From Blattabacterium cuenoti (GTDB lineage Bacteria > Bacteroidota > Bacteroidia > Flavobacteriales > Blattabacteriaceae): a DNA stretch of 64,000 nucleotides. How positions within the stretch are numbered: the stretch's first letter is position 1; each line of letters starts with the position of its first letter. Under the pieces are notes generated by a model. The model made no database searches. It saw only the letters and a list, made by a program, of their open reading frames with translations, and was not told where the DNA came from. This document shows positions 1-64,000 of this stretch, piece after piece. The stretch spans positions 110,610-174,609 of the forward strand of contig NZ_CP059219.1 of the NCBI RefSeq assembly GCF_014252395.1, written 5' to 3'. The position numbers and the translations under genes are program-made.

Positions 1-1
1 A

Positions 2-910
2 AATATATTATATAATATAGATAAAAAACCTCCGTTTAGAATTTTAAGTGAAATTAATAAAACATCTTGTTTATTAAGAGATAGATTTAACGATGATTTT
101 AAGTTTATCTATTGTAATAATAGTCTGATTTGTGAAGAAATATATTCATATTTATCTTTTATTGCTCCAGAAAAAACTAATATAATTAAATACTATAAAG
201 AAAATACTCCCATATTTAAAAAATATGGAATAGAAAAACAGATCCAAATTTATTTAGGTAAAAATGTCCCTCTTCCAAATGGAGCATATCTTGTTATAGA
301 ACATACTGAAGCACTTCATGTTATAGATGTAAATAGTGGTATGAGTAATCATATGGGAAAAAATTGTACAGAATCAGAAAGAATTGATTATATATTAAAA
401 ATAAATTTAATGGCTGCAACAGAGATTGCTAGACAATTAATATTAAGAGATATGGGAGGTATAATTGTAGTAGATTTTATAGATATGTATGAACCTATTC
501 AAAGAAAAAAATTGTATGAACATCTAAAAGATGAAATGAAAAATGATAAAGCAAAACATCAAATTTTACCTCCAAATAAATTTGGATTAGTTCAATTTAC
601 TCGTCATAGAGTTAGACCTGAATTAAAAGTAAAAAATCATAATAAATATCAAAAAATAAATTCTTATGTAGATTATATTCATCATTTAGAATTTATTATA
701 GATACTATAAAAAAAAATAAAGGAATTCAATTACATATACATCCTTTTGTTTCTTCTTTTTTAAAAAAAGGATTCCCTTCTATACAACAAAAATGGTTTT
801 TTAAATATAAACGATGGATTAAAATTATTCCAAACGATTCTTTTGGATACACAGAATATAAAATTACTAATAAAAATAACGATATGATATCTTCTTCTTT
901 TATTTTTTGA
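2..910 (+). CDS. rng: Ribonuclease G/E family endoribonuclease, 3' part (5' end outside window)
   Basis: The reading frame is open from the first bases of the window, so this is the C-terminal ~302 residues of a longer protein. An ATG at 341 is internal, not the start. The fragment carries the RNase E/G catalytic core: a YLVIE-TEALHVIDVNSG segment just before the internal ATG holds one metal-binding Asp, and EIARQLILRDMGGIIVVDFIDM holds the second. A DKAKHQI–KFGLVQFTRHRVRPEL block follows. The CPxC zinc-link of gamma-proteobacterial RNase E is absent, as I recall for flavobacterial homologues. The tail (HPFVSSFLKKGFPSIQQKW) is also flavobacterial in style. Expected role: 5'-end-dependent cleavage of mRNA and of rRNA precursors. 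Confidence 0.93.
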   Translation, partial: NILYNIDKKPPFRILSEINKTSCLLRDRFNDDFKFIYCNNSLICEEIYSYLSFIAPEKTNIIKYYKENTPIFKKYGIEKQIQIYLGKNVPLPNGAYLVIEHTEALHVIDVNSGMSNHMGKNCTESERIDYILKINLMAATEIARQLILRDMGGIIVVDFIDMYEPIQRKKLYEHLKDEMKNDKAKHQILPPNKFGLVQFTRHRVRPELKVKNHNKYQKINSYVDYIHHLEFIIDTIKKNKGIQLHIHPFVSSFLKKGFPSIQQKWFFKYKRWIKIIPNDSFGYTEYKITNKNNDMISSSFIF

Positions 911-917
911 ATTATTT

Positions 918-1000
918 GCGGGCATGGTGGAATTGGTAGACACGTCAGACTTAGGATCTGATGCTCATCAAGCGTAAGGGTTCAAATCCCTTTGCCCGTA
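918..1000 (+). tRNA. tRNA-Leu (anticodon UAG)
   Basis: The acceptor stem pairs 918–924 with 993–999, with a G·U closing pair and discriminator A at 1000. The anticodon stem TCAGA/TCTGA encloses loop CTTAGGA, giving anticodon TAG. A long variable arm, typical of leucine tRNAs, precedes the T arm AAGGG-TTCAAAT-CCCTT. CCA is not encoded. The gene ends one base before the stop codon of the convergent citrate synthase gene. Confidence 0.97.
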
Positions 1001-2254
1001 CTAATTTTTTTGAATATTTCTTTTTTTATTTCCTATATAAATTTGTCTAGGTCTTACTATAGGATCCATATTTAATTTCATTTCTTTCCAATGTGCCATC
1101 CATCCAGGCAATCTTCCTAAAGCGAACATAACAGTAAACATATCTTTTGGTATACCAATAGCTTGGTAAATTATACCAGAATAAAAATCAATATTAGGAT
1201 AAAGTTTTTTTTCCTTAAAATAGGAATCTTGAAGGGCTTTTTCTTCTAGATTTTTTGCCAATTCTAAAACTGGATCAGAAATATTTAATTCTTTAACAAT
1301 ATTTTCCGCTACTTTTTTAGCTATTTTTGCTCTAGGATCAAAATTTTTATAAATTCTATGTCCAAATCCCATTAATCTGAATGGATCTTTTTTATTTTTA
1401 GCTTTATCTAACCATTTTTTAATATTACCTCCACTTTTTAAAATAACTTCTAACATTTCTATTACAGCTTGATTCGCCCCTCCATGTAATCTACCCCAAA
1501 GAGCGCTAATTCCAGCAGATACAGCAGAAAATAAATCTGCATGAGCAGAACCTAGCAAGCGTACTGTCGTTGTTGAACAATTTTGTTCATGATCAGCATG
1601 TAAAATTAAAAGTTTATCTAATGCATCTGTTATAATTGTATTTTGTTGATAAGATTTATTAGGAATATAAAAAAACATTTTTAATAAATTAGAAACGTAA
1701 GAAATATTTTTATCTGGATAAGAAGGAGGTAACCCTACTTTTTTTCTATAAGTTAAAGCAGCTAATATAGGTAGTTTAGCTAAAAGATGAAAATACATAT
1801 CTTCATCTTTTAAATAATTTGTAAATGAAGTCAAAATATAAGTTAAAGAAGATAAAATTCCCATAGGATGACAAAAATTTGGAATTTCATCCAGTATTTT
1901 ATAAATATTTTGATTAATACAATTGAATTCCTTTATTTTTTCAGAAAAATGTTTTAATTGTGCAGTATTAGGTAGTTCTCCATTCAAAATAAGATAACTT
2001 GTTTCTATAAAAGAACATTTTTTAATAATTTGTTCAATAGGATATCCTCTATATAAAAGTATTCCTTTTTCTCCATCTATAAAACTGATAGAACTTTTTG
2101 TGACTCCCGTATTTTTTAATCCTGGATCAAATGTAATAAATTCTGTATTTTCTCTTAAATGAGCTATATTAATGGCTTTATTATAAGTTCCATAAACTAT
2201 AGGAAATTTATAATGACAGCCATTAATCTTAAAATCAACAATATTACTACACAT
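1001..2254 (-). CDS. gltA: Citrate synthase
   Basis: This enzyme condenses oxaloacetate and acetyl-CoA to citrate, entering the TCA cycle in the cytoplasm. The 417-residue length fits type II bacterial citrate synthases. An N-terminal beta-rich stretch with DPGLKNTGVTKSSISFIDGEKG is followed by the catalytic blocks HADHEQNCSTTTVR, WGRLHGGANQAV (active His), GFGHRIYKNFDPRAK and PNIDFYSG (active Asp). The C terminus ends FALGRLPGWMAHWKE plus a short basic tail. Its stop codon touches the 3' end of the facing tRNA-Leu gene. The upstream gene on the same strand is a GHMP kinase 46 bases away. Confidence 0.97.
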   Translation of the reverse strand: MCSNIVDFKINGCHYKFPIVYGTYNKAINIAHLRENTEFITFDPGLKNTGVTKSSISFIDGEKGILLYRGYPIEQIIKKCSFIETSYLILNGELPNTAQLKHFSEKIKEFNCINQNIYKILDEIPNFCHPMGILSSLTYILTSFTNYLKDEDMYFHLLAKLPILAALTYRKKVGLPPSYPDKNISYVSNLLKMFFYIPNKSYQQNTIITDALDKLLILHADHEQNCSTTTVRLLGSAHADLFSAVSAGISALWGRLHGGANQAVIEMLEVILKSGGNIKKWLDKAKNKKDPFRLMGFGHRIYKNFDPRAKIAKKVAENIVKELNISDPVLELAKNLEEKALQDSYFKEKKLYPNIDFYSGIIYQAIGIPKDMFTVMFALGRLPGWMAHWKEMKLNMDPIVRPRQIYIGNKKRNIQKN

Positions 2255-2291
2255 ATAAAATAGATTTAAAAAATATAAATATATTTAAATA

Positions 2292-2320
2292 AAATGATTT
2301 TTATTTTAATAAAATCATTT
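2292..2320. repeat. Perfect 10-bp inverted repeat at the GHMP kinase stop codon
   Basis: AAATGATTTT at 2292–2301 and its exact complement AAAATCATTT at 2311–2320 flank a 9-base spacer. The element covers the last codons and stop of the GHMP kinase on the minus strand. It could form a weak, nearly all-A·T hairpin at the mRNA 3' end. No clean U-tract follows on that strand, so I do not call it a rho-independent terminator. Confidence 0.35.
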
Positions 2321-3227
2321 CATCAAATGAAATAAGAGTATGAAATCCCTTTTTAGAAAAATAATTTTTCATTCCTTTTCTATAACTTATCAAAACAAAA
2401 TCTCCCCCCCAACCTCCTAAACTTTTTACTAAACCTAGATAATCTGTAAAATATATTTCTTTAATAGTAGGAATATTAAGTATTTTTGATATAATTGTTT
2501 CATGTTTTAGTAATAATTCTTCAAATTCTTTTAACGTTTTACAAAAAGGAATTTTTTTAGTTATATAAGATATATATTGTATACTATCACTAGTAATATT
2601 TTTTTTAGAATAAAAAAATTGTATACTATCACAAGTATTTTGTTTTTTATTAAGATGTAGAAAGAAAAGTTTATCTTTAAATGGTATATTCAAATTTATA
2701 GGAATAACATAAGGTTTTTTATTATAAATTTTATAAATGATAGGTTTTGAAATAGAAACACAAGCTATATCATAACCACTTCCGGGAAAAGGATAACCTA
2801 ACAACATATATGGATCTATTTTTGCCCATTTTGAAATATTATTTATTAAAGTAGAACTACTTCCCAATCCCCAATTTCTTGGAAATTCTAATTGTGTTTT
2901 AACATGTATACCAAAAGAATTTTTAAGAAAATTCTTTTTAACTTTTTTAGATTTTAATAATAAATATCTTAATCTTTTTGCCGTTTTTTTTTCTGTTTCA
3001 TAACAAATATCTAAATTTGGTAGTTTAAAAATAACTTCAAACCAAATTTCATTCATTTCATCATAACTTTTCCAATGTAAAATAGAAGATAATTTATTAT
3101 TATTAATAGTTAATGATTGTCCTTTTATTGTAGGTAAAGCTAATCCACTAGCTCCACATAAAATAAAATATTCTCCTGTTAATAATATTTTTCCATGACT
3201 ATAAAAACGTTTATGTTGATGATACAT
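2301..3227 (-). CDS. GYDIA-family GHMP kinase
   Basis: This is a small-molecule kinase of the GHMP (galactokinase/homoserine/mevalonate/phosphomevalonate) fold, 308 residues. Visible signatures are an N-terminal FYSHGKILLTGEYFILCGASGLALP, a glycine-rich ATP loop NWGLGSSSTL near residue 120, and GSGYDIACV near residue 150. The last motif gives its name to a Bacteroidota family. A C-terminal GGWGGDFVL matches the third GHMP motif. Its substrate is not known to me. A mevalonate-pathway role is plausible because relatives in Flavobacteriia often lie near HMG-CoA reductase, but here the neighbours are gltA and fabD. A 15-base direct repeat (2576–2590 and 2618–2632) makes two DSIQ segments. Confidence 0.8.
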   Translation of the reverse strand: MYHQHKRFYSHGKILLTGEYFILCGASGLALPTIKGQSLTINNNKLSSILHWKSYDEMNEIWFEVIFKLPNLDICYETEKKTAKRLRYLLLKSKKVKKNFLKNSFGIHVKTQLEFPRNWGLGSSSTLINNISKWAKIDPYMLLGYPFPGSGYDIACVSISKPIIYKIYNKKPYVIPINLNIPFKDKLFFLHLNKKQNTCDSIQFFYSKKNITSDSIQYISYITKKIPFCKTLKEFEELLLKHETIISKILNIPTIKEIYFTDYLGLVKSLGGWGGDFVLISYRKGMKNYFSKKGFHTLISFDEMILLK

Positions 3228-3242
3228 TATAGATCAAAAATT

Positions 3243-4106
3243 CTATATTCTATTTTTTAAAATTTGTTTTATTATATTTAATAATATATTTCCTGGACCT
3301 ATATCAGTAAATGAAATAGCTCCATCTTTTATCATATTTTTTATAGATTGTTTCCATTTTACTGGAAAAGTAATTTGATTTACAATATTTTTTTTTATGT
3401 CGCTAGATTTTATTACAGATTTTCCTGTAACATTTTGATATATAGAACATTTAGGTTTTTTAAATTCCATTTTTTTTATAAATATTTTTAATTTTTTTTT
3501 AGCTGGTTCCATAATAGGAGAATGAAAAGCTCCATGAACAGGAAGAATTAAAATTCTTTTAGCTCCTCCTATTTTTTCTAAAGAATAACAAACTCTTTTT
3601 AAAGCTTTATATTCTCCAGAAATAACTAATTGTCCTGGACTATTATAATTAGATGGAACGACAATTCCATTATCTTTTTTACAAAAAAATTCCACTATTT
3701 CATCTTCTAATCCAAAAACCACTGCCATTCCACCATAAACAGATTCACAAATTTCTTGCATAATTGATGCTCTATAATTCACTAAAATCAATCCTTTTTC
3801 AAAAGAGAATACATCAATTGCTGCTAAAGCTGAAAATTCTCCAAGAGAATGACCTGCTACCATATCTGGATTAAAATTATTTGATATTTTTGCTTTTATA
3901 ACTGAATAAATATAAATTGCTAGTTGCGTATATTTCGTATTTTTTAAAAGATCCTTTGTACCTTCAAACATTATAGATGTTATTTTAAATCCTAAAACTT
4001 CATCAGCTAATTGAAATAATTTTTTTGCTAGATTATTTTTTTTATATAAATTTTTACCCATTCCTAAAAATTGAGATCCCTGTCCTGGAAATAAATAAGC
4101 TTTCAT
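3243..4106 (-). CDS. fabD: Malonyl-CoA:ACP transacylase
   Basis: FabD moves malonate from CoA to acyl carrier protein, the entry step of fatty acid elongation. At 287 residues it is of normal length. It shows the family's start FPGQGSQFLGMG, the nucleophile elbow GHSLGEFSAL (active Ser near residue 85), the conserved HGAFHSPIMEPA (active His near 195) and the C-terminal DIGPGNIL. It lies 15 bases upstream of the GHMP kinase on the same strand, so the two are probably cotranscribed. The convergent acetyl-CoA carboxylase subunits accB and accC sit elsewhere in the window. Confidence 0.96.
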   Translation of the reverse strand: MKAYLFPGQGSQFLGMGKNLYKKNNLAKKLFQLADEVLGFKITSIMFEGTKDLLKNTKYTQLAIYIYSVIKAKISNNFNPDMVAGHSLGEFSALAAIDVFSFEKGLILVNYRASIMQEICESVYGGMAVVFGLEDEIVEFFCKKDNGIVVPSNYNSPGQLVISGEYKALKRVCYSLEKIGGAKRILILPVHGAFHSPIMEPAKKKLKIFIKKMEFKKPKCSIYQNVTGKSVIKSSDIKKNIVNQITFPVKWKQSIKNMIKDGAISFTDIGPGNILLNIIKQILKNRI

Positions 4107-4132
4107 AAATATTTTTTTTAAATTAAAATAAA

Positions 4133-4903
4133 ATGATTAAAATAATTGATACTCACGCTCATTTATATATGAATGAATTTGAAAAAGATATTAATTTTGT
4201 TATAAAAAAAGCCCTTAAACAAGGTATATATAGATTTTTACTTCCTTCTATAAATAGCTATACTGTACCTAAAATATTAAAATTAGAGAAAAAATATCCT
4301 AATATATGTTTTCCTATGATAGGATTACATCCTAATATGGTACATCCTAATAGTTTGGAAAAAGAATTAAACAATATCAAAAAATGGTTAGATAAATATT
4401 CTTTTATTTCTATAGGAGAAATTGGTATGGATCTACATTTGGAAAAAAAATTTGTTTTTGAACAAGAATATGCTTTTAAAACTCAAATAAAATGGGCTAA
4501 AGAAAAAAAACTACCAATAGTGATTCATTGCAGAAATGCTTTTGATCAAATTTTTAATATTCTTTCAAAAGAAAAAAATTTCTTTTTGAAAGGAGTTTTT
4601 CATTGTTTCTCTGGAACTTTAGAACAAGCTATGAAAATTATTGATTTTGGAATTAAATTAGGTATTGGTGGAATAATTACTTTTAAAAATAATTATATTA
4701 GTAAATTTTTACATAAAATAAGTTTAGATCATATAATATTAGAAACTGATTCTCCATACCTTTCTCCACATCCTTTTAGAGGAAAAAGAAATGAACCCGT
4801 TAATTTAAAAATAATTTTAAAAAAACTTTCTAAAATTTATTCTATTCCAGAAAAAAAAATTGCAGATATTATTAATATAAATGTAGAAAATATATTTTTT
4901 TAA
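4133..4903 (+). CDS. tatD: TatD family metal-dependent hydrolase (DNase)
   Basis: A TIM-barrel metallohydrolase of 256 residues. The metal ligands expected for TatD are all visible: HxH in DTHAHLY near the N terminus, Glu in SIGEIGMDLH, His in IVIHCRNA, His in VFHCFSGT and Asp in LETDSPYL. Family members have 3'-5' DNase activity and have been linked to DNA repair and quality control; the physiological substrate here is unknown. It starts 26 bases from the divergent fabD start and ends one base before the convergent fumarase stop. Confidence 0.93.
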   Translation: MIKIIDTHAHLYMNEFEKDINFVIKKALKQGIYRFLLPSINSYTVPKILKLEKKYPNICFPMIGLHPNMVHPNSLEKELNNIKKWLDKYSFISIGEIGMDLHLEKKFVFEQEYAFKTQIKWAKEKKLPIVIHCRNAFDQIFNILSKEKNFFLKGVFHCFSGTLEQAMKIIDFGIKLGIGGIITFKNNYISKFLHKISLDHIILETDSPYLSPHPFRGKRNEPVNLKIILKKLSKIYSIPEKKIADIININVENIFF

Positions 4904-4904
4904 A

Positions 4905-6293
4905 TTATACCATTTTAGAAGGGTTTACTAGTTTATCAAATTCTTCATTAGTTAAATATCCTAATCTAATAGATTCTTCTTTTAAAGTAGTATTATTTTC
5001 ATAAGCACATTTTGCTATTTTTGCTGATTTTTCATATCCAATATGAGTATTTAATGCTGTAACTAGCATCAAAGATTTATTCAAATGTTCTTTAATTCTA
5101 TGATAATTTGGTTTTATACCTTTTATACAAAAGTTAGAAAAAGATAAACAAACATCTGCTAAAAGTTGAGAAGATTGCAAAAAATTATATATTATTAATG
5201 GTTTAGAAACATTTAATTCATAATTACCTGAAGATCCTGCGATTGAAATTGTTACATCATTACCTATAATTTGCATACAAACCATAATAAGAGCTTCACA
5301 TTGAGTAGGATTTATTTTTCCTGGCATAATAGAAGATCCAGGTTCATTTTCTGGAATATAAATCTCTCCAATACCGGAACGAGGACCAGAGGCAAGAAAA
5401 CGAATGTCGTTTGATATTTTTATTAAGGAAACAGCTATTTGTTTAATAGCTCCATGAGCTTCTACTATAGCATCATGAGATGATAAAGATTCAAATTTAT
5501 TTTTTGCTACTTGAAAAGGTATATTTGTATATTTAGAAATAAATTCCGTTACCTTTTTATCAAATCCTTTAGGAGCGTTCAATCCTGTTCCTACAGCAGT
5601 TCCACCTATAGATAATTCAGAAAGATGATCTAAGGTTTTTTTTATAGAAATTAATCCATGATCTATTTGAGATACATAACCAGAAAATTCTTGTCCTAAA
5701 GTAATAGGAGTAGCATCCATAAGATGAGTTCTACCTATTTTAATAATATTATTAAATAATTTAGATTTTTTTTCTAAATTTTTTTTCAATTTTATAATTG
5801 AAGGAATAGTTTTCTCTATTAATTTTTTATAAGAAGCAATATGCATTGCTGTAGAAAAAGTATCATTAGATGACTGTGACATATTTACATCATCATTAGG
5901 ATGAATAAAAGATTTTTTTTTATTAGAAAGAGTTCCTCCTGTTAAAACATGTGCTCTATTAGAAATAACTTCATTTATATTCATATTAGTATGAGTACCA
6001 GAACCTGTTTGCCATATTACCAAAGGAAATTGATTATTTAATTTTCCTTTTATAATTTCATCACATACCAAAGATATTATATCTTTTTTTTTTTTAGATA
6101 AAATACCAAATTCAAAATTAGCATGAGCTGCTGCTTTTTTTATAAAAGCAAAAGAATGAATTACTTCTATAGGCATGGATGATTCTAATCCTATTCTAAA
6201 ATTTATTCTAGACCTTTCTGTTTGCGCTCCCCAATATTTTTCCATAGGAACTTGTACTTTACCTAAAGTATCTTTTTCTGTTCTATAAATCAT
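4905..6293 (-). CDS. fumC: Fumarate hydratase, class II
   Basis: Fumarase interconverts fumarate and malate in the TCA cycle using an iron-free tetrameric enzyme. The 462-residue length is standard. Recognisable blocks in order are [15 protein letters not shown], the substrate-binding [29 protein letters not shown] with the catalytic His, [12 protein letters not shown], and the superfamily signature [15 protein letters not shown] with the active-site loop serine. Fumarate is of interest here because the window also encodes a class 1A-type dihydroorotate dehydrogenase that would reduce fumarate to succinate. Confidence 0.97.
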
Positions 6294-6364
6294 TTTCCTA
6301 ATTTTTGTGTGAAATTATAAAAAAAAACAGAACTTTTTATCTTATTATATCTTAAATTTTAGTG

Positions 6365-6517
6365 ATGATAATTAAATTTATAGGATTTTTATTTTTTTTA
6401 TTTATAACTATATCTGGTTTTTGGTGTGTATTTTTTTTATCTTTTTTTAGTATTTACTGGATTTTTAGTCTATTAATTAAATATTTATATTTATTTTTTA
6501 ATAAAAATGAAAAATAA
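6365..6517 (+). CDS. Small hydrophobic protein, unrecognised
   Basis: An ATG at 6365 opens a 50-codon frame ending TAA at 6515–6517. The protein is almost wholly hydrophobic: about two membrane-spanning stretches rich in Phe, Leu and Ile with four Trp/Tyr-rich positions, then a short charged tail NKNEK. Its last 11 bases overlap the start of the DivIC/FtsB-like gene in another frame, suggesting translational coupling. It begins 71 bases from the divergent fumC start. I do not recognise a family. In such A+T-rich DNA a hydrophobic frame this short can occur by chance, so existence rests on position and spacing. Confidence 0.45.
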   Translation: MIIKFIGFLFFLFITISGFWCVFFLSFFSIYWIFSLLIKYLYLFFNKNEK

Positions 6518-6797
6518 AAAAATTAAATTATTTATTATAAATAAATACTTTTGGATAAGTTTTTTTTTCTTTATATGGATGTCTTTATTTGATACTAATT
6601 CTTTAATATTACATTATAAATTAAAAAATAATATTGATAAAATAACATTAGATAGAGATTTTTTAAAGAAAAAAATTTTATTAGAAACTAATCATTTAAA
6701 AAAATTAAAAACAGATTCTAAATATCTTGAAAAATTAGCTAGAGAAAAATTTTATATGAAAAAAAAAGATGAAGATCTATTTGTAATAACAAATTAA
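6507..6797 (+). CDS. Septum formation initiator (DivIC/FtsB-like)
   Basis: A 96-residue bitopic membrane protein. It has a short basic N terminus, one transmembrane helix at about residues 11–30 (YFWISFFFFIWMSLF), then a coiled coil to about residue 75 and a C-terminal block LAREKFYMKKKDEDLFVI. That block is the hallmark of the FtsB/DivIC family, which links FtsQ and FtsL at the division septum. It follows the small hydrophobic ORF with an 11-base overlap and converges on mnmG with a 17-base gap. DivIC-like versus FtsB orthology cannot be settled from the sequence alone. Confidence 0.85.
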   Translation: MKNKKIKLFIINKYFWISFFFFIWMSLFDTNSLILHYKLKNNIDKITLDRDFLKKKILLETNHLKKLKTDSKYLEKLAREKFYMKKKDEDLFVITN

Positions 6798-6814
6798 AAT
6801 AATAAATAAATATA

Positions 6815-8674
6815 TTAACGTCCCATATAAATTAATAAAATACTTAAATCTGAAGGAGAAACACCACTAATTCTTGATGCTTGAGATAAAGATATTGGAC
6901 GGTAATAATCTAATTTTTCTCTAGCTTCTAATGATAAAGATTTAATATTTTTATAGTTAAAATTATTTGGAATTTTAAGATTCTCTAATTTTATTAATTT
7001 TTTTGCATTTTCTTTTTCTCTATCAATATATCCTTTATATTTTATACGAATTGATACTTGTTCTAATATTTCTTGGCTAAAATTATTTTTTTCAATTTTC
7101 TTTTTTATAAAAGAAATATTTGATATATCTTTTATATCAATTTCAGATCTTGATAAGATAGTTTCTATTTTTTTATCATGAGATATTATTGGTGAATTTT
7201 TATAAATTAAAATAGGATTTATTATTTTTGGATCAAAATTAGTTTTTTTAAAAAAAAATATACATTTTTCAATTTTAGATATTTTATTATCTACCATTTT
7301 CATTTTTTCTTCTGAAATTAATCCAATATTATATCCCATATAAGTAAGTCTTTCATCAGCATTATCTTGTCGTAATAACATTCTATATTCTGCCCTTGAA
7401 GTAAACATTCTATAAGGTTCTTTTATACCTTTTGTAATTAAATCATCTATTAACACTCCAATATAAGCTTCATTCCTTTTAAGAATAAAAGGATCTTTTT
7501 TCTCATTTTTTAAATGAGCATTAATTCCCGCTATTAAACCTTGTGCTGCAGCTTCTTCATATCCAGTAGTACCGTTAATTTGTCCTGCAAAAAAAAGATT
7601 TTCTATAATTTTACTTTCTAAAGTATGTTTTAATTGTTCTGGAGGAAAATAATCGTATTCAATAGCGTATCCTGGTCTCAATATCTTAACCTTTTCGAAT
7701 CCTGAAATTTCTTTTAAAGATTTATATTGTAATTCTTCAGGAAATGAGGTTGAAAATCCATTTATATATACTTCTACTGTATTCCATCCTTCCGGTTCCA
7801 CAAAAATAGGATGTTCTTTTTTATTAGAAAATCTAAAAATTTTCTCTTCTATAGAAGGACAATATCGAGGACTACTTCCTTTAAAAATTGGAGAAAAATT
7901 AATATTTTCATATATTAAATCATGAACTTTATGATTTGTATAAGTAATATAACATTTTCTTTGTTTTTTTAATTTTTTAGAATTATAAAAAAAAGAAAAT
8001 TTTTTTGGATTTTTATCTCCATTTTGAACTATCATTTTCTTATAATCTAAAGAACGACCATCTACTCTTGGAGATGTTCCTGTTTTCATTCTACCATATT
8101 TTAATCCAAAATATTTAGTTAATTGTTCTGTAATTCCTTTAGACTCTTGTTCTGCTATTCTTCCCCCATTAATTTTTTTTTCTCCAATGTGTATTTTTCC
8201 ATTTAAAAAAGTTCCATTTGTTAGAATCACTATTTTAGATTTAATTTTTAATCCAAAAAGTGTTATCACTCCTTTAACTATACATTTTTCTATAATTAAA
8301 GATGTAACAGTATCTTGATATAAATCAAGTGTAATATTCTTTTCTAAAAAAAATCTCCAATAATAAGAAAATAATTTCCTATCACATTGAGCTCTAGGAC
8401 TCCACATTGCAGGACCTTTAGATTTATTTAACATTCTAAATTGAATAGTACTACAATCAGAAATAATTCCTGAATATCCACCTAATGCATCTATTTCACG
8501 AATTATTTGTCCTTTTGCAATTCCTCCTATAGCTGGATTGCATGACATTTGTCCTATTGTTTGTAAATTACTAGTAATAAGTAAGGTTTTTGATCCCATC
8601 TTAGAAGAAGCAATAGCAGCTTCGGATCCTGCATGTCCCCCTCCTACTACAAGAATATCATATGTATTTAACAT
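6815..8674 (-). CDS. mnmG: tRNA uridine-5-carboxymethylaminomethyl modification enzyme MnmG (GidA)
   Basis: MnmG, with MnmE, installs the cmnm5 group on the wobble uridine of several tRNAs using FAD and methylene-THF. The 619-residue length is normal. The N terminus carries the FAD dinucleotide fold DILVVGGGHAGSEAAIAS. Further family blocks are PAIGGIAKGQIIREIDALGG, GRMKTGTSPRVDGRSLDY, NGTTGYEEAAAQGLIAGINAHL and a C-terminal helical domain with REKLDYYRPISLSQASRISGVSP. It starts 3 bases after the ybeY stop, so the two are likely in one transcript. Confidence 0.97.
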   Translation of the reverse strand: MLNTYDILVVGGGHAGSEAAIASSKMGSKTLLITSNLQTIGQMSCNPAIGGIAKGQIIREIDALGGYSGIISDCSTIQFRMLNKSKGPAMWSPRAQCDRKLFSYYWRFFLEKNITLDLYQDTVTSLIIEKCIVKGVITLFGLKIKSKIVILTNGTFLNGKIHIGEKKINGGRIAEQESKGITEQLTKYFGLKYGRMKTGTSPRVDGRSLDYKKMIVQNGDKNPKKFSFFYNSKKLKKQRKCYITYTNHKVHDLIYENINFSPIFKGSSPRYCPSIEEKIFRFSNKKEHPIFVEPEGWNTVEVYINGFSTSFPEELQYKSLKEISGFEKVKILRPGYAIEYDYFPPEQLKHTLESKIIENLFFAGQINGTTGYEEAAAQGLIAGINAHLKNEKKDPFILKRNEAYIGVLIDDLITKGIKEPYRMFTSRAEYRMLLRQDNADERLTYMGYNIGLISEEKMKMVDNKISKIEKCIFFFKKTNFDPKIINPILIYKNSPIISHDKKIETILSRSEIDIKDISNISFIKKKIEKNNFSQEILEQVSIRIKYKGYIDREKENAKKLIKLENLKIPNNFNYKNIKSLSLEAREKLDYYRPISLSQASRISGVSPSDLSILLIYMGR

Positions 8675-8677
8675 ATT

Positions 8678-9097
8678 TCAATATTGAAATAAATTTAAAT
8701 AAAAATCTTCTTTTTTTTTCATTATTATTTGATCCATTTTATTTTGATCATCATATCCTAAAAAATGTAATATTGCATGTATCATTACACGTTTTAATTC
8801 AAATAAAAAAAATTGATGCCATTGATTAGAATTCTCTATAACGCGATCTATACTAATAAATATATCTCCTGATATACATTTTTTTAAAGAGTAATTAAAT
8901 GCAATTACATCTGTATAAAAATTTTTTTTAAGATATTTTTTATTCATTTCTAAAATAAATTTATCGTTACAAAAAATATAATTAATATTTCCTATATATA
9001 TATTACCTTCGTTTTTTAATAAAAGATAAATATCTTTAATAAATAAAGATTCATTTATAACATAGAAATCTGAAATTTCATAAAATAATTTAATCAC
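8678..9097 (-). CDS. ybeY: Endoribonuclease YbeY (rRNA maturation)
   Basis: YbeY is a zinc-dependent single-strand endoribonuclease needed for 16S rRNA 3' maturation and ribosome quality control. The metal site is visible as HAILHFLGYDDQ, fitting HxxxHxxGYDH-type motifs, with Gln where the third His usually stands. I place the start at the GTG at 9097. It gives 139 residues beginning like the family (I-x-F/L-x-x-E). The upstream in-frame ATG at 9178 would add 27 residues that are only the antisense of pssA. The gene is therefore GTG-initiated and lies 16 bases from the divergent TTG start of pssA. Confidence 0.87.
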   Translation of the reverse strand: MIKLFYEISDFYVINESLFIKDIYLLLKNEGNIYIGNINYIFCNDKFILEMNKKYLKKNFYTDVIAFNYSLKKCISGDIFISIDRVIENSNQWHQFFLFELKRVMIHAILHFLGYDDQNKMDQIIMKKKEDFYLNLFQY

Positions 9098-9113
9098 AAA
9101 AATAATTTTTATT

Positions 9114-9818
9114 TTGATCAAAATTAAAAGAACAATTCCAAACATTTTTACTTTATTAAATCTATTTTTTGGATGCATATCTATAACTTTTTTACAAGAA
9201 AAAAATTTTGTATTTTCTACTATTGCTACTATTTTTTCTATAATTTTTGATTTTTTGGATGGTTTTTTTTCTAGAATTATAAAAAAAAATGGAAATGAAT
9301 TTGGAAAAGAATTAGATTCTCTTGCAGATATGGTTTCTTTTGGAATAGTTCCATCTTTAATTACTTTTATTTTGTTAAAGAAAGTAATTCATCAAAAAAT
9401 TCCATTTATTGAATGGTTTTCTTTTTTTATTTCTATTTTTTCTGCATGTCGTTTAGCCAATTTTAATATTGATAAAAATAAAAAAAATGGATTAACCACT
9501 CCAATAAATACTCTATTTTTTTCTTTTTTATCTATTATTACTATTAGTAATAGTACTCCTATTTTTATAAAAAATTTTATAACTAATCCTATTACAATAC
9601 TTTTTATGATATTTTTTTCTTGTTATTTTTTAATTTCTAAAATATCAATGATTTCTCTTAATTTTGAAGGTCTTTCTTGGATAAGAAACAAAAAACGTTA
9701 TATTTTTTTGTTGATTAGTATGTTTCTTTTATTAACTTTACATTTATTAGCGTTACCATGCATTATTATTTGTTATATAATAATTTCATTATATTTTCAT
9801 CTTAAAAAATCATATTAA
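9114..9818 (+). CDS. pssA: CDP-diacylglycerol–serine O-phosphatidyltransferase
   Basis: This integral membrane enzyme makes phosphatidylserine, precursor of phosphatidylethanolamine. The 234-residue protein carries the CDP-alcohol phosphotransferase motif in the form DFLDGFFSR...FGKELDSLADMVSFG, with the metal-binding aspartates in place, at about residues 45–75. Six or so hydrophobic helices follow. No in-frame ATG exists near the N terminus. The sequence IKRTIPNIFTLLNLF matches the usual PssA beginning, so the TTG at 9114 is the probable start. It sits head to head with GTG-initiated ybeY and is 5 bases upstream of an exonuclease gene. Confidence 0.92.
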   Translation: MIKIKRTIPNIFTLLNLFFGCISITFLQEKNFVFSTIATIFSIIFDFLDGFFSRIIKKNGNEFGKELDSLADMVSFGIVPSLITFILLKKVIHQKIPFIEWFSFFISIFSACRLANFNIDKNKKNGLTTPINTLFFSFLSIITISNSTPIFIKNFITNPITILFMIFFSCYFLISKISMISLNFEGLSWIRNKKRYIFLLISMFLLLTLHLLALPCIIICYIIISLYFHLKKSY

Positions 9819-9823
9819 AAAAA

Positions 9824-10591
9824 ATGAAATTAAAACTTCATCGTCCTATTTGTTTCTTTGATATAGAAGCAACAGGTATAAATATAGGAAAAGATAAAAT
9901 TATAGAAATATCTATATTAAAAGTATTTCCTAATGGAAATAAAAAAGATAAAACTTGGTTGATTTGTCCTGGAATACCGATACCTCCACAATCTACAGCT
10001 ATACATGGTATTAAAAATGAAGATGTAGTAGATAAACTTAGATTTAAAGAAGTAGCCTTATCTATTTTGAAAATGATTGAAAATTCAGATTTAGCAGGAT
10101 ATAATTCAAATAGATTTGATATACCAATTTTAGCAGAAGAAATGCTTCGTGCAGGGATATCTTTTGATATAAAAAAATATAAAACTATAGATGTACAAGT
10201 AATTTTTCATAAAATGGAACCCAGAACACTTTCTGCAGCTTATAAATATTATTGCAAAAAAGATCTTATGAAAGCTCATAGTTCTAAAGCAGATGTATTT
10301 GCTACATATGAAATATTATTAGCTCAATTAGAAAAATATAATCATCTAAAGAAGGATGTAAAAAATCTTAATCAATTTTCTCATCAAAAAAATATAGCAG
10401 ATCTAGCTGGATTCATAAAAATAGATGAAGAAGGAAATGAAATATTTAATTTTGGAAAATATAAAGGAGAAAAAGTTATTGAAATTTTTGAAAAAGATCC
10501 AAATTATTATGTATGGATACAAAATTCTGATTTTCCTTTATATACAAAAAAAATATTAACAAGAATTAAATTAAGAAAATTTAATAAATAA
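9824..10591 (+). CDS. DnaQ-like 3'-5' exonuclease with DUF3820 tail
   Basis: A 255-residue DEDDh exonuclease. ExoI motif FFDIEATG begins near residue 12, ExoII lies around NSNRFDIPIL, and ExoIII is AHSSKADVFATY with the catalytic His and Asp near residue 160. The C-terminal ~60 residues (FNFGKYKGEKV...PNYYVWIQNSDFP) match a small domain often attached to such exonucleases in Bacteroidota (DUF3820 type). It could be a proofreading or nucleic-acid clean-up enzyme; it is not the polymerase III epsilon subunit with certainty. Gap to pssA is 5 bases, so they are likely cotranscribed. Confidence 0.88.
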   Translation: MKLKLHRPICFFDIEATGINIGKDKIIEISILKVFPNGNKKDKTWLICPGIPIPPQSTAIHGIKNEDVVDKLRFKEVALSILKMIENSDLAGYNSNRFDIPILAEEMLRAGISFDIKKYKTIDVQVIFHKMEPRTLSAAYKYYCKKDLMKAHSSKADVFATYEILLAQLEKYNHLKKDVKNLNQFSHQKNIADLAGFIKIDEEGNEIFNFGKYKGEKVIEIFEKDPNYYVWIQNSDFPLYTKKILTRIKLRKFNK

Positions 10592-10593
10592 AA

Positions 10594-12414
10594 TTATTTA
10601 TTAATTAAATCTTCTAATTTTTTTGATATAAAACTTGTAAGATTTTTTCCATGTAATAGATTTTTTGATAAAAGAGTTAAGTTTAAAGCTTCTTGTATGA
10701 TTTGTTTTCTTTTTTCATCATAAGTTTCTTTTAATATTTTTTTCATTAAAATATGATTTGTATTTACTATTAACTGATAATTTTTATCTTTAATTTCTTT
10801 TCCCATATAACTCATTTCCTTCATTCTTCTTAAAAATTCTGGAAGAATAATTAAAAATGGATAATCTTTTTTTGATAAATCTTCTAATTGTATAGAAGAA
10901 AACTTATAATTGCACATTTGTTCATTAATAAAATCTTTCAACTCTTTTTTTTCTTTTTCAGAAAGTTCTGAATAATATTTATCTTCTTTTTTAATTAATT
11001 TGTCAATATGATCTGAATCTATTCTAACAAAACAAATATCTTTATAATAAGATTCTAATTTTTGTATTAAATGAATTGATAAAGGACTATTCAAAATTAA
11101 AACTTCATATCCTCTATATTCTGCTTCTTTAAGATAACTATATTGTTCTTCTTTATCTGAAGAATAAAGAAAAACAATATTTCCTTCTTTATTTATTTGT
11201 ATATTTTTTATCTTTTCTTTGTATTCATTCAAAGTAAAATAAACATTTTTTACAGTATAAATAATAAAAAAATTTATAGCTTTTTCAAAAAAATTTTGGT
11301 TACTAACCATTCCATATTCTACGATAATTTTTATATCTTCCCATTTTTTTTGAAAGTTTTCTCTGTTATTTTTAAACATTAAATCTAACTTATCAGCAAC
11401 TTTTCTTGTTATGTATTTAGATATATTTTTTACAGATTTATCCGATTGTAAATGGCTACGAGATACATTAAGAGGAATATCTGGAGAATCTATAACTCCT
11501 TTTAATAAACTTAGAAAATCTGGAACGATACCTTCCAAATTATCTGTAATATAAACTTGATTTTGATATAAATATATTTTATCCCTTTGTATTTCTATTT
11601 TTTTTTCGATTTTAGGAAAAAATAATATACCTGTTAAATGAAAAGGATGATCTATATTTAAATGAACCCAAAATAAAGGATCCTCTAATTGATTAGGATA
11701 TAATTCATGATAAAAATCTTTATAATCCTTATCAATTAATTGAGTGGCTTTTTTTATCCATGCAGGAGATGTTTTATTAATAAGAGTATTTTTATTATCT
11801 TTTGTTGATAAATAAATTTCTATTGGCATGAATTTACAATATTTTTGAAGCAATTTTAAAATATAATCATATTCTAAAAATTCTTTACTTTCCTCATTAA
11901 TAAATAAAATAATTTCTGTACCTATATCTCTTTTTTCAATTTCTTTCATAAGAAAATTTGGAGATCCTTCACAAGACCAAAATATAGATGATTCTTTTTT
12001 TTGATAAGATTGAGTAAATATCATTACTTTATTAGAAACCATAAAAGAAGAATAAAATCCTAATCCAAAATGACCTATAATATTATGTTTTTCATATTTA
12101 TTATATTTTTGAATAAACTCTTCTGCTCCAGAAAAAGCTATTTGATTAATATATTTTTCTACTTCTTTTTTAGTCATTCCTATTCCATTATCAATAATAT
12201 GAATTTTTTTATTTTCTTTATTTATTAAAATATTTATTTTAAAATTATCAATATTATCTTCAAATTGACCTAGTCTTATTATAGTTTTTAATTTTGTAAC
12301 TGCATCTGTAGCATTGGAAACTAATTCACGTAAAAAAGCTTCTTTATCTGAATAAAGAAATTTTTTAATGATAGGAAAAATATTATCTGAGGTTACACTA
12401 ATTTTGTTTTCCAT
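10594..12414 (-). CDS. htpG: Molecular chaperone HtpG (Hsp90)
   Basis: Bacterial Hsp90, an ATP-dependent cytoplasmic chaperone, 606 residues. The N-terminal GHKL ATPase domain shows FLRELVSNATDA (catalytic Glu and Mg-binding Asn), IDNGIGMTKKEV and IGHFGLGFYSSFMVS. The middle domain has PLNVSRSHLQSDKSVKNI with the conserved Arg. The C-terminal dimerisation part is the most diverged. The last codon is 3 bases from the stop of the facing exonuclease gene. Confidence 0.96.
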   Translation of the reverse strand: MENKISVTSDNIFPIIKKFLYSDKEAFLRELVSNATDAVTKLKTIIRLGQFEDNIDNFKINILINKENKKIHIIDNGIGMTKKEVEKYINQIAFSGAEEFIQKYNKYEKHNIIGHFGLGFYSSFMVSNKVMIFTQSYQKKESSIFWSCEGSPNFLMKEIEKRDIGTEIILFINEESKEFLEYDYILKLLQKYCKFMPIEIYLSTKDNKNTLINKTSPAWIKKATQLIDKDYKDFYHELYPNQLEDPLFWVHLNIDHPFHLTGILFFPKIEKKIEIQRDKIYLYQNQVYITDNLEGIVPDFLSLLKGVIDSPDIPLNVSRSHLQSDKSVKNISKYITRKVADKLDLMFKNNRENFQKKWEDIKIIVEYGMVSNQNFFEKAINFFIIYTVKNVYFTLNEYKEKIKNIQINKEGNIVFLYSSDKEEQYSYLKEAEYRGYEVLILNSPLSIHLIQKLESYYKDICFVRIDSDHIDKLIKKEDKYYSELSEKEKKELKDFINEQMCNYKFSSIQLEDLSKKDYPFLIILPEFLRRMKEMSYMGKEIKDKNYQLIVNTNHILMKKILKETYDEKRKQIIQEALNLTLLSKNLLHGKNLTSFISKKLEDLINK

Positions 12415-12495
12415 AAATAATAATGATAAACATATTCATAATAACAAACATTATACCATTTTAATAAAAGAAGACATAATGTCAGTTATTTATGT

Positions 12496-13440
12496 TTATT
12501 CAAAAAAAGAATCAATAAATTTTTTACCATTAAATTTCTTCAAATCTTGTATTTTTTCACCTGTTCCTATATATTGTATAGGTATTTTGAATTGATCCAT
12601 TATTCCTATCACTACACCTCCTTTTGCTGTTCCTTCTATTTTCGTTAAAATAATAGAAGATACTTTAACAAAAGTTAAAAATTTTTTTACTTGTTCAAAA
12701 GCATTTTGTCCAGTATTAGCATCTAAAACAAGTATTATCTCATGAGAAGATTCTGAAATAATTTTTTTTGTAACTCTACTTATTTTAGATAACTCTTCCA
12801 TAAGACCGATACGATTCTGTAATCTTCCAGCAGTATCAATTAATACTACATCTCTATTTTTAGATTTCGCAGATTGCAAAGTATCATATGCAACAGATGC
12901 TGGATCTGCATACATATGTTGTTTAATTAAAGGTACTTTAGCTTTTTTTGCCCATATTTCAAGTTGATCAATAGCTGCAGCACGAAATGTATCAGAAGCT
13001 CCTATAATTAAATCAAATCCTTTATTTTTTAATAAATATGCAATTTTACCGATTGTAGTTGTTTTTCCTACTCCATTTACTCCTACCATTAATATAACAT
13101 ACGGTTTTTTACTATTTTTTATTTTATTTTCTAAACATTCGCTTTTAACATCTATAAAAATATTTTGTATTTCTTCTTTAAGAAGATTATACAAATTTTT
13201 TTCATTTTTATACTTTATATTATTATTTTTAATTTTATTTTCTAAATTATTAATAATTTTTATAGTTGTTACAACACCTATATCCGAAGATAATAATATA
13301 CCTTCTATATCATCTATGATAGATATTTCATCTATTTCTATTTTTTTTTTTTTTAAAAAAATATTTTTTACTTTAGAAAAAAAGGATTCTCTAGTTTTTT
13401 TTAATTCGTTATCGAATGTTTTTTTTTTAAAAGAAAACAT
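12496..13440 (-). CDS. ftsY: Signal recognition particle receptor FtsY
   Basis: FtsY is the GTPase receptor that docks SRP-ribosome complexes at the membrane. At 314 residues it lacks the long acidic A domain and keeps the NG core. The N domain is followed by G1 GVNGVGKTTTIGKIAY near residue 120, the FDLIIGASDTFRAAAIDQL segment, G3 DTAGR, TKIEGTAKGG (G4 region) and the closing PIQYIGTGEKIQDLKKF. The order rpmB–rpmG–DUF4295–ftsY, with only 9 bases before this gene, is a Bacteroidota arrangement. Confidence 0.96.
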   Translation of the reverse strand: MFSFKKKTFDNELKKTRESFFSKVKNIFLKKKKIEIDEISIIDDIEGILLSSDIGVVTTIKIINNLENKIKNNNIKYKNEKNLYNLLKEEIQNIFIDVKSECLENKIKNSKKPYVILMVGVNGVGKTTTIGKIAYLLKNKGFDLIIGASDTFRAAAIDQLEIWAKKAKVPLIKQHMYADPASVAYDTLQSAKSKNRDVVLIDTAGRLQNRIGLMEELSKISRVTKKIISESSHEIILVLDANTGQNAFEQVKKFLTFVKVSSIILTKIEGTAKGGVVIGIMDQFKIPIQYIGTGEKIQDLKKFNGKKFIDSFFE

Positions 13441-13449
13441 TATAAATAA

Positions 13450-13620
13450 TTATTTTTTTTGAAAAAATTTTTTTACTTCTTTATTTTTTAACATTTTATT
13501 TTCAAAAATATAAAAATTAGATTTCTTAGATTTAACCATTTTTATAGCTAAAACCATTTTTTTTGAAATTTTTTTTTTATTATCTATTACTTTTTTAGAC
13601 ACTATTACTTTTTTAGACAT
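13450..13620 (-). CDS. DUF4295 small basic protein (probable ribosomal protein bL38)
   Basis: A 56-codon frame read from ATG at 13618–13620 to TAA at 13450–13452. The product is very basic, with a lysine-rich start (MSKKVIVSKKV), a central ISKKMVLAIKMVKSKKSNFYIFENKML and an end KKFFQKK. This is the DUF4295 pattern, a Bacteroidota-specific ~50-residue protein encoded between rpmG and ftsY. From memory, the Flavobacterium johnsoniae ribosome contains an extra protein named bL38 encoded beside bL28 and bL33, and this fits it. Position between rpmG (16 bases) and ftsY (9 bases) in the same direction supports cotranscription. Confidence 0.85.
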   Translation of the reverse strand: MSKKVIVSKKVIDNKKKISKKMVLAIKMVKSKKSNFYIFENKMLKNKEVKKFFQKK

Positions 13621-13636
13621 ATAAAAATATTTTTAC

Positions 13637-13822
13637 TTAATTTTTAATTTCTTTATGAATAGTATATTTTCTTAATATTGGATTATACTTTTTAAGTATA
13701 ATTCTATTTGGATTATTTTTTTTATTTTTTGTAGTAATATATCTAGAACACCCAGAAATTCCACTTTTTCTTTGTTCCGTACATTCTAATATTACCTGTA
13801 TTCTATTTCCTCTTTTTCCCAT
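13637..13822 (-). CDS. rpmG: 50S ribosomal protein L33
   Basis: A 61-residue protein of the large subunit. It starts [17 protein letters not shown], and the central [23 protein letters not shown] matches L33. The zinc-binding cysteines of C+ paralogues are not present as CxxC pairs, so this is a C-minus form. It lies 2 bases after rpmB and 16 bases before the DUF4295 gene. Confidence 0.95.
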
Positions 13823-13824
13823 TT

Positions 13825-14046
13825 TTATTTATTAAAACGTTTTAATGCATTTTCAATTCCTATTTTATCAATTAATTTAATGGCGTAAGCACTCACTTTT
13901 AAAGTGATCCATTTATTTTCTTTTGACAAAAAAAAACGTTTTTTACATAAGTTTATATTAAAACGACGTTTTTTTTTATTATTAGCATGAGAAACTTTAT
14001 TTCCAATCATTGCTTTTTTTCCCGTCAACTCACAAATTTTTGACAT
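13825..14046 (-). CDS. rpmB: 50S ribosomal protein L28
   Basis: A 73-residue large-subunit protein. Typical L28 features are the N terminus [23 protein letters not shown], the following basic [12 protein letters not shown] and a C-terminal [20 protein letters not shown]. It is the first gene of the rpmB–rpmG–DUF4295–ftsY group, whose promoter should lie in the 64 bases shared with the divergent yebC gene. Confidence 0.96.
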
Positions 14047-14110
14047 AATAGTTTTTTTTAACTAAATTAAATACTATTTTGACTAATATATACAAAAAGA
14101 AAGACATTTC

Positions 14111-14821
14111 ATGTCAGGACATAGTAAATGGGCAAATATACAACATAGAAAATCTAATCAAGATTTTAAAAAATCGAGAAAATTTTCAAAAATTCTTAGA
14201 GAAATATATGTAACAGTTAAAGAATTAGGTATAAATAATTTTCGTTTTAGAAATGCAATAATTAATGCTAAATCCATTAATATACCTAAAAATACCATAG
14301 AAAAAACCATACAAAAAGCTTTACAAATAAAAAAAGATGATTATAAAGATTTAAATTTAGAAGGTAAAATTCATGGAATTTCTATGATTATAGAATGTAT
14401 GACTGATAATAGTATTAGAACTATTTCTAGTATTAGAACATATTTTAATAAAAATGGAGGTAAATTATGTAAAAATGGAGAATTAACTCATTTTTTTCCT
14501 AAAATTGGTTTTTTTTCTATAAAAATAGAAAATATTAATTATTCTATAGAAGATTTTGAACTTATGACAATAGATTTTGGAGCAAAAGATTTTATTAAAA
14601 AAAATAATATAATTTATATATATACAGATTTTGAATATTTTGGTTCTATGAAAAATAATTTAGAAAAATTAGAAATATTTCATGAACATAAAATAAAACG
14701 TATACCTAAAAAAACTAAATATATTTCAGAAGAAAAGAAAAAAAAAGTATTGAATTTAATTGAAAAACTAGAAAAAATTGAAGATGTAGAGAATATTTAT
14801 TCTGATATAGAAATTTCATAA
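14111..14821 (+). CDS. YebC/PmpR family protein
   Basis: A 236-residue member of the YebC/TACO1 family. The diagnostic N terminus MSGHSKWANIQHRKSNQD and a second block around GGKLCKNGELTHFFPKIGFF are visible. The family was annotated as DNA-binding transcriptional regulators; some members act on ribosomes that stall at proline-rich sequences. Which role holds here is open. The stop codon TAA ends at 14821, and the first helix of RNase P RNA begins there or one base later. Confidence 0.93.
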   Translation: MSGHSKWANIQHRKSNQDFKKSRKFSKILREIYVTVKELGINNFRFRNAIINAKSINIPKNTIEKTIQKALQIKKDDYKDLNLEGKIHGISMIIECMTDNSIRTISSIRTYFNKNGGKLCKNGELTHFFPKIGFFSIKIENINYSIEDFELMTIDFGAKDFIKKNNIIYIYTDFEYFGSMKNNLEKLEIFHEHKIKRIPKKTKYISEEKKKKVLNLIEKLEKIEDVENIYSDIEIS

Positions 14822-15116
14822 AAAGTAAGATGAACTATCGCATTTCTTTATTAATGGAAATGAGGAAAGTCCGGACACCATAGAGCATCACAATGGGTAA
14901 CGCCCATCCATCTAAAGATGAGGAATAGTGCAACAGAAAGAAAGTACAGAAATTTGCTGTAGTGAAATCATGTAAACTCTGTGCGGTGAAATGCCATATA
15001 TACCGGAAAACTTGCTCGGTTGACACCGGGGGGTAGGCAGATTGAAATCTAAGGGTAACCTAGATTCTAGATAAATGATAGATATTAAACAGAATCCGGC
15101 TTACAATCTTACTTTT
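14822..15116 (+). ncRNA. rnpB: RNase P RNA, class A
   Basis: The catalytic RNA that removes 5' leaders from tRNA precursors. Conserved blocks are GAGGAAAGTCCGGACACC near 14861, GTAAACTCTGTGCGGTGAAATGCC in the middle, and ACAGAATCCGGCTTAC near 15090. The outer P1 helix is AAAGTAAGAT (14822–14831) with ATCTTACTTT (15106–15115); one more A·T pair uses the last base of the yebC stop codon and T15116. At about 295 bases it is short for the class. Its 3' end directly touches the tRNA-Ser gene. The protein partner rnpA is also in the window. Confidence 0.96.
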
Positions 15117-15201
15117 GGAGAGATGGCCGAGAGGATTAAGGCGCACGTCTGGAAAGCGTGTACACAAAATAGTGTCAAGGGTTCGAATCCCTTTCTCTCC
15201 G
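15117..15201 (+). tRNA. tRNA-Ser (anticodon GGA)
   Basis: Acceptor GGAGAGA (15117–15123) pairs with TCTCTCC (15194–15200), with discriminator G at 15201. Anticodon loop CTGGAAA between CACGT and GCGTG gives GGA. A long variable arm as in serine tRNAs precedes GGG-TTCGAAT-CCC. CCA is not encoded. There is no spacer after rnpB, so both RNAs must be cut from one transcript. Confidence 0.97.
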
Positions 15202-15211
15202 CAATTATTAA

Positions 15212-16384
15212 TTAATGATTTTTTTCTATATTCTTTAATTTTTTTTCAATTAAATTAATTTTAACTCCCAATAATTGATCTATATCTTTCGAAGCTCCTT
15301 GTAATTTATCTTGAGCTTGGTGAAGTAATAATCCAAATTTTTTGAATTCTTGTTTAACAGATTCTAATATTTCCCATACTTCAGAACTTCTTTTTTGAAT
15401 AGCTAAAGTACGAAATCCTATTTGTAAACTATTTAATATAGCGGCTAATGTTGATGGTCCTGCTATTATAGTTTTATATTTTCTTAATAAATATTCTAAT
15501 AAACTAGATTTTTTTACTATTTCTACATATATACCTTCAAAAGGTAAAAAAAGAATAGCAAAATCAGTAGTATGAGGAGGATCTATATATTTATCTTTAA
15601 TATCTTTAGCCATTTTTTTAAGTACAGTTTCCATATTTTTTATGGCTATTTCTATGTTTTTATTCTCTCCTTTTCGATAAGATTCTTGTACTTTTTCATA
15701 AGTTTCTTTTGGAAATTTAACATCTATTGGTAACCATATCATATTACCATCTCCAAGTCCTGGAAGTTTAATTGCATATTCTACCACAAAATTAGTATTA
15801 GATTTAGTAATTACATTAGAAGCATATTGTTCTGGAGATAAAATTTGTTGTAATAACATTGAAAGTTGCATTTCACTAAAACTTCCACATATCCTTACAT
15901 GATTTAATGTTCTTTTTAAAGAACTTACATCTTTTGCTAAAACTTTCACTTCACCTAACCCTTTTTGCAAAAAAGATAATTGATTCCCTATTATATCAAA
16001 TGATTTTCCTAAATGTAAATTCAAAGATGTTTGAAGCTTTTCATTTACATTTTCTTTTATTTCTTTTAGAATTTTTTCTGTAAGTTTAAAAAACTTTTCT
16101 TGTTCTGTATAAATAGAATCTAATTTTTGAAATTGACTTTCAATATGAAATTGAAATTTTTTATCAAAAAAATCCTGTAAATCTTTGATATATCGTATTA
16201 AATCATTTTTTATTGTTATTAAAGAATTATCAATATTTACAGAGCTATATTGAGATAATTTTTGAATTTCATTTATTTGATCCTTAAACTCTTCTCTAAA
16301 AAATAATTCTAATTTTCTAAAAAAATAAATACATATAAAAAAAATAGAAATAAAAGAACAAAATAAAATAAAAAAATAATACAA
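15212..16384 (-). CDS. rmuC: DNA recombination protein RmuC family
   Basis: A 390-residue protein with one N-terminal membrane helix (about residues 1–25), a long coiled-coil region to roughly residue 150, and the RmuC nuclease-like domain. The latter shows VRICGSFSEMQL, WLPIDVKFPKETY, TTDFAILFLPFEGIYVEI, and GPSTLAAILNSLQIGFRTLAIQ split across conserved blocks. The family limits inversions between short inverted repeats in E. coli; its biochemical activity is not firmly known. It ends 10 bases from tRNA-Ser on the other strand. Confidence 0.93.
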   Translation of the reverse strand: MYYFFILFCSFISIFFICIYFFRKLELFFREEFKDQINEIQKLSQYSSVNIDNSLITIKNDLIRYIKDLQDFFDKKFQFHIESQFQKLDSIYTEQEKFFKLTEKILKEIKENVNEKLQTSLNLHLGKSFDIIGNQLSFLQKGLGEVKVLAKDVSSLKRTLNHVRICGSFSEMQLSMLLQQILSPEQYASNVITKSNTNFVVEYAIKLPGLGDGNMIWLPIDVKFPKETYEKVQESYRKGENKNIEIAIKNMETVLKKMAKDIKDKYIDPPHTTDFAILFLPFEGIYVEIVKKSSLLEYLLRKYKTIIAGPSTLAAILNSLQIGFRTLAIQKRSSEVWEILESVKQEFKKFGLLLHQAQDKLQGASKDIDQLLGVKINLIEKKLKNIEKNH

Positions 16385-16411
16385 ATTGAAAATTATTTTG
16401 GTAGGAAAAAA

Positions 16412-16484
<73 letters not shown>

Positions 16485-16540
16485 CTATCACATAATATAA
16501 TACTTTTCATTTAAAAAATCAAATATTGATTAAAAAATGA

Positions 16541-18067
16541 TCATCCATTCATAGATATTAAAAAATCATTATTATTTTTAGTTCTAGCTATTCTAGCTCT
16601 TAAAAATTCCATAGCTTCTACAGGATTCATATCAGAAAGATGTTTTCGTAAAATCCACATTCTTTGTAATGTATTTGTTTCTAATAAAAGATCATCTTTT
16701 CTTGTACTAGAAGAAACAAGATCAATCGCTGGATAAATGCGTTTATTAGCTATTTTTCTATCTAATTGAAGTTCTTTATTTCCAGTTCCCTTAAATTCTT
16801 CAAAAATAACTTCGTCCATTTTTGATCCTGTATCAATCATAGCTGTAGCAATAATAGATAAAGATCCACCATTTTCTATATTTCTAGCTGCACCAAAAAA
16901 TCTTTTTGGTTTATGCAATGCATTTGCATCCACTCCTCCTGATAAAACTTTTCCAGATGCAGGAGCTACAGTATTATAAGCACGTGCTAAACGAGTGATA
17001 GAATCTAATAGAATAACAACATCATGAGAACATTCTACCATTCTTTTTGCTTTTTGTAAAACAATATTTGCTACTTTAACATGTCTTTCTGCTGGTTCAT
17101 CAAAAGTAGATGCTATTACTTCTCCTTTGACATTTCTTTGCATATCTGTTACTTCTTCTGGACGTTCATCAATCAATAATATAATTAAATATACTTCTGG
17201 ATGATTAGCAGCAATAGCATTAGCTATTTCTTTTAGTAAAGTAGTTTTTCCAGTTTTTGGAGGAGCTACAATCATTCCTCTTTGACCTTTTCCTATAGGA
17301 GTAAAAAGATCTACTATTCTGGTAGAAAGAGTCGCATTTTTTTCAGCTAACTTAAATTTTTCATTTGGAAATAATGGAGTCAAATGTTCAAAAGAATCTC
17401 TTTCTCTTACAAAAGAAGGAAGTCTTCCATTAATTTCTAAAATTTTTATTAATGGAAAATATTTTTCACCGTCTTTAGGAGGACGGACCTCTCCTCTTAT
17501 AGTATCTCCTGTTTTCATACCAAAAAGTCTAATTTGAGATTGAGAAACATAAATATCATCTGGAGATGATAAATAATTAAAATCTGAAGATCTTAAAAAA
17601 CCATAATTTTCTGGCATTATTTCCAATACTCCTTCACTAATTATAATGCCATCAAATTCATATTCATGTGTTCTATACTTATTAGATTTTTGTAAATTAT
17701 CACCACCATGATGATGCACATGAGATTCAAATTTTTCATATTTTTTCCAATTAGGAAAATTTTGATATTTTTTTTTATATTCTTCTGAAAGTTTAGAACC
17801 AGAATTTCTTTCTTGAGAAGAAAATTTTTTCCTTGTATTTACATTATTCTTTTTTTCTTTTTCTGTAAATAAATTCTTTGAATCTAAATTTTTACGTATT
17901 TGAAATTCTTTTTTATGTGTATTGGAAGTTTTTTTGTTAAAAATGGAAATAATTTTTTCTAGGAGTTCGTTTTTTCGTAATTGTGTACATTTTTTCAATC
18001 CTGAAGAACGAGCAATCTCCTGTAATTCAAAAAGCTTTTTACTTTTTAATTCAGTAATATCAAACAT
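16541..18067 (-). CDS. rho: Transcription termination factor Rho
   Basis: A hexameric RNA-dependent ATPase that ends transcription. At 508 residues it is longer than E. coli Rho because a basic, low-complexity stretch (about residues 45–135) with a HVHHHGGD run follows the N-terminal Rho_N helices. The RNA-binding domain ([16 protein letters not shown]) and ATPase domain follow: Walker [30 protein letters not shown], Walker [17 protein letters not shown] and the Q/R-loop region. Such long N-terminal insertions are common in Bacteroidota Rho. The window has few hairpin-like terminators, so Rho may matter here. Confidence 0.97.
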
Positions 18068-18187
18068 AAAGTAATTGGATTATATTTTATAATAGTAATA
18101 TACTTTATTTACCTTTATTTATAAACAACTTATAAAGTTAAAAATGAGAAATACAATTATTAAATATGATTTAATAAAATTAATTTT

Positions 18188-18583
18188 ATGATATATCGCA
18201 TACAAACACTATATTTACTTTTATCTGTATTCATTTATTCTATTATTATATACTTTTATCTTTATCCTGTATATTCTATAAAAGAAATAAAAAAATATTT
18301 TTTTTTAGAAAAAATAATTTTAATACTATGTATAGTTTTATGTTTTTTTAGTTTTATACTTTTTAAAAAAAGAAAGTGGCAAATATATATAAATAAAATA
18401 CATATTATCCTATGCAATACTAATTTTATATTGAATATTTTTATTTTTTATCATATTATTGAATATAAATTTATTATACTATTATGTAGTTGCAATATTA
18501 TTATTACATATTTTTTATATATATCTAATAAAGCTATCAAAAAAGATATAGAATTGATTAACTCTATTTATAGAATACGATAA
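18188..18583 (+). CDS. DUF4293 membrane protein
   Basis: A 131-residue protein with four predicted transmembrane helices (near residues 5–25, 40–58, 70–92 and 96–114). It begins MIYRIQTLYLLLSVFIY, the characteristic start of DUF4293, a Bacteroidota family commonly beside rho. No biochemical function is known to me. It is divergent from rho, with a 120-base A+T-rich gap that should hold both promoters, and is followed by prfA on the same strand. Confidence 0.85.
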   Translation: MIYRIQTLYLLLSVFIYSIIIYFYLYPVYSIKEIKKYFFLEKIILILCIVLCFFSFILFKKRKWQIYINKIHIILCNTNFILNIFIFYHIIEYKFIILLCSCNIIITYFLYISNKAIKKDIELINSIYRIR

Positions 18584-18612
18584 AGCTTTAAGTTTTTTTA
18601 AAATTGAAAAAA

Positions 18613-19680
18613 ATGAAAAAAGCTTTTTTTATTAAAAAATTTGAAATTTTTCAAAAAGAATTTTTAGAAATTTCAAAAATTATAATACAACCTAATATTA
18701 TATATGATCAAAAAAAATATAATTTTTTTATAAAAAAATATATAAAATTAGAAAAAATTGTTTCTCTTCATGAAAAATATAATAAACAATTAGTTTTCTT
18801 GCAAGAAGCTGAGTTTATCTTAAAAAAAGATCCAGATATAAATATGAAAAAGTTAGCCTTTGCAGAAAAAGAGAAAATTTTGTTAAAAATTGATTCTATT
18901 GAAAAAGAATCTTATAATATTTTTTTTAAAGAAAATACTGAAAAAATAGAAAATGATAGAAATGCTATTTTAGAACTACGTTCTGGTACAGGAGGTAATG
19001 AAGCTTGTCTTTTTGTAGAAGATATATTAAGAATGTACACTATGTATTTTAAAAAATTAGGTTGGAAATATAAAATAATACAGGCTCAAAAAGGAATAAA
19101 AGGATATAAAGAAGTAATTATAGATATAAATGGAAAAGGAAATGTTTATGGTACTTTAAAATTTGAATCTGGTGTGCATAGAGTACAAAGAATTCCAAAA
19201 ACTGAATCTCAAGGAAGAGTACATACATCAGCAATAACAGTAGCTGTTTTACCTAAAGTTCAAGATATAGAAATTAATATTAAATATAGTGATTTAAAAA
19301 AAGAAACTTTTCGTTCTAGTGGTGCTGGAGGACAACATGTTAATAAAACAGAATCTGCAGTAAGATTAACTCACATACCAAGTAAAATAACAGTTGAATG
19401 TCAAGAAGAACGTTCTCAACACAAAAATTTTGATAAAGCTATAAGTATTTTACGATCACGTATTTATAAAAATGAAATGGAAAAAAAATTAAAAAAAAGA
19501 TCTATAGAAAGAAAATCTTTAGTTTCTACTGGAGATCGTTCTGTAAAAATACGAACTTATAATTACCCAAAAAACAGGGTAACAGATCATAGAATTCATA
19601 AATCCATTTACAATCTTATAGAATTTCTAAATGGGAATATTCAAGAAATGATTAATTTATTAAAAAATTTTGAAAAATAA
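18613..19680 (+). CDS. prfA: Peptide chain release factor 1
   Basis: RF1 recognises UAA and UAG stop codons and triggers peptide release. The ATG at 18613 gives 355 residues, the usual length; a TTG nine bases upstream is a less likely start. The GGQ loop sits in [20 protein letters not shown] near residue 230. The tripeptide anticodon appears as PKT in [14 protein letters not shown], fitting the PxT form of RF1 rather than the SPF of RF2. C-terminal [17 protein letters not shown] is typical. It converges on accC with a 9-base gap. Confidence 0.95.
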
Positions 19681-19689
19681 TGATGATTT

Positions 19690-21045
19690 TTAATCATTTA
19701 AAAAAAAATTAGAATTTTTTTTATCTAAAAAATTGGTATTATAATTTCCTTTTAAAAAATTTTCATTTTCCATAAGTTTTTTATGAAAAGGTATAGTAGT
19801 ATGAATACCTTCTATAACAAATTCATCCAAAGAACGACGCATTTTTTCAATGGTTTCTTTTCTACTTTTTGCTGTAGTAATAATTTTAGCAATCATAGAA
19901 TCATAATAATGTGGAACAAAATATCCTGCATAAATATGAGTATCTACACGTACTCCTTTACCTCCTGGTAAATGCATTTGAGTAATTTTTCCTGGAACTG
20001 GACGAAAATTATGATAAGGTTCTTCTGCATTAATTCTGCATTCTATTGAATACATTTTTGGATAAAAATTTTTTATAGAAAGTTTTTTTCCAAAAGCTAA
20101 AAATATTTGTTCTTGTATTAAATCTAATCCTGTTATCTCTTCAGTTATTGTATGTTCTACTTGTATTCTTGGATTCATTTCCATAAAATAAAAATCCTTA
20201 TTTTTGTCTACCAAAAATTCTATTGTTCCTACTCCTTCATAATGAATAAATTCAGCAACTTTTACTGCATTTTCTCCCATTTTTTTTCTTAAAAATGAAG
20301 TTAAAAATGGAGAAGGAGCTTCTTCTATTAATTTTTGATTCCTCCTTTGAATAGAACAATCTCTTTCTGATAAATGACATGCTTTTCCATATTTATCTCC
20401 TAGTATTTGAATTTCAATATGTCTTGGATCTAAAATTAGTTTTTCTATATACATATCATTTTTTCCAAAAAAAGCTAAAGCTTCTTTTTTAGCTTCTTCC
20501 CAAGAATTTTTTAAATAATTTTTTTCTAAAACTGATCGTATTCCTTTTCCTCCACCTCCATAAACAGCTTTTATAATAATAGGATATCCTATTTCATCAG
20601 CTATTTTTTCTATTTCTTTATAAGATGATTTAACAAAACAATTGGACCCAGGTAAACAAGGTATTCCTGCTTTTTTCATAGTTTTTTTAGCTAAAATTTT
20701 ATTACCCATTTGAATCATATGACTAGGTTTAGCTCCTATAAATTTTATACCATGTTTTTTACACATAGACGAAAAATATGCATTTTCAGATAGAAAACCA
20801 TATCCTGGATGAATGGCATCTGCATTTGTAATTTCTGCTGCAGATATTAAATTTGGAATATTTAAATAAGATTTATATGGTGTAGGTGGACCTATGCACA
20901 CTGCTTCATCTGCAAAATAAACATGCAGGCTATGTTTATCTACTGTAGAATAAACAGCTACAGTTTTTATTCCCATTTCTTTTGCTGTTCTTATTATTCT
21001 TAAAGCAATTTCTCCACGGTTAGCTATTAATATTTTTTTAAACAT
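19690..21045 (-). CDS. accC: Acetyl-CoA carboxylase, biotin carboxylase subunit
   Basis: AccC carboxylates biotin on BCCP with ATP and bicarbonate. At 451 residues it is standard. Motifs in order are MFKKILIANRGEIALRIIRTA, AIHPGYGFLSENAYF, the ATP-grasp glycine loop KAVYGGGGKGIRSV, HIEIQILGDKYGKACHLSERDCSIQRRNQKL split over two blocks, FYFMEMNPRIQVEHTITEE and HYYDSMIAKII. It lies 8 bases after accB on the same strand. The carboxyltransferase genes accA and accD are not in the window. Confidence 0.97.
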   Translation of the reverse strand: MFKKILIANRGEIALRIIRTAKEMGIKTVAVYSTVDKHSLHVYFADEAVCIGPPTPYKSYLNIPNLISAAEITNADAIHPGYGFLSENAYFSSMCKKHGIKFIGAKPSHMIQMGNKILAKKTMKKAGIPCLPGSNCFVKSSYKEIEKIADEIGYPIIIKAVYGGGGKGIRSVLEKNYLKNSWEEAKKEALAFFGKNDMYIEKLILDPRHIEIQILGDKYGKACHLSERDCSIQRRNQKLIEEAPSPFLTSFLRKKMGENAVKVAEFIHYEGVGTIEFLVDKNKDFYFMEMNPRIQVEHTITEEITGLDLIQEQIFLAFGKKLSIKNFYPKMYSIECRINAEEPYHNFRPVPGKITQMHLPGGKGVRVDTHIYAGYFVPHYYDSMIAKIITTAKSRKETIEKMRRSLDEFVIEGIHTTIPFHKKLMENENFLKGNYNTNFLDKKNSNFFLND

Positions 21046-21053
21046 AAAAATAA

Positions 21054-21512
21054 TTAATAATTAGGATCTAAAAGAAACAAAGGTTGATCATAATCAACTG
21101 GAGTAGCGTCTTCCACAAGAACTTGAATTAATTTTCCATCTACTTCAGATTCAATATTATTGAATAATTTCATAGCTTCTATAACACAAACTTTTGTTCC
21201 TATTTTTATTTTATCTCCTACTTGAACAAAAGGATTTTTATCTGGATGAGGTTTTCTATAAAATGTTCCTATCATAGGAGATTTTATTGTTAAATATTCA
21301 TTTTCATTTACTTTTTTAGAAAATCTATCAGAAAAATTAGAAATAGAAGAAGAAAGTTTACTAGACATAGTACTCCATGAATTTTTTTTCTTTTTCCTAA
21401 ATGTTATATTATTTTTTATATAAATTTTAGTATTTTTTATTTGAATTTTTATTTCACTAATCTCTGATTTAGAAACAAATTGAATAAGTGATTTAATTTT
21501 TTTTAAATCCAT
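21054..21512 (-). CDS. accB: Acetyl-CoA carboxylase biotin carboxyl carrier protein
   Basis: A 152-residue carrier. The N-terminal part is a variable basic linker with a Ser-rich hinge (SKLSSSISNFSDRF). The C-terminal ~80 residues are the biotinyl domain (SPMIGTFYRKPHPDKNPFVQ). The biotin-accepting lysine lies in VCVIEAMKLFNNIESE; Leu replaces the usual second Met of EAMKM, a common variant. Domain ends DYDQPLFLLDP. Gene order rpmF–accB–accC is conserved in this phylum, but fabH, which I would expect between rpmF and accB in many Flavobacteriia, is not there. Confidence 0.95.
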   Translation of the reverse strand: MDLKKIKSLIQFVSKSEISEIKIQIKNTKIYIKNNITFRKKKKNSWSTMSSKLSSSISNFSDRFSKKVNENEYLTIKSPMIGTFYRKPHPDKNPFVQVGDKIKIGTKVCVIEAMKLFNNIESEVDGKLIQVLVEDATPVDYDQPLFLLDPNY

Positions 21513-21556
21513 AACTTTTACTTGAATACTTGTTTAAGTTTTTAGGTAAAGAATAT

Positions 21557-21739
21557 TTATTCTTTATTATATAAAATTTTACCCCTATAATATAATTTTT
21601 TATTATACCAATAAGCATGATGATACAAGTGTTTTTGTTTTGTTAATGGACATTTTATTAATAAAGGACTCTTTATTTTTAAATGACTTCTTCTTTTGTT
21701 TTTTCTAGATTTAGATTGTCTTCTTTTTGGATGTGCCAT
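21557..21739 (-). CDS. rpmF: 50S ribosomal protein L32
   Basis: A 60-residue protein with the diagnostic L32 N terminus MAHPKRRQSKSRKNKRRSH, followed by a poorly conserved half ending in YYRGKILYNKE. The zinc cysteines of some L32 forms are reduced to a single Cys (IKCPLTKQ). It heads the rpmF–accB–accC run, 44 bases before accB. The 106 bases to the divergent proS start should contain promoters for both directions. Confidence 0.94.
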   Translation of the reverse strand: MAHPKRRQSKSRKNKRRSHLKIKSPLLIKCPLTKQKHLYHHAYWYNKKLYYRGKILYNKE

Positions 21740-21845
21740 AAAATAACAGCATATTTATTTGTTTAATAAACCTCTAATTTAAAAATAAAATTAAAAGTGT
21801 CATTAAAAATAATTTTTATATCTTTAATTAAGAAGTTTTATTTTA

Positions 21846-23303
21846 ATGCTAACTAAAAAAAGTCATAATTATTCAAAATGGTATAATGAAATAATCATAA
21901 AATCTGGTTTAGCAGAATTTTCTGGTATTCGTGGTTTTATGATCATAAAACCATATGGTTATTCTATATGGGAAATTATGAAAAATAAGTTAGATAAAAT
22001 GTTGAAAGATACAGGACATAAAAATGTTTATTTTCCTTTATTAATTCCTAAATCTATTTTTTCAAAAGAAAAAGAACATATTGGAATTTTTTCTGAAGGA
22101 TGTGCTATAGTAACACATTCCAGATTAAAAAAAAATAAAAATGAAGAATTAACTATAGATCCTGATTCTAAATTAGAAGAAGAATTAGTAATTAGGCCAA
22201 CTTCTGAAAGTATCATATGGAAAACTTATAAACGTTGGATACAATCTTATAGAGATTTACCTATTTTATTAAATCAGTGGGGAAATGCTATGAGATGGGA
22301 AATGAGAACTAGGTTATTTCTTAGAACTAATGAATTCTTATGGCAAGAAGGACATACCGCTCATTCTACAGAAAAAGAAGCCATAAAAGAAGTTATAAAA
22401 ATATTAAATATTTATACTGAATTTTCTGAAAAATTTTTAGCTATACCAGTTTTAAAAGGTATTAAACCTTATATGGATAAATTTTATGGTTCTGAAAAAA
22501 CCTATTGTATAGAAGCTCTTATGCAAGATGGTAGAGCTTTACAAATTGGTACATCACATTTTTTAGGACAAAATTTTTCAAAATCATTTGACGTTAAGTT
22601 TACTGATATTGATGGAATTAAAAAATATGTATGGTCTACTTCTTGGGGAATATCTACTAGATTAATAGGAGGACTAATTATGTCACATTCAGATGATAAA
22701 GGATTAATACTTCCTCCAAGAATATCTCCTATACAAGTTATTATTATACCAATAATAAATAAAAATATAGATATAATAAATGGTGTATCAAAAAAAATTA
22801 TAAATATTTTAGAAAAAGAAAAAATACGTGTAAAATATGATAATAGAGAAATATATACTCCAGGTTGGAAATTTCATCAATATGAAATGAAAGGGATTCC
22901 TATACGAATTAGCATAGGAAAAAATGAAATAAAAAATGAAAAAATAGAAATTTTTAGAAGAGATACATATGAAAAAATTTATATATACTTGGATAATATA
23001 AAAAATATAATTCCTAAATTACTTGATGAAATACAAAATAATATTTATCAAAAAGCATTAAATAGAACTAAAAAATTAATGATTAAGTCAGATCATTATA
23101 ATGATTTCAAAAAAAAAATAAAATATTCAGGTGGTTTTATTTTTGCTCATTGGGATGGAACAAAAAAAACAGGAAAAAAAATTCAAGAAGAAACAGAAGC
23201 CACTATACGTTGTATTCCTTTATCCTTTGAAAAAGAAAAAGGAAAATGTATTTATTCTGGAAAAAATTCTTGTCAAAGAGTAGTTTTTTCTAAATCTTAT
23301 TAA
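21846..23303 (+). CDS. proS: Prolyl-tRNA synthetase (archaeal/eukaryal-type, no editing domain)
   Basis: This class II synthetase charges tRNA-Pro. The 485-residue protein lacks the INS editing domain between motifs 2 and 3, so it is the ProS type 3 seen in Bacteroidota. Motif 1 lies around IRGFMIIKPYGYSIWE. Motif 2 appears as MRWEMRTRLFLRTNEFLWQEGH, split, and motif 3 near WGISTRLIGGLIMSHSDDKGL. The C-terminal domain ends CQRVVFSKSY with the conserved terminal Tyr of this class. It converges on pyrD with a 4-base overlap of the two stop regions. Confidence 0.96.
   Translation: MLTKKSHNYSKWYNEIIIKSGLAEFSGIRGFMIIKPYGYSIWEIMKNKLDKMLKDTGHKNVYFPLLIPKSIFSKEKEHIGIFSEGCAIVTHSRLKKNKNEELTIDPDSKLEEELVIRPTSESIIWKTYKRWIQSYRDLPILLNQWGNAMRWEMRTRLFLRTNEFLWQEGHTAHSTEKEAIKEVIKILNIYTEFSEKFLAIPVLKGIKPYMDKFYGSEKTYCIEALMQDGRALQIGTSHFLGQNFSKSFDVKFTDIDGIKKYVWSTSWGISTRLIGGLIMSHSDDKGLILPPRISPIQVIIIPIINKNIDIINGVSKKIINILEKEKIRVKYDNREIYTPGWKFHQYEMKGIPIRISIGKNEIKNEKIEIFRRDTYEKIYIYLDNIKNIIPKLLDEIQNNIYQKALNRTKKLMIKSDHYNDFKKKIKYSGGFIFAHWDGTKKTGKKIQEETEATIRCIPLSFEKEKGKCIYSGKNSCQRVVFSKSY
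21932..21953. repeat. 22-bp perfect palindrome inside proS
   Basis: TGGTTTTATGA at 21932–21942 is followed at once by its exact reverse complement. A second small palindrome CCATATGG overlaps its end. It sits in the codons for RGFMIIKPYG, a conserved motif 1 region. With this base composition one such palindrome per window is not surprising. Confidence 0.6.
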
Positions 23304-24235
23304 AGATTTTTTAAAGATCCTTTGAAAATATTTAAAGAAGAATAATTTTTTTTTTGTAAAAAAATAATAAATTCTTTTTTTAATCTATCAAATACTGAAA
23401 TTCCTTCTTTAATAAATTGTGTCCCTACTTGAACAGCAGAAGCTCCACATAATATATGTTCAAAAATATCTTTTCCAGAAGAAATACCTCCACATCCTAT
23501 TATAGAAATATCTTTTCTAAGATAAGTATAAAATGTACGTACATTAGCTAATGCAAATGGTTTTATAATTGAACCACCTATTCCACCAAAACCTTTTTTA
23601 GGATATATTACTACTGATTCTTTATTTGCATCAATTATAATACCATTTGGCAAACTGTTAATACAAGTAACAAAAGAAATAGGAAACTTATTCAATATTA
23701 ATGCTATATTTTTTATGTGTATATCCTTAAAATAAGGAGGTAATTTAACTCCTAAAGGTTTTTTATTAAATTTAAATATTTTTTTTAAAAATCCATAAAT
23801 TTTATAAAAATCATAACCTAATACTTTTTTTTTTGAAATATTTGGACAAGATAAATTTAATTCTAAAGCTGTAATATTTGAAAAAAGATTAGCTTTTCTA
23901 ATAAGTAAATAATTTTCTTTTATAGAAAGTCCAGATATAGAAAGAAAAATAGGTTTTTTAGTTTTTTTTTTTTCGAAAAAGTTTAAATAAAAATCAATTC
24001 CAAGATTAGGTAATCCCATAGAATTTATACTTCCTTTATCCCATTCAAAATATCTTGGTTTTATATTTCCTTCTCTTAAATAACTTGTACAACTTTTCGT
24101 CACAATTGCTCCAGAAGAACTTTCTAATAAATTGGATAATTCTATAGATGTAGAACAAAGGGCTCCTGAAGCATTCATAATACATGATGAAAGTTTTATT
24201 CCATTTATAATAGTAGAAATATCTATTTTTTTCAT
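23300..24235 (-). CDS. pyrD: Dihydroorotate dehydrogenase, class 1A-like (fumarate-type)
   Basis: This enzyme oxidises dihydroorotate to orotate. From the ATG at 24235 it has 311 residues, the length I recall for the Lactococcus lactis class 1A enzyme. The catalytic base is Cys130 in ELNLSCPN; class 2 membrane enzymes use Ser. Other blocks fit class 1A: MNASG, GSINSMGLPNLGIDFYL, GVKLPPYF, SVVIYPKKGFGGIGG, IIGCGGISSG and HILCGASAVQVGT. No membrane helix and no PyrK partner are seen. Known class 1A enzymes are soluble and pass electrons to fumarate. An upstream in-frame ATG at 24265 would add ten unneeded residues. It is divergent from the UMP synthase gene. Confidence 0.9.
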   Translation of the reverse strand: MKKIDISTIINGIKLSSCIMNASGALCSTSIELSNLLESSSGAIVTKSCTSYLREGNIKPRYFEWDKGSINSMGLPNLGIDFYLNFFEKKKTKKPIFLSISGLSIKENYLLIRKANLFSNITALELNLSCPNISKKKVLGYDFYKIYGFLKKIFKFNKKPLGVKLPPYFKDIHIKNIALILNKFPISFVTCINSLPNGIIIDANKESVVIYPKKGFGGIGGSIIKPFALANVRTFYTYLRKDISIIGCGGISSGKDIFEHILCGASAVQVGTQFIKEGISVFDRLKKEFIIFLQKKNYSSLNIFKGSLKNL

Positions 24236-24299
24236 AATCTTAATTAGAATTGTAATAATATCCAAGTATAAAATTTTTAACTTTACTAAAATAGTTTTT

Positions 24300-25682
24300 A
24301 TGCAAGAAAAAGAACAGTTTTTTTTAAAAATTTATAATTTAGGAATTATTAAATTTGGAAATTTTACTTTAAAAAGTGGAATGAATTCTCCTTTATATAT
24401 AGATTTTCGTCCAATAGCTTCTAGACCAGATTTATTAATGAAATTATCAGATTTACTTCTTGAAGAAGTACCATATCCTAATTTTGAATTAATTTGTGGA
24501 GTTCCATACGCCGCTTTACCTATAGCTACTGCTTTATCTTTAAGATCTAAAATACCTTTAATTATTAAAAGAAAAGAAAATAAAGGATATGGAACAAAAC
24601 GAATGATTGAAGGAATTTATAAAAAGGGTCAATATTGTCTTCTTATAGAAGATGTTATTACAAGTGGAGATAGTTTACTAAAAACTATAATAGATATAGA
24701 AAAAGAAGGATTATTTGTAAAATATATTATGTCTATTCTTGATAGAGAACAAGGAGGAATAGAAAATATAAAAAAAAAAGGATACGATATAAAAACTTTA
24801 TTTCGTATAGGAGAAGTTTTAAAAATGTTAGAAAAAAAACATTCTTTAAAAAAAGAAGAAATACATATGATTCAATTTTTTTTTAAAAATAGAAATATAA
24901 AAAATTACTATAAACGTATTTCTTATGAGAAAAAAAAAGAAAAAATACATCATCCTATAGGAAAAAAACTTATTGATATAACATTAAAAAAAAAAACAAA
25001 TTTAATCGTTTCTGCAGATTTAGTGCATTCTAGAAAAATATTAAAATTAGTAAAATTAATTGGAGATATAATTTGTGGATTAAAACTTCATATAGATATT
25101 ATTAATGATTTTTCATTATCATTTATAAAATCTCTAAAAAATATTTCTATAGAAAAAAATTTTTTATTATTTGAAGATAGAAAACTATGCGATGTTGGTC
25201 CTACCAATTATCTTCAACTTCATTATGGTATACATAAAATTTCTTCTTGGGCAGATATTATCACTGTACATGTAATAGCTGGTAGTAAAAGTATACAAAA
25301 TTTAAATATACCATCTAATATGGGATTAATTACTGTATCTGAAATGTCTTCTTATGGAAAATTATCCGATGATAATTATATAAGAAAAGCTTTAAATATT
25401 TCTATTAAAAATCCAAAAGTAATCGGAACTGTAGCACAAAGAAAAGTAGACGATAGATTATTATTATTTACACCTGGTATTCATTTTTCTAATTCTGAAA
25501 ATAATAATTTTGGTAATAAATATATAGATCCTAATCAAGCATTTGAAAAAAATGGAAGTGATTTTATTATTGTAGGAAAAGCCATTTATCAATCTAATAA
25601 TCCAAAAATAATGGCAGAAAAATATAGAAAAGCAGGATGGAAAGCTTATGTCAATGGACTTTCTATCAAAAATATAGAATAA
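24300..25682 (+). CDS. Bifunctional UMP synthase: orotate phosphoribosyltransferase–OMP decarboxylase fusion
   Basis: A 460-residue single frame with two enzymes that turn orotate into UMP. Residues 1 to ~200 are orotate phosphoribosyltransferase: FGNFTLKSGMNSPLYIDFR, GVPYAALP, the KENKGYGTKR loop (92–101) and the PRPP loop IEDVITSGDS (116–125). Residues ~215–460 are OMP decarboxylase: Asp240 in SADL, Lys262 in KLHIDIINDF, and the catalytic D293-x-K295-x-x-D298 set in FEDRKLCDVG. The OPRT-ODC order and motif wording (DREQGG, SEMSSYGKL, GSDFIIVGKAI, YRKAGWKAY) resemble animal UMP synthase as I remember it. An ATG at 24132 in frame is antisense to pyrD and is rejected as start. Bacterial pyrE and pyrF are usually separate. 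Confidence 0.93.
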   Translation: MQEKEQFFLKIYNLGIIKFGNFTLKSGMNSPLYIDFRPIASRPDLLMKLSDLLLEEVPYPNFELICGVPYAALPIATALSLRSKIPLIIKRKENKGYGTKRMIEGIYKKGQYCLLIEDVITSGDSLLKTIIDIEKEGLFVKYIMSILDREQGGIENIKKKGYDIKTLFRIGEVLKMLEKKHSLKKEEIHMIQFFFKNRNIKNYYKRISYEKKKEKIHHPIGKKLIDITLKKKTNLIVSADLVHSRKILKLVKLIGDIICGLKLHIDIINDFSLSFIKSLKNISIEKNFLLFEDRKLCDVGPTNYLQLHYGIHKISSWADIITVHVIAGSKSIQNLNIPSNMGLITVSEMSSYGKLSDDNYIRKALNISIKNPKVIGTVAQRKVDDRLLLFTPGIHFSNSENNNFGNKYIDPNQAFEKNGSDFIIVGKAIYQSNNPKIMAEKYRKAGWKAYVNGLSIKNIE

Positions 25683-25819
25683 TATGATGTAGTATTAAAA
25701 AAAAATTGATGATATTCATTATATTTTTACTTAATTTGTATCCAAATTATTATATAATGTATTTTTTAAAAAAAACTATAATTCGGAACTAAGTTTAAAA
25801 ATTTGAATAAATTTTGAAT

Positions 25820-26392
25820 ATGGAATGGATCAATTCATTAATCAGTTGTTTTATGATACTTTTTAGCATTATAGATATATTAGGAAATGCTCCCATAATT
25901 ATGGGATTTAAATCTAAAGGTAATATTATAGATACTAAAAAAGTTATAACGACTTCTCTTGTTATATTTTTATCTTTCCTATTTTTAGGACAACCTTTAC
26001 TAAAAATTATTGGAGTAGATGTTCACTCATTTTCTGTAGCTGGATCTATTGTATTGTTTGTTATTGGTTTAGAGATGATACTAGGAGTAGATTTTCATAA
26101 AGTAACAGAAAATGCTCAAACTTCTATTGTGCCAATAGCTTTTCCTCTTATAGCTGGTCCTGGATCTTTAACTACTTTAATTTCATTAAGAACAACTTAT
26201 GATACAAATATTATTCTTTTATCTCTTATTCTTAATATGATAGTAGTTTATTTTGTAATAGATCAATGTGATTTTATAGCTGAAAAAATAGGAAATAGTG
26301 GTTTAGATATTTTAAAAAAAATATTTGGAATTGTTTTATTAGCTTTTGCAGTTAAAATTTTTGGAGCTAACGCAAGTCAATTATTTCAATAA
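25820..26392 (+). CDS. MarC family membrane protein
   Basis: A roughly 190-residue integral membrane protein with about six hydrophobic helices. Family signs are FMILFSIIDILGNAPIIMG near the N terminus, GSIVLFVIGLEMILG, and the NPLIAGPG-like block FPLIAGPGSLTTLIS. MarC proteins have no firmly established transport substrate. I place the start at ATG 25820; a TTG at 25814 is also possible. It stands alone between the UMP synthase and the convergent rnpA, whose stop it overlaps by 7 bases. Confidence 0.88.
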   Translation: MEWINSLISCFMILFSIIDILGNAPIIMGFKSKGNIIDTKKVITTSLVIFLSFLFLGQPLLKIIGVDVHSFSVAGSIVLFVIGLEMILGVDFHKVTENAQTSIVPIAFPLIAGPGSLTTLISLRTTYDTNIILLSLILNMIVVYFVIDQCDFIAEKIGNSGLDILKKIFGIVLLAFAVKIFGANASQLFQ

Positions 26393-26736
26393 CATTTTAT
26401 TTTATTCAAAATTTTTTTAACAGAATCATCTATATTTTTATAATTAGGAAAATATAAAGTTTGATAAATAAAAATTACATAATAAATTTTATCTTTTTTT
26501 TTAAAAATACATTTATTTAAAAAAAAAGAAGCCTTTAATAAACGTTTAATTCTATTTCTAGAAACAGATTTTCTAAATTTTTTTTTTTTTACTAAAGTTC
26601 CAATTAAATTTATAGATGAATGTTGCTCATTATTTCTTTTTTCTATAATAAAAACAGAAGATATAGGATATATAAATAAATATTTTCCATTTTTTATTAT
26701 TTTTTTTAAATAAATTTTTTTTAATTTTGTTTTCAT
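26386..26736 (-). CDS. rnpA: Ribonuclease P protein component
   Basis: The protein cofactor of RNase P, 116 residues and highly basic. The RNR motif is visible as [19 protein letters not shown] near residues 52–70, which contacts the RNA and the pre-tRNA leader. The rest is diverged. Its ATG overlaps the fbp stop codon by four bases, so translation is probably coupled. The RNA partner rnpB lies 11 kb upstream in the window; rpmH, a common rnpA neighbour in bacteria, is not adjacent. Confidence 0.92.
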
Positions 26737-27734
26737 TCATCGTTATTTTTTATAAAATATTCTAATTTAGAAACCATTCCTATAGGTCCACAAATAAATG
26801 GTGTTCTTTGATGTAATTTTTTAGGTACTATATCTAGTATACGTTTACTACCATCAGTAGCCTTACCTCCAGCTTGTTCTGTTAAAAAAGCAATAGGATT
26901 GCATTCATAAAGCAATCTTAATTTTCCTTCTTTAGAAGAAGCTGTTCTAGGATAAATATATATTCCTCCTTGAATTATATTTCTATGAAAATCTCCTACT
27001 AAAGATCCAATATATCTTGCTGTATAAGGTCTATTATTTTTATTTTCTTGACAATATTTGATAAATTTTTTAACTCCATTGGAAAATTTAGCATAGTTTC
27101 CATCATTTATTGAATAAATTTTTTCTATTTTAGGAAAATATAGATTTGGATGAGATAAATAAAATGTACCAACTGAAGGATCCAATGTAAATCCATGAAC
27201 TCCATTTCCTGTACTATATACTAGTATAGTAGAAGAACCATAAATAATATAACCTGCAAGAATTTGTTGATTTCCTATTTGTAAAAAATCCTCTATTGTT
27301 AAATCCATTTCTATAGTAGATTTTCTTTTATATACAGAAAATATAGTTCCAATAGATACATTTACATCAATATTAGATGAACCATCAAGAGGGTCTATCA
27401 AAACAATATATTGATGTGAAATATTTTCTTTTTTTCCTTTTATTACTATAAAATCTTTACTTTCTTCTGATGCTATTCCACAAACTACATTTCTACTTTT
27501 AAATGATTCAATAAATGCTTTATGAGCAAAATTATCTAATTTTTGTTGATTTTCTCCTTGAATATTAGTAACTCCAGAACTTCCTATAATATCTTCTGTT
27601 AATCCAGCTTTATTTACTTCTTTATGAATAGCTTTAGCTGCTAGTTTTATAGAACTAAACAACCGTAATAATCCTTCAGTAGAATGCAAAAAATTATCCC
27701 TATTTTCTATAATAAATTCTCCTAATGTATACAT
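26733..27734 (-). CDS. fbp: Fructose-1,6-bisphosphatase, class I
   Basis: The enzyme removes the 1-phosphate of fructose-1,6-bisphosphate, the committed gluconeogenic step. The 333-residue length fits class I. Visible motifs are [10 protein letters not shown] (metal Glu), [24 protein letters not shown] in two adjoining blocks with the metal-binding Asp residues, [11 protein letters not shown] and [21 protein letters not shown]. Its presence suggests carbon flow toward hexoses from amino acids or TCA intermediates. It is cotranscribed with rnpA through a 4-base overlap. Confidence 0.97.
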
Positions 27735-27838
27735 GTAAATACATTTTTATAAATGTCATTTTTTTTAAAATTTATAACAAAATATATATTTATGTAAAAA
27801 TTATATAAATATATAAAAACAAACTTTTTAAAGTTATT

Positions 27839-28624
27839 ATGAATTTTATATATTATTTATTAATTTTATTTATGAGATTTATACAAATATTGTTAATATT
27901 ATTATGGAGAATTTGGTTTTTTTTTATTAATATATTTTTAGTTCCTTTATGGGCTGGAGCTTCTATTCCTTTTCTTTTTAAAGAAAAATATTATCCAATA
28001 GCATATTGGTTTCATCAAATGTGGGCCAGAAGTAATCTATTTCTTATGGGATTTTGGTATGTTTTAGAAAAAGATGAAGAAATATTGGATAATAATAAAC
28101 AATATGTAATTATAAGTAATCATAGTTCTATTATAGATATTATGTTAATTTATTCTTTAATGAGAAATCACCCTTTAGTTTTTGTAGGAAAAGCAGAATT
28201 ATCTAAACTTCCTCTTTTTGGATTTGTTTATAAAAATAGTAATATTTTAATTGATAGAAAAAATTTATCTAGTAGTATAAAAGTATTTAAAAAAATACAA
28301 GATAAAGTAGATTCTGGAAAAAGTGTTTGTATTTTTCCAGAAGGAGGAGTTCCTCATCCTTCTATTTTTTTAGATCATTTTAAAAGTGGAGCTTTTTTTA
28401 TAGCCATTTTAAAAAAAATACCCATTATTCCTTTTACTATAGGTGATATAAAAAAAAAATTTCCAAACTTTTCTATTATAAAAGGTATACCAGGAAAAAT
28501 AAGAATAAAACAACATCATTCCATTTCAACAAAAAATTTATCATTAAAAGATAAAAATTATTTAAAAAATAAATGTTTTAATTTAATTCAACACCAATTA
28601 AAAAAATTTGAAAATAATAAATAA
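27839..28624 (+). CDS. plsC: 1-acyl-sn-glycerol-3-phosphate acyltransferase (PlsC family)
   Basis: A 261-residue membrane acyltransferase that forms phosphatidic acid. One or two N-terminal hydrophobic helices (residues 1–45) precede the acyltransferase core. The catalytic NHSSIIDIML (HxxxxD form) is near residue 95. A glycerol-phosphate binding region around LFGFVYKNSNILIDR and the FPEGGVPHP motif near residue 170 follow. PlsC is the likely assignment, though other lysophospholipid acyltransferases share these motifs. rnhA follows after 17 bases. Confidence 0.88.
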   Translation: MNFIYYLLILFMRFIQILLILLWRIWFFFINIFLVPLWAGASIPFLFKEKYYPIAYWFHQMWARSNLFLMGFWYVLEKDEEILDNNKQYVIISNHSSIIDIMLIYSLMRNHPLVFVGKAELSKLPLFGFVYKNSNILIDRKNLSSSIKVFKKIQDKVDSGKSVCIFPEGGVPHPSIFLDHFKSGAFFIAILKKIPIIPFTIGDIKKKFPNFSIIKGIPGKIRIKQHHSISTKNLSLKDKNYLKNKCFNLIQHQLKKFENNK

Positions 28625-28641
28625 TAATATAAATTTTTATT

Positions 28642-29124
28642 GTGAACAATAAAATTTACATTTATACAGATGGATCTTCAAGAGGAAATCCTGGACCAGG
28701 AGGATATGGAGTATTTATAGAAATACTTATTGGAAGTTTTTATACTAGAAAAGTTTTATATGAAGGATTTCGTTATACTACAAATAATCGTATGGAATTA
28801 TTAGCAGTAATAGTAGGATTAGAAAAAATTTTAAAAAAAAAACAAAATATTACTGTTTTTACCGATTCAAAATATATAGTTAATTCTATTACAAATAATT
28901 GGATTTATAAATGGAAAAAAAATAATTTTTATAAAAAAAAAAATATAGATTTATGGAAGAGACTTTTATATATATATCATCAACATTTTATTATTTTTCA
29001 TTGGATTAAAGGTCACAATAATCATTATATTAATGATTATTGTGACCGATTATCTATAAAAGCTTCTCAAAAAAAAAATCTAAAAATAGATTATGTTTAT
29101 GAAAATCTAAATCCATTTAGATAA
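28642..29124 (+). CDS. rnhA: Ribonuclease HI
   Basis: RNase HI cuts the RNA strand of RNA:DNA hybrids. The 160-residue protein starts at GTG and has the carboxylate set: Asp in IYTDGSSRGNPGPGGYG, Glu in NNRMELLAV, Asp in FTDSKYI and Asp in NDYCDRLS, plus the flexible His in KGHNNH. The codons for the last two are built from a perfect 17-bp inverted repeat at 29011–29047. The 3' end overlaps the convergent methyltransferase by 28 bases. Confidence 0.94.
   Translation: MNNKIYIYTDGSSRGNPGPGGYGVFIEILIGSFYTRKVLYEGFRYTTNNRMELLAVIVGLEKILKKKQNITVFTDSKYIVNSITNNWIYKWKKNNFYKKKNIDLWKRLLYIYHQHFIIFHWIKGHNNHYINDYCDRLSIKASQKKNLKIDYVYENLNPFR
29011..29047. repeat. Perfect 17-bp inverted repeat in rnhA
   Basis: GGTCACAATAATCATTA (29011–29027), spacer TAT, then TAATGATTATTGTGACC (29031–29047), an exact reverse complement. 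In RNA this would be a long, stable stem with a 3-base loop. It lies within the active-site codons GHNNHYINDYCD, 78 bases before the rnhA stop and 50 bases before the end of the facing gene. Confidence 0.9.
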
Positions 29125-29792
29125 TATCTTTGTCTAATAATTTCATATATTATTATAGACATAGCATTACTTACATTCAATGAATCTATAGTTCCAAACA
29201 TAGGAATAGTTATGATTTTTTTAGTTTTATTTAACCAAATATTAGATACTCCTTTATCCTCAGATCCTAAAATAATAGCTATCTTAGAAAAAGATAGATT
29301 TGTTTTATACAAATTTTTTGCGTTTTTATAAATTCCTGTTACTACAATTTTAATATTATTTTTTTGTAACCAAGATACAATCAATTTTATTTCATTTTCT
29401 ATAATAATTTTACTTGTAAAAACACTTCCTAAACTAGATCTAATTATATTAGAATTAAAAATATAAGTTTTAATATTACATAATATAATAAAATGAGCAC
29501 CTGCAGCATTAGCCGTTCTTAACATAGCCCCTAAATTACCAGGTTTCTCAATTCCATCGAATATAAGTATTAAACAATTATTAGTAATTTTTATATTTTT
29601 TAGTTTATTTACAGTATGTTCTTTAAACAAGGCTGCAATTCCATCTGAATTTTCTCTATATACTAATTTTTTAAAATTTTTTTTATTTATTAAATAAGTA
29701 ATAGAAAAAAAAGGTTTAATTATATTATAATTATAGAATATTTTGTCATATATAAATATTTTTTTTGGAAAAAAATTACCTTTTATAGCCAT
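29097..29792 (-). CDS. TrmH/SpoU family RNA 2'-O-methyltransferase
   Basis: A 231-residue SPOUT methyltransferase. The three family motifs are present: FDGIEKPGNLGAMLRTANAAG (motif 1), IILGSEDKGVSN (motif 2) and IPMFGTIDSLNVSNAMSIIIYE (motif 3), which together form the trefoil knot that binds SAM. The substrate, tRNA Gm18 or a 23S rRNA position, cannot be assigned. An N-terminal region of ~75 residues may be the diverged RNA-binding part. It overlaps the end of rnhA in antisense. Confidence 0.87.
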   Translation of the reverse strand: MAIKGNFFPKKIFIYDKIFYNYNIIKPFFSITYLINKKNFKKLVYRENSDGIAALFKEHTVNKLKNIKITNNCLILIFDGIEKPGNLGAMLRTANAAGAHFIILCNIKTYIFNSNIIRSSLGSVFTSKIIIENEIKLIVSWLQKNNIKIVVTGIYKNAKNLYKTNLSFSKIAIILGSEDKGVSNIWLNKTKKIITIPMFGTIDSLNVSNAMSIIIYEIIRQRYYLNGFRFS

Positions 29793-29910
29793 TTCAAACT
29801 CTTTTATACCTTCAACGATAAATAAATAATTTTTTTTTTTAAAATTTTTATTAAATTTTTAATTTTCGTATTTTGCGAACTATATATTTTCATTTTTCAA
29901 TTATAGGTTA

Positions 29911-30326
29911 ATGAAATTTATTAAAAAATATGATGATATAGCTTATATGAAACTTGCTATTGAGCAATCAAAATTATCTTTTTGTAAAAAAAAAAAGTAG
30001 GTGCTATTATTGTTAATAATAATAAAATTATATCTAACGGATATAATCAAACTCCTAATGGATTTGATAATATATGTGAAGAAAAAAATGGTTCTACTAA
30101 ATGGTATGTAATACATGCAGAAGCAAATGCTATTTTAAAAATATCGTCATCTTATTTTTCTTGTGAAAAAGCTTCAATCTATATAACACATTCTCCATGT
30201 AAAGAATGTAGTAAATTGATTTATTTATCTAAAATTAAAAGAGTTATATATTTATATAAAAAAAATGATAACGGATTATCTTTTTTAAAAAAATTAAAAA
30301 TAAAAATAAAAAAACTTATTTTTTAA
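29911..30326 (+). pseudogene. dCMP deaminase, reading frame broken at an A11 tract (possibly slippage-rescued)
   Basis: Translation from ATG 29911 runs 29 codons and meets TAG at 29998, just after eleven consecutive A (29986–29996). One added A restores a 138-residue protein ending at TAA 30324–30326. That protein has the zinc and proton-transfer motif HAEANAIL, the second zinc motif SPCKECSKLI, and flavobacterial dCMP deaminase wording (CK...VGAIIVNN, NGYNQTPNGFDNICEE, TKWYVIHAEA). No other lesion is visible, so this may be a recent break or a gene read through by polymerase slippage. The enzyme would make dUMP for ThyA, also in this window. Confidence 0.88.
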
Positions 30327-30328
30327 AA

Positions 30329-30411
30329 ACCCAGATGGCGAAACAGGTAGACGCACTGGACTCAAAATCCAGTGATTTTATATCATGCGGGTTCGAGTCC
30401 CGCTCTGGGTA
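30329..30411 (+). tRNA. tRNA-Leu (anticodon CAA)
   Basis: Acceptor ACCCAGA (30329–30335) pairs with TCTGGGT (30404–30410), discriminator A at 30411. Anticodon stem CTGGA/TCCAG encloses CTCAAAA, giving CAA. The long variable arm and GCGGG-TTCGAGT-CCCGC T arm are typical for leucine. It starts 2 bases after the dCMP deaminase frame and ends 5 bases before the ureC stop on the other strand. Confidence 0.97.
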
Positions 30412-30416
30412 TTTTT

Positions 30417-32126
30417 TTAAAATAAAAAATACCTTTGAGATAATGGTAAAATATTAGAAGGATTAGAAACTATTTTTTTTCCATTTATATAAACATTATA
30501 AGTTTTTGGATCTACTTCTATATTAGGTATTTCTTGATTTAAAATCATATTCTTTTTAGATAAAAAACGACATCCTTTTACTATTTTTATTTGTTTTTTT
30601 ATTTTATTTTTTTCAAAAAATCCATTATTTATAGCACTTACAGAAACAAATACACTACTTAATTTTGGTTCAAAATAACCAAACATTTTACGATACATAA
30701 ATGGTTGAGGAGTAGGTATAGTAGCGTTAGGATCACCCATTCCTGCATATACAATCATTCCACTTTTTATTACTAATTCTGGTTTTACTCCAAAAAAAGA
30801 AGGTTTCCATAACACTAAATCTGCCATTTTTCCAATATGAATAGATCCTACATATTCTGATATACCATGAGTAATAGCAGGATTAATAGTATATTTAGAA
30901 ATATATCGCTTTACTCTAAAATTATCATTTTTATTATTTTTTTCTTCATTAAGAATTCCTCTTTGTTTTTTCATTTTATCCGCTGTTTGCCATGTACGTT
31001 TTACTATTTCACCTATTCTACCCATAGCTTGAGAATCTGAACTAATCATACTAATAGCACCTATATCATGTAAAATCCCCTCAGCACTAATAGTTTCAGA
31101 TCTTATACGTGATTTAGCAAACGCTAAATCTTCTGGTAAATTAGAATCTAAATGATGACATATCATTAACATATCCAAATGTTCATCTATAGTATTGCAA
31201 GTATAAGGCATAGTAGGACTTGTAGATGAAGGTAATATATTAGAAAAGGATATAACTTTTAATAAATCAGGAGCATGTCCTCCTCCAGCACCTTCTGTAT
31301 GATAAGTATGAATAGTACGCCCTTTAAATATTTTTAAAGTATCTTCTACATAACCAGATTCATTTAATGAATCAGTATGAATATTAACTTGTACATCTAA
31401 TTTTTCTGATACATTTAAACATTGATCAATAACGTGTGGTGTACTTCCCCAATCTTCATGTATTTTTAATCCTCCAGCTCCAGCTTCTATTTGTTCAATT
31501 AATGCATCTGGATGAGAACTATTTCCACTTGCAAGAAAAATAAAATTAATAGGTACGTGATCTGTACTTTTTAACATTCTTTGAATATTCCAAACTCCTG
31601 AAGTACAATTTGTTGCTATACTACCAGTAGCGGGGCCTGATCCTCCTCCAATAATAGTAGTTGTTCCATTTTCTAATGCTACTTCAAATAATTGAGGACA
31701 TATATAATGTACATGACTATCTATACTTCCAGCTGTTACTATTATATTTTCTGAAGAAATAACTTCTGTTCCAACTCCAATATACATATTAGGAGTAACT
31801 CCATCCATAAAATATGGATTTCCTGCTTTTCCTATTCCAACAATAACACCATTTTTTATTCCTATGTCTGCTTTTATAATACCATAGTAGTCAATAATGA
31901 TAGCGTTTGTTAAAACTAAATCTAAAATTCCTTCTTTTCTTGTAGCAAATGGATGTTGTCCCATCCCATCTCTAATAACTTTTCCTCCTCCAAATACACA
32001 TTCATCTCCATAAATAGTATAATCTTTTTCTATTTCAATCCATAAAGAGGTATCTCCTAAACGAATTTTATCTCCTGTAGTAGGACCATACATACTTGCA
32101 TAAGATTCTCTATCTATTTTTTTCAT
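30417..32126 (-). CDS. ureC: Urease subunit alpha
   Basis: The catalytic subunit, hydrolysing urea to ammonia and carbamate with two nickel ions. From ATG 32126 it has 569 residues, the normal size. Nickel and active-site residues are all visible: SHVHYICP (two His), GLKIHEDWG (carbamylated Lys), [24 protein letters not shown], the flap CHHLD with its Cys, and SSDSQAMGR (nickel Asp). An in-frame ATG at 32153 would add nine residues inside ureAB and is less likely. Its start overlaps the ureAB end by 17 bases. In cockroach symbionts urease is linked to nitrogen recycling from host waste. Confidence 0.97.
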
Positions 32127-32748
32127 ATTTTTTTTCTTTTCCTGAAAATCCATAAACTTTTTTTCTTCCTCCTATTTCTACTAAAATTACTTTTTTTGTT
32201 TCACCTGGTTCAAAACGAACAGACCTTCCAGAAGGAATATCTAATTTATATCCATTAGTTCCTTCTCTATCAAAAATAAGGGCAGAATTAGTTTCATAAA
32301 AATGAAAATGTGAACCTACTTGAATAGGACGATTTCCTGTATTGGATACTACTCTCTCTATACGAGGTCTTCCAGGTAATAAAATAATATCTTCCTCAAG
32401 AAGATTATATTGTCCTGGAATGATATTGGAATTTTTCTTTACTTTTTTTTTGATAGGATTATGTATAGTTACTAATTTAGTTCCATCAGGAAAAGTAGCT
32501 TCTACTTGAACATTATTAAGTAATTCATATACTCCATCCATAACTTGTTCATTATTAAGAATATTTCCAGCTTCATCCATAAGTTCTTTCACCGTTTTTC
32601 CATCACGAGCACCTTCCATAACATAATGAGTTATTAAAGCTAAAGATTCAGGATAATTTAATTTTAATCCTCTTTTTAAACGTTTTTTTGCCAATTCTCC
32701 AGCCATATGCAGAAGAATTTTTTCCTTTTCATAAGAAGTTAAATGCAT
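32110..32748 (-). CDS. ureAB: Urease gamma–beta fusion subunit
   Basis: A 212-residue fusion of the two small urease subunits. Residues 1 to ~100 are gamma: [41 protein letters not shown]. After a short linker, residues ~115–212 are beta: [52 protein letters not shown]. Helicobacter has a similar gamma-beta fusion, while many bacteria keep ureA and ureB separate. Translation runs into ureC with a 17-base overlap. The nickel-loading genes ureEFGD are not in the window. Confidence 0.96.
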
Positions 32749-33006
32749 ACTTTCTTTAAGTTATTTAATATCATTGCAAGAACAGTTATACAAGTTTAAA
32801 GTTATGAAATATTATAATAATATTTTTTATATTTTTTTTAATAAAAAATTTGATTTTTTAAAAAAATTGTATTAAAAAAACAAAATTATAAATAGTAATG
32901 AATATATTCATAACGAATTCAAAATTGTTTTAAAAGTTTCTCTACACAAATTATCATTATTTTTGTTATCATCAGTAATGGAAAAATTGTAAAAAATCAT
33001 TAAAAA
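32749..33006. promoter_or_regulatory. Intergenic region between divergent urease and threonine operons
   Basis: 258 bases, almost all A and T, separate the ureAB and thrA starts and should hold promoters for both. A plus-strand TATTTTTG at 32958–32965 fits the Bacteroidota -7 consensus TAnnTTTG, 42 bases before the thrA ATG, with a poor -33 (TTTC at 32937–32940). On the minus strand CAAAATTA at 32881–32888 reads TAATTTTG, also a match. Matches this short are frequent in such DNA. I saw no riboswitch and no threonine-rich leader peptide. Confidence 0.35.
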
Positions 33007-35457
33007 ATGCAAGTTTTAAAATTTGGGGGGAGTTCCGTAGCACATTCTAATGCAATAAAACGTATTTGTTCTTTGCTAGAAAAAAAACCAAAAGGAAGAT
33101 ATGCTATTGTTGTATCTGCATTAGGAAATATTACCGATCAATTAATACAATGTGGTAAATTAGCATCTGAAAGAAAAAATGTTTATAAAAATATATTAGA
33201 AGAAATAGAAATTCGTCATCTTAATCTCATAAGAGAATTATTTCCAATAACTTATCAAAGTCATTTGATAAGTTGGATTAAAAAAAATATTAATGATTTA
33301 GAAAGTTTATGTGATGGAATTTTTCAAGTAGAAGAATTATCAAAACGTTCTTTAGACAAAATAATGAGTTTTGGAGAATTAAGTTCTTCTTTTCTTATTG
33401 CAGAAAAATTAAAACAGTCTGGATTAGATACAATATGTAAAGATAGCAGAGATTTAATTATTACTGATTATCAATTTGGATGTGCTCAAGTAGATTTTAT
33501 TACAAGTAATCATCATATTGTTCAATTTTTTCGTGAAAAAACATCAGAATATATTGTTTTACCTGGATTTATAGGTTCTACATTGGAAAACGAAACTACA
33601 ACTCTTGGAAGAGGAGGATCTGATTATACAGCTGCTATTTTAGCAGCTGCTATATCTGCTAGTTTACTTGAAATATGGACAGATGTAAGTGGAATGATGA
33701 CAGCCAACCCAAAAGTAGTAAATCAAGCTTTTCCTATTAAGGAAATTTCTTATGAAGAAGCAATGGAATTATCTCATTTTGGAGCAAAGGTTATATATCC
33801 TCCTACAATACAACCTGCTATGAAAAAACATATTCCTATACAAATTAGGAATACTTTTTCTCCTTCAGATCCAGGTACTTTAATTTATATTAGTAAAAAT
33901 ACAAATATTAGTCAACCTGTAACTGGTATTTCTGGAATTCAGAATATGGCTTTATTAACTCTTGAAGGAAGTGGAATGGTAGGAATACCAGGATATTCTA
34001 AACGTTTATTTGAAGCTTTATCACGTGAAAAAATAAATGTTATATTTATAACTCAAAGTTCTTCAGAACATTCAATAACTACCGGTATTCATGAAATGGA
34101 TGTAATTAAAGCAAAAGCTGTAATAGATAGTGAATTTTCTCAAGAAATTCATCAAAGAAGAATAGATCCATTAAGAATAGAAAAAGACCTTTGTATTATC
34201 GCTGTAGTAGGTGATAATATGAAAAATCTTCATGGAACTAGTGGTAAAATGTTTTCTTCTTTAGGTAGAAATAGTATTAATGTAAGAGCTATAGCTCAAG
34301 GTTCTACTGAAAAAAATATATCAGCAGTTATTAAAAAAAATGATTTTAAAAAAGCATTGAATACTTTACATGAAGCTTTTTTTGAAAGTCCTCCAAAACA
34401 AATTAATTTATTTATTTGTGGAGTAGGAAAAGTAGGTAGTAAACTTTTAGAACAGATAAATCAACAACAAAATTATTTATTAGAAGAATTAAAATTACAA
34501 GTAAGGATTATAGGATTAGCTAATAGTAGAAATATGTATTTTAATGAACATGGAATAAATTTAAATCAGTGGAATAAATATCTTAATAAAGAAGATAATA
34601 AAATAATGAATATTTATTCTTTTATGGAAAAAGTATGGAAATTTAATCTAAGAAATAGTTTATTTGTTGATAATACAGCTAGTGAAAAAATGGCTATGAC
34701 TTATGATAAATTTTTAAAAAACGGAATAGGTGTTATTACTTGTAATAAAATAGCATGTTCATCTGATTACGATCATTATAAAAAATTAAAAACTCTTTCT
34801 AGACATTTTAAAGCTCCATTTTTATTTGAAACTAATGTAGGAGCTAGTTTACCAGTTATTAGTACCTTAAATGATCTTATAAATAGTGGAGATAAAATCA
34901 ATAAAATAGAAGCTGTTTTATCAGGAAGTTTAAATTTTATATTTAATCATTTTATAGGAAAAAAATCTTTTTTAGAAGTAATTAAAGAAGCTCAATTAAA
35001 AGGATACACAGAACCAGATCCACGTATTGATTTAAGCGGATTAGATGTCATGCGAAAAATACTTATTTTAGCAAGAGAATGTGGTTCTTCATTAGAATTA
35101 AGTGATATTAATCAAAAATCTTTTCTTCCTGAAAGTTGTTACAATTGTCCTTCTATAGATCATTTTTATGAAGAATTATATAAATATAAAGATTACTTTT
35201 TTAAAATTAGAGATGAAGCAGAAAAAGAAAAAAAACGTTTACGTTTTATTGCACGTTATGAAAATGGAGTTGCTTCTGTTGGTCTAGAATTTGTTAAACA
35301 AAGTCATCCTTTTTTTCAATTAGAAGGAAAAGATAATATGGTTTTATATAATACATATCGTTATGCTGAACAACCTCTTATTATAAAAGGAGCAGGGGCT
35401 GGAGCAGAAGTAACTGCATCTGGTGTTTTTTCAGATATTATTAAAGCTACTAAATAA
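33007..35457 (+). CDS. thrA: Bifunctional aspartate kinase/homoserine dehydrogenase I
   Basis: An 816-residue fusion that catalyses the first and third steps from aspartate toward threonine. Residues ~1–290 are the kinase: MQVLKFGGSSVAHSNAI, DKIMSFGELSSSF, TLGRGGSDYTAAILA and EIWTDVSGMMTANP. ACT regulatory domains with LLTLEGSGMVGIPG and VVGDNMKNLHGTSGKMFSSL follow to ~460. The rest is homoserine dehydrogenase: FICGVGKVGSKLL (NADP loop), GASLPVISTLNDL, LSGSLNFIFNHF and the DPRIDLSGLDVMRKILIL block. Retained ACT domains imply feedback control is still possible. It starts the thrABC operon; thrB follows after 5 bases. Confidence 0.97.
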   Translation: MQVLKFGGSSVAHSNAIKRICSLLEKKPKGRYAIVVSALGNITDQLIQCGKLASERKNVYKNILEEIEIRHLNLIRELFPITYQSHLISWIKKNINDLESLCDGIFQVEELSKRSLDKIMSFGELSSSFLIAEKLKQSGLDTICKDSRDLIITDYQFGCAQVDFITSNHHIVQFFREKTSEYIVLPGFIGSTLENETTTLGRGGSDYTAAILAAAISASLLEIWTDVSGMMTANPKVVNQAFPIKEISYEEAMELSHFGAKVIYPPTIQPAMKKHIPIQIRNTFSPSDPGTLIYISKNTNISQPVTGISGIQNMALLTLEGSGMVGIPGYSKRLFEALSREKINVIFITQSSSEHSITTGIHEMDVIKAKAVIDSEFSQEIHQRRIDPLRIEKDLCIIAVVGDNMKNLHGTSGKMFSSLGRNSINVRAIAQGSTEKNISAVIKKNDFKKALNTLHEAFFESPPKQINLFICGVGKVGSKLLEQINQQQNYLLEELKLQVRIIGLANSRNMYFNEHGINLNQWNKYLNKEDNKIMNIYSFMEKVWKFNLRNSLFVDNTASEKMAMTYDKFLKNGIGVITCNKIACSSDYDHYKKLKTLSRHFKAPFLFETNVGASLPVISTLNDLINSGDKINKIEAVLSGSLNFIFNHFIGKKSFLEVIKEAQLKGYTEPDPRIDLSGLDVMRKILILARECGSSLELSDINQKSFLPESCYNCPSIDHFYEELYKYKDYFFKIRDEAEKEKKRLRFIARYENGVASVGLEFVKQSHPFFQLEGKDNMVLYNTYRYAEQPLIIKGAGAGAEVTASGVFSDIIKATK
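33249..33274. repeat. 11-bp inverted repeat in thrA
   Basis: AACTTATCAAA (33249–33259) and TTTGATAAGTT (33264–33274) are exact complements around GTCA. It lies within the kinase part of thrA, far from the start. It could fold as a weak hairpin in mRNA; chance is a fair explanation. Confidence 0.5.
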
Positions 35458-35462
35458 AAATC

Positions 35463-36416
35463 ATGAAGGGGATTAAAATATTGGCGCCAGCTACTGTAGC
35501 TAATCTTGCTTGTGGATTTGATGTTATTGGATTAGCTTTAGATTTTCCAAAAGATGAAATTTTTTTATATAAATCTAATATACCAGGAATACGTATTAAT
35601 AAAATAGATGGAAGTTCTTTACCTAAAGATCCAAAAAAAAATGTAGCATTCGTAGCTTTACAATATTTTTTAAAAAAATATAAACAAAAACAAAAATTTG
35701 AAAAAAAAGATCAAATAGGATTTGATATAGAACTTATTAAAAATATTCATCCTGGAAGTGGAATTGGATCCAGTGCAGCTAGTGCTGCTGGTGTTGTTTT
35801 AGGAGCTAATATTTTACTAGGTAATCCTTTTAATACTATACAATTAATACGTTTTGCTATGGAAGGAGAACGTGTAGCAAGTGGATCTGCTCATGCTGAT
35901 AATGTAGCTCCTGCTATCATGGGAGGTTTAACGTTAGTTAGAAGTTATAATCCTTTAGATATCACTAAATTACATTCTCCTAAAGAATTATGGGTTAGTA
36001 TTATACATCCACAAATTGAAATAAAAACATCAGATGCAAGAGAAATATTAAAACAAAAAATATTAATGACAGATGCTATTAAACAATGGGGAAATATAGG
36101 GGCATTAGTAGCAGGTTTATATCAAGAAAATTATGCTTTGATAAGTAGATCTTTAGAAGATGTTATTGTAGAACCTATACGAGCAATGTTAATTCCAGCA
36201 TTTTATGAATTAAAAATAAGATGCAAAGAAATAGGAGCTTTAGGTGGAGGTATTTCTGGTTCAGGTCCTTCTGTTTTCATGTTAAGCAAAGGAAATTATA
36301 CAGCAAAAAAAGTTACTGAAGTAATGAATTATGTTTATTCTCCATTAAAAGTGGATTATAAAACTTATACTTCTCCTATTAATCATTTAGGAGTTAAATG
36401 GTTAAAAATTAAATAA
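35463..36416 (+). CDS. thrB: Homoserine kinase
   Basis: ThrB phosphorylates homoserine for threonine synthesis. The 317-residue GHMP kinase shows the N-terminal LAPATVANLACGFDVIGLAL, the ATP loop HPGSGIGSSAASAAGVVLGAN near residue 100, GSAHADNVAPAIMGG and the C-terminal LGGGISGSGPSVFML. It lies between thrA (5 bases) and thrC (17 bases), all in the same direction, forming one operon. Confidence 0.97.
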   Translation: MKGIKILAPATVANLACGFDVIGLALDFPKDEIFLYKSNIPGIRINKIDGSSLPKDPKKNVAFVALQYFLKKYKQKQKFEKKDQIGFDIELIKNIHPGSGIGSSAASAAGVVLGANILLGNPFNTIQLIRFAMEGERVASGSAHADNVAPAIMGGLTLVRSYNPLDITKLHSPKELWVSIIHPQIEIKTSDAREILKQKILMTDAIKQWGNIGALVAGLYQENYALISRSLEDVIVEPIRAMLIPAFYELKIRCKEIGALGGGISGSGPSVFMLSKGNYTAKKVTEVMNYVYSPLKVDYKTYTSPINHLGVKWLKIK

Positions 36417-36433
36417 ATAATTTATAAAATATT

Positions 36434-37762
36434 ATGTTATATTATAGTTTAAAAAATAATAATAATTTTGTTTCTTTTGAAAAAGCTGTTTTAAAAGGAT
36501 TAGCTCCAGATGGAGGATTATATATACCAGAATATATTCCTATATTAAAAAAAAACTTTTTTGATCAAATTTATAATTATGATATTTTTACAATAGCTAT
36601 ATCTGTTATAAAACCTTATATAGGTAAATCTATACCAGATGAATATATATCTAATATTATTTACGATACTTTAAATTTTCCATTTCCTATGATAGAAATA
36701 CATGATAATATTAGAGTATTAGAGCTTTTTCATGGACCTACTTTAGCTTTTAAAGATGTTGGAGCTAAATTTATGTCCGAATGTTTAAGTTTTTTTTATA
36801 AAAAAATAGGAAAAAAAATAACAGTTTTAGTAGCTACTTCAGGAGATACTGGAGGAGCTGTTGCTAAAGGATTTCATAAAAAATTAGGAATTGAAGTTAT
36901 TATTTTATATCCATATAATGGAATTAGTTCATTACAAAAAAAACAAATTTCTTCTTTAGGAGATAATATATTAGCTATAGAAATTAATGGAAATTTTGAT
37001 GATTGTCAAAATATGGTTAAAAAAGCCTTTTTAGATAAAGAAATACAAAAAAAATATATTTTAACTTCGGCTAATTCTATCAATATAGCTAGATGGATAC
37101 CTCAAATGTTTTATTATTTTTTAGCTTATAGACAAATAATAATAGAAGAAAAAAAAAAACATCCTATAGAATTAATTTTTTCAGTTCCTAGCGGAAATTT
37201 TGGAAATATTTGTGCAGGTATGATGGCTAAAAAAATGGGGTTACCCATAAAGTTTTTTATAGCTTCTACAAATATTAATGATACTATTCCTAGATTTTTA
37301 AAATCAGGAAAATATAATCCTACTTCAGTCAAAAAAACTATATCAAATGCTATGGATATATCTAACCCCAGCAATTTTTCTCGTATATGGAACTTTTTAT
37401 ACAAAAAAAATATAATTGAACTAAAGAAAGTTTTATATTCTTATCAATTTACGGATAAAGAAACTATAGATATTATAGAAAAAGTATATAAAAAATATAA
37501 CTATATGTTAGATCCACATGGAGCTATTGGTTATTTAGGTCTTAAAAAATATTTACAAAAATTTAATAATACGTTATATAAAACTATTTTTTTAGAAACT
37601 GCTCATCCTATTAAATTTTTAGATAAAATGCCGTATTTTATACAAAAAAATATTGTATTTCCTAAACAAATGAAAACATTTTTTAATTCAAAAAGAAAAA
37701 TAAAAAAAATATCTATGATTAATAATTTTAACATATTTAAAAATTGGCTATTAGAAAAATAA
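36434..37762 (+). CDS. thrC: Threonine synthase
   Basis: A PLP enzyme converting phosphohomoserine to threonine, 442 residues. The PLP lysine is in HGPTLAFKDVGAKF near residue 110. The phosphate-binding loop ATSGDTGGAVAKGF and the SANSINIARWIPQMFYYF block identify the family. The C terminus is ordinary. It ends the thr operon, converging on thyA with 5 bases between stops. Threonine is an essential amino acid for insects, which fits a provisioning symbiont. Confidence 0.97.
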   Translation: MLYYSLKNNNNFVSFEKAVLKGLAPDGGLYIPEYIPILKKNFFDQIYNYDIFTIAISVIKPYIGKSIPDEYISNIIYDTLNFPFPMIEIHDNIRVLELFHGPTLAFKDVGAKFMSECLSFFYKKIGKKITVLVATSGDTGGAVAKGFHKKLGIEVIILYPYNGISSLQKKQISSLGDNILAIEINGNFDDCQNMVKKAFLDKEIQKKYILTSANSINIARWIPQMFYYFLAYRQIIIEEKKKHPIELIFSVPSGNFGNICAGMMAKKMGLPIKFFIASTNINDTIPRFLKSGKYNPTSVKKTISNAMDISNPSNFSRIWNFLYKKNIIELKKVLYSYQFTDKETIDIIEKVYKKYNYMLDPHGAIGYLGLKKYLQKFNNTLYKTIFLETAHPIKFLDKMPYFIQKNIVFPKQMKTFFNSKRKIKKISMINNFNIFKNWLLEK

Positions 37763-37767
37763 AAATT

Positions 37768-38562
37768 TTAAATAGCTACATCTCCTTTAATATGAGAAAA
37801 TGGATTATAATTTATTAATTTGAAATCTTCAAAAGAAAAATTAAAAATATTTTTTACAGATGGATTAAGAATCATTTTTGGTAATGGTCTTGGATTTCTA
37901 TTCATTTGTATTTTAACTTGTTTAATATGATTTTTATAAATATGAGCATCTCCAATAGTATGGATTAATTCTTTTTCTTTTAAATTAAGAGTTTTAGCTA
38001 ACATAGTTAATAATAATGCATAAGAAGCTATATTAAAAGGTAAACCAAGAAATATGTCTGCGCTTCTTTGATATAAAAGAAGTGATATATTTTTTTCTAA
38101 TACATAAAATTGAAATAGTGTATGACAAGGAGGAATTGACATTTTTTTAATCATTCCTACATTCCAAGAAGAAACTATTAAACGTCTTGAATTAGGTTTA
38201 GATTTAATTTCCTTAATAACATTAACTATTTGATCTATAAAATGACCTTCATAGGTAGGCCATCTTCTCCATTGCAATCCATATATTGGACCAAGATCTC
38301 CATTTTTATTTGCCCATTCATTCCAAATATATACTTTGTTTTCTTTTAAATATTGTATATTAGTATCTCCTTTTAAAAACCATAATAATTCATAAATAAT
38401 AGATTTTATATTTAATTTTTTTGTGGTTAAAAGAGGAAATCCTTTATTTAAATCAAATCTCATTTGATATCCAAATATACTTATTGTTCCTACTCCAGTA
38501 CGATCCTTTTTATATTTTCCATTTTTCAATACATTTTTTATTAAATTTAAGTATTGTTTCAT
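37768..38562 (-). CDS. thyA: Thymidylate synthase
   Basis: ThyA methylates dUMP to dTMP with methylene-THF. At 264 residues it is the standard size. Visible motifs: [21 protein letters not shown], the nucleophile in [14 protein letters not shown] (Cys near residue 146), [21 protein letters not shown] and DAHIYKNH. The upstream source of dUMP matters here because the dCMP deaminase gene in this window is frameshifted. Confidence 0.97.
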
Positions 38563-38633
38563 AAACCTTATTTATAGTATTATTTTAATTAATTTAAAGA
38601 GTATTTTTGCATAAAAAAAAACATAAAAAAACT

Positions 38634-39569
38634 ATGAATCAAAAGGTTCTCTTCTTTTCTACAAGAAGTGGTTTAAAATTATCAGAAAATATAGCTTATT
38701 ATTATGGAGCTTTTCTTGGAAAAGTAAAATTTTTAGAATTTAGCGATGGAGAATATACTCCTTGTTTTGAACAATCCGTTCGTGGATCTAGAGTATTTTT
38801 GATAGGTTCAACTTTTACTCCAGTAGATAATTTAATGGAGCTATTATTAATGTGTGATGCTGCTCGTAGAGCTTCTGCTCATAATATAACACTTGTAATA
38901 CCATATTTTGGATGGGCGAGACAAGATCATAAAGATAAACCTAGAACTCCTATTGCTGCAAAACTTCTAGCAAATTTAATGGTTGCATCAGGAGCTACTA
39001 GAGTTATGACAATGGATTTACATGCGGATCAAATTCAAGGATTTTTTGATATACCTGTAGATCATTTATATGCATCTAGGATATTTATTGATTATATAAA
39101 AAAATTAAATATAGATCAATTAACTATAGCATCTCCAGATATGGGAGGAGCAAAAAGAGCTAGAAGCTATGCTGGATATTTAGGAACGGACGTAGTTATT
39201 TGTTATAAGGAAAGAAAAAAGGCGAATGAAATAGAATTCATGAATCTTATAGGAAATGTTAAAGGAAAAAATATTATACTTATAGATGATATGGTTGACA
39301 CAGCTGGAACTTTAACAGAGGCAGCCAATTTAATAAAACAACAAGGAGCTAAAAGTGTTAGAGCTATAGCAACTCATCCTGTTTTATCAGGAAATTCATA
39401 TGAAAAAATAAATAATTCTGCATTAGAAGAGTTAGTAATAACGGATACTATTCCTATAAAAAAAATAACATACAATAAGATTAAAGTTTTATCTTGTGCT
39501 CCTCTTTTTGCGGAAGTAATGCAGTCAGTACATAATGATGAATCTATTAGTAATAAATTTATTATATGA
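38634..39569 (+). CDS. prs: Ribose-phosphate pyrophosphokinase
   Basis: Makes PRPP, the shared substrate of the purine and pyrimidine genes found in this window. The ATG at 38634 gives 311 residues, the family norm; a TTG at 38607 gives nine extra lysine-rich residues and is rejected. Blocks: FSDGEYTPCFEQSVRGSRV, the DHKDKPRTPIAAKL flexible loop, MTMDLHADQIQGFF and the PRPP loop NIILIDDMVDTAGTL. Its stop TGA overlaps the rplY start by four bases. Confidence 0.96.
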   Translation: MNQKVLFFSTRSGLKLSENIAYYYGAFLGKVKFLEFSDGEYTPCFEQSVRGSRVFLIGSTFTPVDNLMELLLMCDAARRASAHNITLVIPYFGWARQDHKDKPRTPIAAKLLANLMVASGATRVMTMDLHADQIQGFFDIPVDHLYASRIFIDYIKKLNIDQLTIASPDMGGAKRARSYAGYLGTDVVICYKERKKANEIEFMNLIGNVKGKNIILIDDMVDTAGTLTEAANLIKQQGAKSVRAIATHPVLSGNSYEKINNSALEELVITDTIPIKKITYNKIKVLSCAPLFAEVMQSVHNDESISNKFII

Positions 39570-40210
39570 TTATGAAATATATAAATATATACGGAAAAAA
39601 AAGAAATACTGGAAAAAAAGCTATTCGTTTTATTAGACTTTCTAAAGAAATACCATGTATTTTATATGGAAAAAATATAAATATTCCATTTTCAACTTCA
39701 CTAGAACATTTAAAAAAAATAGTATATACTACAGAAGTTTATGGTGTATCTATTCAAATAGATGGATATAATAATTGTATAAATGCTATTCAAAAAGAAA
39801 TACAATTTGATCCTATTAGTGATCAAATATTACATGTAGATTTTTGTAAAATAGAAAAATTTAAACCTATAATATTAGAAATTCCAATAAAATCTTTCGG
39901 AAGACCTATTGGAGTTTCTAAAGGAGGAGAATATTATTCTGCAATAAAAAAATTAAAAATCAAAGCTTTTTCATATAATATACCAGAATACATAAAATTA
40001 AATGTTGATTTATTAGATATAGGAGATAGAATAACAGTTAAAAATTTATATAATGATAAATATACTATATTACATCCATCTAATACATTAATAGCAAGAG
40101 TAAAAAGTTCCAGAATAATTAAAGGATCTCAAGAAGAAAAACAAGAAAATAAAGATAACAAAGAAAACAAAGATAACAAAAATAACAAAGATAAAGAATT
40201 AAATAAATAA
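39566..40210 (+). CDS. rplY: 50S ribosomal protein L25/Ctc family
   Basis: Binds 5S rRNA. The 214-residue product is the long Ctc form: an N-terminal L25 domain (GKKAIRFIRLSKEIPCILYG, QKEIQFDPISDQILHVDFC) and a C-terminal beta domain (IPIKSFGRPIGVSKGG). The last ~30 residues are low-complexity Lys/Asn/Glu/Asp, encoded by short tandem repeats near 40150–40195. The start ATG overlaps the prs stop, with a second ATG six bases on; the end overlaps the tadA start by one base. Confidence 0.93.
   Translation: MIMKYINIYGKKRNTGKKAIRFIRLSKEIPCILYGKNINIPFSTSLEHLKKIVYTTEVYGVSIQIDGYNNCINAIQKEIQFDPISDQILHVDFCKIEKFKPIILEIPIKSFGRPIGVSKGGEYYSAIKKLKIKAFSYNIPEYIKLNVDLLDIGDRITVKNLYNDKYTILHPSNTLIARVKSSRIIKGSQEEKQENKDNKENKDNKNNKDKELNK
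40150..40195 (+). repeat. Short imperfect tandem repeat in the rplY tail
   Basis: The segment repeats the element AAAGATAACAAA with about an 18-base spacing, coding the NKD/NKE-rich tail of L25. It is the kind of low-complexity tract that grows by replication slippage. Confidence 0.6.
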
Positions 40211-40662
40211 TGTCTTTAGAATTTCAATTTATGAAAATTGCTTTAAAAGAAGCTTTTATTGCTTTTCATAAAAATGAAGTTCCTATAGGAGCAGTAATGA
40301 TACATAATAATATAGTAATAGCAAAGGCTCATAATTTAACTGAAACTTTAAATAAGGCTACTGCACATGCAGAAATGTTAGTAATAAATTTAGCTTCTAC
40401 TTATCTAAGTAAAAAATATATTGAAGAATGTACTTTATATGTCACATTAGAACCATGTATAATGTGTGCAGGGGCTTTATTTTGGTCTAAAATAGGAAAA
40501 GTTGTTTGTGGGGCTTATAATAAAAAAGGATTTTTATATTATGGAGTAAAATTACATCCAAAAACCATATTTGTATCTGGAATTATGAAAAAACAATGTA
40601 AATCTTTAATACAAAAATTTTTCTTTTTTAAAAGAATTCAAAAAAAAAAAAATAAAATATAA
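40210..40662 (+). CDS. tadA: tRNA-specific adenosine deaminase TadA
   Basis: Converts wobble A34 of tRNA-Arg to inosine. The 150-residue protein has the cytidine-deaminase-type zinc site: HAEMLVI (His and proton-shuttle Glu near residue 57) and EPCIMCAGALFWSKI (two Cys near 87–90). The start ATG overlaps the rplY stop (TAATG). The C-terminal codons lie in a run of 13 A (40640–40652), so a one-base slip would change only the last few residues. Confidence 0.93.
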   Translation: MSLEFQFMKIALKEAFIAFHKNEVPIGAVMIHNNIVIAKAHNLTETLNKATAHAEMLVINLASTYLSKKYIEECTLYVTLEPCIMCAGALFWSKIGKVVCGAYNKKGFLYYGVKLHPKTIFVSGIMKKQCKSLIQKFFFFKRIQKKKNKI

Positions 40663-40663
40663 T

Positions 40664-41359
40664 TTAAATAAGTACTTTTTTCTTTTTTTTTATTTTTAAT
40701 TTAAAAATTATAGGTAATGTTGTAGTAAATACTATTAATAAAATAATCCATTCAAGATGATTTTTTAATTCAGGAAAACTTTTGTCTAAATAATGTCCAG
40801 ATAACATAATAGAAAAAGTCCAAGCAAGAGCCCCTATAATATTATATATCATAAATTTTTTAAATTCAATGCGAATTGCTCCTGCTACAATAGGAGCAAA
40901 AGAACGAAACATAGGTAGAAAACGACTCATAATAAGTGCAGTTGTTTTATATTTATTATAAAATAATTTTGCTATAATAAGATGTTTTTTTCTAAAAAAA
41001 AAGGAATCTTTTTTTTTATATAGTAATTTTCCAGATTTATATCCTAACCAATATCCTTGCATATTACCAAGAATAGCTACTAATGCAACAATTAAAATAA
41101 TAACAAAAAAAGGTACGTTATAAAAATTTTTACATAAATCTTTTCCAAAGATGCCAGCAGTAAATAATAAAGAATCTCCTGGTAAAAAAAAACCTATAAA
41201 AAATCCAGTTTCTGCAAAAACAATTGCTAAAAGAATAAACAAAGCTGTATTTCCGAAATATAAAAAAATCCATCTAGGATTAAATAAATGTTGAAAAAAA
41301 TCCCATAAATCTAACATTATACAAATATGATAATGAAAGATAAAATTAAATGTTTCCAT
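40664..41359 (-). CDS. DedA/SNARE-associated family membrane protein
   Basis: A membrane protein of up to 231 residues with four to five hydrophobic helices. The DedA core is visible: FAETGFFIGFFLPGDSLLFTAG, and MSRFLPMFRSFAPIVAGAIRIEFKKFMIYN in adjoining blocks. The family acts in lipid carrier recycling and membrane homeostasis; the substrate here is unknown. The start is uncertain. ATG 41359 is directly preceded by 14 A, while ATG 41317 gives 217 residues and removes an N terminus unlike the family. Confidence 0.88.
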   Translation of the reverse strand: METFNFIFHYHICIMLDLWDFFQHLFNPRWIFLYFGNTALFILLAIVFAETGFFIGFFLPGDSLLFTAGIFGKDLCKNFYNVPFFVIILIVALVAILGNMQGYWLGYKSGKLLYKKKDSFFFRKKHLIIAKLFYNKYKTTALIMSRFLPMFRSFAPIVAGAIRIEFKKFMIYNIIGALAWTFSIMLSGHYLDKSFPELKNHLEWIILLIVFTTTLPIIFKLKIKKKKKVLI

Positions 41360-41435
41360 TTTTTTTTTTTTTTCTAATAATATTTAAGAAATAAACTTTA
41401 AAAAAATATATATTTTTAACAAAATATGTTTTTTT

Positions 41436-41555
41436 ATGGAGTATTTATCCAAATTTATTAATATTTTAGAATGGATACCTAATATATTATTTATAATAGC
41501 CGGTTTTATATTTATAATTTTTTGGTTATATCAAATATTTTATTTTATTGATTAA
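41436..41555 (+). CDS. Small single-pass membrane protein, unrecognised
   Basis: An ATG at 41436 opens a 39-codon frame ending TAA 41553–41555. The product begins MEYLSKFINILEWIPN, has one hydrophobic helix (about residues 17–34) with conserved-looking W, N, G and WLYQ positions, and ends YFID. It overlaps the upstream TTG option for aroB and ends 37 bases before the aroB ATG. It loosely resembles small flavobacterial membrane proteins with a terminal WxxQ...D pattern, but I cannot name a family with confidence. Confidence 0.4.
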   Translation: MEYLSKFINILEWIPNILFIIAGFIFIIFWLYQIFYFID

Positions 41556-41592
41556 TAAAAAATTGGTTACTTTTGTTAATAATAGAATTATA

Positions 41593-42663
41593 ATGAAAAA
41601 AGATGGAGTGGGTATCTACTTCAATAATAAAGCTTATGAAGTATTAGAATCTTATCTATTAACCCAAATAGATTCCATAAAAAATACATTTATTTTAGTA
41701 GATAATTTTACTTATATACATTGTATTCCTGTTATTTATTCTCATATAGATATTTTAAAAAATTCTAATATTATTCAGATTAAATCAGGAGAAAAAGAAA
41801 AAAATATTTATACATGTATTAAAATATGTAAAAATTTAGAAAAATTAAAAGCAAATAGAAAAAGTTTAATCCTAAATCTAGGAGGAGGTGTTATAACAGA
41901 TATTGGTGGATTTGTTGCTTCTATATTTAAAAGAGGTATACGTTTTGTCAATATACCTACTACTTTGTTAGGAATGGTAGATGCTGCTATAGGATATAAA
42001 ACTGGAATCAATTTAGATTCTATTAAAAATGAAATAGGATCTTTTTATATTCCAGAATTATTAATTATAGATACTCATTTTTTAAATACATTATCTAATG
42101 AAGATTTTTTTTCTGGAATGGCTGAAATGTTTAAACATGGATTGATAGCAGATAAAAATTTTTGGATAGAATTAAAGGAAAATAGTAAAAAAAATATAAA
42201 AAAAAATGAAAAAACGTGGAATAATTTGATTTTTAAATCAATATCAATTAAACAAAAAATTGTAGAAAAAGATCCTAAAGAAAAAGGACTAAGAAAAATA
42301 CTAAATTTTGGACATACTATTGGACATGCTATAGAAAGTTATTTTATGAATAAAAATAAAATAAAAATGTTACACGGTGTAGCTATAGCAATGGGAATGG
42401 TTTTTGAATCATGGATTTCTAGTAAAATAAATGGATTATCTATAGATGAATATGAAGAAATTAAATCTATATTTTCTATTTTATATCCAATACATGAAAA
42501 AAATTATTCTAATATAGATATTAATGAAATATTTAAGATCATGGAATATGATAAAAAAAATGAAAAAAATAAAATTCTATTTTCTTTATTAAAAAAAATA
42601 GGTAATTGTTCTTACAATTGTCAAGTACCTTATTCTCTAATTAAAGAAAGTTTTTTAAATTAA
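41593..42663 (+). CDS. aroB: 3-dehydroquinate synthase
   Basis: Second step of the shikimate pathway, making dehydroquinate from DAHP with NAD and zinc. The ATG at 41593 gives 356 residues, typical for the family; a TTG at 41548 would add 15 and overlap the small membrane ORF. Motifs: LNLGGGVITDIGGFVASIFKRGI, PTTLLGMVDAAIGYKTGIN, GMAEMFKHGLI and the zinc-binding LNFGHTIGHAIES and LHGVAIAMGM. It suggests aromatic amino acid synthesis is retained. Confidence 0.95.
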   Translation: MKKDGVGIYFNNKAYEVLESYLLTQIDSIKNTFILVDNFTYIHCIPVIYSHIDILKNSNIIQIKSGEKEKNIYTCIKICKNLEKLKANRKSLILNLGGGVITDIGGFVASIFKRGIRFVNIPTTLLGMVDAAIGYKTGINLDSIKNEIGSFYIPELLIIDTHFLNTLSNEDFFSGMAEMFKHGLIADKNFWIELKENSKKNIKKNEKTWNNLIFKSISIKQKIVEKDPKEKGLRKILNFGHTIGHAIESYFMNKNKIKMLHGVAIAMGMVFESWISSKINGLSIDEYEEIKSIFSILYPIHEKNYSNIDINEIFKIMEYDKKNEKNKILFSLLKKIGNCSYNCQVPYSLIKESFLN

Positions 42664-42727
42664 AAATCTTAATTTTTTATTAATTCATTAATATTCTTTA
42701 TATTTTAAAAAAATCACGTTTATAAAA

Positions 42728-45187
42728 ATGAGTGAAAGTGAAGGAGAGAAATTGATTCCTATAAATATTGAAGATGAAATGAAATCATCTTACATAGACT
42801 ATTCTATGTCTGTAATTGTATCTAGAGCACTTCCTGATGTTAGAGACGGATTAAAACCTGTACATAGAAGAGTTCTTTATGGAATGTATCAATTGGGTAT
42901 TATTTCTAATAGTTCTTATAAAAAATCAGCTCGTATTGTTGGAGAAGTATTAGGAAAATATCATCCACATGGAGATGTTTCTGTTTATGATACTATGGTC
43001 CGTATGGCTCAAAAATGGACTATTCGTTATCCTTTAGTAGATGGTCAGGGAAACTTTGGTTCATTAGATGCGGATCCACCTGCAGCTATGCGTTACACAG
43101 AAGTAAGAATGAAAAAAATTTCTGAAGAAATGTTGTTGGATATTAAAAAAGAAACGGTAGATATGCAATTAAATTTTGATGATTCTTTAAAAGAACCAAA
43201 AGTTTTACCTACACGTATTCCTAATCTTATAATTAATGGAACTTCAGGTATAGCAGTTGGAATGGCTACTAATATTCCTCCTCATAATCTTAAAGAAACA
43301 ATAAACGCTATTTGTGCTTATATTGATAATGATAATAATTTATCTATAGAACAGATAATAAAATATATAAAAGCTCCAGATTTTCCAACAGGTGGAATAA
43401 TTTATGGATATGATGGAGTAAAAAAAGCTTTTCATACTGGAAGAGGACGTATTGTTTTACGTGCAAAAGTTCATTTAGAAGATCTTCAAGGAAGACAATG
43501 TATTATAGTAGATGAAATTCCCTATCAAGTAAATAAATCTGATATGATAGCTAAAACTGTTCTCTTAATGAAAGAAGGAAAAATGGAAGGTATTTATCAA
43601 ATTCGTGATGAATCAGATAGAAATGGATTACGTATTGTCTATATACTTAAGCAAAATGTAAATACTAATATTATATTAAATAAATTATTTCAATACACAC
43701 CTTTACAAACTTATTTTAATGTAAATAATATAGCATTAGTTAATGGAAAACCTGTTCAATTAAATATAAAAAATCTTATTCAATATTTTGTAGATCATAG
43801 ACATGATGTTATTATTCGTCGTACTAAATACGAATTAAAAAAATGTAAATATCGTGTTCATATTTTAATGGGATTTTTGAAAATATTAGATCATTTGAAT
43901 ATAATGATTCAATTAATTAAAGGAGCACATAATCATAATGATGCTTGTAATAAATTAATTAAAAAATTTGAAATATCTGAAGATCAATCTAAATCTATTT
44001 TAGATATGCGTTTACAAAATTTAACTTCTTTAGAACGAAATAAATTGAAAAAAGAATATGAAAAATTAATCAAAAAAATAGATATATTAAAAAATATATT
44101 AATTAAATATTCTGTAAGAACTCAAATTATCAAGGAAGAACTTTTAGATATTAAAAATAAATATCAAGATATACGTCGTACTAAGATTGATTATTATGGA
44201 AATAAAGTAAACATAGAAGATTTAATTGAAGATGAACAAGTAGTACTTACTATTTCTCATGCAGGATATATTAAAAGAACATCTTTATCAGAATATAAAA
44301 GACAAGGAAGAGGAGGTATAGGAAATAGAGGTGCTACAGCTAGAGAATCAGATTTTTTCAAACATTTACTCATAGCTACTAATCATCAATATTTACTTTT
44401 ATTTACAGAAAAAGGAAAATGTTTTTGGTTAAGAGTATACGAAATTCCAGAAGGATCCAAAATATCTAAAGGAAGAGCTATACAAAATATTATTCATCTT
44501 CAACATGATGATAAAGTTAATGCTTATATTTTAACTAGAGATCTTTCTAATAAAAATTATATTAAAGGTCATTATGTTATGATGGTCACTCAAAAAGGTA
44601 TAATTAAGAAAACATCTTTAGAAAATTATTCTAGACCTAGAAAACATGGTATTAATGCTATTATTATTCGTAAAGAAGATTCTTTATTAGAGGCTATTTT
44701 AACTAAAGGAGATAGTCATGTTTTCATTGCTTTAAAAAGTGGAAGAATAATTCGTTTTTCAGAAAAAAAAGTTCGTTCCACTGGAAGAACTTCTTATGGA
44801 GTTATAGGTATTAATTTTACTAAAGATATGGTTATTGGTATGATATGTGTAGAAAGTAAAGAAAAAGGATATTTATTAGTAGTTTCTGAAAAAGGATTCG
44901 GTAAAAGATCTAATATAAAAGATTATCGTATAACTAATCGTGGAGGAAAAGGAATAAAAACAATACACATTACTAAAAAAACAGGGAGTTTAATTTCTAT
45001 AAAACATGTAACGGATCAAGATGATTTAATGATTATTAAAAAATCTGGAATTATGATACGCATATCTATATCTGATATACGAGTAATGGGTAGAGCTACT
45101 CAAGGAGTGAGATTAATTAATTTAAAAGAGAATGATGCTATAGCTGATGTAGCAAAAGTTTATAAACCTATTATGGGTTTTCGTTAA
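42728..45187 (+). CDS. gyrA: DNA gyrase subunit A
   Basis: The 819-residue breakage-reunion subunit. The N-terminal domain shows [30 protein letters not shown] in adjoining blocks, [17 protein letters not shown], and the catalytic Tyr in [10 protein letters not shown] near residue 122. The C-terminal beta-pinwheel has a GyrA-box-like RQGRGGIG, which favours gyrase over topoisomerase IV. It follows aroB after 64 bases. Its end overlaps the facing protease gene by 17 bases. Confidence 0.94.
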
Positions 45188-47264
45188 AATCACCTAATAT
45201 ATTGACACATTCTGATATATAAAAATCTTTTTTTATATTTTTTATCCATTCTTTTTCTTCTTCCAATTCATTTTTGTTCACAATAATTTTATAAGATGGA
45301 GGAAAGGCACGTAATCCATATATATTAAAATTATTTCTTAATTTTTTAAAATTTTCATTTCTTTTTTTTATTCTTATATATTCATTATAAAATTCTTTCC
45401 AGTTTAAGGAAAAACTATTTATTCTTAAAATTTTTTTTTCTAATGATTGCATAGCTTTATAAATAGTCATAAAATCCTTTTTTTTTTTTAATAGAATAAT
45501 ATTTTTATGCTTAATTTTATCTAAATTTTTATCACTATTCCAATAATGAAAATCTATAGAATCTATAGAGTCCCATCTCATAGAATTTTGGTAATTTTTT
45601 TCCATCATTTTTAATGTTGTTGTATTACTTGGAATAATTATATCTGAATTAACTCCTTTTAATTGAGTGGAACTACCATTAACACGATAAAATTTATTGA
45701 TAGTAAATTTTAAAGAACCTAATTCTTTATTAAAAAATAAAAATTTATTTAATGGATAAATAGTTTGAACTGTTCCTTTACCATATGTTTGACTACTTCC
45801 AACAATAATTCCTCTTTTATAATCTGCTATAGATGCAGCAAAAATTTCGGAAGCAGAAGCTGATAATTCATTAACAAGAACTACAAGTGGTCCTTTCCAT
45901 AAAATTTCATGATTACTATTTTTTATCTTTTTTTTACTATAAAATTTACTACCTATTTGAACAATAGGAACTTTCCCCAAGAAAAAACCAGCAATATTTA
46001 TTACTACGTCTAAAGAACCTCCTCCATTATTTCTTATATCTATAAGAATACCTTTAATATTTTCTTTTTTGAATTTTTTAATAATTTTTTTAATGTCTTT
46101 AGCCGCATTTCTTCCATTTTTATTTTCAGGGTTAAAATAAAATACAGGTAAACATATTAAACCATATTTATTTTTATTTTTATCAGATATTATTACACTT
46201 TTAGCAAAAATTTCCTTTTTTTCTATGATATCTCTAGTAAGAATTACTTCTTGTAAAGATCCATCTTTCTTTTGAAGAGTTAATTTAACTTTACTACCTT
46301 TTTTTCCTCTTATTAAACGAATAGAATTTTCCAATAACATACCTACAATATTTTTAGATTCATAGTTTATATTTTTAGCTACTCTTATAATTTTATCTCC
46401 TATTTCTATTTTTTTATTTTTCCATGTAGGTCCACCAACAATAATTTTCATTATTGTTGCATATCCTTTTTCATCTTTTAATTCTACACCTATTCCTTCT
46501 ATTTGTCCAGATATGTTTAAATCAAAAATTTCTTTTTCTTTAGGAGATAAATAATTAGTATGAGGATCATATTGATATGTGATAGTATTAACATACATAG
46601 AAAACCAATCGAATTCTTTTTTTTGATTTAATATTCTAAAATATTTTTTTATATGTTCTTCTACTTTTTTTCTATATTTTTTTTCTTCATTAAAAAACGC
46701 ATTTTTCCAAGTTTTTTTTTTATAATTTTTTAATATATTTGATTTTGAATTTATTATTTCTAATAAAGTTAAATACTTTAAATATTTTCTCCATTTTTCA
46801 ACACATTCTTTTTTATTTTTTGAAAAATAATAATTTTTTTCTCCAAAAAAATAAATTTCCTTTTTATTAAAATTAAAAGGTTTCTTTAATATGTTATTAC
46901 ATATAAATTCTGCTTCTTTTATTCTTTGATAAAAACGTTTGATAATGATCTTAAAGAAGGTAGAATCACCATGAATCCAAAAATCATCTATTTTTTCTTT
47001 GTATAAAGAAAGATCTTCTATATCTTTTTGTATAAAAAAACGTTTTTGATTATCTAATTTTTCAAAAAATTTATTATATACTTTTTTTGAAAATTGATTA
47101 TTAATAAGAATAGGATTAGGATGTAAAAAGTAAAGTGTATTATATATTGTTTTAAGTATTATATGATGTTTTTCTTTTTCTACTAATGGAGAACAAAAAC
47201 TAAATAGAAAAATGATAAAAAAACAGATTATTATATGTTTAATTTTTTTTATTTTAGTATTCAC
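45171..47264 (-). CDS. prc: Carboxy-terminal processing protease (Prc/tail-specific, S41)
   Basis: A 697-residue periplasmic protease. The N terminus has a signal peptide or lipoprotein-like segment (basic KIKKIK then hydrophobic, ending FSFCS; the Cys is at residue 24). A PDZ domain follows around [22 protein letters not shown]. The S41 core shows [22 protein letters not shown] in two blocks and the Ser–Lys dyad in [14 protein letters not shown] and [16 protein letters not shown]-terminal DUF3340-like region completes a Prc-sized protein. Such enzymes trim or degrade envelope proteins. Confidence 0.93.
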
Positions 47265-47339
47265 AATTATTTTTGTATGTTTTATTAAACAAAAACAGTA
47301 ATAAAATTACTATAAATATTTTAGCTTTCTTTTCTAAAA

Positions 47340-48146
47340 ATGAACAATAAACCAATTATTTTAGTTACAAATGATGATGGAATTAGAGCACCAGGAATTA
47401 GAGCACTTGTACATATTATGAATTCTTTAGGAGAAGTATATGTAGTAGCGCCAAATAAACCACAATCTGGAGTAGGACATGCAATAACTATGGATTCTGT
47501 ATTATATTGTGATTCTATAAAAATAGATAAAGGAAAACAAAAAGAATGGGAATGTTCAGGTACTCCAGTAGATTGTGTAAAATTAGCTATTAATAACATT
47601 CTTCCAAGAAAACCTGATATTTGTGTATCTGGAATAAATCATGGATCAAATTCTTCTATAAATATTATATATTCAGGAACTCTTTCTGCTGTTATAGAAG
47701 CTAGTATAGAAGGAATTCCATCAGTTGGTTTTTCTCTTCTAGATTTTGATTGGAATGCTGATTTTGAAGCTTCAAAAAAATATGTATATAAAATTGTAAA
47801 AAAAATAATTTATAATCCTATTCCAAAAAAAATAATGAGTCTCAATGTTAATATTCCTAAACTAAAAAAAGGACAAATAAAAGGAATTAAAATATGTAGA
47901 CAAGCAGAATCTAAATGGAAAGAAAGCTTTGAAAAACGTTATAATCCAAAAGGAAGAACTTATTATTGGTTATTAGGAGATTTTATTAATTATGATGAAA
48001 ATGTAGATACTGATGAATGGGCATTAAAAAATGGATATGTATCTATAGTTCCTATTCAATTTGATTTAACAAATTATTCCATACTAAATATTTTAAAAAA
48101 ATATAAGATTTTTTTATTATTTATTTGTATACATGTTTTATTTTAA
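47340..48146 (+). CDS. surE: 5'/3'-nucleotidase SurE
   Basis: A metal-dependent nucleoside monophosphate phosphatase of 268 residues. The metal site ILVTNDDGIRAPGIRAL is at the N terminus, with SGVGHAITM, CSGTPVDCVKLAI and VSGINHGSNSSINIIYSGTLSAVIEA in adjoining blocks. The C terminus carries about ten extra hydrophobic residues (LLFICIHVLF), perhaps from stop codon loss. It is divergent from prc with 75 bases between starts. Confidence 0.94.
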   Translation: MNNKPIILVTNDDGIRAPGIRALVHIMNSLGEVYVVAPNKPQSGVGHAITMDSVLYCDSIKIDKGKQKEWECSGTPVDCVKLAINNILPRKPDICVSGINHGSNSSINIIYSGTLSAVIEASIEGIPSVGFSLLDFDWNADFEASKKYVYKIVKKIIYNPIPKKIMSLNVNIPKLKKGQIKGIKICRQAESKWKESFEKRYNPKGRTYYWLLGDFINYDENVDTDEWALKNGYVSIVPIQFDLTNYSILNILKKYKIFLLFICIHVLF

Positions 48147-48164
48147 ATAAATAAATAATAAATT

Positions 48165-49115
48165 GTGTCATATTTTTTAGAAAAATCTTTAAATCCAAAA
48201 AAAATTCAGGATTTTGTTGGACAATGTGATATTTTAGAAAACTTAAAAATTTTTATACAAGCAGCTAAAAAAAGAAATGAAGCTTTGGATCATATATTAT
48301 TTCATGGACCTCCAGGATTAGGAAAAACTACATTATCTTATATTGTAGCTCATGAATTATGTGTTAATATTACTGTAACTTCAGGATCTATTTTAGATAA
48401 ACCTGGAGATCTAGCTGGATTACTTATTCATCTGAAACTGAACGATGTCATTTTTATAGATGAAATACATCGTTTATCTCCAATAGTTGAAGAATATTTA
48501 TATTCAGCTATGGAAAACTATAAAATAGATATTATTATAGATTCTGGATCTAATGCAAAATCTGTACAAATTGATTTATTACCTTTTACTTTAATAGGAG
48601 CAACTACAAGATATGGATTAATTACGTCTCCTATGCGTTCTAGATTTGGTATTAATTTTCGTCTTAATTATTATAAAAAAAAATTTTTAAAAAATATTAT
48701 CACACAAAATGCTATATTATTAAATATACCTATCACAGAAGAAGCATCATATGAAATAGCTAATAGAAGTCGTGGTACTCCACGTATAGCAAATAGTTTG
48801 CTTCGTAGAATTCGTGATTTTGCACAAATAAAAGGAAATGGAATTATTGATATAAATATTTGTAATTTAGCTTTACAAGCTCTTAATGTAGATAAACATG
48901 GATTAAATGAAATGGATAATAGAATTTTATTATATATTATAGATCATTTTAAAGGAGGTCCGGTAGGTATAAATACTATAGCAACAGCAGTAAGTGAAAA
49001 TTCAGAAACAATAGAAGAAGTTTATGAACCTTTTCTTATACAAGAGGGGTACTTAATAAGGACTCCTAGAGGAAGAATAGTTACAAATTTGGCATATCAA
49101 CATTTAAAAAAATAA
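48165..49115 (+). CDS. ruvB: Holliday junction branch migration ATPase RuvB
   Basis: The hexameric motor that moves Holliday junctions with RuvA. It starts at GTG and has 316 residues, about 20 fewer than usual because the N-terminal arm is short (the protein begins SYFLEKSLNPKKIQDFVGQ). Walker A HGPPGLGKTTLS, Walker B VIFIDEIHRLSP, sensor GATTRYGLITSPMRSRFG and the C-terminal winged helix (GGPVGINTIATAVSE, IQEGYLIRTPRGR) are all present. It lies 18 bases after surE. Confidence 0.95.
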   Translation: MSYFLEKSLNPKKIQDFVGQCDILENLKIFIQAAKKRNEALDHILFHGPPGLGKTTLSYIVAHELCVNITVTSGSILDKPGDLAGLLIHLKLNDVIFIDEIHRLSPIVEEYLYSAMENYKIDIIIDSGSNAKSVQIDLLPFTLIGATTRYGLITSPMRSRFGINFRLNYYKKKFLKNIITQNAILLNIPITEEASYEIANRSRGTPRIANSLLRRIRDFAQIKGNGIIDINICNLALQALNVDKHGLNEMDNRILLYIIDHFKGGPVGINTIATAVSENSETIEEVYEPFLIQEGYLIRTPRGRIVTNLAYQHLKK

Positions 49116-49198
49116 TTTTGAAAAAAAATAATATAAAAATATTTTTATTATTTATTTATATTTAACTTTGTTATTAAGTATAAAAATCGATAAGTATC

Positions 49199-50497
49199 AT
49201 GCCTTCAAATGTTATTGTTGGTCTCCAATGGGGTGACGAGGGAAAAGGAAAAATTACAGATTTATTTTCTAAAAATTCAGATTATGTAATACGATATCAA
49301 GGAGGAAATAATTCAGGTCATTCAATTCATATTAAAAATAATTATTTTATTCTTCATTTAATTCCTTCTGGAGTAATTTATCCTTATGTTAAATGTATTA
49401 TTGGTCCTGGAGTCGTTATTGACCCTAAATATTTGATTCAAGAAATAAAAAATTTGAAATTAATGGATATTAATACTTCTAAAGTTTTTATTTCTAAAAG
49501 AGCACATATTACTATGCCTTATCATCGTTTATTAGATCAATATCAAGAGGAATTTTTAGAAGATCAATCTATAGGAACTACACATCGTGGAATAGGTCCT
49601 ACTTATGAAGATAAAATAGCTCGTATAGGAATCCAAGTATTAGATTTTTTAAATCCAAAAAATTTTTATAAAAAATTAAAATTTAATATAGATTTAAAAA
49701 ATAAAATTATTACAAAAATTTATAAAAAAACGGCTATATCTTTTGATACCATTTATCAAGAGTATATAGAATATGCAAAATATATTTCTGATCGTATTAT
49801 AGATGCAGTTTATGATATACATAATGCTTTTAAAAATAAAAAAAAAATTTTATTTGAAGGTGCTCAAGCTATGTTATTAGATATTAATTATGGAACATAT
49901 CCATATGTAAGTACTTCTTCCGCTTCTACAGGAGGTGTATGTGTTGGTTCTGGAATACCTCCTAGTTTTTTAACTAATTTTATAGGAATAGCAAAAGCAT
50001 ATTGTACACGTGTAGGATATGGACCATTTCCTACAGAAATTGTAGAAAATGAAGTTGGAAATTTAATACGTAAAAAAGGAAATGAATATGGAACAACTAC
50101 AAAACGTCCAAGACGATGTGGATGGTTAGATTTGATTGCTCTTAAATATTCTTGTATGATTAATGGTATTAATTATTTAATAATAACCAAACTTGATGTT
50201 TTAAGTCAATTAAAAATTATTAAAATATGTGTAAAATATAGATTTTATGGAAAAATTATTCAATATTTTCCAGCAAAAATAGAAAAAGATATAGAATGTA
50301 TTTATATAGATTTTCCTGGTTGGGAAGAAGACATATCACATATTTGTGAATATGAAGATTTACCTAAAAATTGTAAAAAATATGTTAAATTTATTGAAGA
50401 GTATTTAAAATTAAAAATTTTATTAATTTCTGTAGGATCTGAAAGAAATCAAAATATCATTAAAAATAAATCTTCATTTTTAAAAATTTTTTCTTAA
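49199..50497 (+). CDS. purA: Adenylosuccinate synthetase
   Basis: First step from IMP to AMP, using GTP and aspartate. At 432 residues it is of normal length. It begins with the P-loop-like VGLQWGDEGKGKITDLF, followed by GNNSGHSI, the IMP-binding GTTHRGIGPTYEDKI, LFEGAQAMLLDINYGTYPYV and the GTP-binding TTTKRPRRCGWLDL. purB follows after 12 bases. Together they take IMP to AMP, upstream of the de novo purine run. Confidence 0.97.
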   Translation: MPSNVIVGLQWGDEGKGKITDLFSKNSDYVIRYQGGNNSGHSIHIKNNYFILHLIPSGVIYPYVKCIIGPGVVIDPKYLIQEIKNLKLMDINTSKVFISKRAHITMPYHRLLDQYQEEFLEDQSIGTTHRGIGPTYEDKIARIGIQVLDFLNPKNFYKKLKFNIDLKNKIITKIYKKTAISFDTIYQEYIEYAKYISDRIIDAVYDIHNAFKNKKKILFEGAQAMLLDINYGTYPYVSTSSASTGGVCVGSGIPPSFLTNFIGIAKAYCTRVGYGPFPTEIVENEVGNLIRKKGNEYGTTTKRPRRCGWLDLIALKYSCMINGINYLIITKLDVLSQLKIIKICVKYRFYGKIIQYFPAKIEKDIECIYIDFPGWEEDISHICEYEDLPKNCKKYVKFIEEYLKLKILLISVGSERNQNIIKNKSSFLKIFS

Positions 50498-50509
50498 ATA
50501 TTTTTTTTT

Positions 50510-51940
50510 GTGAAAAAATATAAAAATCCTTTAGTAGAACGATATAGTAGTAAAGAAATGCTATACAATTTTTCTCCAGAAAAAAAATTTTTTACTTGGA
50601 GAAAATTATGGTACTATTTAGCAAAAATTCAAAAAAAATTAGGATTAAATATTAGCGAAGATCAAATACAAGATTTAAAGAATCATTTATATGATATTGA
50701 TTGGGAAAAAGTTTCTTTTTACGAAAAAAAATTCCGTCATGATGTCATGGCTCATTTATATGCTTTTGGAGAAAAAGCTTATAAAGCTAAACCTATTATT
50801 CATTTAGGAGCTACTAGTGCTTTTTTAGGAGATAATACAGATATTATTTTAATACGTGATGGATTAGAAATTTTATTAAAAAAACTAATTAATGTAATTT
50901 TTCGTCTTAGAAATTTTACCTTAGAATATCATAATCTTCCTACTTTAGCCTTTACTCATTATCAACCAGCTCAACTTACTACTGTAGGGAAACGTTCTGC
51001 TTTATGGATACAAAGTATTCTTCTAGATCTAGAAGAATTAGAATTTAGATTAAAAAATATTCATTTCAGAGGAGTAAAAGGAACTGTAGGTTCTGCAGAT
51101 AGTTTTAAAAAATTATTTAATGGAGACTTAGAAAAAATAAAATATTTAGAAAAAAAACTATCTAATAAATTTGGATTTAAAAATGTTTTTCCAATAACAG
51201 GACAAACTTATGATAGAAAAATAGATTCACAAATATTAAATTTATTATCTAATATTTCTCAAACTTCTCACAAATTTAGCAATGATTTACGTTTACTGCA
51301 AAACTTAAAAGAAATGGAAGAACCTTTTGAAAATGATCAAATTGGATCTAGTGCAATGGCTTATAAACGTAATCCAATACGTAGCGAACGTATTGCTTCT
51401 TTAGCAAAATATGTTATTTCTTTATCTAATAGTTCAGCTATAGTTTCTGCTACTCAATGGTTAGAAAGAACTTTAGATGATTCTGCAAACAGAAGATTGG
51501 TTATAGGACAATCATTTTTGGCAGTAGATTCTATTCTACTGATTTGGAATAATATATTAGAAAATATTTTAGTATACCCTAAAATCATTAATAAACATAT
51601 AAAAGAAGAACTTCCATTTTTAATAACTGAACACATCATTATAGAATGTGTAAAAAATGGAGCAGATAGACAACAAATTCATGAAAGAATACGAATTCAT
51701 TCCATGAAAACAAATTCTAAAATAAAATTAGAAGGAAAAGAAAATGATTTCGTAAAACGTATATTGTGTGATAATCAAATACCAATTCATGAAGAAAAAA
51801 TGAATGAAATACTTAATCCTAAAAATTTTATAGGATTTTCTTCAGAACAAACTATAGAATTTATTAATAAAAAAGTTAATCCTGTATTAAATAAATTTTA
51901 TAATTTAATTGATTCTAATCAACCTAATATAGATATATAG
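50510..51940 (+). CDS. purB: Adenylosuccinate lyase
   Basis: A fumarase-superfamily lyase that acts twice in purine synthesis: on SAICAR and on adenylosuccinate, both releasing fumarate. The 476-residue protein starts at GTG. Visible are HDVMAHLYAFGEKA, HLGATSAFLGDNTD, THYQPAQLTTVGKR (active His) and the signature IGSSAMAYKRNPIRSER with the flexible-loop Ser. Fumarate released here could also serve the fumarate-type PyrD. Confidence 0.96.
   Translation: MKKYKNPLVERYSSKEMLYNFSPEKKFFTWRKLWYYLAKIQKKLGLNISEDQIQDLKNHLYDIDWEKVSFYEKKFRHDVMAHLYAFGEKAYKAKPIIHLGATSAFLGDNTDIILIRDGLEILLKKLINVIFRLRNFTLEYHNLPTLAFTHYQPAQLTTVGKRSALWIQSILLDLEELEFRLKNIHFRGVKGTVGSADSFKKLFNGDLEKIKYLEKKLSNKFGFKNVFPITGQTYDRKIDSQILNLLSNISQTSHKFSNDLRLLQNLKEMEEPFENDQIGSSAMAYKRNPIRSERIASLAKYVISLSNSSAIVSATQWLERTLDDSANRRLVIGQSFLAVDSILLIWNNILENILVYPKIINKHIKEELPFLITEHIIIECVKNGADRQQIHERIRIHSMKTNSKIKLEGKENDFVKRILCDNQIPIHEEKMNEILNPKNFIGFSSEQTIEFINKKVNPVLNKFYNLIDSNQPNIDI
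51017..51038. repeat. 22-bp perfect palindrome inside purB
   Basis: ATTCTTCTAGA is followed directly by its exact reverse complement TCTAGAAGAAT. It lies in codons for ILLDLEELE. Chance occurrence is plausible given the composition. Confidence 0.6.
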
Positions 51941-51970
51941 TAGCATAAAAAAATAAATGACTATATAAAA

Positions 51971-54900
51971 ATGAATTTTAGAATTTATATACAAAAAAAA
52001 ATTCCTTTTGATATTGATTCTATAAAATTATATCAGGAATTTAAAAATATGGATATTTCATTATCTAGAGTAATTATTTATTATGTATATGATATCCATA
52101 ACATAAAAAAAGAACTTTTCTTAGAAAGTTTATACAAAGTTTTTGTAGATCCTGTAACAGATATTTTACATAAAAAAATACATTTTCATAATCCATACTT
52201 TTATATGAAAAATTTTACAGGAAAATATAATGATAGAGAAAATGCTGCTATACAATGTATAAAAATTATAAATCCTAAATTATTATCTAATAATATCTCT
52301 ATAAAAACTAGTTTATTAGTTGAATTGATTGGTATGAATGAAAAAGATAATCTTAATAAAATTAAAAAATATTATAATGGTTTCTTTTTTTATAAAAAAA
52401 ATAGAAAAAAAAAATATATTAAAACTATAAATAATTTTGTTAATTTTTCTATTGAAAAAATAAATAAAATTAAAAAAAAATGGAATTTATCTATAGATAA
52501 AAATGATTTATTATTTATACAGAAATATTTTGTTAAAGAAAAAAGGAACCCAACAAAAGAAGAATTACATATTTTAGATGCTTATTGGTCAGATCATTGT
52601 CGTCATAGAACATTTTTTACTACATTAATAAATATATCTTTTCATGGATTATTAAAAAATACATATGAAGACATTTTTAATAAATATTTAAAAGATAGAA
52701 AATATGTAAATAAATCTAATTTACCTATTAATTTAATGGATATATCTAATCTTCCTTCTATAATTTTTTATAAAAAAGGAAAATTAAAAAATTATGTTTT
52801 ATCTAATGAACATAATGCTTCTGCAATAATGATAGATGTAGATATAGTAGGGAGTAATAAAAAAGAAAAATGGTATTTATTATTTAAAAATGAAACACAT
52901 AATCATCCTACAGAAATTAATCCTTTTAGTGGAGCTTTTACTTGTATAGGAGGAGCTATTAGAGATCCATTATCTGGAAGAGCATTTGTATATCAAGGAC
53001 TTAGATTAAGTGGAGTATCTAACCCTATTATAAATACAAAAATTTTTCATGAAAAGTTACCACAAAATCAAATATGTTATGAATCAGCTTCTGGTTATAG
53101 TTCTTATGGAAACAAAGTTGGATTAGCTACTACTCATGTTAATGAAATTTATCATAAAGGATTTAGAGCTAAAAAAATGGAAGTAGGTATGGTTGTAGGA
53201 GCTGTTCCTATAAATTTTATAAAGCAAAAAGAACCCAAAAAAGGAGATGTTATTTTATTAATTGGAGGATTAACAAGAAGAGAAGGAATTGGAGATGCTA
53301 CAAATTCTTCTAAAGTAGAAAATTTTAATTTAAAAAATGTAAAAGAAGGTATAAAAGGGGATCCTATAACAGAAAGAAAAATTCAAAGATTTTTTAGAAA
53401 AAAAGAAGTAACCTATTTAATAAAAAAATGTAATGATTTAGGAGCAGGAGGTATTGCAGTAGCTATAGGAGAACTAAGCGATAGTTTAGTTCTTTATTTA
53501 GATAAAATACCTACTACTAAAAATTCATATTTAGAAGCAATAGAAATTGCACTTTCTGAGTCTCAAGAACGTATAGCTGTAGTATTAAATTCAAAAGATG
53601 TAAAAAAATTTATTCGTTTAGCTAATGAAGAAAATATAATATCTACACCTATAGCTAAAATAACTGATAATAAACGGATCATATTTTATTATAAAAAAAA
53701 AGAAATATTGAATATAAAAAGTTCTTTCATGAATACTAGAGGATATAATAAAAATCAATCTATTATTGTTAATTCACCTACTTCAATTTCTCCTTTTAAA
53801 AAATCAAAAAAATTTTTATTTAGCGAAAAAACATTTTTAAAGTTTCTTTCTAAATTGAATATAGCTTCTCAAAAAAGTTTAGTAGAAATGTTTGATAGTA
53901 CTGTAGGAGCTACTACAGTTTTAATGCCTTTTGGAGGAAAATATCAAATGACTCCATCTGAGGGAAGTGTACAAAAAATACCTATTTTACAACAGTCATC
54001 TACAACAAATACAGTTAGCATAGTTTCTTGGGGGTATCATCCTGATGTTTCTACTTGGAGTCCTTTTCACGGAGGGGCTTATGCTATAGTAGAATGTATT
54101 TCTAAAATTGTTTCTATGGGAGGAAATTATAGAAATACTTATTTTAGTTTCCAAGAATACTATCAAAAACTAGGAAATGATCCAGAAAACTGGGGAAAAC
54201 CTTTTTCTGCTTTATTAGGAGCTTATCATGCTCAAATGTCTTTAGAATTAGTTTCTATTGGAGGTAAAGATTCAATGTCTGGAACATATAAAAATATACA
54301 TGTCCCTCCTACTTTGATTGCTTTTGGAGTATGTACAGGTTCATGTTTAAATATAATTTCTCCTGAATTTAAAAAAATAGGAAATAAAATTTATTTATAT
54401 AATCATCGTTCATTAAAAAACGAAATGCCAGATTTTGATTCTATAAAAAAAGCATATGATAAAGTTTATGAAGGTATTTGTTCAGGAAAAATTGTTTCTG
54501 TTAAAACTATAAAAGATGGAGGAATTTCTATTGCTATAGCCAAAATGTCATTTGGTAATCGTTTAGGAGCAATTATAAACTGTAAAGAACATTTACTTGA
54601 AACAAGTATAGGTTCCTTAATTATAGAATCTTCTTCTACAATTTTAGATAATAATTTTATTCTAATAGGAGAAATCATATCATCTAAAAATATGATTATT
54701 AATGGTATATCAATTAATATTAACAAATCTATAAAAAATTGGTTAAAAACTTTATCTCCTATTTTTTCTTATAATGAAAAAAATAATGAAAAAAATAATG
54801 AAAAAAAAATAGATATAAAAGTAAAAAATAGAAAAAAAAATAATATAATATGGAAATGTAAATATAAAAAAAAAGGAATACCAAGAGTATTTATTCCTAT

Positions 54901-55669
54901 ATTTCCTGGAACAAATAGTGAATTTGAATCTATTCGTGCATTTAAAAAAGAAGAAGCTATAGTAAATACTTTTGTATTCAAAACCTTATCTAATAAAGAT
55001 ATTATTAAATCTATTTTTCATATTAAAAAACATATAGAATCCGTTCAAATATTTATGCTTTGTGGAGGTTTTAGCGCTGGAGACGAACCAGATGGAGCAG
55101 GAAAACTTATTGTTTCTATATTACATAATCCGTATATTAAAGATGCAATTCAAAATTTTCTTGATAAAGATGGATTAATATTAGGTATTTGTAACGGTTT
55201 TCAAGGACTTATAAAATCTGGATTATTACCCTATGGAAAAATTTGTTTAAGAAACGATGAATCTCCTACATTAACATATAATAAAATAAAAAAACATATA
55301 TCACAATGTGTTCATATTAAAGTAATATCTGATAAATCACCATGGTTAAATGGAATGAAAAATAAAATATATACTCTTCCTATTTCTCATGGAGAAGGTA
55401 GATTTTATGCTAATGAAAAAATCATAAATGTTCTATTTAAAAAAAATCAAATAGCTACACAATATGTAGATTTACAAGGAAATCCTAGTTTAGATAGACT
55501 TTATAATCCTAATGGATCTATTGGAGCTGTTGAAGGCTTATTAAGTGAAGATGGAAAAATTTATGGAAGAATGGCACATCCAGAACGTTATGATTATCAA
55601 TTATTAAAAAATATACCTAATCTTCATAAAGATCCTATTTTTAAAAATGCTGTGCAATATTTTTCATAA
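51971..55669 (+). CDS. purL: Phosphoribosylformylglycinamidine synthase, single-chain
   Basis: The 1232-residue large-type FGAM synthase uses ATP and glutamine. In order: an N-terminal PurS-like domain, a linker with AYWSDHCRHRTFFT, the first ATPase domain (NETHNHPTEINPFSGAFT, GGAIRDPLSGRAFVYQG), the second (DSTVGATTVLMPFGG, GGKDSMSGTY) and the C-terminal glutaminase with nucleophile GICNGFQGL near residue 1080 and the His–Glu pair in MAHPERY. A Lys/Asn-rich linker before the glutaminase (~residues 935–965) is encoded by a 12-base tandem repeat. purE follows after 19 bases. Confidence 0.97.
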   Translation: MNFRIYIQKKIPFDIDSIKLYQEFKNMDISLSRVIIYYVYDIHNIKKELFLESLYKVFVDPVTDILHKKIHFHNPYFYMKNFTGKYNDRENAAIQCIKIINPKLLSNNISIKTSLLVELIGMNEKDNLNKIKKYYNGFFFYKKNRKKKYIKTINNFVNFSIEKINKIKKKWNLSIDKNDLLFIQKYFVKEKRNPTKEELHILDAYWSDHCRHRTFFTTLINISFHGLLKNTYEDIFNKYLKDRKYVNKSNLPINLMDISNLPSIIFYKKGKLKNYVLSNEHNASAIMIDVDIVGSNKKEKWYLLFKNETHNHPTEINPFSGAFTCIGGAIRDPLSGRAFVYQGLRLSGVSNPIINTKIFHEKLPQNQICYESASGYSSYGNKVGLATTHVNEIYHKGFRAKKMEVGMVVGAVPINFIKQKEPKKGDVILLIGGLTRREGIGDATNSSKVENFNLKNVKEGIKGDPITERKIQRFFRKKEVTYLIKKCNDLGAGGIAVAIGELSDSLVLYLDKIPTTKNSYLEAIEIALSESQERIAVVLNSKDVKKFIRLANEENIISTPIAKITDNKRIIFYYKKKEILNIKSSFMNTRGYNKNQSIIVNSPTSISPFKKSKKFLFSEKTFLKFLSKLNIASQKSLVEMFDSTVGATTVLMPFGGKYQMTPSEGSVQKIPILQQSSTTNTVSIVSWGYHPDVSTWSPFHGGAYAIVECISKIVSMGGNYRNTYFSFQEYYQKLGNDPENWGKPFSALLGAYHAQMSLELVSIGGKDSMSGTYKNIHVPPTLIAFGVCTGSCLNIISPEFKKIGNKIYLYNHRSLKNEMPDFDSIKKAYDKVYEGICSGKIVSVKTIKDGGISIAIAKMSFGNRLGAIINCKEHLLETSIGSLIIESSSTILDNNFILIGEIISSKNMIINGISININKSIKNWLKTLSPIFSYNEKNNEKNNEKKIDIKVKNRKKNNIIWKCKYKKKGIPRVFIPIFPGTNSEFESIRAFKKEEAIVNTFVFKTLSNKDIIKSIFHIKKHIESVQIFMLCGGFSAGDEPDGAGKLIVSILHNPYIKDAIQNFLDKDGLILGICNGFQGLIKSGLLPYGKICLRNDESPTLTYNKIKKHISQCVHIKVISDKSPWLNGMKNKIYTLPISHGEGRFYANEKIINVLFKKNQIATQYVDLQGNPSLDRLYNPNGSIGAVEGLLSEDGKIYGRMAHPERYDYQLLKNIPNLHKDPIFKNAVQYFS
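54771..54808 (+). repeat. 12-base tandem repeat in the purL linker
   Basis: Three consecutive copies of ATAATGAAAAAA, the last with a longer A run, code NEK-rich repeats in the linker between the ATPase and glutaminase domains of PurL. The copy number is likely variable among related strains. Confidence 0.75.
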
Positions 55670-55688
55670 AAAATTAAAATAAAAAAAT

Positions 55689-56174
55689 ATGAAAGTAGCT
55701 ATATTTCTTGGAAGCATTTCTGATAAATCAACTATGAAAATAACAGCAGAAATACTTAATAAATTTAATATAAGTTATAAGTCGTATGTTATTTCTGCAC
55801 ATAGACTTCCTGATACCTTATCTAAGGTAATAAAACATATAGAATCTGAAAATACAGATGTAATTATAGCAGGAGCTGGATTATCAGCTCATTTACCAGG
55901 AATAATATCTTCAAAAACTATATTACCCGTTATAGGTGTCCCTATTTATAATAGTAATAATGGATTGTTAGGAGGTATAGATGCACTTTTTTCCATGGTA
56001 CAAATGCCTAAAGATGTTCCCGTTGCTACAATGGGTATTAATAATTCATATAATGCAGCTTTATTTGCTATTCATATTTTATCTATAAAATATAAAGAAA
56101 TAAAAAAATCACTTATAAAATTTAAAATGAAAATAAAAGAAAAATTAATAACTGAAGTAGAGCAAAATTTATGA
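55689..56174 (+). CDS. purE: N5-carboxyaminoimidazole ribonucleotide mutase
   Basis: A 161-residue protein of the octameric PurE family. Motifs: LGSISDKSTM, VISAHRLPDTL (the active-site His), IAGAGLSAHLPGIISSKT, and the closing LFSMVQMPKDVPVATM. It looks like class I, which rearranges N5-CAIR and normally needs PurK to make that substrate. No purK is in the window. The purC ATG overlaps its stop by four bases. Confidence 0.93.
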   Translation: MKVAIFLGSISDKSTMKITAEILNKFNISYKSYVISAHRLPDTLSKVIKHIESENTDVIIAGAGLSAHLPGIISSKTILPVIGVPIYNSNNGLLGGIDALFSMVQMPKDVPVATMGINNSYNAALFAIHILSIKYKEIKKSLIKFKMKIKEKLITEVEQNL

Positions 56175-56908
56175 TTATGAGTACTTCCATAATTAAAAAA
56201 AATCTTTTACTAGAAGGAAAAACAAAAAAAATATATGCTACTAATAATCCATTTTATGTTATTGTTCACTATAAAGATAATATAACAGCTTCAAATGGAC
56301 TAAAAAATAATTTTTTACAAGATAAAGGAATTTTTAATAATGAAATAACTACATTTATATTTAATTTTCTAAATTCTTGTGGAATAAGAACTCATTTTGT
56401 ACAAAAAAAAAATAATAGAGAACAATTATGTCATAAAGTAAATATGATTCCTTTAGAATTTGTTGTTCGTAACATAGTTGCTGGAAGCATGTCTAAACGT
56501 TTAGGAATTAAAGAAGGAAAATATATATCAAATGCTATTTTTGAAATTTTTTATAAAAATGATAAATTAAAAGATCCATTGATTAATGATCATCATGCTG
56601 TTTTTTTAAATATAATTTCTTATGAAGAATTAAACATTATTTATCATATTATATCAAATATAAATAAAATTTTAAAAAAATTTTTTTTGGATAAAAATAT
56701 AATATTAGTAGATTTTAAAATGGAATTTGGTAAAAATGATCAAAATAAAATTTTACTTTCTGATGAAATTAGTCCTGATACTTGTCGTTTTTGGGATAAA
56801 AAAACAAAAAAAAAGTTGGATAAAGATCCATTTAGGATCGGACTAAAAGAAAATATACTTGACATTTATATGGAAATACTGAAAAGATTAAATGTTATAA
56901 AAAATTAA
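56171..56908 (+). CDS. purC: SAICAR synthetase
   Basis: Ligates aspartate to CAIR with ATP. The 245-residue length is standard. Blocks: LLLEGKTKKIYATNNP (ATP loop), VHYKDNITASNGLK, PLEFVVRNIVAGSMSKR and LVDFKMEFGKND with DEISPDTCRFWD near residue 200. It starts at 56171, overlapping the purE stop; a second ATG lies six bases on. purF follows after 43 bases. Confidence 0.96.
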   Translation: MIMSTSIIKKNLLLEGKTKKIYATNNPFYVIVHYKDNITASNGLKNNFLQDKGIFNNEITTFIFNFLNSCGIRTHFVQKKNNREQLCHKVNMIPLEFVVRNIVAGSMSKRLGIKEGKYISNAIFEIFYKNDKLKDPLINDHHAVFLNIISYEELNIIYHIISNINKILKKFFLDKNIILVDFKMEFGKNDQNKILLSDEISPDTCRFWDKKTKKKLDKDPFRIGLKENILDIYMEILKRLNVIKN

Positions 56909-56951
56909 TCCATTATGTATAAAATATATTCTTTTTCCATAAAAAAAAAAG

Positions 56952-58406
56952 ATGATATATCAATTATTCCCTATAAAGGAAAAAACTGATAAATTTCATG
57001 ATGAATGTGGTATTTTTGGAATTTATTCTCCTAATAAAGTAGACACATTTTCTTTAATCCAATTTGGATTATTTGCATTACAACATAGAGGACAAGAAGC
57101 TTGTGGTTTCTCTGTTTTACGAGATGGATTTATTATATCACATAAAAGTGAAGGACTTGTTTTAGATTTTTTTAGAAAAATTTTAAATTCTGAATGTTAT
57201 CATGGAAATGCAGCTATTGGACATACTCGTTATTCTACAGAAGGAGGACAAAGTAAAAAAAATATACAACCATTTTTTGGAGAAAATATTTATGGTAAAA
57301 GTACTATATCTATAGTACACAATGGTAACTTAGTAAATGCTCAATATATTCGTAAAAAATTAGAATCTGAAGGTGTTCATTTTATTTCAGAATATTCAGA
57401 TTCTGAAGTCATTTTACGTTTAATACAAAAATATTTACTAGAATCAAATTCTAGTTTAGAAAAAGCTATTAAAAAAACTACTCTTGATATTAAAGGAGCT
57501 TATTCTGTAATAGTACTTATGGATAATAAAATAGCAGCATTTCGAGATCCAAATGGTATACGTCCTTTATGTTATGGAATATTAAATGAAAAAACTTACA
57601 TATTTAGTTCTGAAACTTGTGGAATAGATTCTATAGGAGGTATTTATATTAGAGATTTGTTTCCAGGAGAGATAATTTTAGTAGATAAAAAATCTATTAA
57701 ATTTTCAATGATTAGAAAAAAAAAATATATAAAAAAAAGAATATGTTCTTTTGAGTATATTTATTTTTCTCGTCCAGATTCTTTAATTGAAAATATAAAT
57801 GTTTATGAAATTAGGGAAAAAAGTGGAGAAAAACTTTATGAACAGCATCCAGTAGAAGCGGATGTTGTTATTGGAGTACCAGATTCTGGAGTACCAGCAG
57901 CTATTGGTTATTCTAAAGCATCTGGCATTCCTTTTAAACCAATTCTAGTTAAAAATAAATATATTGGTAGATCTTTTATAGTTCCTAAACAAGAAATGCG
58001 TGAGAAAATGGTAAACTTAAAATTAAATCCTATTTTATATGAAATAAAAGAAAAACGTGTAGTTATTATTGATGATTCTATAGTTCGTGGAACTACTAGT
58101 CGTAGATTAGTTTTTATCTTAAGAAAAGCAGGAGCTAAAGAAATTCATTTTAGAAGTGCTTCCCCTCCTATAATAGCCCCTTGTTATTTAGGTATAGATA
58201 CTCCAAGTAGAAAAGATCTTATTTCATATACTAATATAAAAGAAAATATAAAAAAAATATTAAATGTAGATAGTTTAGAATTTTTAAGTATGAATAATAT
58301 AATAGATATACTTGGAAGTAATAATTATTGTTTTGGTTGTTTCACAGGAATTTATCCAGTTTATAAAAATATAAATTGTACAAAAATTAACCATGAAAAA
58401 AAGTAA
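56952..58406 (+). CDS. purF: Amidophosphoribosyltransferase
   Basis: Committed step of purine synthesis: PRPP and glutamine to phosphoribosylamine. At 484 residues it has an N-terminal Ntn-type glutaminase that becomes active after an ~18-residue propeptide is cleaved before Cys in DECGIFGIY. The RGQEACGFS and HTRYSTEG blocks follow. The C-terminal phosphoribosyltransferase shows GVPDSGVPAAIGYS and the PRPP loop VVIIDDSIVRGTT. The 3' end overlaps purM by 14 bases. Cysteines near the C terminus (CFGCFTG) might bind an Fe–S cluster as in Bacillus; I cannot confirm this. Confidence 0.96.
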   Translation: MIYQLFPIKEKTDKFHDECGIFGIYSPNKVDTFSLIQFGLFALQHRGQEACGFSVLRDGFIISHKSEGLVLDFFRKILNSECYHGNAAIGHTRYSTEGGQSKKNIQPFFGENIYGKSTISIVHNGNLVNAQYIRKKLESEGVHFISEYSDSEVILRLIQKYLLESNSSLEKAIKKTTLDIKGAYSVIVLMDNKIAAFRDPNGIRPLCYGILNEKTYIFSSETCGIDSIGGIYIRDLFPGEIILVDKKSIKFSMIRKKKYIKKRICSFEYIYFSRPDSLIENINVYEIREKSGEKLYEQHPVEADVVIGVPDSGVPAAIGYSKASGIPFKPILVKNKYIGRSFIVPKQEMREKMVNLKLNPILYEIKEKRVVIIDDSIVRGTTSRRLVFILRKAGAKEIHFRSASPPIIAPCYLGIDTPSRKDLISYTNIKENIKKILNVDSLEFLSMNNIIDILGSNNYCFGCFTGIYPVYKNINCTKINHEKK

Positions 58407-59376
58407 TCATATCATATGTAAAATTAATGAAATTATAAAAAAAACTTATAATAATAAAGTAATTAGCTCATTAGATCATTTTTCTGGTTTTTATAAAATA
58501 TATGAATGTGGATATAAAGAACCCATTTTAGTATCTGGAGTAGATGGAGTAGGAACAAAACTACGTTTAGCTATTAATTATAAAAAATATGATTTAATTG
58601 GAGAAGATTGTTTTGCTATGTGTGTAAATGACGTTTTATGTCATGGTGGAATTCCTTTATTTTTTTTAGATTATTTAGCTTGTGGAAAATTAAACTCTAC
58701 TATTATAAAAAAAATAATAGAAGGAATAGCTAATTCTTGTAAGAGAACGAACACTTGTTTTATTGGAGGAGAAACAGCAGAAATGCCTGGTATTTATAAA
58801 AAAAATGATTATGATATTGCTGGATTTTGTGTAGGTATTGTAGAAAAAAAATATCTTATAAATGGAGAAAAACTTATTAAAAAAGGAGATATTTTGATAG
58901 GACTTCCTTCTTCTGGTGTACATAGTAATGGTTTTTCTTTAATTCAAAAAATATTTTCTACAAATAATTTTATAGAAATTTTTCAAAAAAAACCTTTTTA
59001 TGAAACTCTTTTAATTCCAACTAGAATTTATTATTTTCCTATTCATATTTTATTAAAAGAATTTTCAATTCATGGATTAGCTCATGTTACTGGAGGAGGT
59101 ATACCAGATAATTTATCTAGAATTCTTCCTAAAAATTTATCAGCTATAATAAAAAAAGAAAATATTCCTATTCAACCCATTTTTAATTTTATTCAAAAAA
59201 AAGGAAATCTATCAGAAAAGAAAATGTGGAATACTTTCAATATGGGAGTAGGAATGATAATTATTATATCATCTAAAGAACAAAATTCTATTTTGTATAA
59301 ATTACGTTTTTTAGGAGAAAAACCTTTTATATTTGGTAATATAGTGAAAGGTAATAAAAAAGTTTTATTTAAATAA
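58393..59376 (+). CDS. purM: AIR synthetase (phosphoribosylformylglycinamidine cyclo-ligase)
   Basis: Closes the imidazole ring using ATP. The 327-residue protein belongs to the PurM/PurL ATPase fold. Motifs: VSGVDGVGTKLRLA, DCFAMCVNDVLCHGG, FIGGETAEMPGIY, ALIGLPSSGVHSNGFSL-like GLPSSGVHSNGFSL, and AHVTGGGIPDNLSRILP. It overlaps purF, so translation is likely coupled. purN follows after 15 bases. Confidence 0.96.
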   Translation: MKKSNHIICKINEIIKKTYNNKVISSLDHFSGFYKIYECGYKEPILVSGVDGVGTKLRLAINYKKYDLIGEDCFAMCVNDVLCHGGIPLFFLDYLACGKLNSTIIKKIIEGIANSCKRTNTCFIGGETAEMPGIYKKNDYDIAGFCVGIVEKKYLINGEKLIKKGDILIGLPSSGVHSNGFSLIQKIFSTNNFIEIFQKKPFYETLLIPTRIYYFPIHILLKEFSIHGLAHVTGGGIPDNLSRILPKNLSAIIKKENIPIQPIFNFIQKKGNLSEKKMWNTFNMGVGMIIIISSKEQNSILYKLRFLGEKPFIFGNIVKGNKKVLFK

Positions 59377-59391
59377 TATTTTCATTTTTTT

Positions 59392-59958
59392 ATGAAAAAA
59401 ATAACTATTTTAGTTTCTGGAAAAGGAACCAATATGCAACATATTTTACAAGCAATTGAAAACGGTATTCTTTCTAATTTTATAGTAAATTTAGTTATTT
59501 CTGACCGATTTTGTATTGCTATTAATCATGCATCAAAAAAAAATATCAATACTATTTCTTTAGAAAAAATTAAAAAAAAATTTCTTTCTAAAGAAATAAA
59601 TCATATACTTGTAAAAAATATTCCAGATATTGTAGTTCTTTCTGGATTTTTGTCTATACTTGATGCAAAATTTTGTAAAAAATGGTTTGGAAAAGTAATA
59701 AATATTCATCCTTCACTTTTACCTAAATATGGAGGTATAGGTATGTATGGAATAAAAGTACATCAAGAAGTTTTAAAAAATAAAGAAAAAATATCAGGTG
59801 CTACAGTTCATTATGTGACAGAAAATGTTGATTTAGGAAACATAATTTTGAAAAAATCATGTAAAATTTCTTCAAAAGAAACTCCAATATCTTTATCAAA
59901 AAAAATTTCTTTTGTAGAAAAGGATATATTAATTCAATCAATAAAAAATTGGAAATAA
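59392..59958 (+). CDS. purN: Glycinamide ribonucleotide formyltransferase
   Basis: Transfers formyl from 10-formyl-THF to GAR. The 188-residue protein shows VSGKGTNMQHIL at the N terminus (phosphate binding), SGFLSIL and the active-site block INIHPSLLPKYGG near residue 108, and the catalytic Asp in TENVDLGNIIL. It is the folate-dependent PurN rather than the formate-dependent PurT. It lies 12 bases before purH. Confidence 0.94.
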   Translation: MKKITILVSGKGTNMQHILQAIENGILSNFIVNLVISDRFCIAINHASKKNINTISLEKIKKKFLSKEINHILVKNIPDIVVLSGFLSILDAKFCKKWFGKVINIHPSLLPKYGGIGMYGIKVHQEVLKNKEKISGATVHYVTENVDLGNIILKKSCKISSKETPISLSKKISFVEKDILIQSIKNWK

Positions 59959-59970
59959 TTAATATTTTTT

Positions 59971-61494
59971 ATGAAAAGAGCTTTAATTAGTGTTTATCAA
60001 AAAAACGATCAATTATTCGATTTTGTTAATTTTTTATACAAAAATGGATATGAAATTATTTCTACTAGTGGAACTTTACAATTTTTAATAAAAAATGGAT
60101 TATCCAATGTAATAGATATTACGGATATTACTTCTTTTCCTGAAATTTTGGATGGAAGATTAAAAACATTTCATCCTAATATTTATGGAGGTATTTTAGC
60201 AAATCGTTCTATTGAAAAACATATAAAATCTATTCATTCTCATAATATTCATTTTATTGATATTGTATTAATTAATTTTTATCCATTTTTAGAAAAAAAA
60301 AATGAAAAATCTATTAATTCTTTGATTGAATTTATAGATATAGGAGGTCCTTCTATGCTTCGTGCAGCAGCTAAAAATTTTTTATATGTTACAGCAATTG
60401 TAGATAAAAATGATTATAAATCGGTACAAGATGAAATAACTCAATATGGTTCTACTTCTTTAAAATTAAGAAGAAAATTAGCTGGAAAAGTATTTAATTT
60501 TACTTCTTCTTATGATTCTGCTATTTCTCAAATTCTTTCAGAAAATGAATTTCCTTATTATTTGCATTCATCTTTTGAGAAAAAAATGAATCTACGTTAT
60601 GGAGAAAATCCTCATCAAAAAGCAGCTTATTATATCAATACTCTTTATAAAGGATCAATGAGTAATTTTACTCATTTGCATGGTAAAGATCTTTCATTTA
60701 ATAATTTACGAGATATGGATATAGCTTGGAAAATTGTTTCTCAATTTACCGATCCAGCTTGTTGTACAGTTAAACATTCCAGTCCTTGTGGAGTAGCTTT
60801 AGGAAAAAATATTATTGAAGCATTTAAAAAAACTTATTATGCTGATACAATTTCTTCTTTTGGCGGAATAATGGCTGTTAATGTTCCAGTAGAAAAAGAA
60901 TTAGCAAAAAAAATTAATCATATTTTTTTAGAAGTTATTCTTTCCCCATCCTTTTCAGAAGAAGCATTAAATATTTTAAAAATAAAAAAAAATATTAGAA
61001 TTATCAGTATAAATCAAGCAATTTCAGATAAATTTGAATATGTACAAATAGATGGAGGTATTTTAGTACAAGAAATAGATAATTGTAATGAAAAAGATGA
61101 TAATAATTATAGAATAGTTACTAAAAAAAAATTTTCTAATGAAGAATTAAAATCTTTGTTGTTTGCACAAAAAGTAGTGAAATATGTGAAATCTAACGCT
61201 ATTGTTGTAGCTAAAAAAATGCAAACTTTAGGTATTTCTGGAGGTCAAACTAATAGAATTTGGGCTGCTTCTCAGGCCATAAATAGAGCTATAGATAAAA
61301 GTAAAGAAGGATTAGTTTTAGTATCTGATGCTTTTTTTCCTTTTAGAGATGTAGTAGATGAAGCTATTCGTTCAGGAGGAATACGTGCTATTCTTCAACC
61401 AGGAGGATCTATACGTGATAAAGAATCTATAAAAGCTTGTGATGATTATGGAATTGCTATGGCTTTTACTGGAAAAAGACATTTTAAACATTAA
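59971..61494 (+). CDS. purH: AICAR formyltransferase/IMP cyclohydrolase
   Basis: The last two steps to IMP in one 507-residue protein. The N-terminal IMP cyclohydrolase domain has ALISVYQKNDQL, EIISTSGTLQFL, DGRLKTFHPNIYGGIL and FIDIGGPSMLRAAAKN. The C-terminal transformylase shows LRYGENPHQKAAYY, KHSSPCGVALG, ISFGGI-like SSFGGIMAVN and GGQTNRIWAASQA. It is followed by purD after 5 bases. Confidence 0.96.
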   Translation: MKRALISVYQKNDQLFDFVNFLYKNGYEIISTSGTLQFLIKNGLSNVIDITDITSFPEILDGRLKTFHPNIYGGILANRSIEKHIKSIHSHNIHFIDIVLINFYPFLEKKNEKSINSLIEFIDIGGPSMLRAAAKNFLYVTAIVDKNDYKSVQDEITQYGSTSLKLRRKLAGKVFNFTSSYDSAISQILSENEFPYYLHSSFEKKMNLRYGENPHQKAAYYINTLYKGSMSNFTHLHGKDLSFNNLRDMDIAWKIVSQFTDPACCTVKHSSPCGVALGKNIIEAFKKTYYADTISSFGGIMAVNVPVEKELAKKINHIFLEVILSPSFSEEALNILKIKKNIRIISINQAISDKFEYVQIDGGILVQEIDNCNEKDDNNYRIVTKKKFSNEELKSLLFAQKVVKYVKSNAIVVAKKMQTLGISGGQTNRIWAASQAINRAIDKSKEGLVLVSDAFFPFRDVVDEAIRSGGIRAILQPGGSIRDKESIKACDDYGIAMAFTGKRHFKH

Positions 61495-61499
61495 TTATA

Positions 61500-62735
61500 A
61501 TGAAAATTTTAATTCTTGGAAACGGAGGACGTGAACATGCTATTGGAAAAAAATTATTTGAAGATAATCCTTCTATAAATATTTATTTTTATCCTGGAAA
61601 TGGAGGTACTAGTCTAATAGGAAAAAATATTGAAAATTATCATTCTACATTAGAATTAGGTTTTTTTGCTAAAAAAAATGGAATAGACATAACTATTGTA
61701 GGATCTGAAATTTTTTTAATGGAAAAAATAGTAGATATTTTTCATGATTTTGGACTAAAAATAATTGGACCAAACTATTTATCTTCTCAACTTGAAGTGG
61801 ACCGTTCTTTTTCAAAAGATTTTATGAAAAAATATGGAATAAGTTCTCCAAAATATGAAGTTTTTTCTTGTTATGACAAAGCTGTTTCTTTTTTAGAAAA
61901 AAAAACAAAACCATTAGTTATTAAAACTAATGGAATAGCTGGAGGAAAAGGAGTTTTTTTAGTTAAAAACAAAAATGAAGCTAAAAAAGCTTTAAAAACT
62001 ATTATGATAGAAAAAAAATTTGGAAATTCTGGAAATAAGATAATCATAGAAGATTATTTGCAAGGAATAGAAGCTTCTATTATATCTATTTTCAATGGAA
62101 AACATATTATTCCTTTTATATCAGCTAAAGATTATAAAAAAATTGGAGAAAATGAGATTGGAGTAAATACAGGAGGTATGGGATCTATTGTTCCTAATCC
62201 ATATATGACTAATTCTGTTTGGTTATATTTTAAAAAAAATATATTAAATCCTACTTTAAAAGGATTAATTTTAGAAAAATTAATTTTTTTTGGATTTTTA
62301 TATTTTGGATTAATGATTACTTCTAATAAAGTTTATTTGTTGGAATATAATGTTCGTATGGGTGATCCTGAGACTCAAGCTTTGTTACCTTTAATGGAAA
62401 GTAATTTATTAAATATTATTCAGTCTATTTTTTTGAAAAAAAAAATATATATTTCTTGGAAAAAATTATACTCTTGTTGTGTAGTTTTATCCTCTAATGG
62501 ATATCCAGAAAATTATGATATAGGAAAAATGATATCAGGATTAGACTCCTTAAAAGAACCTTTTTATATTGCTGGAGCAAATAAAAAAAAAGATAAATGG
62601 ATAACATCAAGCGGACGTGTTTTGAATATAATTGGAATAGGAAATACTCTTAAAGAAGCAAGATATAAAGCTTATGATAAAGTAAAAAAAATAAAATTTG
62701 ATAATTTGTATTTTAGAAAGGATATTGGTTTATAA
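61500..62735 (+). CDS. purD: Glycinamide ribonucleotide synthetase
   Basis: An ATP-grasp ligase joining glycine to phosphoribosylamine, 411 residues. Family marks: ILGNGGREHAIGKKL at the N terminus, the ATP-binding KTNGIAGGKGVFLVKN, EIGVNTGGMGSIVPNPY and LEYNVRMGDPETQALLPL near residue 290. It closes the GAR branch and sits 18 bases before guaA. Confidence 0.96.
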   Translation: MKILILGNGGREHAIGKKLFEDNPSINIYFYPGNGGTSLIGKNIENYHSTLELGFFAKKNGIDITIVGSEIFLMEKIVDIFHDFGLKIIGPNYLSSQLEVDRSFSKDFMKKYGISSPKYEVFSCYDKAVSFLEKKTKPLVIKTNGIAGGKGVFLVKNKNEAKKALKTIMIEKKFGNSGNKIIIEDYLQGIEASIISIFNGKHIIPFISAKDYKKIGENEIGVNTGGMGSIVPNPYMTNSVWLYFKKNILNPTLKGLILEKLIFFGFLYFGLMITSNKVYLLEYNVRMGDPETQALLPLMESNLLNIIQSIFLKKKIYISWKKLYSCCVVLSSNGYPENYDIGKMISGLDSLKEPFYIAGANKKKDKWITSSGRVLNIIGIGNTLKEARYKAYDKVKKIKFDNLYFRKDIGL

Positions 62736-62753
62736 TTTTTTTCAAATACAAAA

Positions 62754-64000
62754 ATGAAAAAAGACTTGATTATTATATTAGATTTTGGATCTCAATATAG
62801 TCATATAATAGCAAGAAGAATTAGAGATTTAGGAGTTTATACTTTGTTATATTCTTATGATATTTCTATACACAATATTTTATCAAAAAAACCTAAAGGA
62901 ATTATTTTATCAGGAGGACCTTGTTCTGTTTATGAAAAAAATTCACCATTAATATCTAAAAATATTTTTAAATTACATATACCTATACTTGGAATTTGTT
63001 ATGGTATGCAACTTATTTCTTTTATTTTAGGAGGAAAAATAGAGGAATCTAAATATAAAGAATATGGAAAAGTAGATTTTACTATAGATAAAATTAATGA
63101 TTTATTTTACAAAATACCAAAAAAATCTATAGTTTGGATGAGTCATTTTGATGAAATAAAAGATCTTCCAAAAGAATTAAAAATTATTGGTCATACTTCA
63201 TCTTGTCGCGTTGCAGCTTTAACTCATATAAATAAAAATATTTATGCAGTTCAATTTCATCCAGAAGTACAACATACAAAATTTGGAATATTTATATTAA
63301 AAAATTTTATTTTTCGTATTTGTAAATGTAATTCAAAATGGAAAATAAATAATTTTATAGAAAAATCTATAGATAAAATAAAAAAACGTGTTTACGGAAA
63401 GAGAGTCATATTAGGATTTTCTGGAGGTGTAGATTCCTTTGTTTCTGCTTATTTAATTTATAAAGCTATTGGAAATTATTTAAATTGTATTTTTGTAGAT
63501 ACAGGATTTCTTTTAAAAAAAGAAAAAGAAAAAATATCTTTATTATGTAAAAAAATAAATTTGCCTATTAAAATAATAGATGCTAAAAATAATTTTTTAT
63601 CTAGTCTAAATGGAATTAGTGATCCTGAAATGAAAAGAAAAATAATAGGAAAAGAATTTATTTCCATATTTCAAAAAGAATCAGAAAAAATTGGAAATGT
63701 TGAATTTTTAGCTCAAGGTACTATTTATTCAGATATTATTGAATCTTCAATATTTTCATCAAATAAATTAAGTTGTTCTATAAAATCTCATCATAATGTA
63801 GGAGGACTACCTATTTCTATGAAATTTAAATTAATAGAACCATTAAAAGAATTATTTAAAGATGAAGTACGAAAAATAGGAAAAAAATTAGGGTTACCAA
63901 AAGAAATTTTATATCGTCATCCTTTTCCAGGTCCTGGATTAAGTATTCGAATTATTGGAAAAATAAATGAAAAAAAAATTATAATTATAAAAAAAGCAGA
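62754..64000 (+). CDS. guaA: GMP synthase (glutamine-hydrolysing), 3' end outside window
   Basis: Starts at ATG 62754 and stays open to the window edge (415 codons seen). It amidates XMP to GMP. The N-terminal class I glutaminase has DFGSQYSHIIARRIRDLG, the nucleophile in LGICYGMQLIS near residue 83, and the His–Glu pair in QFHPEVQHT near 168. The ATP pyrophosphatase loop is LGFSGGVDSFVSAYL near residue 220, followed by FLAQGTIYSDIIES and the PFPGPGLSIRIIG block. About 90–100 C-terminal residues should lie beyond. guaB is not in the window. Confidence 0.96.
   Translation, partial: MKKDLIIILDFGSQYSHIIARRIRDLGVYTLLYSYDISIHNILSKKPKGIILSGGPCSVYEKNSPLISKNIFKLHIPILGICYGMQLISFILGGKIEESKYKEYGKVDFTIDKINDLFYKIPKKSIVWMSHFDEIKDLPKELKIIGHTSSCRVAALTHINKNIYAVQFHPEVQHTKFGIFILKNFIFRICKCNSKWKINNFIEKSIDKIKKRVYGKRVILGFSGGVDSFVSAYLIYKAIGNYLNCIFVDTGFLLKKEKEKISLLCKKINLPIKIIDAKNNFLSSLNGISDPEMKRKIIGKEFISIFQKESEKIGNVEFLAQGTIYSDIIESSIFSSNKLSCSIKSHHNVGGLPISMKFKLIEPLKELFKDEVRKIGKKLGLPKEILYRHPFPGPGLSIRIIGKINEKKIIIIKKA

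Follow-up and report, generated by a model that had tools for sequence, protein, structure and literature searches.

An old eukaryote-type fusion of orotate phosphoribosyltransferase and OMP decarboxylase in Blattabacterium, with an altered phosphodianion gripper in the predicted decarboxylase half

The window, that is the whole stretch of 64,000 nucleotides of Blattabacterium cuenoti DNA analysed here, carries a gene predicted to encode a bifunctional UMP synthase (UMPS), orotate phosphoribosyltransferase (OPRT) followed by OMP decarboxylase (ODC). We consider it probable that this UMPS descends vertically from an ancestor shared by the symbiont's own family (f1) and family f6, that it goes back to a fusion formed in bacteria, that it works in a truncated pathway, and that the phosphate gripper of its ODC was altered early, at the root of the genus. 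According to this explanation, the N-terminal domain would transfer phosphoribose from PRPP onto orotate and the C-terminal domain would decarboxylate the resulting OMP to UMP, with the orotate being delivered by a class 1A dihydroorotate dehydrogenase (PyrD) encoded head-to-head with the fusion. The fusion itself most likely arose within bacteria when two neighbouring genes, a eukaryote-type pyrE-pyrF pair, were joined in their existing order. Most descriptions treat the OPRT-OMPDC fusion as eukaryotic and the bacterial proteins as separate (e.g., PMC9978035). Our literature search returned no paper that treats this fusion for Bacteroidota or Blattabacterium, with the older literature on pyrimidine fusions thinly covered. 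The function is ordinary and the fusion is old; new here are the 6 of 36 altered ODC columns in Blattabacterium, including two gripper residues.

The fused frame runs from an ATG at 24300 to a stop at 25680-25682 and contains no internal stops. OPRT (N-terminal) and ODC (C-terminal) lie on one uninterrupted chain, and the catalytic residues of both halves are present (Table 1). The frame matched OMPdecase (7e-37) and Pribosyltran (8e-5) in Pfam, and exceeded the NCBIfam cut-offs for both TIGR00336 pyrE (123 bits, cut-off 106.8) and TIGR01740 pyrF (136 bits, cut-off 92.3). A longer version of 516 aa, starting from TTG at 24132 and running into the divergent neighbour gene, was discarded as spurious. 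The AlphaFold model, built on an input alignment of 28 fused relatives, had a mean pLDDT of 88.5, and its best solved matches were human UMPS ODC (TMt 0.93) and human UMPS OPRT (TMt 0.90). A sequence-only reading of the locus had described a single frame of 460 residues in OPRT-ODC order, with intact active sites in both halves and a list of motifs resembling animal UMPS. The domain matches and the other genomes of the genus bear out the frame and its order, the catalytic residues, the PRPP motif and the catalytic loop are all kept, and every motif on that list was found in the window protein.

Table 1. Positions in the window of the fused gene, its functional sites and its divergent neighbour.
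Feature	Position	Strand	Remark
Class 1A dihydroorotate dehydrogenase (PyrD), 310 aa	23300..24232	-	divergent, head-to-head with UMPS
Intergenic gap, 67 bp	24233..24299	.	between divergent PyrD and UMPS
Fused OPRT-ODC (predicted UMP synthase)	24300..25682	+	460 aa + stop
OPRT half, residues 1-200	24300..24899	+	closest solved chain 2wns, human UMPS OPRT, E 2e-49
OPRT catalytic loop RKENKGYGTK	24570..24599	+	intact
OPRT PRPP-binding motif LLIEDVITSGDS	24639..24674	+	intact, conserved across family
ODC half, about residues 216-455	24945..25664	+	closest solved chains are human UMPS ODC
ODC catalytic K262, D293, K295, D298 (yeast K59, D91, K93, D96)	25083..25193	+	49/49 genus genomes
Gripper loop N406 (yeast Q215), Y408 (yeast Y217)	25515..25523	+	Q 0/49, Y 49/49 genus genomes
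Phosphate site K427 (yeast R235), A428 (yeast G236)	25578..25583	+	K in 42/49 genus genomes

The likeness to the animal enzyme, also claimed from the sequence alone, held for each half. In phmmer searches of the PDB, human UMPS ODC was the top match of the ODC half (1e-51), and human UMPS OPRT that of the OPRT half (2e-49), followed by Leishmania OPRT (4e-35) and by bacterial PyrE at 1e-16 or weaker. Identity to the human protein was 39% in ODC and 42% in OPRT. With yeast ODC as a query, E. coli ODC scored 24 bits and the window ODC about 149-162 bits. Because of this ranking and these bit scores, both halves are assigned on sequence to the eukaryote-type branch, and differ in type from the PyrE and PyrF (TIGR02127) that other Flavobacteriales encode separately. 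No match to TIGR02127 (pyrF_sub2) was found in the window genome or in any of the 48 other members of the genus. The window protein thus has its domain order, domain subtypes, catalytic residues and fold in common with human UMPS, while it differs by being bacterial, by an identity of only 39-42%, and by having N and K instead of Q and R in the phosphodianion gripper. Another fusion with both activities on one chain, the ODC-OPRT protein of cyanobacteria and kinetoplastids (PRK05500), has the reversed domain order, and the window protein scored 132.8 against its cut-off of 656.

Each of the other 48 Blattabacterium genomes carried the full-length fusion, with 69-87% identity, which means that the fused frame is not a chance product. 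Since all 49 have an uninterrupted frame, a feature specific to this symbiont or an assembly artefact was ruled out. In Flavobacteriales the fusion occurred in 127 of 396 genomes, belonging to 15 of 108 genera: Blattabacterium, a member of the same family with a larger genome of 1.3 Mb (G314; fusion 55% identical), 11 genera of family f6, and single genomes of families f4 and f11. Family f6, probably Weeksellaceae, contributed about 75 genomes with sizes from 1.7 to 5.4 Mb. The class- and phylum-level samples gave matches, besides the window genome, in f6 genomes only. The fusion was also found in Saprospira plasmids, in Aureispira and other Saprospiraceae, and in Chitinophagales. Two IMG/VR scans and a phage collection yielded no fused relative of viral origin. 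The genome searches confirmed the earlier claims that most Bacteroidota keep pyrE and pyrF separate and that flavobacterial PyrF is of another ODC subtype: of 80 relatives, 23 carried TIGR02127 PyrF, and all 23 lacked the fusion. No second PyrE match was found in the fusion-bearing genomes, and no other PyrF-type gene in the window genome. As TIGR02127 PyrF never stands alongside the fusion and a second PyrE is missing, the fusion replaced the ordinary flavobacterial genes cleanly, rather than being added to them.

Two of the plasmid copies deserve description. Plasmid NZ_CP116809.1 of Saprospira sp. (L071; 53 kb) carries guaB, guaA, a gene related to AIR synthase, class 1A PyrD and the fused UMPS, which are nucleotide genes of a kind normally chromosomal; the record names the fusion simply pyrF. 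In a plasmid of S. grandis Lewin (L072, 1891-2181), the fused gene and a KilA-N gene are followed by an extra C-terminal ODC fragment, a partial tandem duplication.

In the RpoB tree, families f1 and f6 were joined with support of 99/97, and the fusion requires one change of state. The concatenated UMPS tree recovered a fused clade of Flavobacteriales (100/100) and a wider one of Bacteroidota, including Saprospirales (99/98), so that the UMPS of f6, Saprospira and Aureispira are homologous by descent with the window gene. As the two trees agree, the gene appears to have been inherited vertically from the common ancestor of f1 and f6, and would then be older than the symbiosis. The fusion is characteristic of a clade: it is not recent, and the symbiont shares it with other bacteria. 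Two possibilities raised by the sequence-only reading found no support: the agreement of the trees speaks against horizontal transfer into the symbiont, and the presence of the fusion in its family, in the sister family f6 and in Saprospirales against a fusion private to its lineage. Recent transfer from the insect host was ruled out, given that f6 and Saprospirales have the gene too and that the UMPS and RpoB trees match.

The origin of the fusion was approached by scanning 84,980 species with a human-first alignment, from which f6 sequences, which would have filled the list, were deliberately omitted; 63 loci were returned. Fused copies among them came from Bacteroidota, Cloacimonadota and Ignavibacteriales. 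Loci from Patescibacteria, Chlamydiae and Dependentiae carried eukaryote-type pyrE and pyrF as separate adjacent frames in the same order as in the fusion. The pairs of Patescibacteria and Chlamydiae share domain families and gene order with the window gene, but they are two unfused frames. In the ODC, OPRT and concatenated trees, where eukaryotes were thinly sampled (human, yeast ODC and Leishmania OPRT), human and yeast were placed among unfused rows, and the fused rows formed two groups. The first, F1, comprised Bacteroidota. The second, F2, comprised Cloacimonadota, Ignavibacteriales and two MAGs, and was nested among unfused rows with 100/98 in the ODC tree and 95/95 in the concatenated tree. 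The split in the ODC tree was supported by 100/99, and in the OPRT tree human grouped with unfused rows of Chlamydiae type (99/84). The loci of the second fused clade, separate from the main one, are L087, L088, L092 and L097, the two MAGs being labelled Bacteroidota.

We favour, from these trees, a fusion formed inside bacteria independently of the eukaryotic one. A pre-ordered gene pair may even have fused more than once, since a bacterial fused clade, adjacent unfused pairs of the same type and a second fused clade are all found. The sequence-only reading had looked to trees of both domains with eukaryotes for a decision, and these answered in part: the best trees put eukaryotes among unfused bacterial genes, but AU tests allow a shared fusion. 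A eukaryotic UMPS acquired in a single transfer by an ancient bacterial ancestor, and passed down since, would explain the matching domain order and the eukaryote-type domains, and a clade of F1 with human was not rejected (p = 0.17 concatenated, 0.435 for ODC alone), nor was one with yeast added (p = 0.082 and 0.131, respectively). We regard such a transfer as unlikely. Not only do human and yeast group with unfused bacterial genes in the best trees, but unfused Dependentiae genes stand between the fused Bacteroidota and eukaryotes in the concatenated tree, and most unfused genes are more similar to human (about 50-58% identity) than the fused ones (about 39-48%). We give similarly little credence to one ancient fused gene behind F1, F2 and eukaryotes, from which the unfused bacterial pairs would be later splits. 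The order of the halves is identical everywhere, and neither a clade of F1 and F2 (p = 0.363) nor one of F1, F2 and human (p = 0.201) was rejected; however, this history demands repeated splitting into neighbouring genes across many phyla, and F2 is nested within unfused rows.

Loci with other arrangements were also found. In a Dependentiae MAG (L130, 2798-4501), dihydroorotate dehydrogenase and eukaryote-type OPRT form one frame, and ODC is the next gene. Eight loci from Patescibacteria and other MAGs (L114, L116, L117, L120, L121, L128, L129, L132) have a eukaryote-type ODC adjoining an OPRT only 23-33% identical to the human and window queries, from which it follows that the two halves are exchangeable separately. 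Five loci of Gammaproteobacteria (L110, L119, L122, L125, L131), including Thiotrichales 19S9-11 and 19S3-11, have a eukaryote-type ODC with no eukaryote-type OPRT detected nearby.

Returning to the bacterial fusion, its ODC half has changed within Blattabacterium. Among the 36 ODC columns that are invariant in every other group, six are altered in the genus: F94 and I97, beside the catalytic tetrad, and D211, Q215, R235 and G236, which belong to the phosphate gripper region. Other groups have changed one (f6) or two (Saprospirales, F2, and the unfused genes with eukaryotes) of about 32 such columns, and in OPRT only 1 of 23 invariant columns is changed in Blattabacterium. These counts partly rule out AT-rich decay as a general cause of active-site drift. 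Two of the three phosphodianion-gripper residues are affected. At the position of yeast Q215, Q is found in none of the 49 Blattabacterium genomes and N in 42, while all 84 sequences outside the genus have Q; at yeast R235, K is found in 42 and R in seven of the 49, against R in 82 of 84 outside. The third residue, Y217, is retained together with S154 and the catalytic K/D/K/D tetrad in all 49 genomes. Q215 and R235 are kept in the UMPS of f6, Saprospira and Aureispira, and the change is placed at the base of the genus because the nearest relative, G314, has Q and R.

In yeast ODC, Q215A costs 2.2 and R235A 5.6 kcal/mol (PMC12874384). Substitutions by N and K are milder than those by A, and our literature search found no data on N or K at yeast Q215 and R235. 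The symbiont ODC is predicted to bind OMP more weakly or to close its loop differently, and the change may represent either compensated remodelling or a weakening that is tolerated. We tentatively suggest that the gripper of this natural OMP decarboxylase was remodelled in concert (D211, Q215, R235 and G236, plus F94 and I97) and has stayed so throughout the genus, with catalysis kept; it is a possible reading, to which we would give somewhat less than an even chance. The concentration of changes in ODC, four of them in the phosphate gripper region, and the cost of the yeast alanine variants would also suit an ODC half that is decaying or no longer decarboxylates OMP, the protein then acting mainly as OPRT or on another substrate. 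We think this improbable, as the tetrad, S154 and Y217 are universal in the genus, all frames are open, the genome has no other PyrF-type gene, and both replacements, R by K and Q by N, are mild.

The divergent neighbour is a class 1A PyrD (PRK02506, 444 bits, cut-off 301), in which a test for the catalytic-cysteine loop NLSCPN found SCPN. It matches Lactococcus PyrDA (class 1A) over its full length (E 6e-94), whereas the head-to-head pairing with a fused UMPS is a feature of the window. The gap between the two genes would have to contain the promoters of both. The same divergent pair, with a gap of 57-107 bp, was found in the listed members of the genus and in G051 and G058, and a class 1A PyrD diverges from UMPS also in G314, G193, Aureispira and one Chitinophagales locus; in Saprospira the two genes are in tandem. 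Most f6 copies of UMPS are not adjacent to class 1A PyrD, which was absent from the three f6 genomes searched. No dihydroorotase (PyrC) and no PyrB was found in the window genome, whose sole gene resembling aspartate carbamoyltransferase is the N-acetylornithine carbamoyltransferase beside carB (CarB and this gene at G000:C1:332227-336423; L200, L201). With PyrB and PyrC missing, the de novo pathway is reduced to its last three steps and starts at dihydroorotate; the host therefore probably supplies dihydroorotate or orotate. Dihydroorotate was assumed to be host-supplied in a 2012 model of two Blattabacterium strains (PMC3287516), and a revised model from 2013 assigned dihydroorotase to BLBBGE_317 of strain Bge (PMC3819652), so host supply may not apply to the whole genus.

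A whole bacterial clade thus shows an architecture usually called eukaryotic. The absence of PyrB and PyrC makes provision of dihydroorotate or orotate by the host directly testable. Through the altered gripper, the use of phosphodianion binding energy by a very proficient enzyme can be tested in a natural case; if our tentative reading of this gripper is true, Blattabacterium would provide a naturally evolved parallel to the engineered yeast ODC variants, within a fused enzyme of a truncated pathway.

Follow-up and report, generated by a model that had tools for sequence, protein, structure and literature searches.

Blattabacterium cuenoti carries a dCMP-deaminase-like gene whose reading frame is broken directly after a run of eleven adenines, and the enzyme is probably still in use: slippage of RNA polymerase on this run, adding a single A, would restore the frame. 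The tract is common among Blattabacterium genomes, the gene carries no further damage, the region downstream of the break is under purifying selection and the off-frame runs are uninterrupted. That a product is made, and that the correction takes place during transcription rather than translation, is suggested by these sequence patterns.

The gene is located in a window of 64,000 nucleotides (the whole stretch of DNA analysed) of a genome, G000, that consists of a single contig of 626,430 bases. This genome was compared with 48 relatives in the genus, giving a set of 49 Blattabacterium genomes. The locus is composed of the following features:

29911..30000, plus strand: N-terminal reading frame (dCMP-deaminase-like gene), closed by KKKK-stop with TAG as codon 30
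29986..29996, plus strand: A11 tract, forming with the next G the heptamer A_AAA_AAG in the zero frame; of equal length in 30/49 genus genomes
29997..30326, plus strand: C-terminal frame (V, 108 amino acids and a stop), carrying the zinc motifs HAE and PCxxC; PF00383
30329..30411, plus strand: tRNA-Leu(CAA), beginning 2 nt past the deaminase stop

The ATG of the gene is found at 29911 and a Cys codon (TGT, 29983-29985) lies directly 5' of the A11 run. The TAG at 29998-30000 closes a frame of 29 codons (M...SFCKKKK*), in agreement with the initial annotation, which placed a stop at codon 30 right after eleven A. One base over, the frame opens with V (29997-29999), reads VGAIIV... and has 108 residues after this V before the stop that ends at 30326. 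The enzyme of 138 residues that was predicted to result from one extra A is thus recovered (25+4+1+108 = 138), including the zinc-site residues of the HAE and PCxxC motifs. The G000 copy shows no further lesion, as had been claimed.

The downstream part scores 69.2 bits with PF00383 (Pfam), against a cut-off of 25. The best PDB match of the intact copy in genome G034 is 4p9c, a deoxycytidylate deaminase (E 3.8e-26), and the nearest solved relatives are dCMP deaminases. The cut-off of the ComEB equivalog TIGR02571 (219.45) was missed by the fragment (63.1 bits) as well as by the intact G034 copy (79.6 bits), and the gene is therefore labelled dCMP-deaminase-like, not ComEB. Judged by these scores it appears to be a relative of the dCMP deaminases, akin to ComEB but outside the equivalog. 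The CKKKKVGA junction was said to fit the spacing of the family. Indeed, C-x4-VGA spacing is present in all 15 loci of free-living relatives examined, mostly as CTRKKVGA or CTRKQVGA, and also in the in-frame Blattabacterium copies. Since the spacing occurs in 15/15 free-living loci, four residues between C and V are taken as ancestral and a 12-nt tract as the in-frame state. In 41/49 genomes a tRNA-Leu(CAA) gene follows the deaminase gene at a distance of no more than 300 nt, an arrangement that suggests joint transcription and processing of one transcript by RNase P.

The deaminase gene has been kept throughout the genus, with a match to the downstream fragment in 49/49 genomes. Comparison of the tract between relatives, a check named in the initial annotation, showed A11 in 30 genomes, A10 in two (G046 and G006), A12 in nine, an in-frame 12-nt tract interrupted by one or two non-A bases in seven (G001, G041, G047, G040, G007, G023 and G043) and a scrambled tract in one. 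In the latter genome, G045 (L160/L032), a portion of the N-terminal coding sequence is duplicated beside the tract, and the Cys codon that precedes the run elsewhere is lost, reflecting either a true rearrangement or a misassembly. The frame counts exclude G045 and cover the other 48 of the 49 genomes. The gene is off-frame in 32 of 49 genomes, always at the same site, and in frame in 16, while all 49 have an open downstream frame that includes HAE and PCxxC. The off-frame phase is clearly skewed, with 30 copies one base short (A11), two with A10 and none with A13.

All 32 off-frame copies have an uninterrupted run of A10 or A11, lengths within the range (A/T runs of about 9 or more) in which slippage is expected. 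None of these 32 tracts is interrupted, compared to 7 of the 16 in-frame tracts (Fisher p 1.6e-4, a value that does not correct for kinship). A tree was built from 11 neighbouring proteins (3939 columns) and analysed with a two-state (in/off) model, which attributed an estimated 71% of the branch length to the off-frame state. Six interruption events were counted on this tree by hand and all of them fall in the in-frame part, with a chance probability of ~6e-4. Confinement of interruptions to in-frame copies is the pattern expected if an off-frame copy needs a long run for its rescue. The minimum number of changes of the in/off label on the tree is 11, and a number this low or lower was reached in 15 of 200 label shuffles. 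One clade on long branches, consisting of G008, G029, G038 (NZ_CP059220.1), G014 (NZ_CP059204.1), G010, G022, G009 and G039, has A11 in 8/8 members. Because the frame state flips this often, A11 appears to be tolerated and does not represent one frozen ancient event; we read this as tolerance, with A11 and A12 being nearly equivalent for the cell.

Selection beyond the break was analyzed between sister genomes. Among ten pairs in which both copies are A11, nine showed a dN/dS past the tract of 0.19-0.33, overlapping the values of rlmB, tadA and thyA in the same pairs, and thus purifying selection in off-frame lineages. The exception is the A11 pair G005/G013 with a dN/dS of 0.88; its dS is low (0.086), and the rlmB control is high as well, at 0.70. 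The A11/A10 pair G019/G046 showed a value of 0.25 for the deaminase gene. Accumulating lesions in relatives had been named as an outcome that would count against a working gene; the opposite was found, with the frame open in 49/49 genomes and a low dN/dS between off-frame sisters. With at least 11 changes of state, single A11 states may be young, and a share of the measured selection may predate the frameshift and stem from in-frame periods. Taken together, the tract states of 49 genomes, the interruption pattern and the dN/dS values indicate that the break is not an isolated assembly error and the gene not a dead pseudogene, but that some rescue acts on it.

Broken genes are otherwise rare in this region. 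A background scan of 56 other window genes in 21 genomes yielded 1029 intact and 29 broken copies (of 1058 scored), while 102 were absent and 16 were cut by an edge. Among the 29 broken copies 14 are rnpA and four more are single-tract frameshifts, located in gene 6507+ of G024 and G038, in pssA of G026 and in rnhA of G020. Six of the 29, all in gene 8678-, appear to be differences in the start site instead of true breaks. Long runs are mostly kept in frame, with 108 sense A runs of at least 11 in 1022 intact ORFs. In view of this low background, homopolymer frameshifts are rare in the region save for the deaminase gene and rnpA, and 32/49 copies off-frame at one site, versus 29/1058 broken elsewhere, exceeds chance. 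Some other genes of the region vary between the genomes. In G026 (L146) ureC and ureAB matched only as fragments in the syntenic region, and these urease genes may have been lost or moved. The orthologues of 35463-37762, a GHMP-kinase (homoserine-kinase-like) and a threonine-synthase gene, are absent from the region compared in 7/49 genomes and broken in G047.

The second gene with a recurrent tract frameshift encodes the protein component of RNase P:

26386..26736, minus strand: rnpA (RNase P protein), PF00825; intact in G000 with A13

Of 46 genomes of the genus, 34 have rnpA off-frame, with the break at an A-rich, variable A/T tract around codon 50. The two off-frame phases are represented by 17 copies each, with eight copies in frame and four unparsed, so that rnpA lacks the phase bias of the deaminase gene. 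Downstream of its tract selection is weaker and mixed, dN/dS ranging from 0.12 to 1.00 in the 14 usable pairs of 17 chosen (two were dropped for lack of a parsed copy, and G019/G046 aligned over 3 codons only). In Blattabacterium strain Bge rnpA was described in 2009 as the sole pseudogene of the genome, and an A-T point mutation was proposed (PMC2768785, in extract). Like the deaminase gene, it belongs to this genus and has a frame broken beside an A tract, here near codon 53. However, the extract proposes a point mutation, whereas the present comparison shows a variable tract that is off-frame in 34/46 genomes.

The pattern in the deaminase gene is best explained as follows. The C-T-R-K-K-V-G-A loop, inferred from outgroups to be ancestral, would have become C-K-K-K-K-V-G-A in the AT-rich Blattabacterium, encoded by a tract of 12 A. 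Replication slippage would repeatedly shift this tract between A12, which is in frame, and A11, which is one base short. In A11 genomes RNA polymerase would slip back on the run and add one A in a fraction of the transcripts, and these 12-A transcripts would be translated into full-length enzyme. If enough enzyme is made from either A11 or A12, A11 would be tolerated and become common, an off-frame run would have to stay uninterrupted and both halves of the gene would remain under selection at the protein level. Insertion-dominated slippage, as in Buchnera, would rescue A11 best, which matches the excess of A11 over A10; a replication bias towards shorter runs could be another cause of the absence of A13. 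The view of the initial annotation, a broken gene kept working by slippage, is thus supported by the frame that is open in 49/49 genomes and by the low dN/dS, with the slippage step itself proposed on the basis of these data. It is fairly unlikely that A11 is favoured and not just tolerated, with an insertion-biased site throttling the deaminase genus-wide and the fixed frameshift serving as expression control that has been retained while the cockroach symbionts radiated.

The heptamer A_AAA_AAG is a slippery site of the dnaX type. A -1 ribosomal frameshift on this heptamer before the TAG, by which tRNA-Lys moves back one base and GTA GGT is read, would yield an identical protein and requires no change of the RNA. 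The heptamer is in the zero frame in 30/30 A11 copies, by construction (TGT+A11+G), and the prevalence of A11 over A10 (30 versus 2) is what a phase-specific -1 shift predicts. Nevertheless we consider this explanation somewhat unlikely. An upstream SD-like stimulator was found in 0/30 A11 copies, and alifold analysis of these 30 copies gave no conserved downstream structure (G000 alone folds at -15.8 kcal/mol). The A10 copies of G046 and G006 would be beyond rescue by a -1 shift. The first five A's would be dispensable for such a shift, yet the A11 tracts show no interruptions there; this is a weak argument, as only about two AAG at codon 1 are expected from an AAG usage of 6.8%. In E. coli dnaX the programmed frameshift site has the identical heptamer in the zero frame; the deaminase gene differs in that no stimulators were found and in that the shift would mend a broken gene instead of yielding a second product. 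Finally, rnpA is off-frame in both phases while one fixed ribosomal shift can serve only one of them. Polymerase slippage is thereby favoured as the general mechanism in Blattabacterium, provided that RnpA is still made.

The gene might also be dead or dying, its copies being young pseudogenes that arise from recurrent A12-to-A11 replication slips while dUTPase supplies dUMP and makes the enzyme dispensable. The lability of the frame state (at least 11 changes, with a weak kinship signal in the labels) and the presence of dUTPase in part of the genus agree with this. It is quite improbable all the same, as off-frame is the majority state, a second lesion occurs in 0/32 off-frame copies, off-frame sisters are under purifying selection and interruptions are restricted to in-frame copies. 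Homopolymers are the classic site of miscalls, and a sequencing or assembly error, or a within-host mixture of A11 and A12 called as A11, would produce the same G000 sequence. A true tract of 12 A, which according to the initial annotation would have overturned its reading, is nonetheless very improbable given exactly A11 in 30 genomes, including NZ_CP059220.1 and NZ_CP059204.1, and A12 in nine others. Moreover, the 108 in-frame A runs of at least 11 in intact genes indicate that the assemblies resolve such runs. Initiation downstream of the tract, producing a shorter enzyme, would retain all zinc-site residues. It is hardly credible, since 25 of the 32 off-frame copies, including that of G000, lack an in-frame ATG, GTG or TTG between the tract and HAE, the codons upstream of the tract can still be recognised and the full-length protein is encoded in a single frame in 16 genomes.

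Frameshifts in poly(A) tracts of Buchnera and Blochmannia are reportedly rescued by transcriptional slippage (Tamas et al. 2008; Wernegreen et al. 2010). These cases resemble the deaminase gene in that, in an obligate, AT-rich insect symbiont, one indel has altered a long A run, in a gene that is otherwise intact and selected, with a break common to several species. They differ in that the present case concerns the Bacteroidota, with 32/49 species genomes off-frame at one site. The claim that the mechanism had been reported in other A+T-rich insect symbionts is borne out for Buchnera and Blochmannia (PMC3017870, PMC5009743 and PMC4389277, all in extract). In such systems corrected transcripts have been measured, with slippage on poly(A) runs restoring 12-50% of the transcripts of two other symbionts (PMC5009743, in extract); the Blattabacterium case is proposed from genome sequences. 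Of 157 transcription insertions in Buchnera, 151 fell within homopolymer runs; single-base insertions made up 80% of the insertions and longer runs showed higher rates (PMC5574713, in extract). Eight homopolymer frameshifts were described in Blochmannia vafer, where anatomy and interpretation are alike: visC is broken at 11 A, and erfK and ytfM are independent or reverting cases. That study covered three genomes, while the 49 compared here allow interruptions and changes of state to be counted (PMC3017870, in extract). For Walczuchella, a flavobacterial symbiont, slippage has also been mentioned as possible (PMC3971599, in extract). A report on slippage or on the deaminase gene in Blattabacterium was not found in the open-access literature. 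The phenomenon is thus known, but its breadth in the Bacteroidota, not found in open-access papers, and the interruption pattern are unusual. If polymerase slippage indeed acts on the deaminase tract, a phenomenon of gammaproteobacterial symbionts extends to the Bacteroidota, roughly two thirds of the Blattabacterium species compared would encode the deaminase only via slippage of polymerase (or ribosome), and pipelines that call such genes pseudogenes would misjudge symbiont metabolism. With A11, A10, A12 and interrupted states in one genus, slippage efficiency, phase bias and selection become measurable between natural sister strains.

The consumer of dUMP is encoded at some distance from the deaminase gene:

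37768..38562, minus strand: thyA (thymidylate synthase)

Loss of the deaminase was claimed to affect the dUMP supply for the product of thyA, which is present at 37768-38562. This point is weaker, because dUTPase is plasmid-borne in the genus and was found above cut-off in 12/49 genomes, in most of them on a second, small contig. The plasmid location of dut in Blattabacterium has been described (PMC6039017, in extract). In the G000 genome a dCTP deaminase was not found, nor was a dUTPase above cut-off on its single contig; assemblies of one contig may just lack the dut plasmid. The dCMP deaminase may therefore be one of two routes to dUMP, and its loss is not necessarily lethal. Three related genomes, G002, G015 and G016 (L134, L142 and L138), have a dUTPase on the main contig, ~4.7 kb upstream of the deaminase gene. 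The dUTPase match of G016 contains one TAA. The main-contig position in these three genomes is consistent with plasmid integration.
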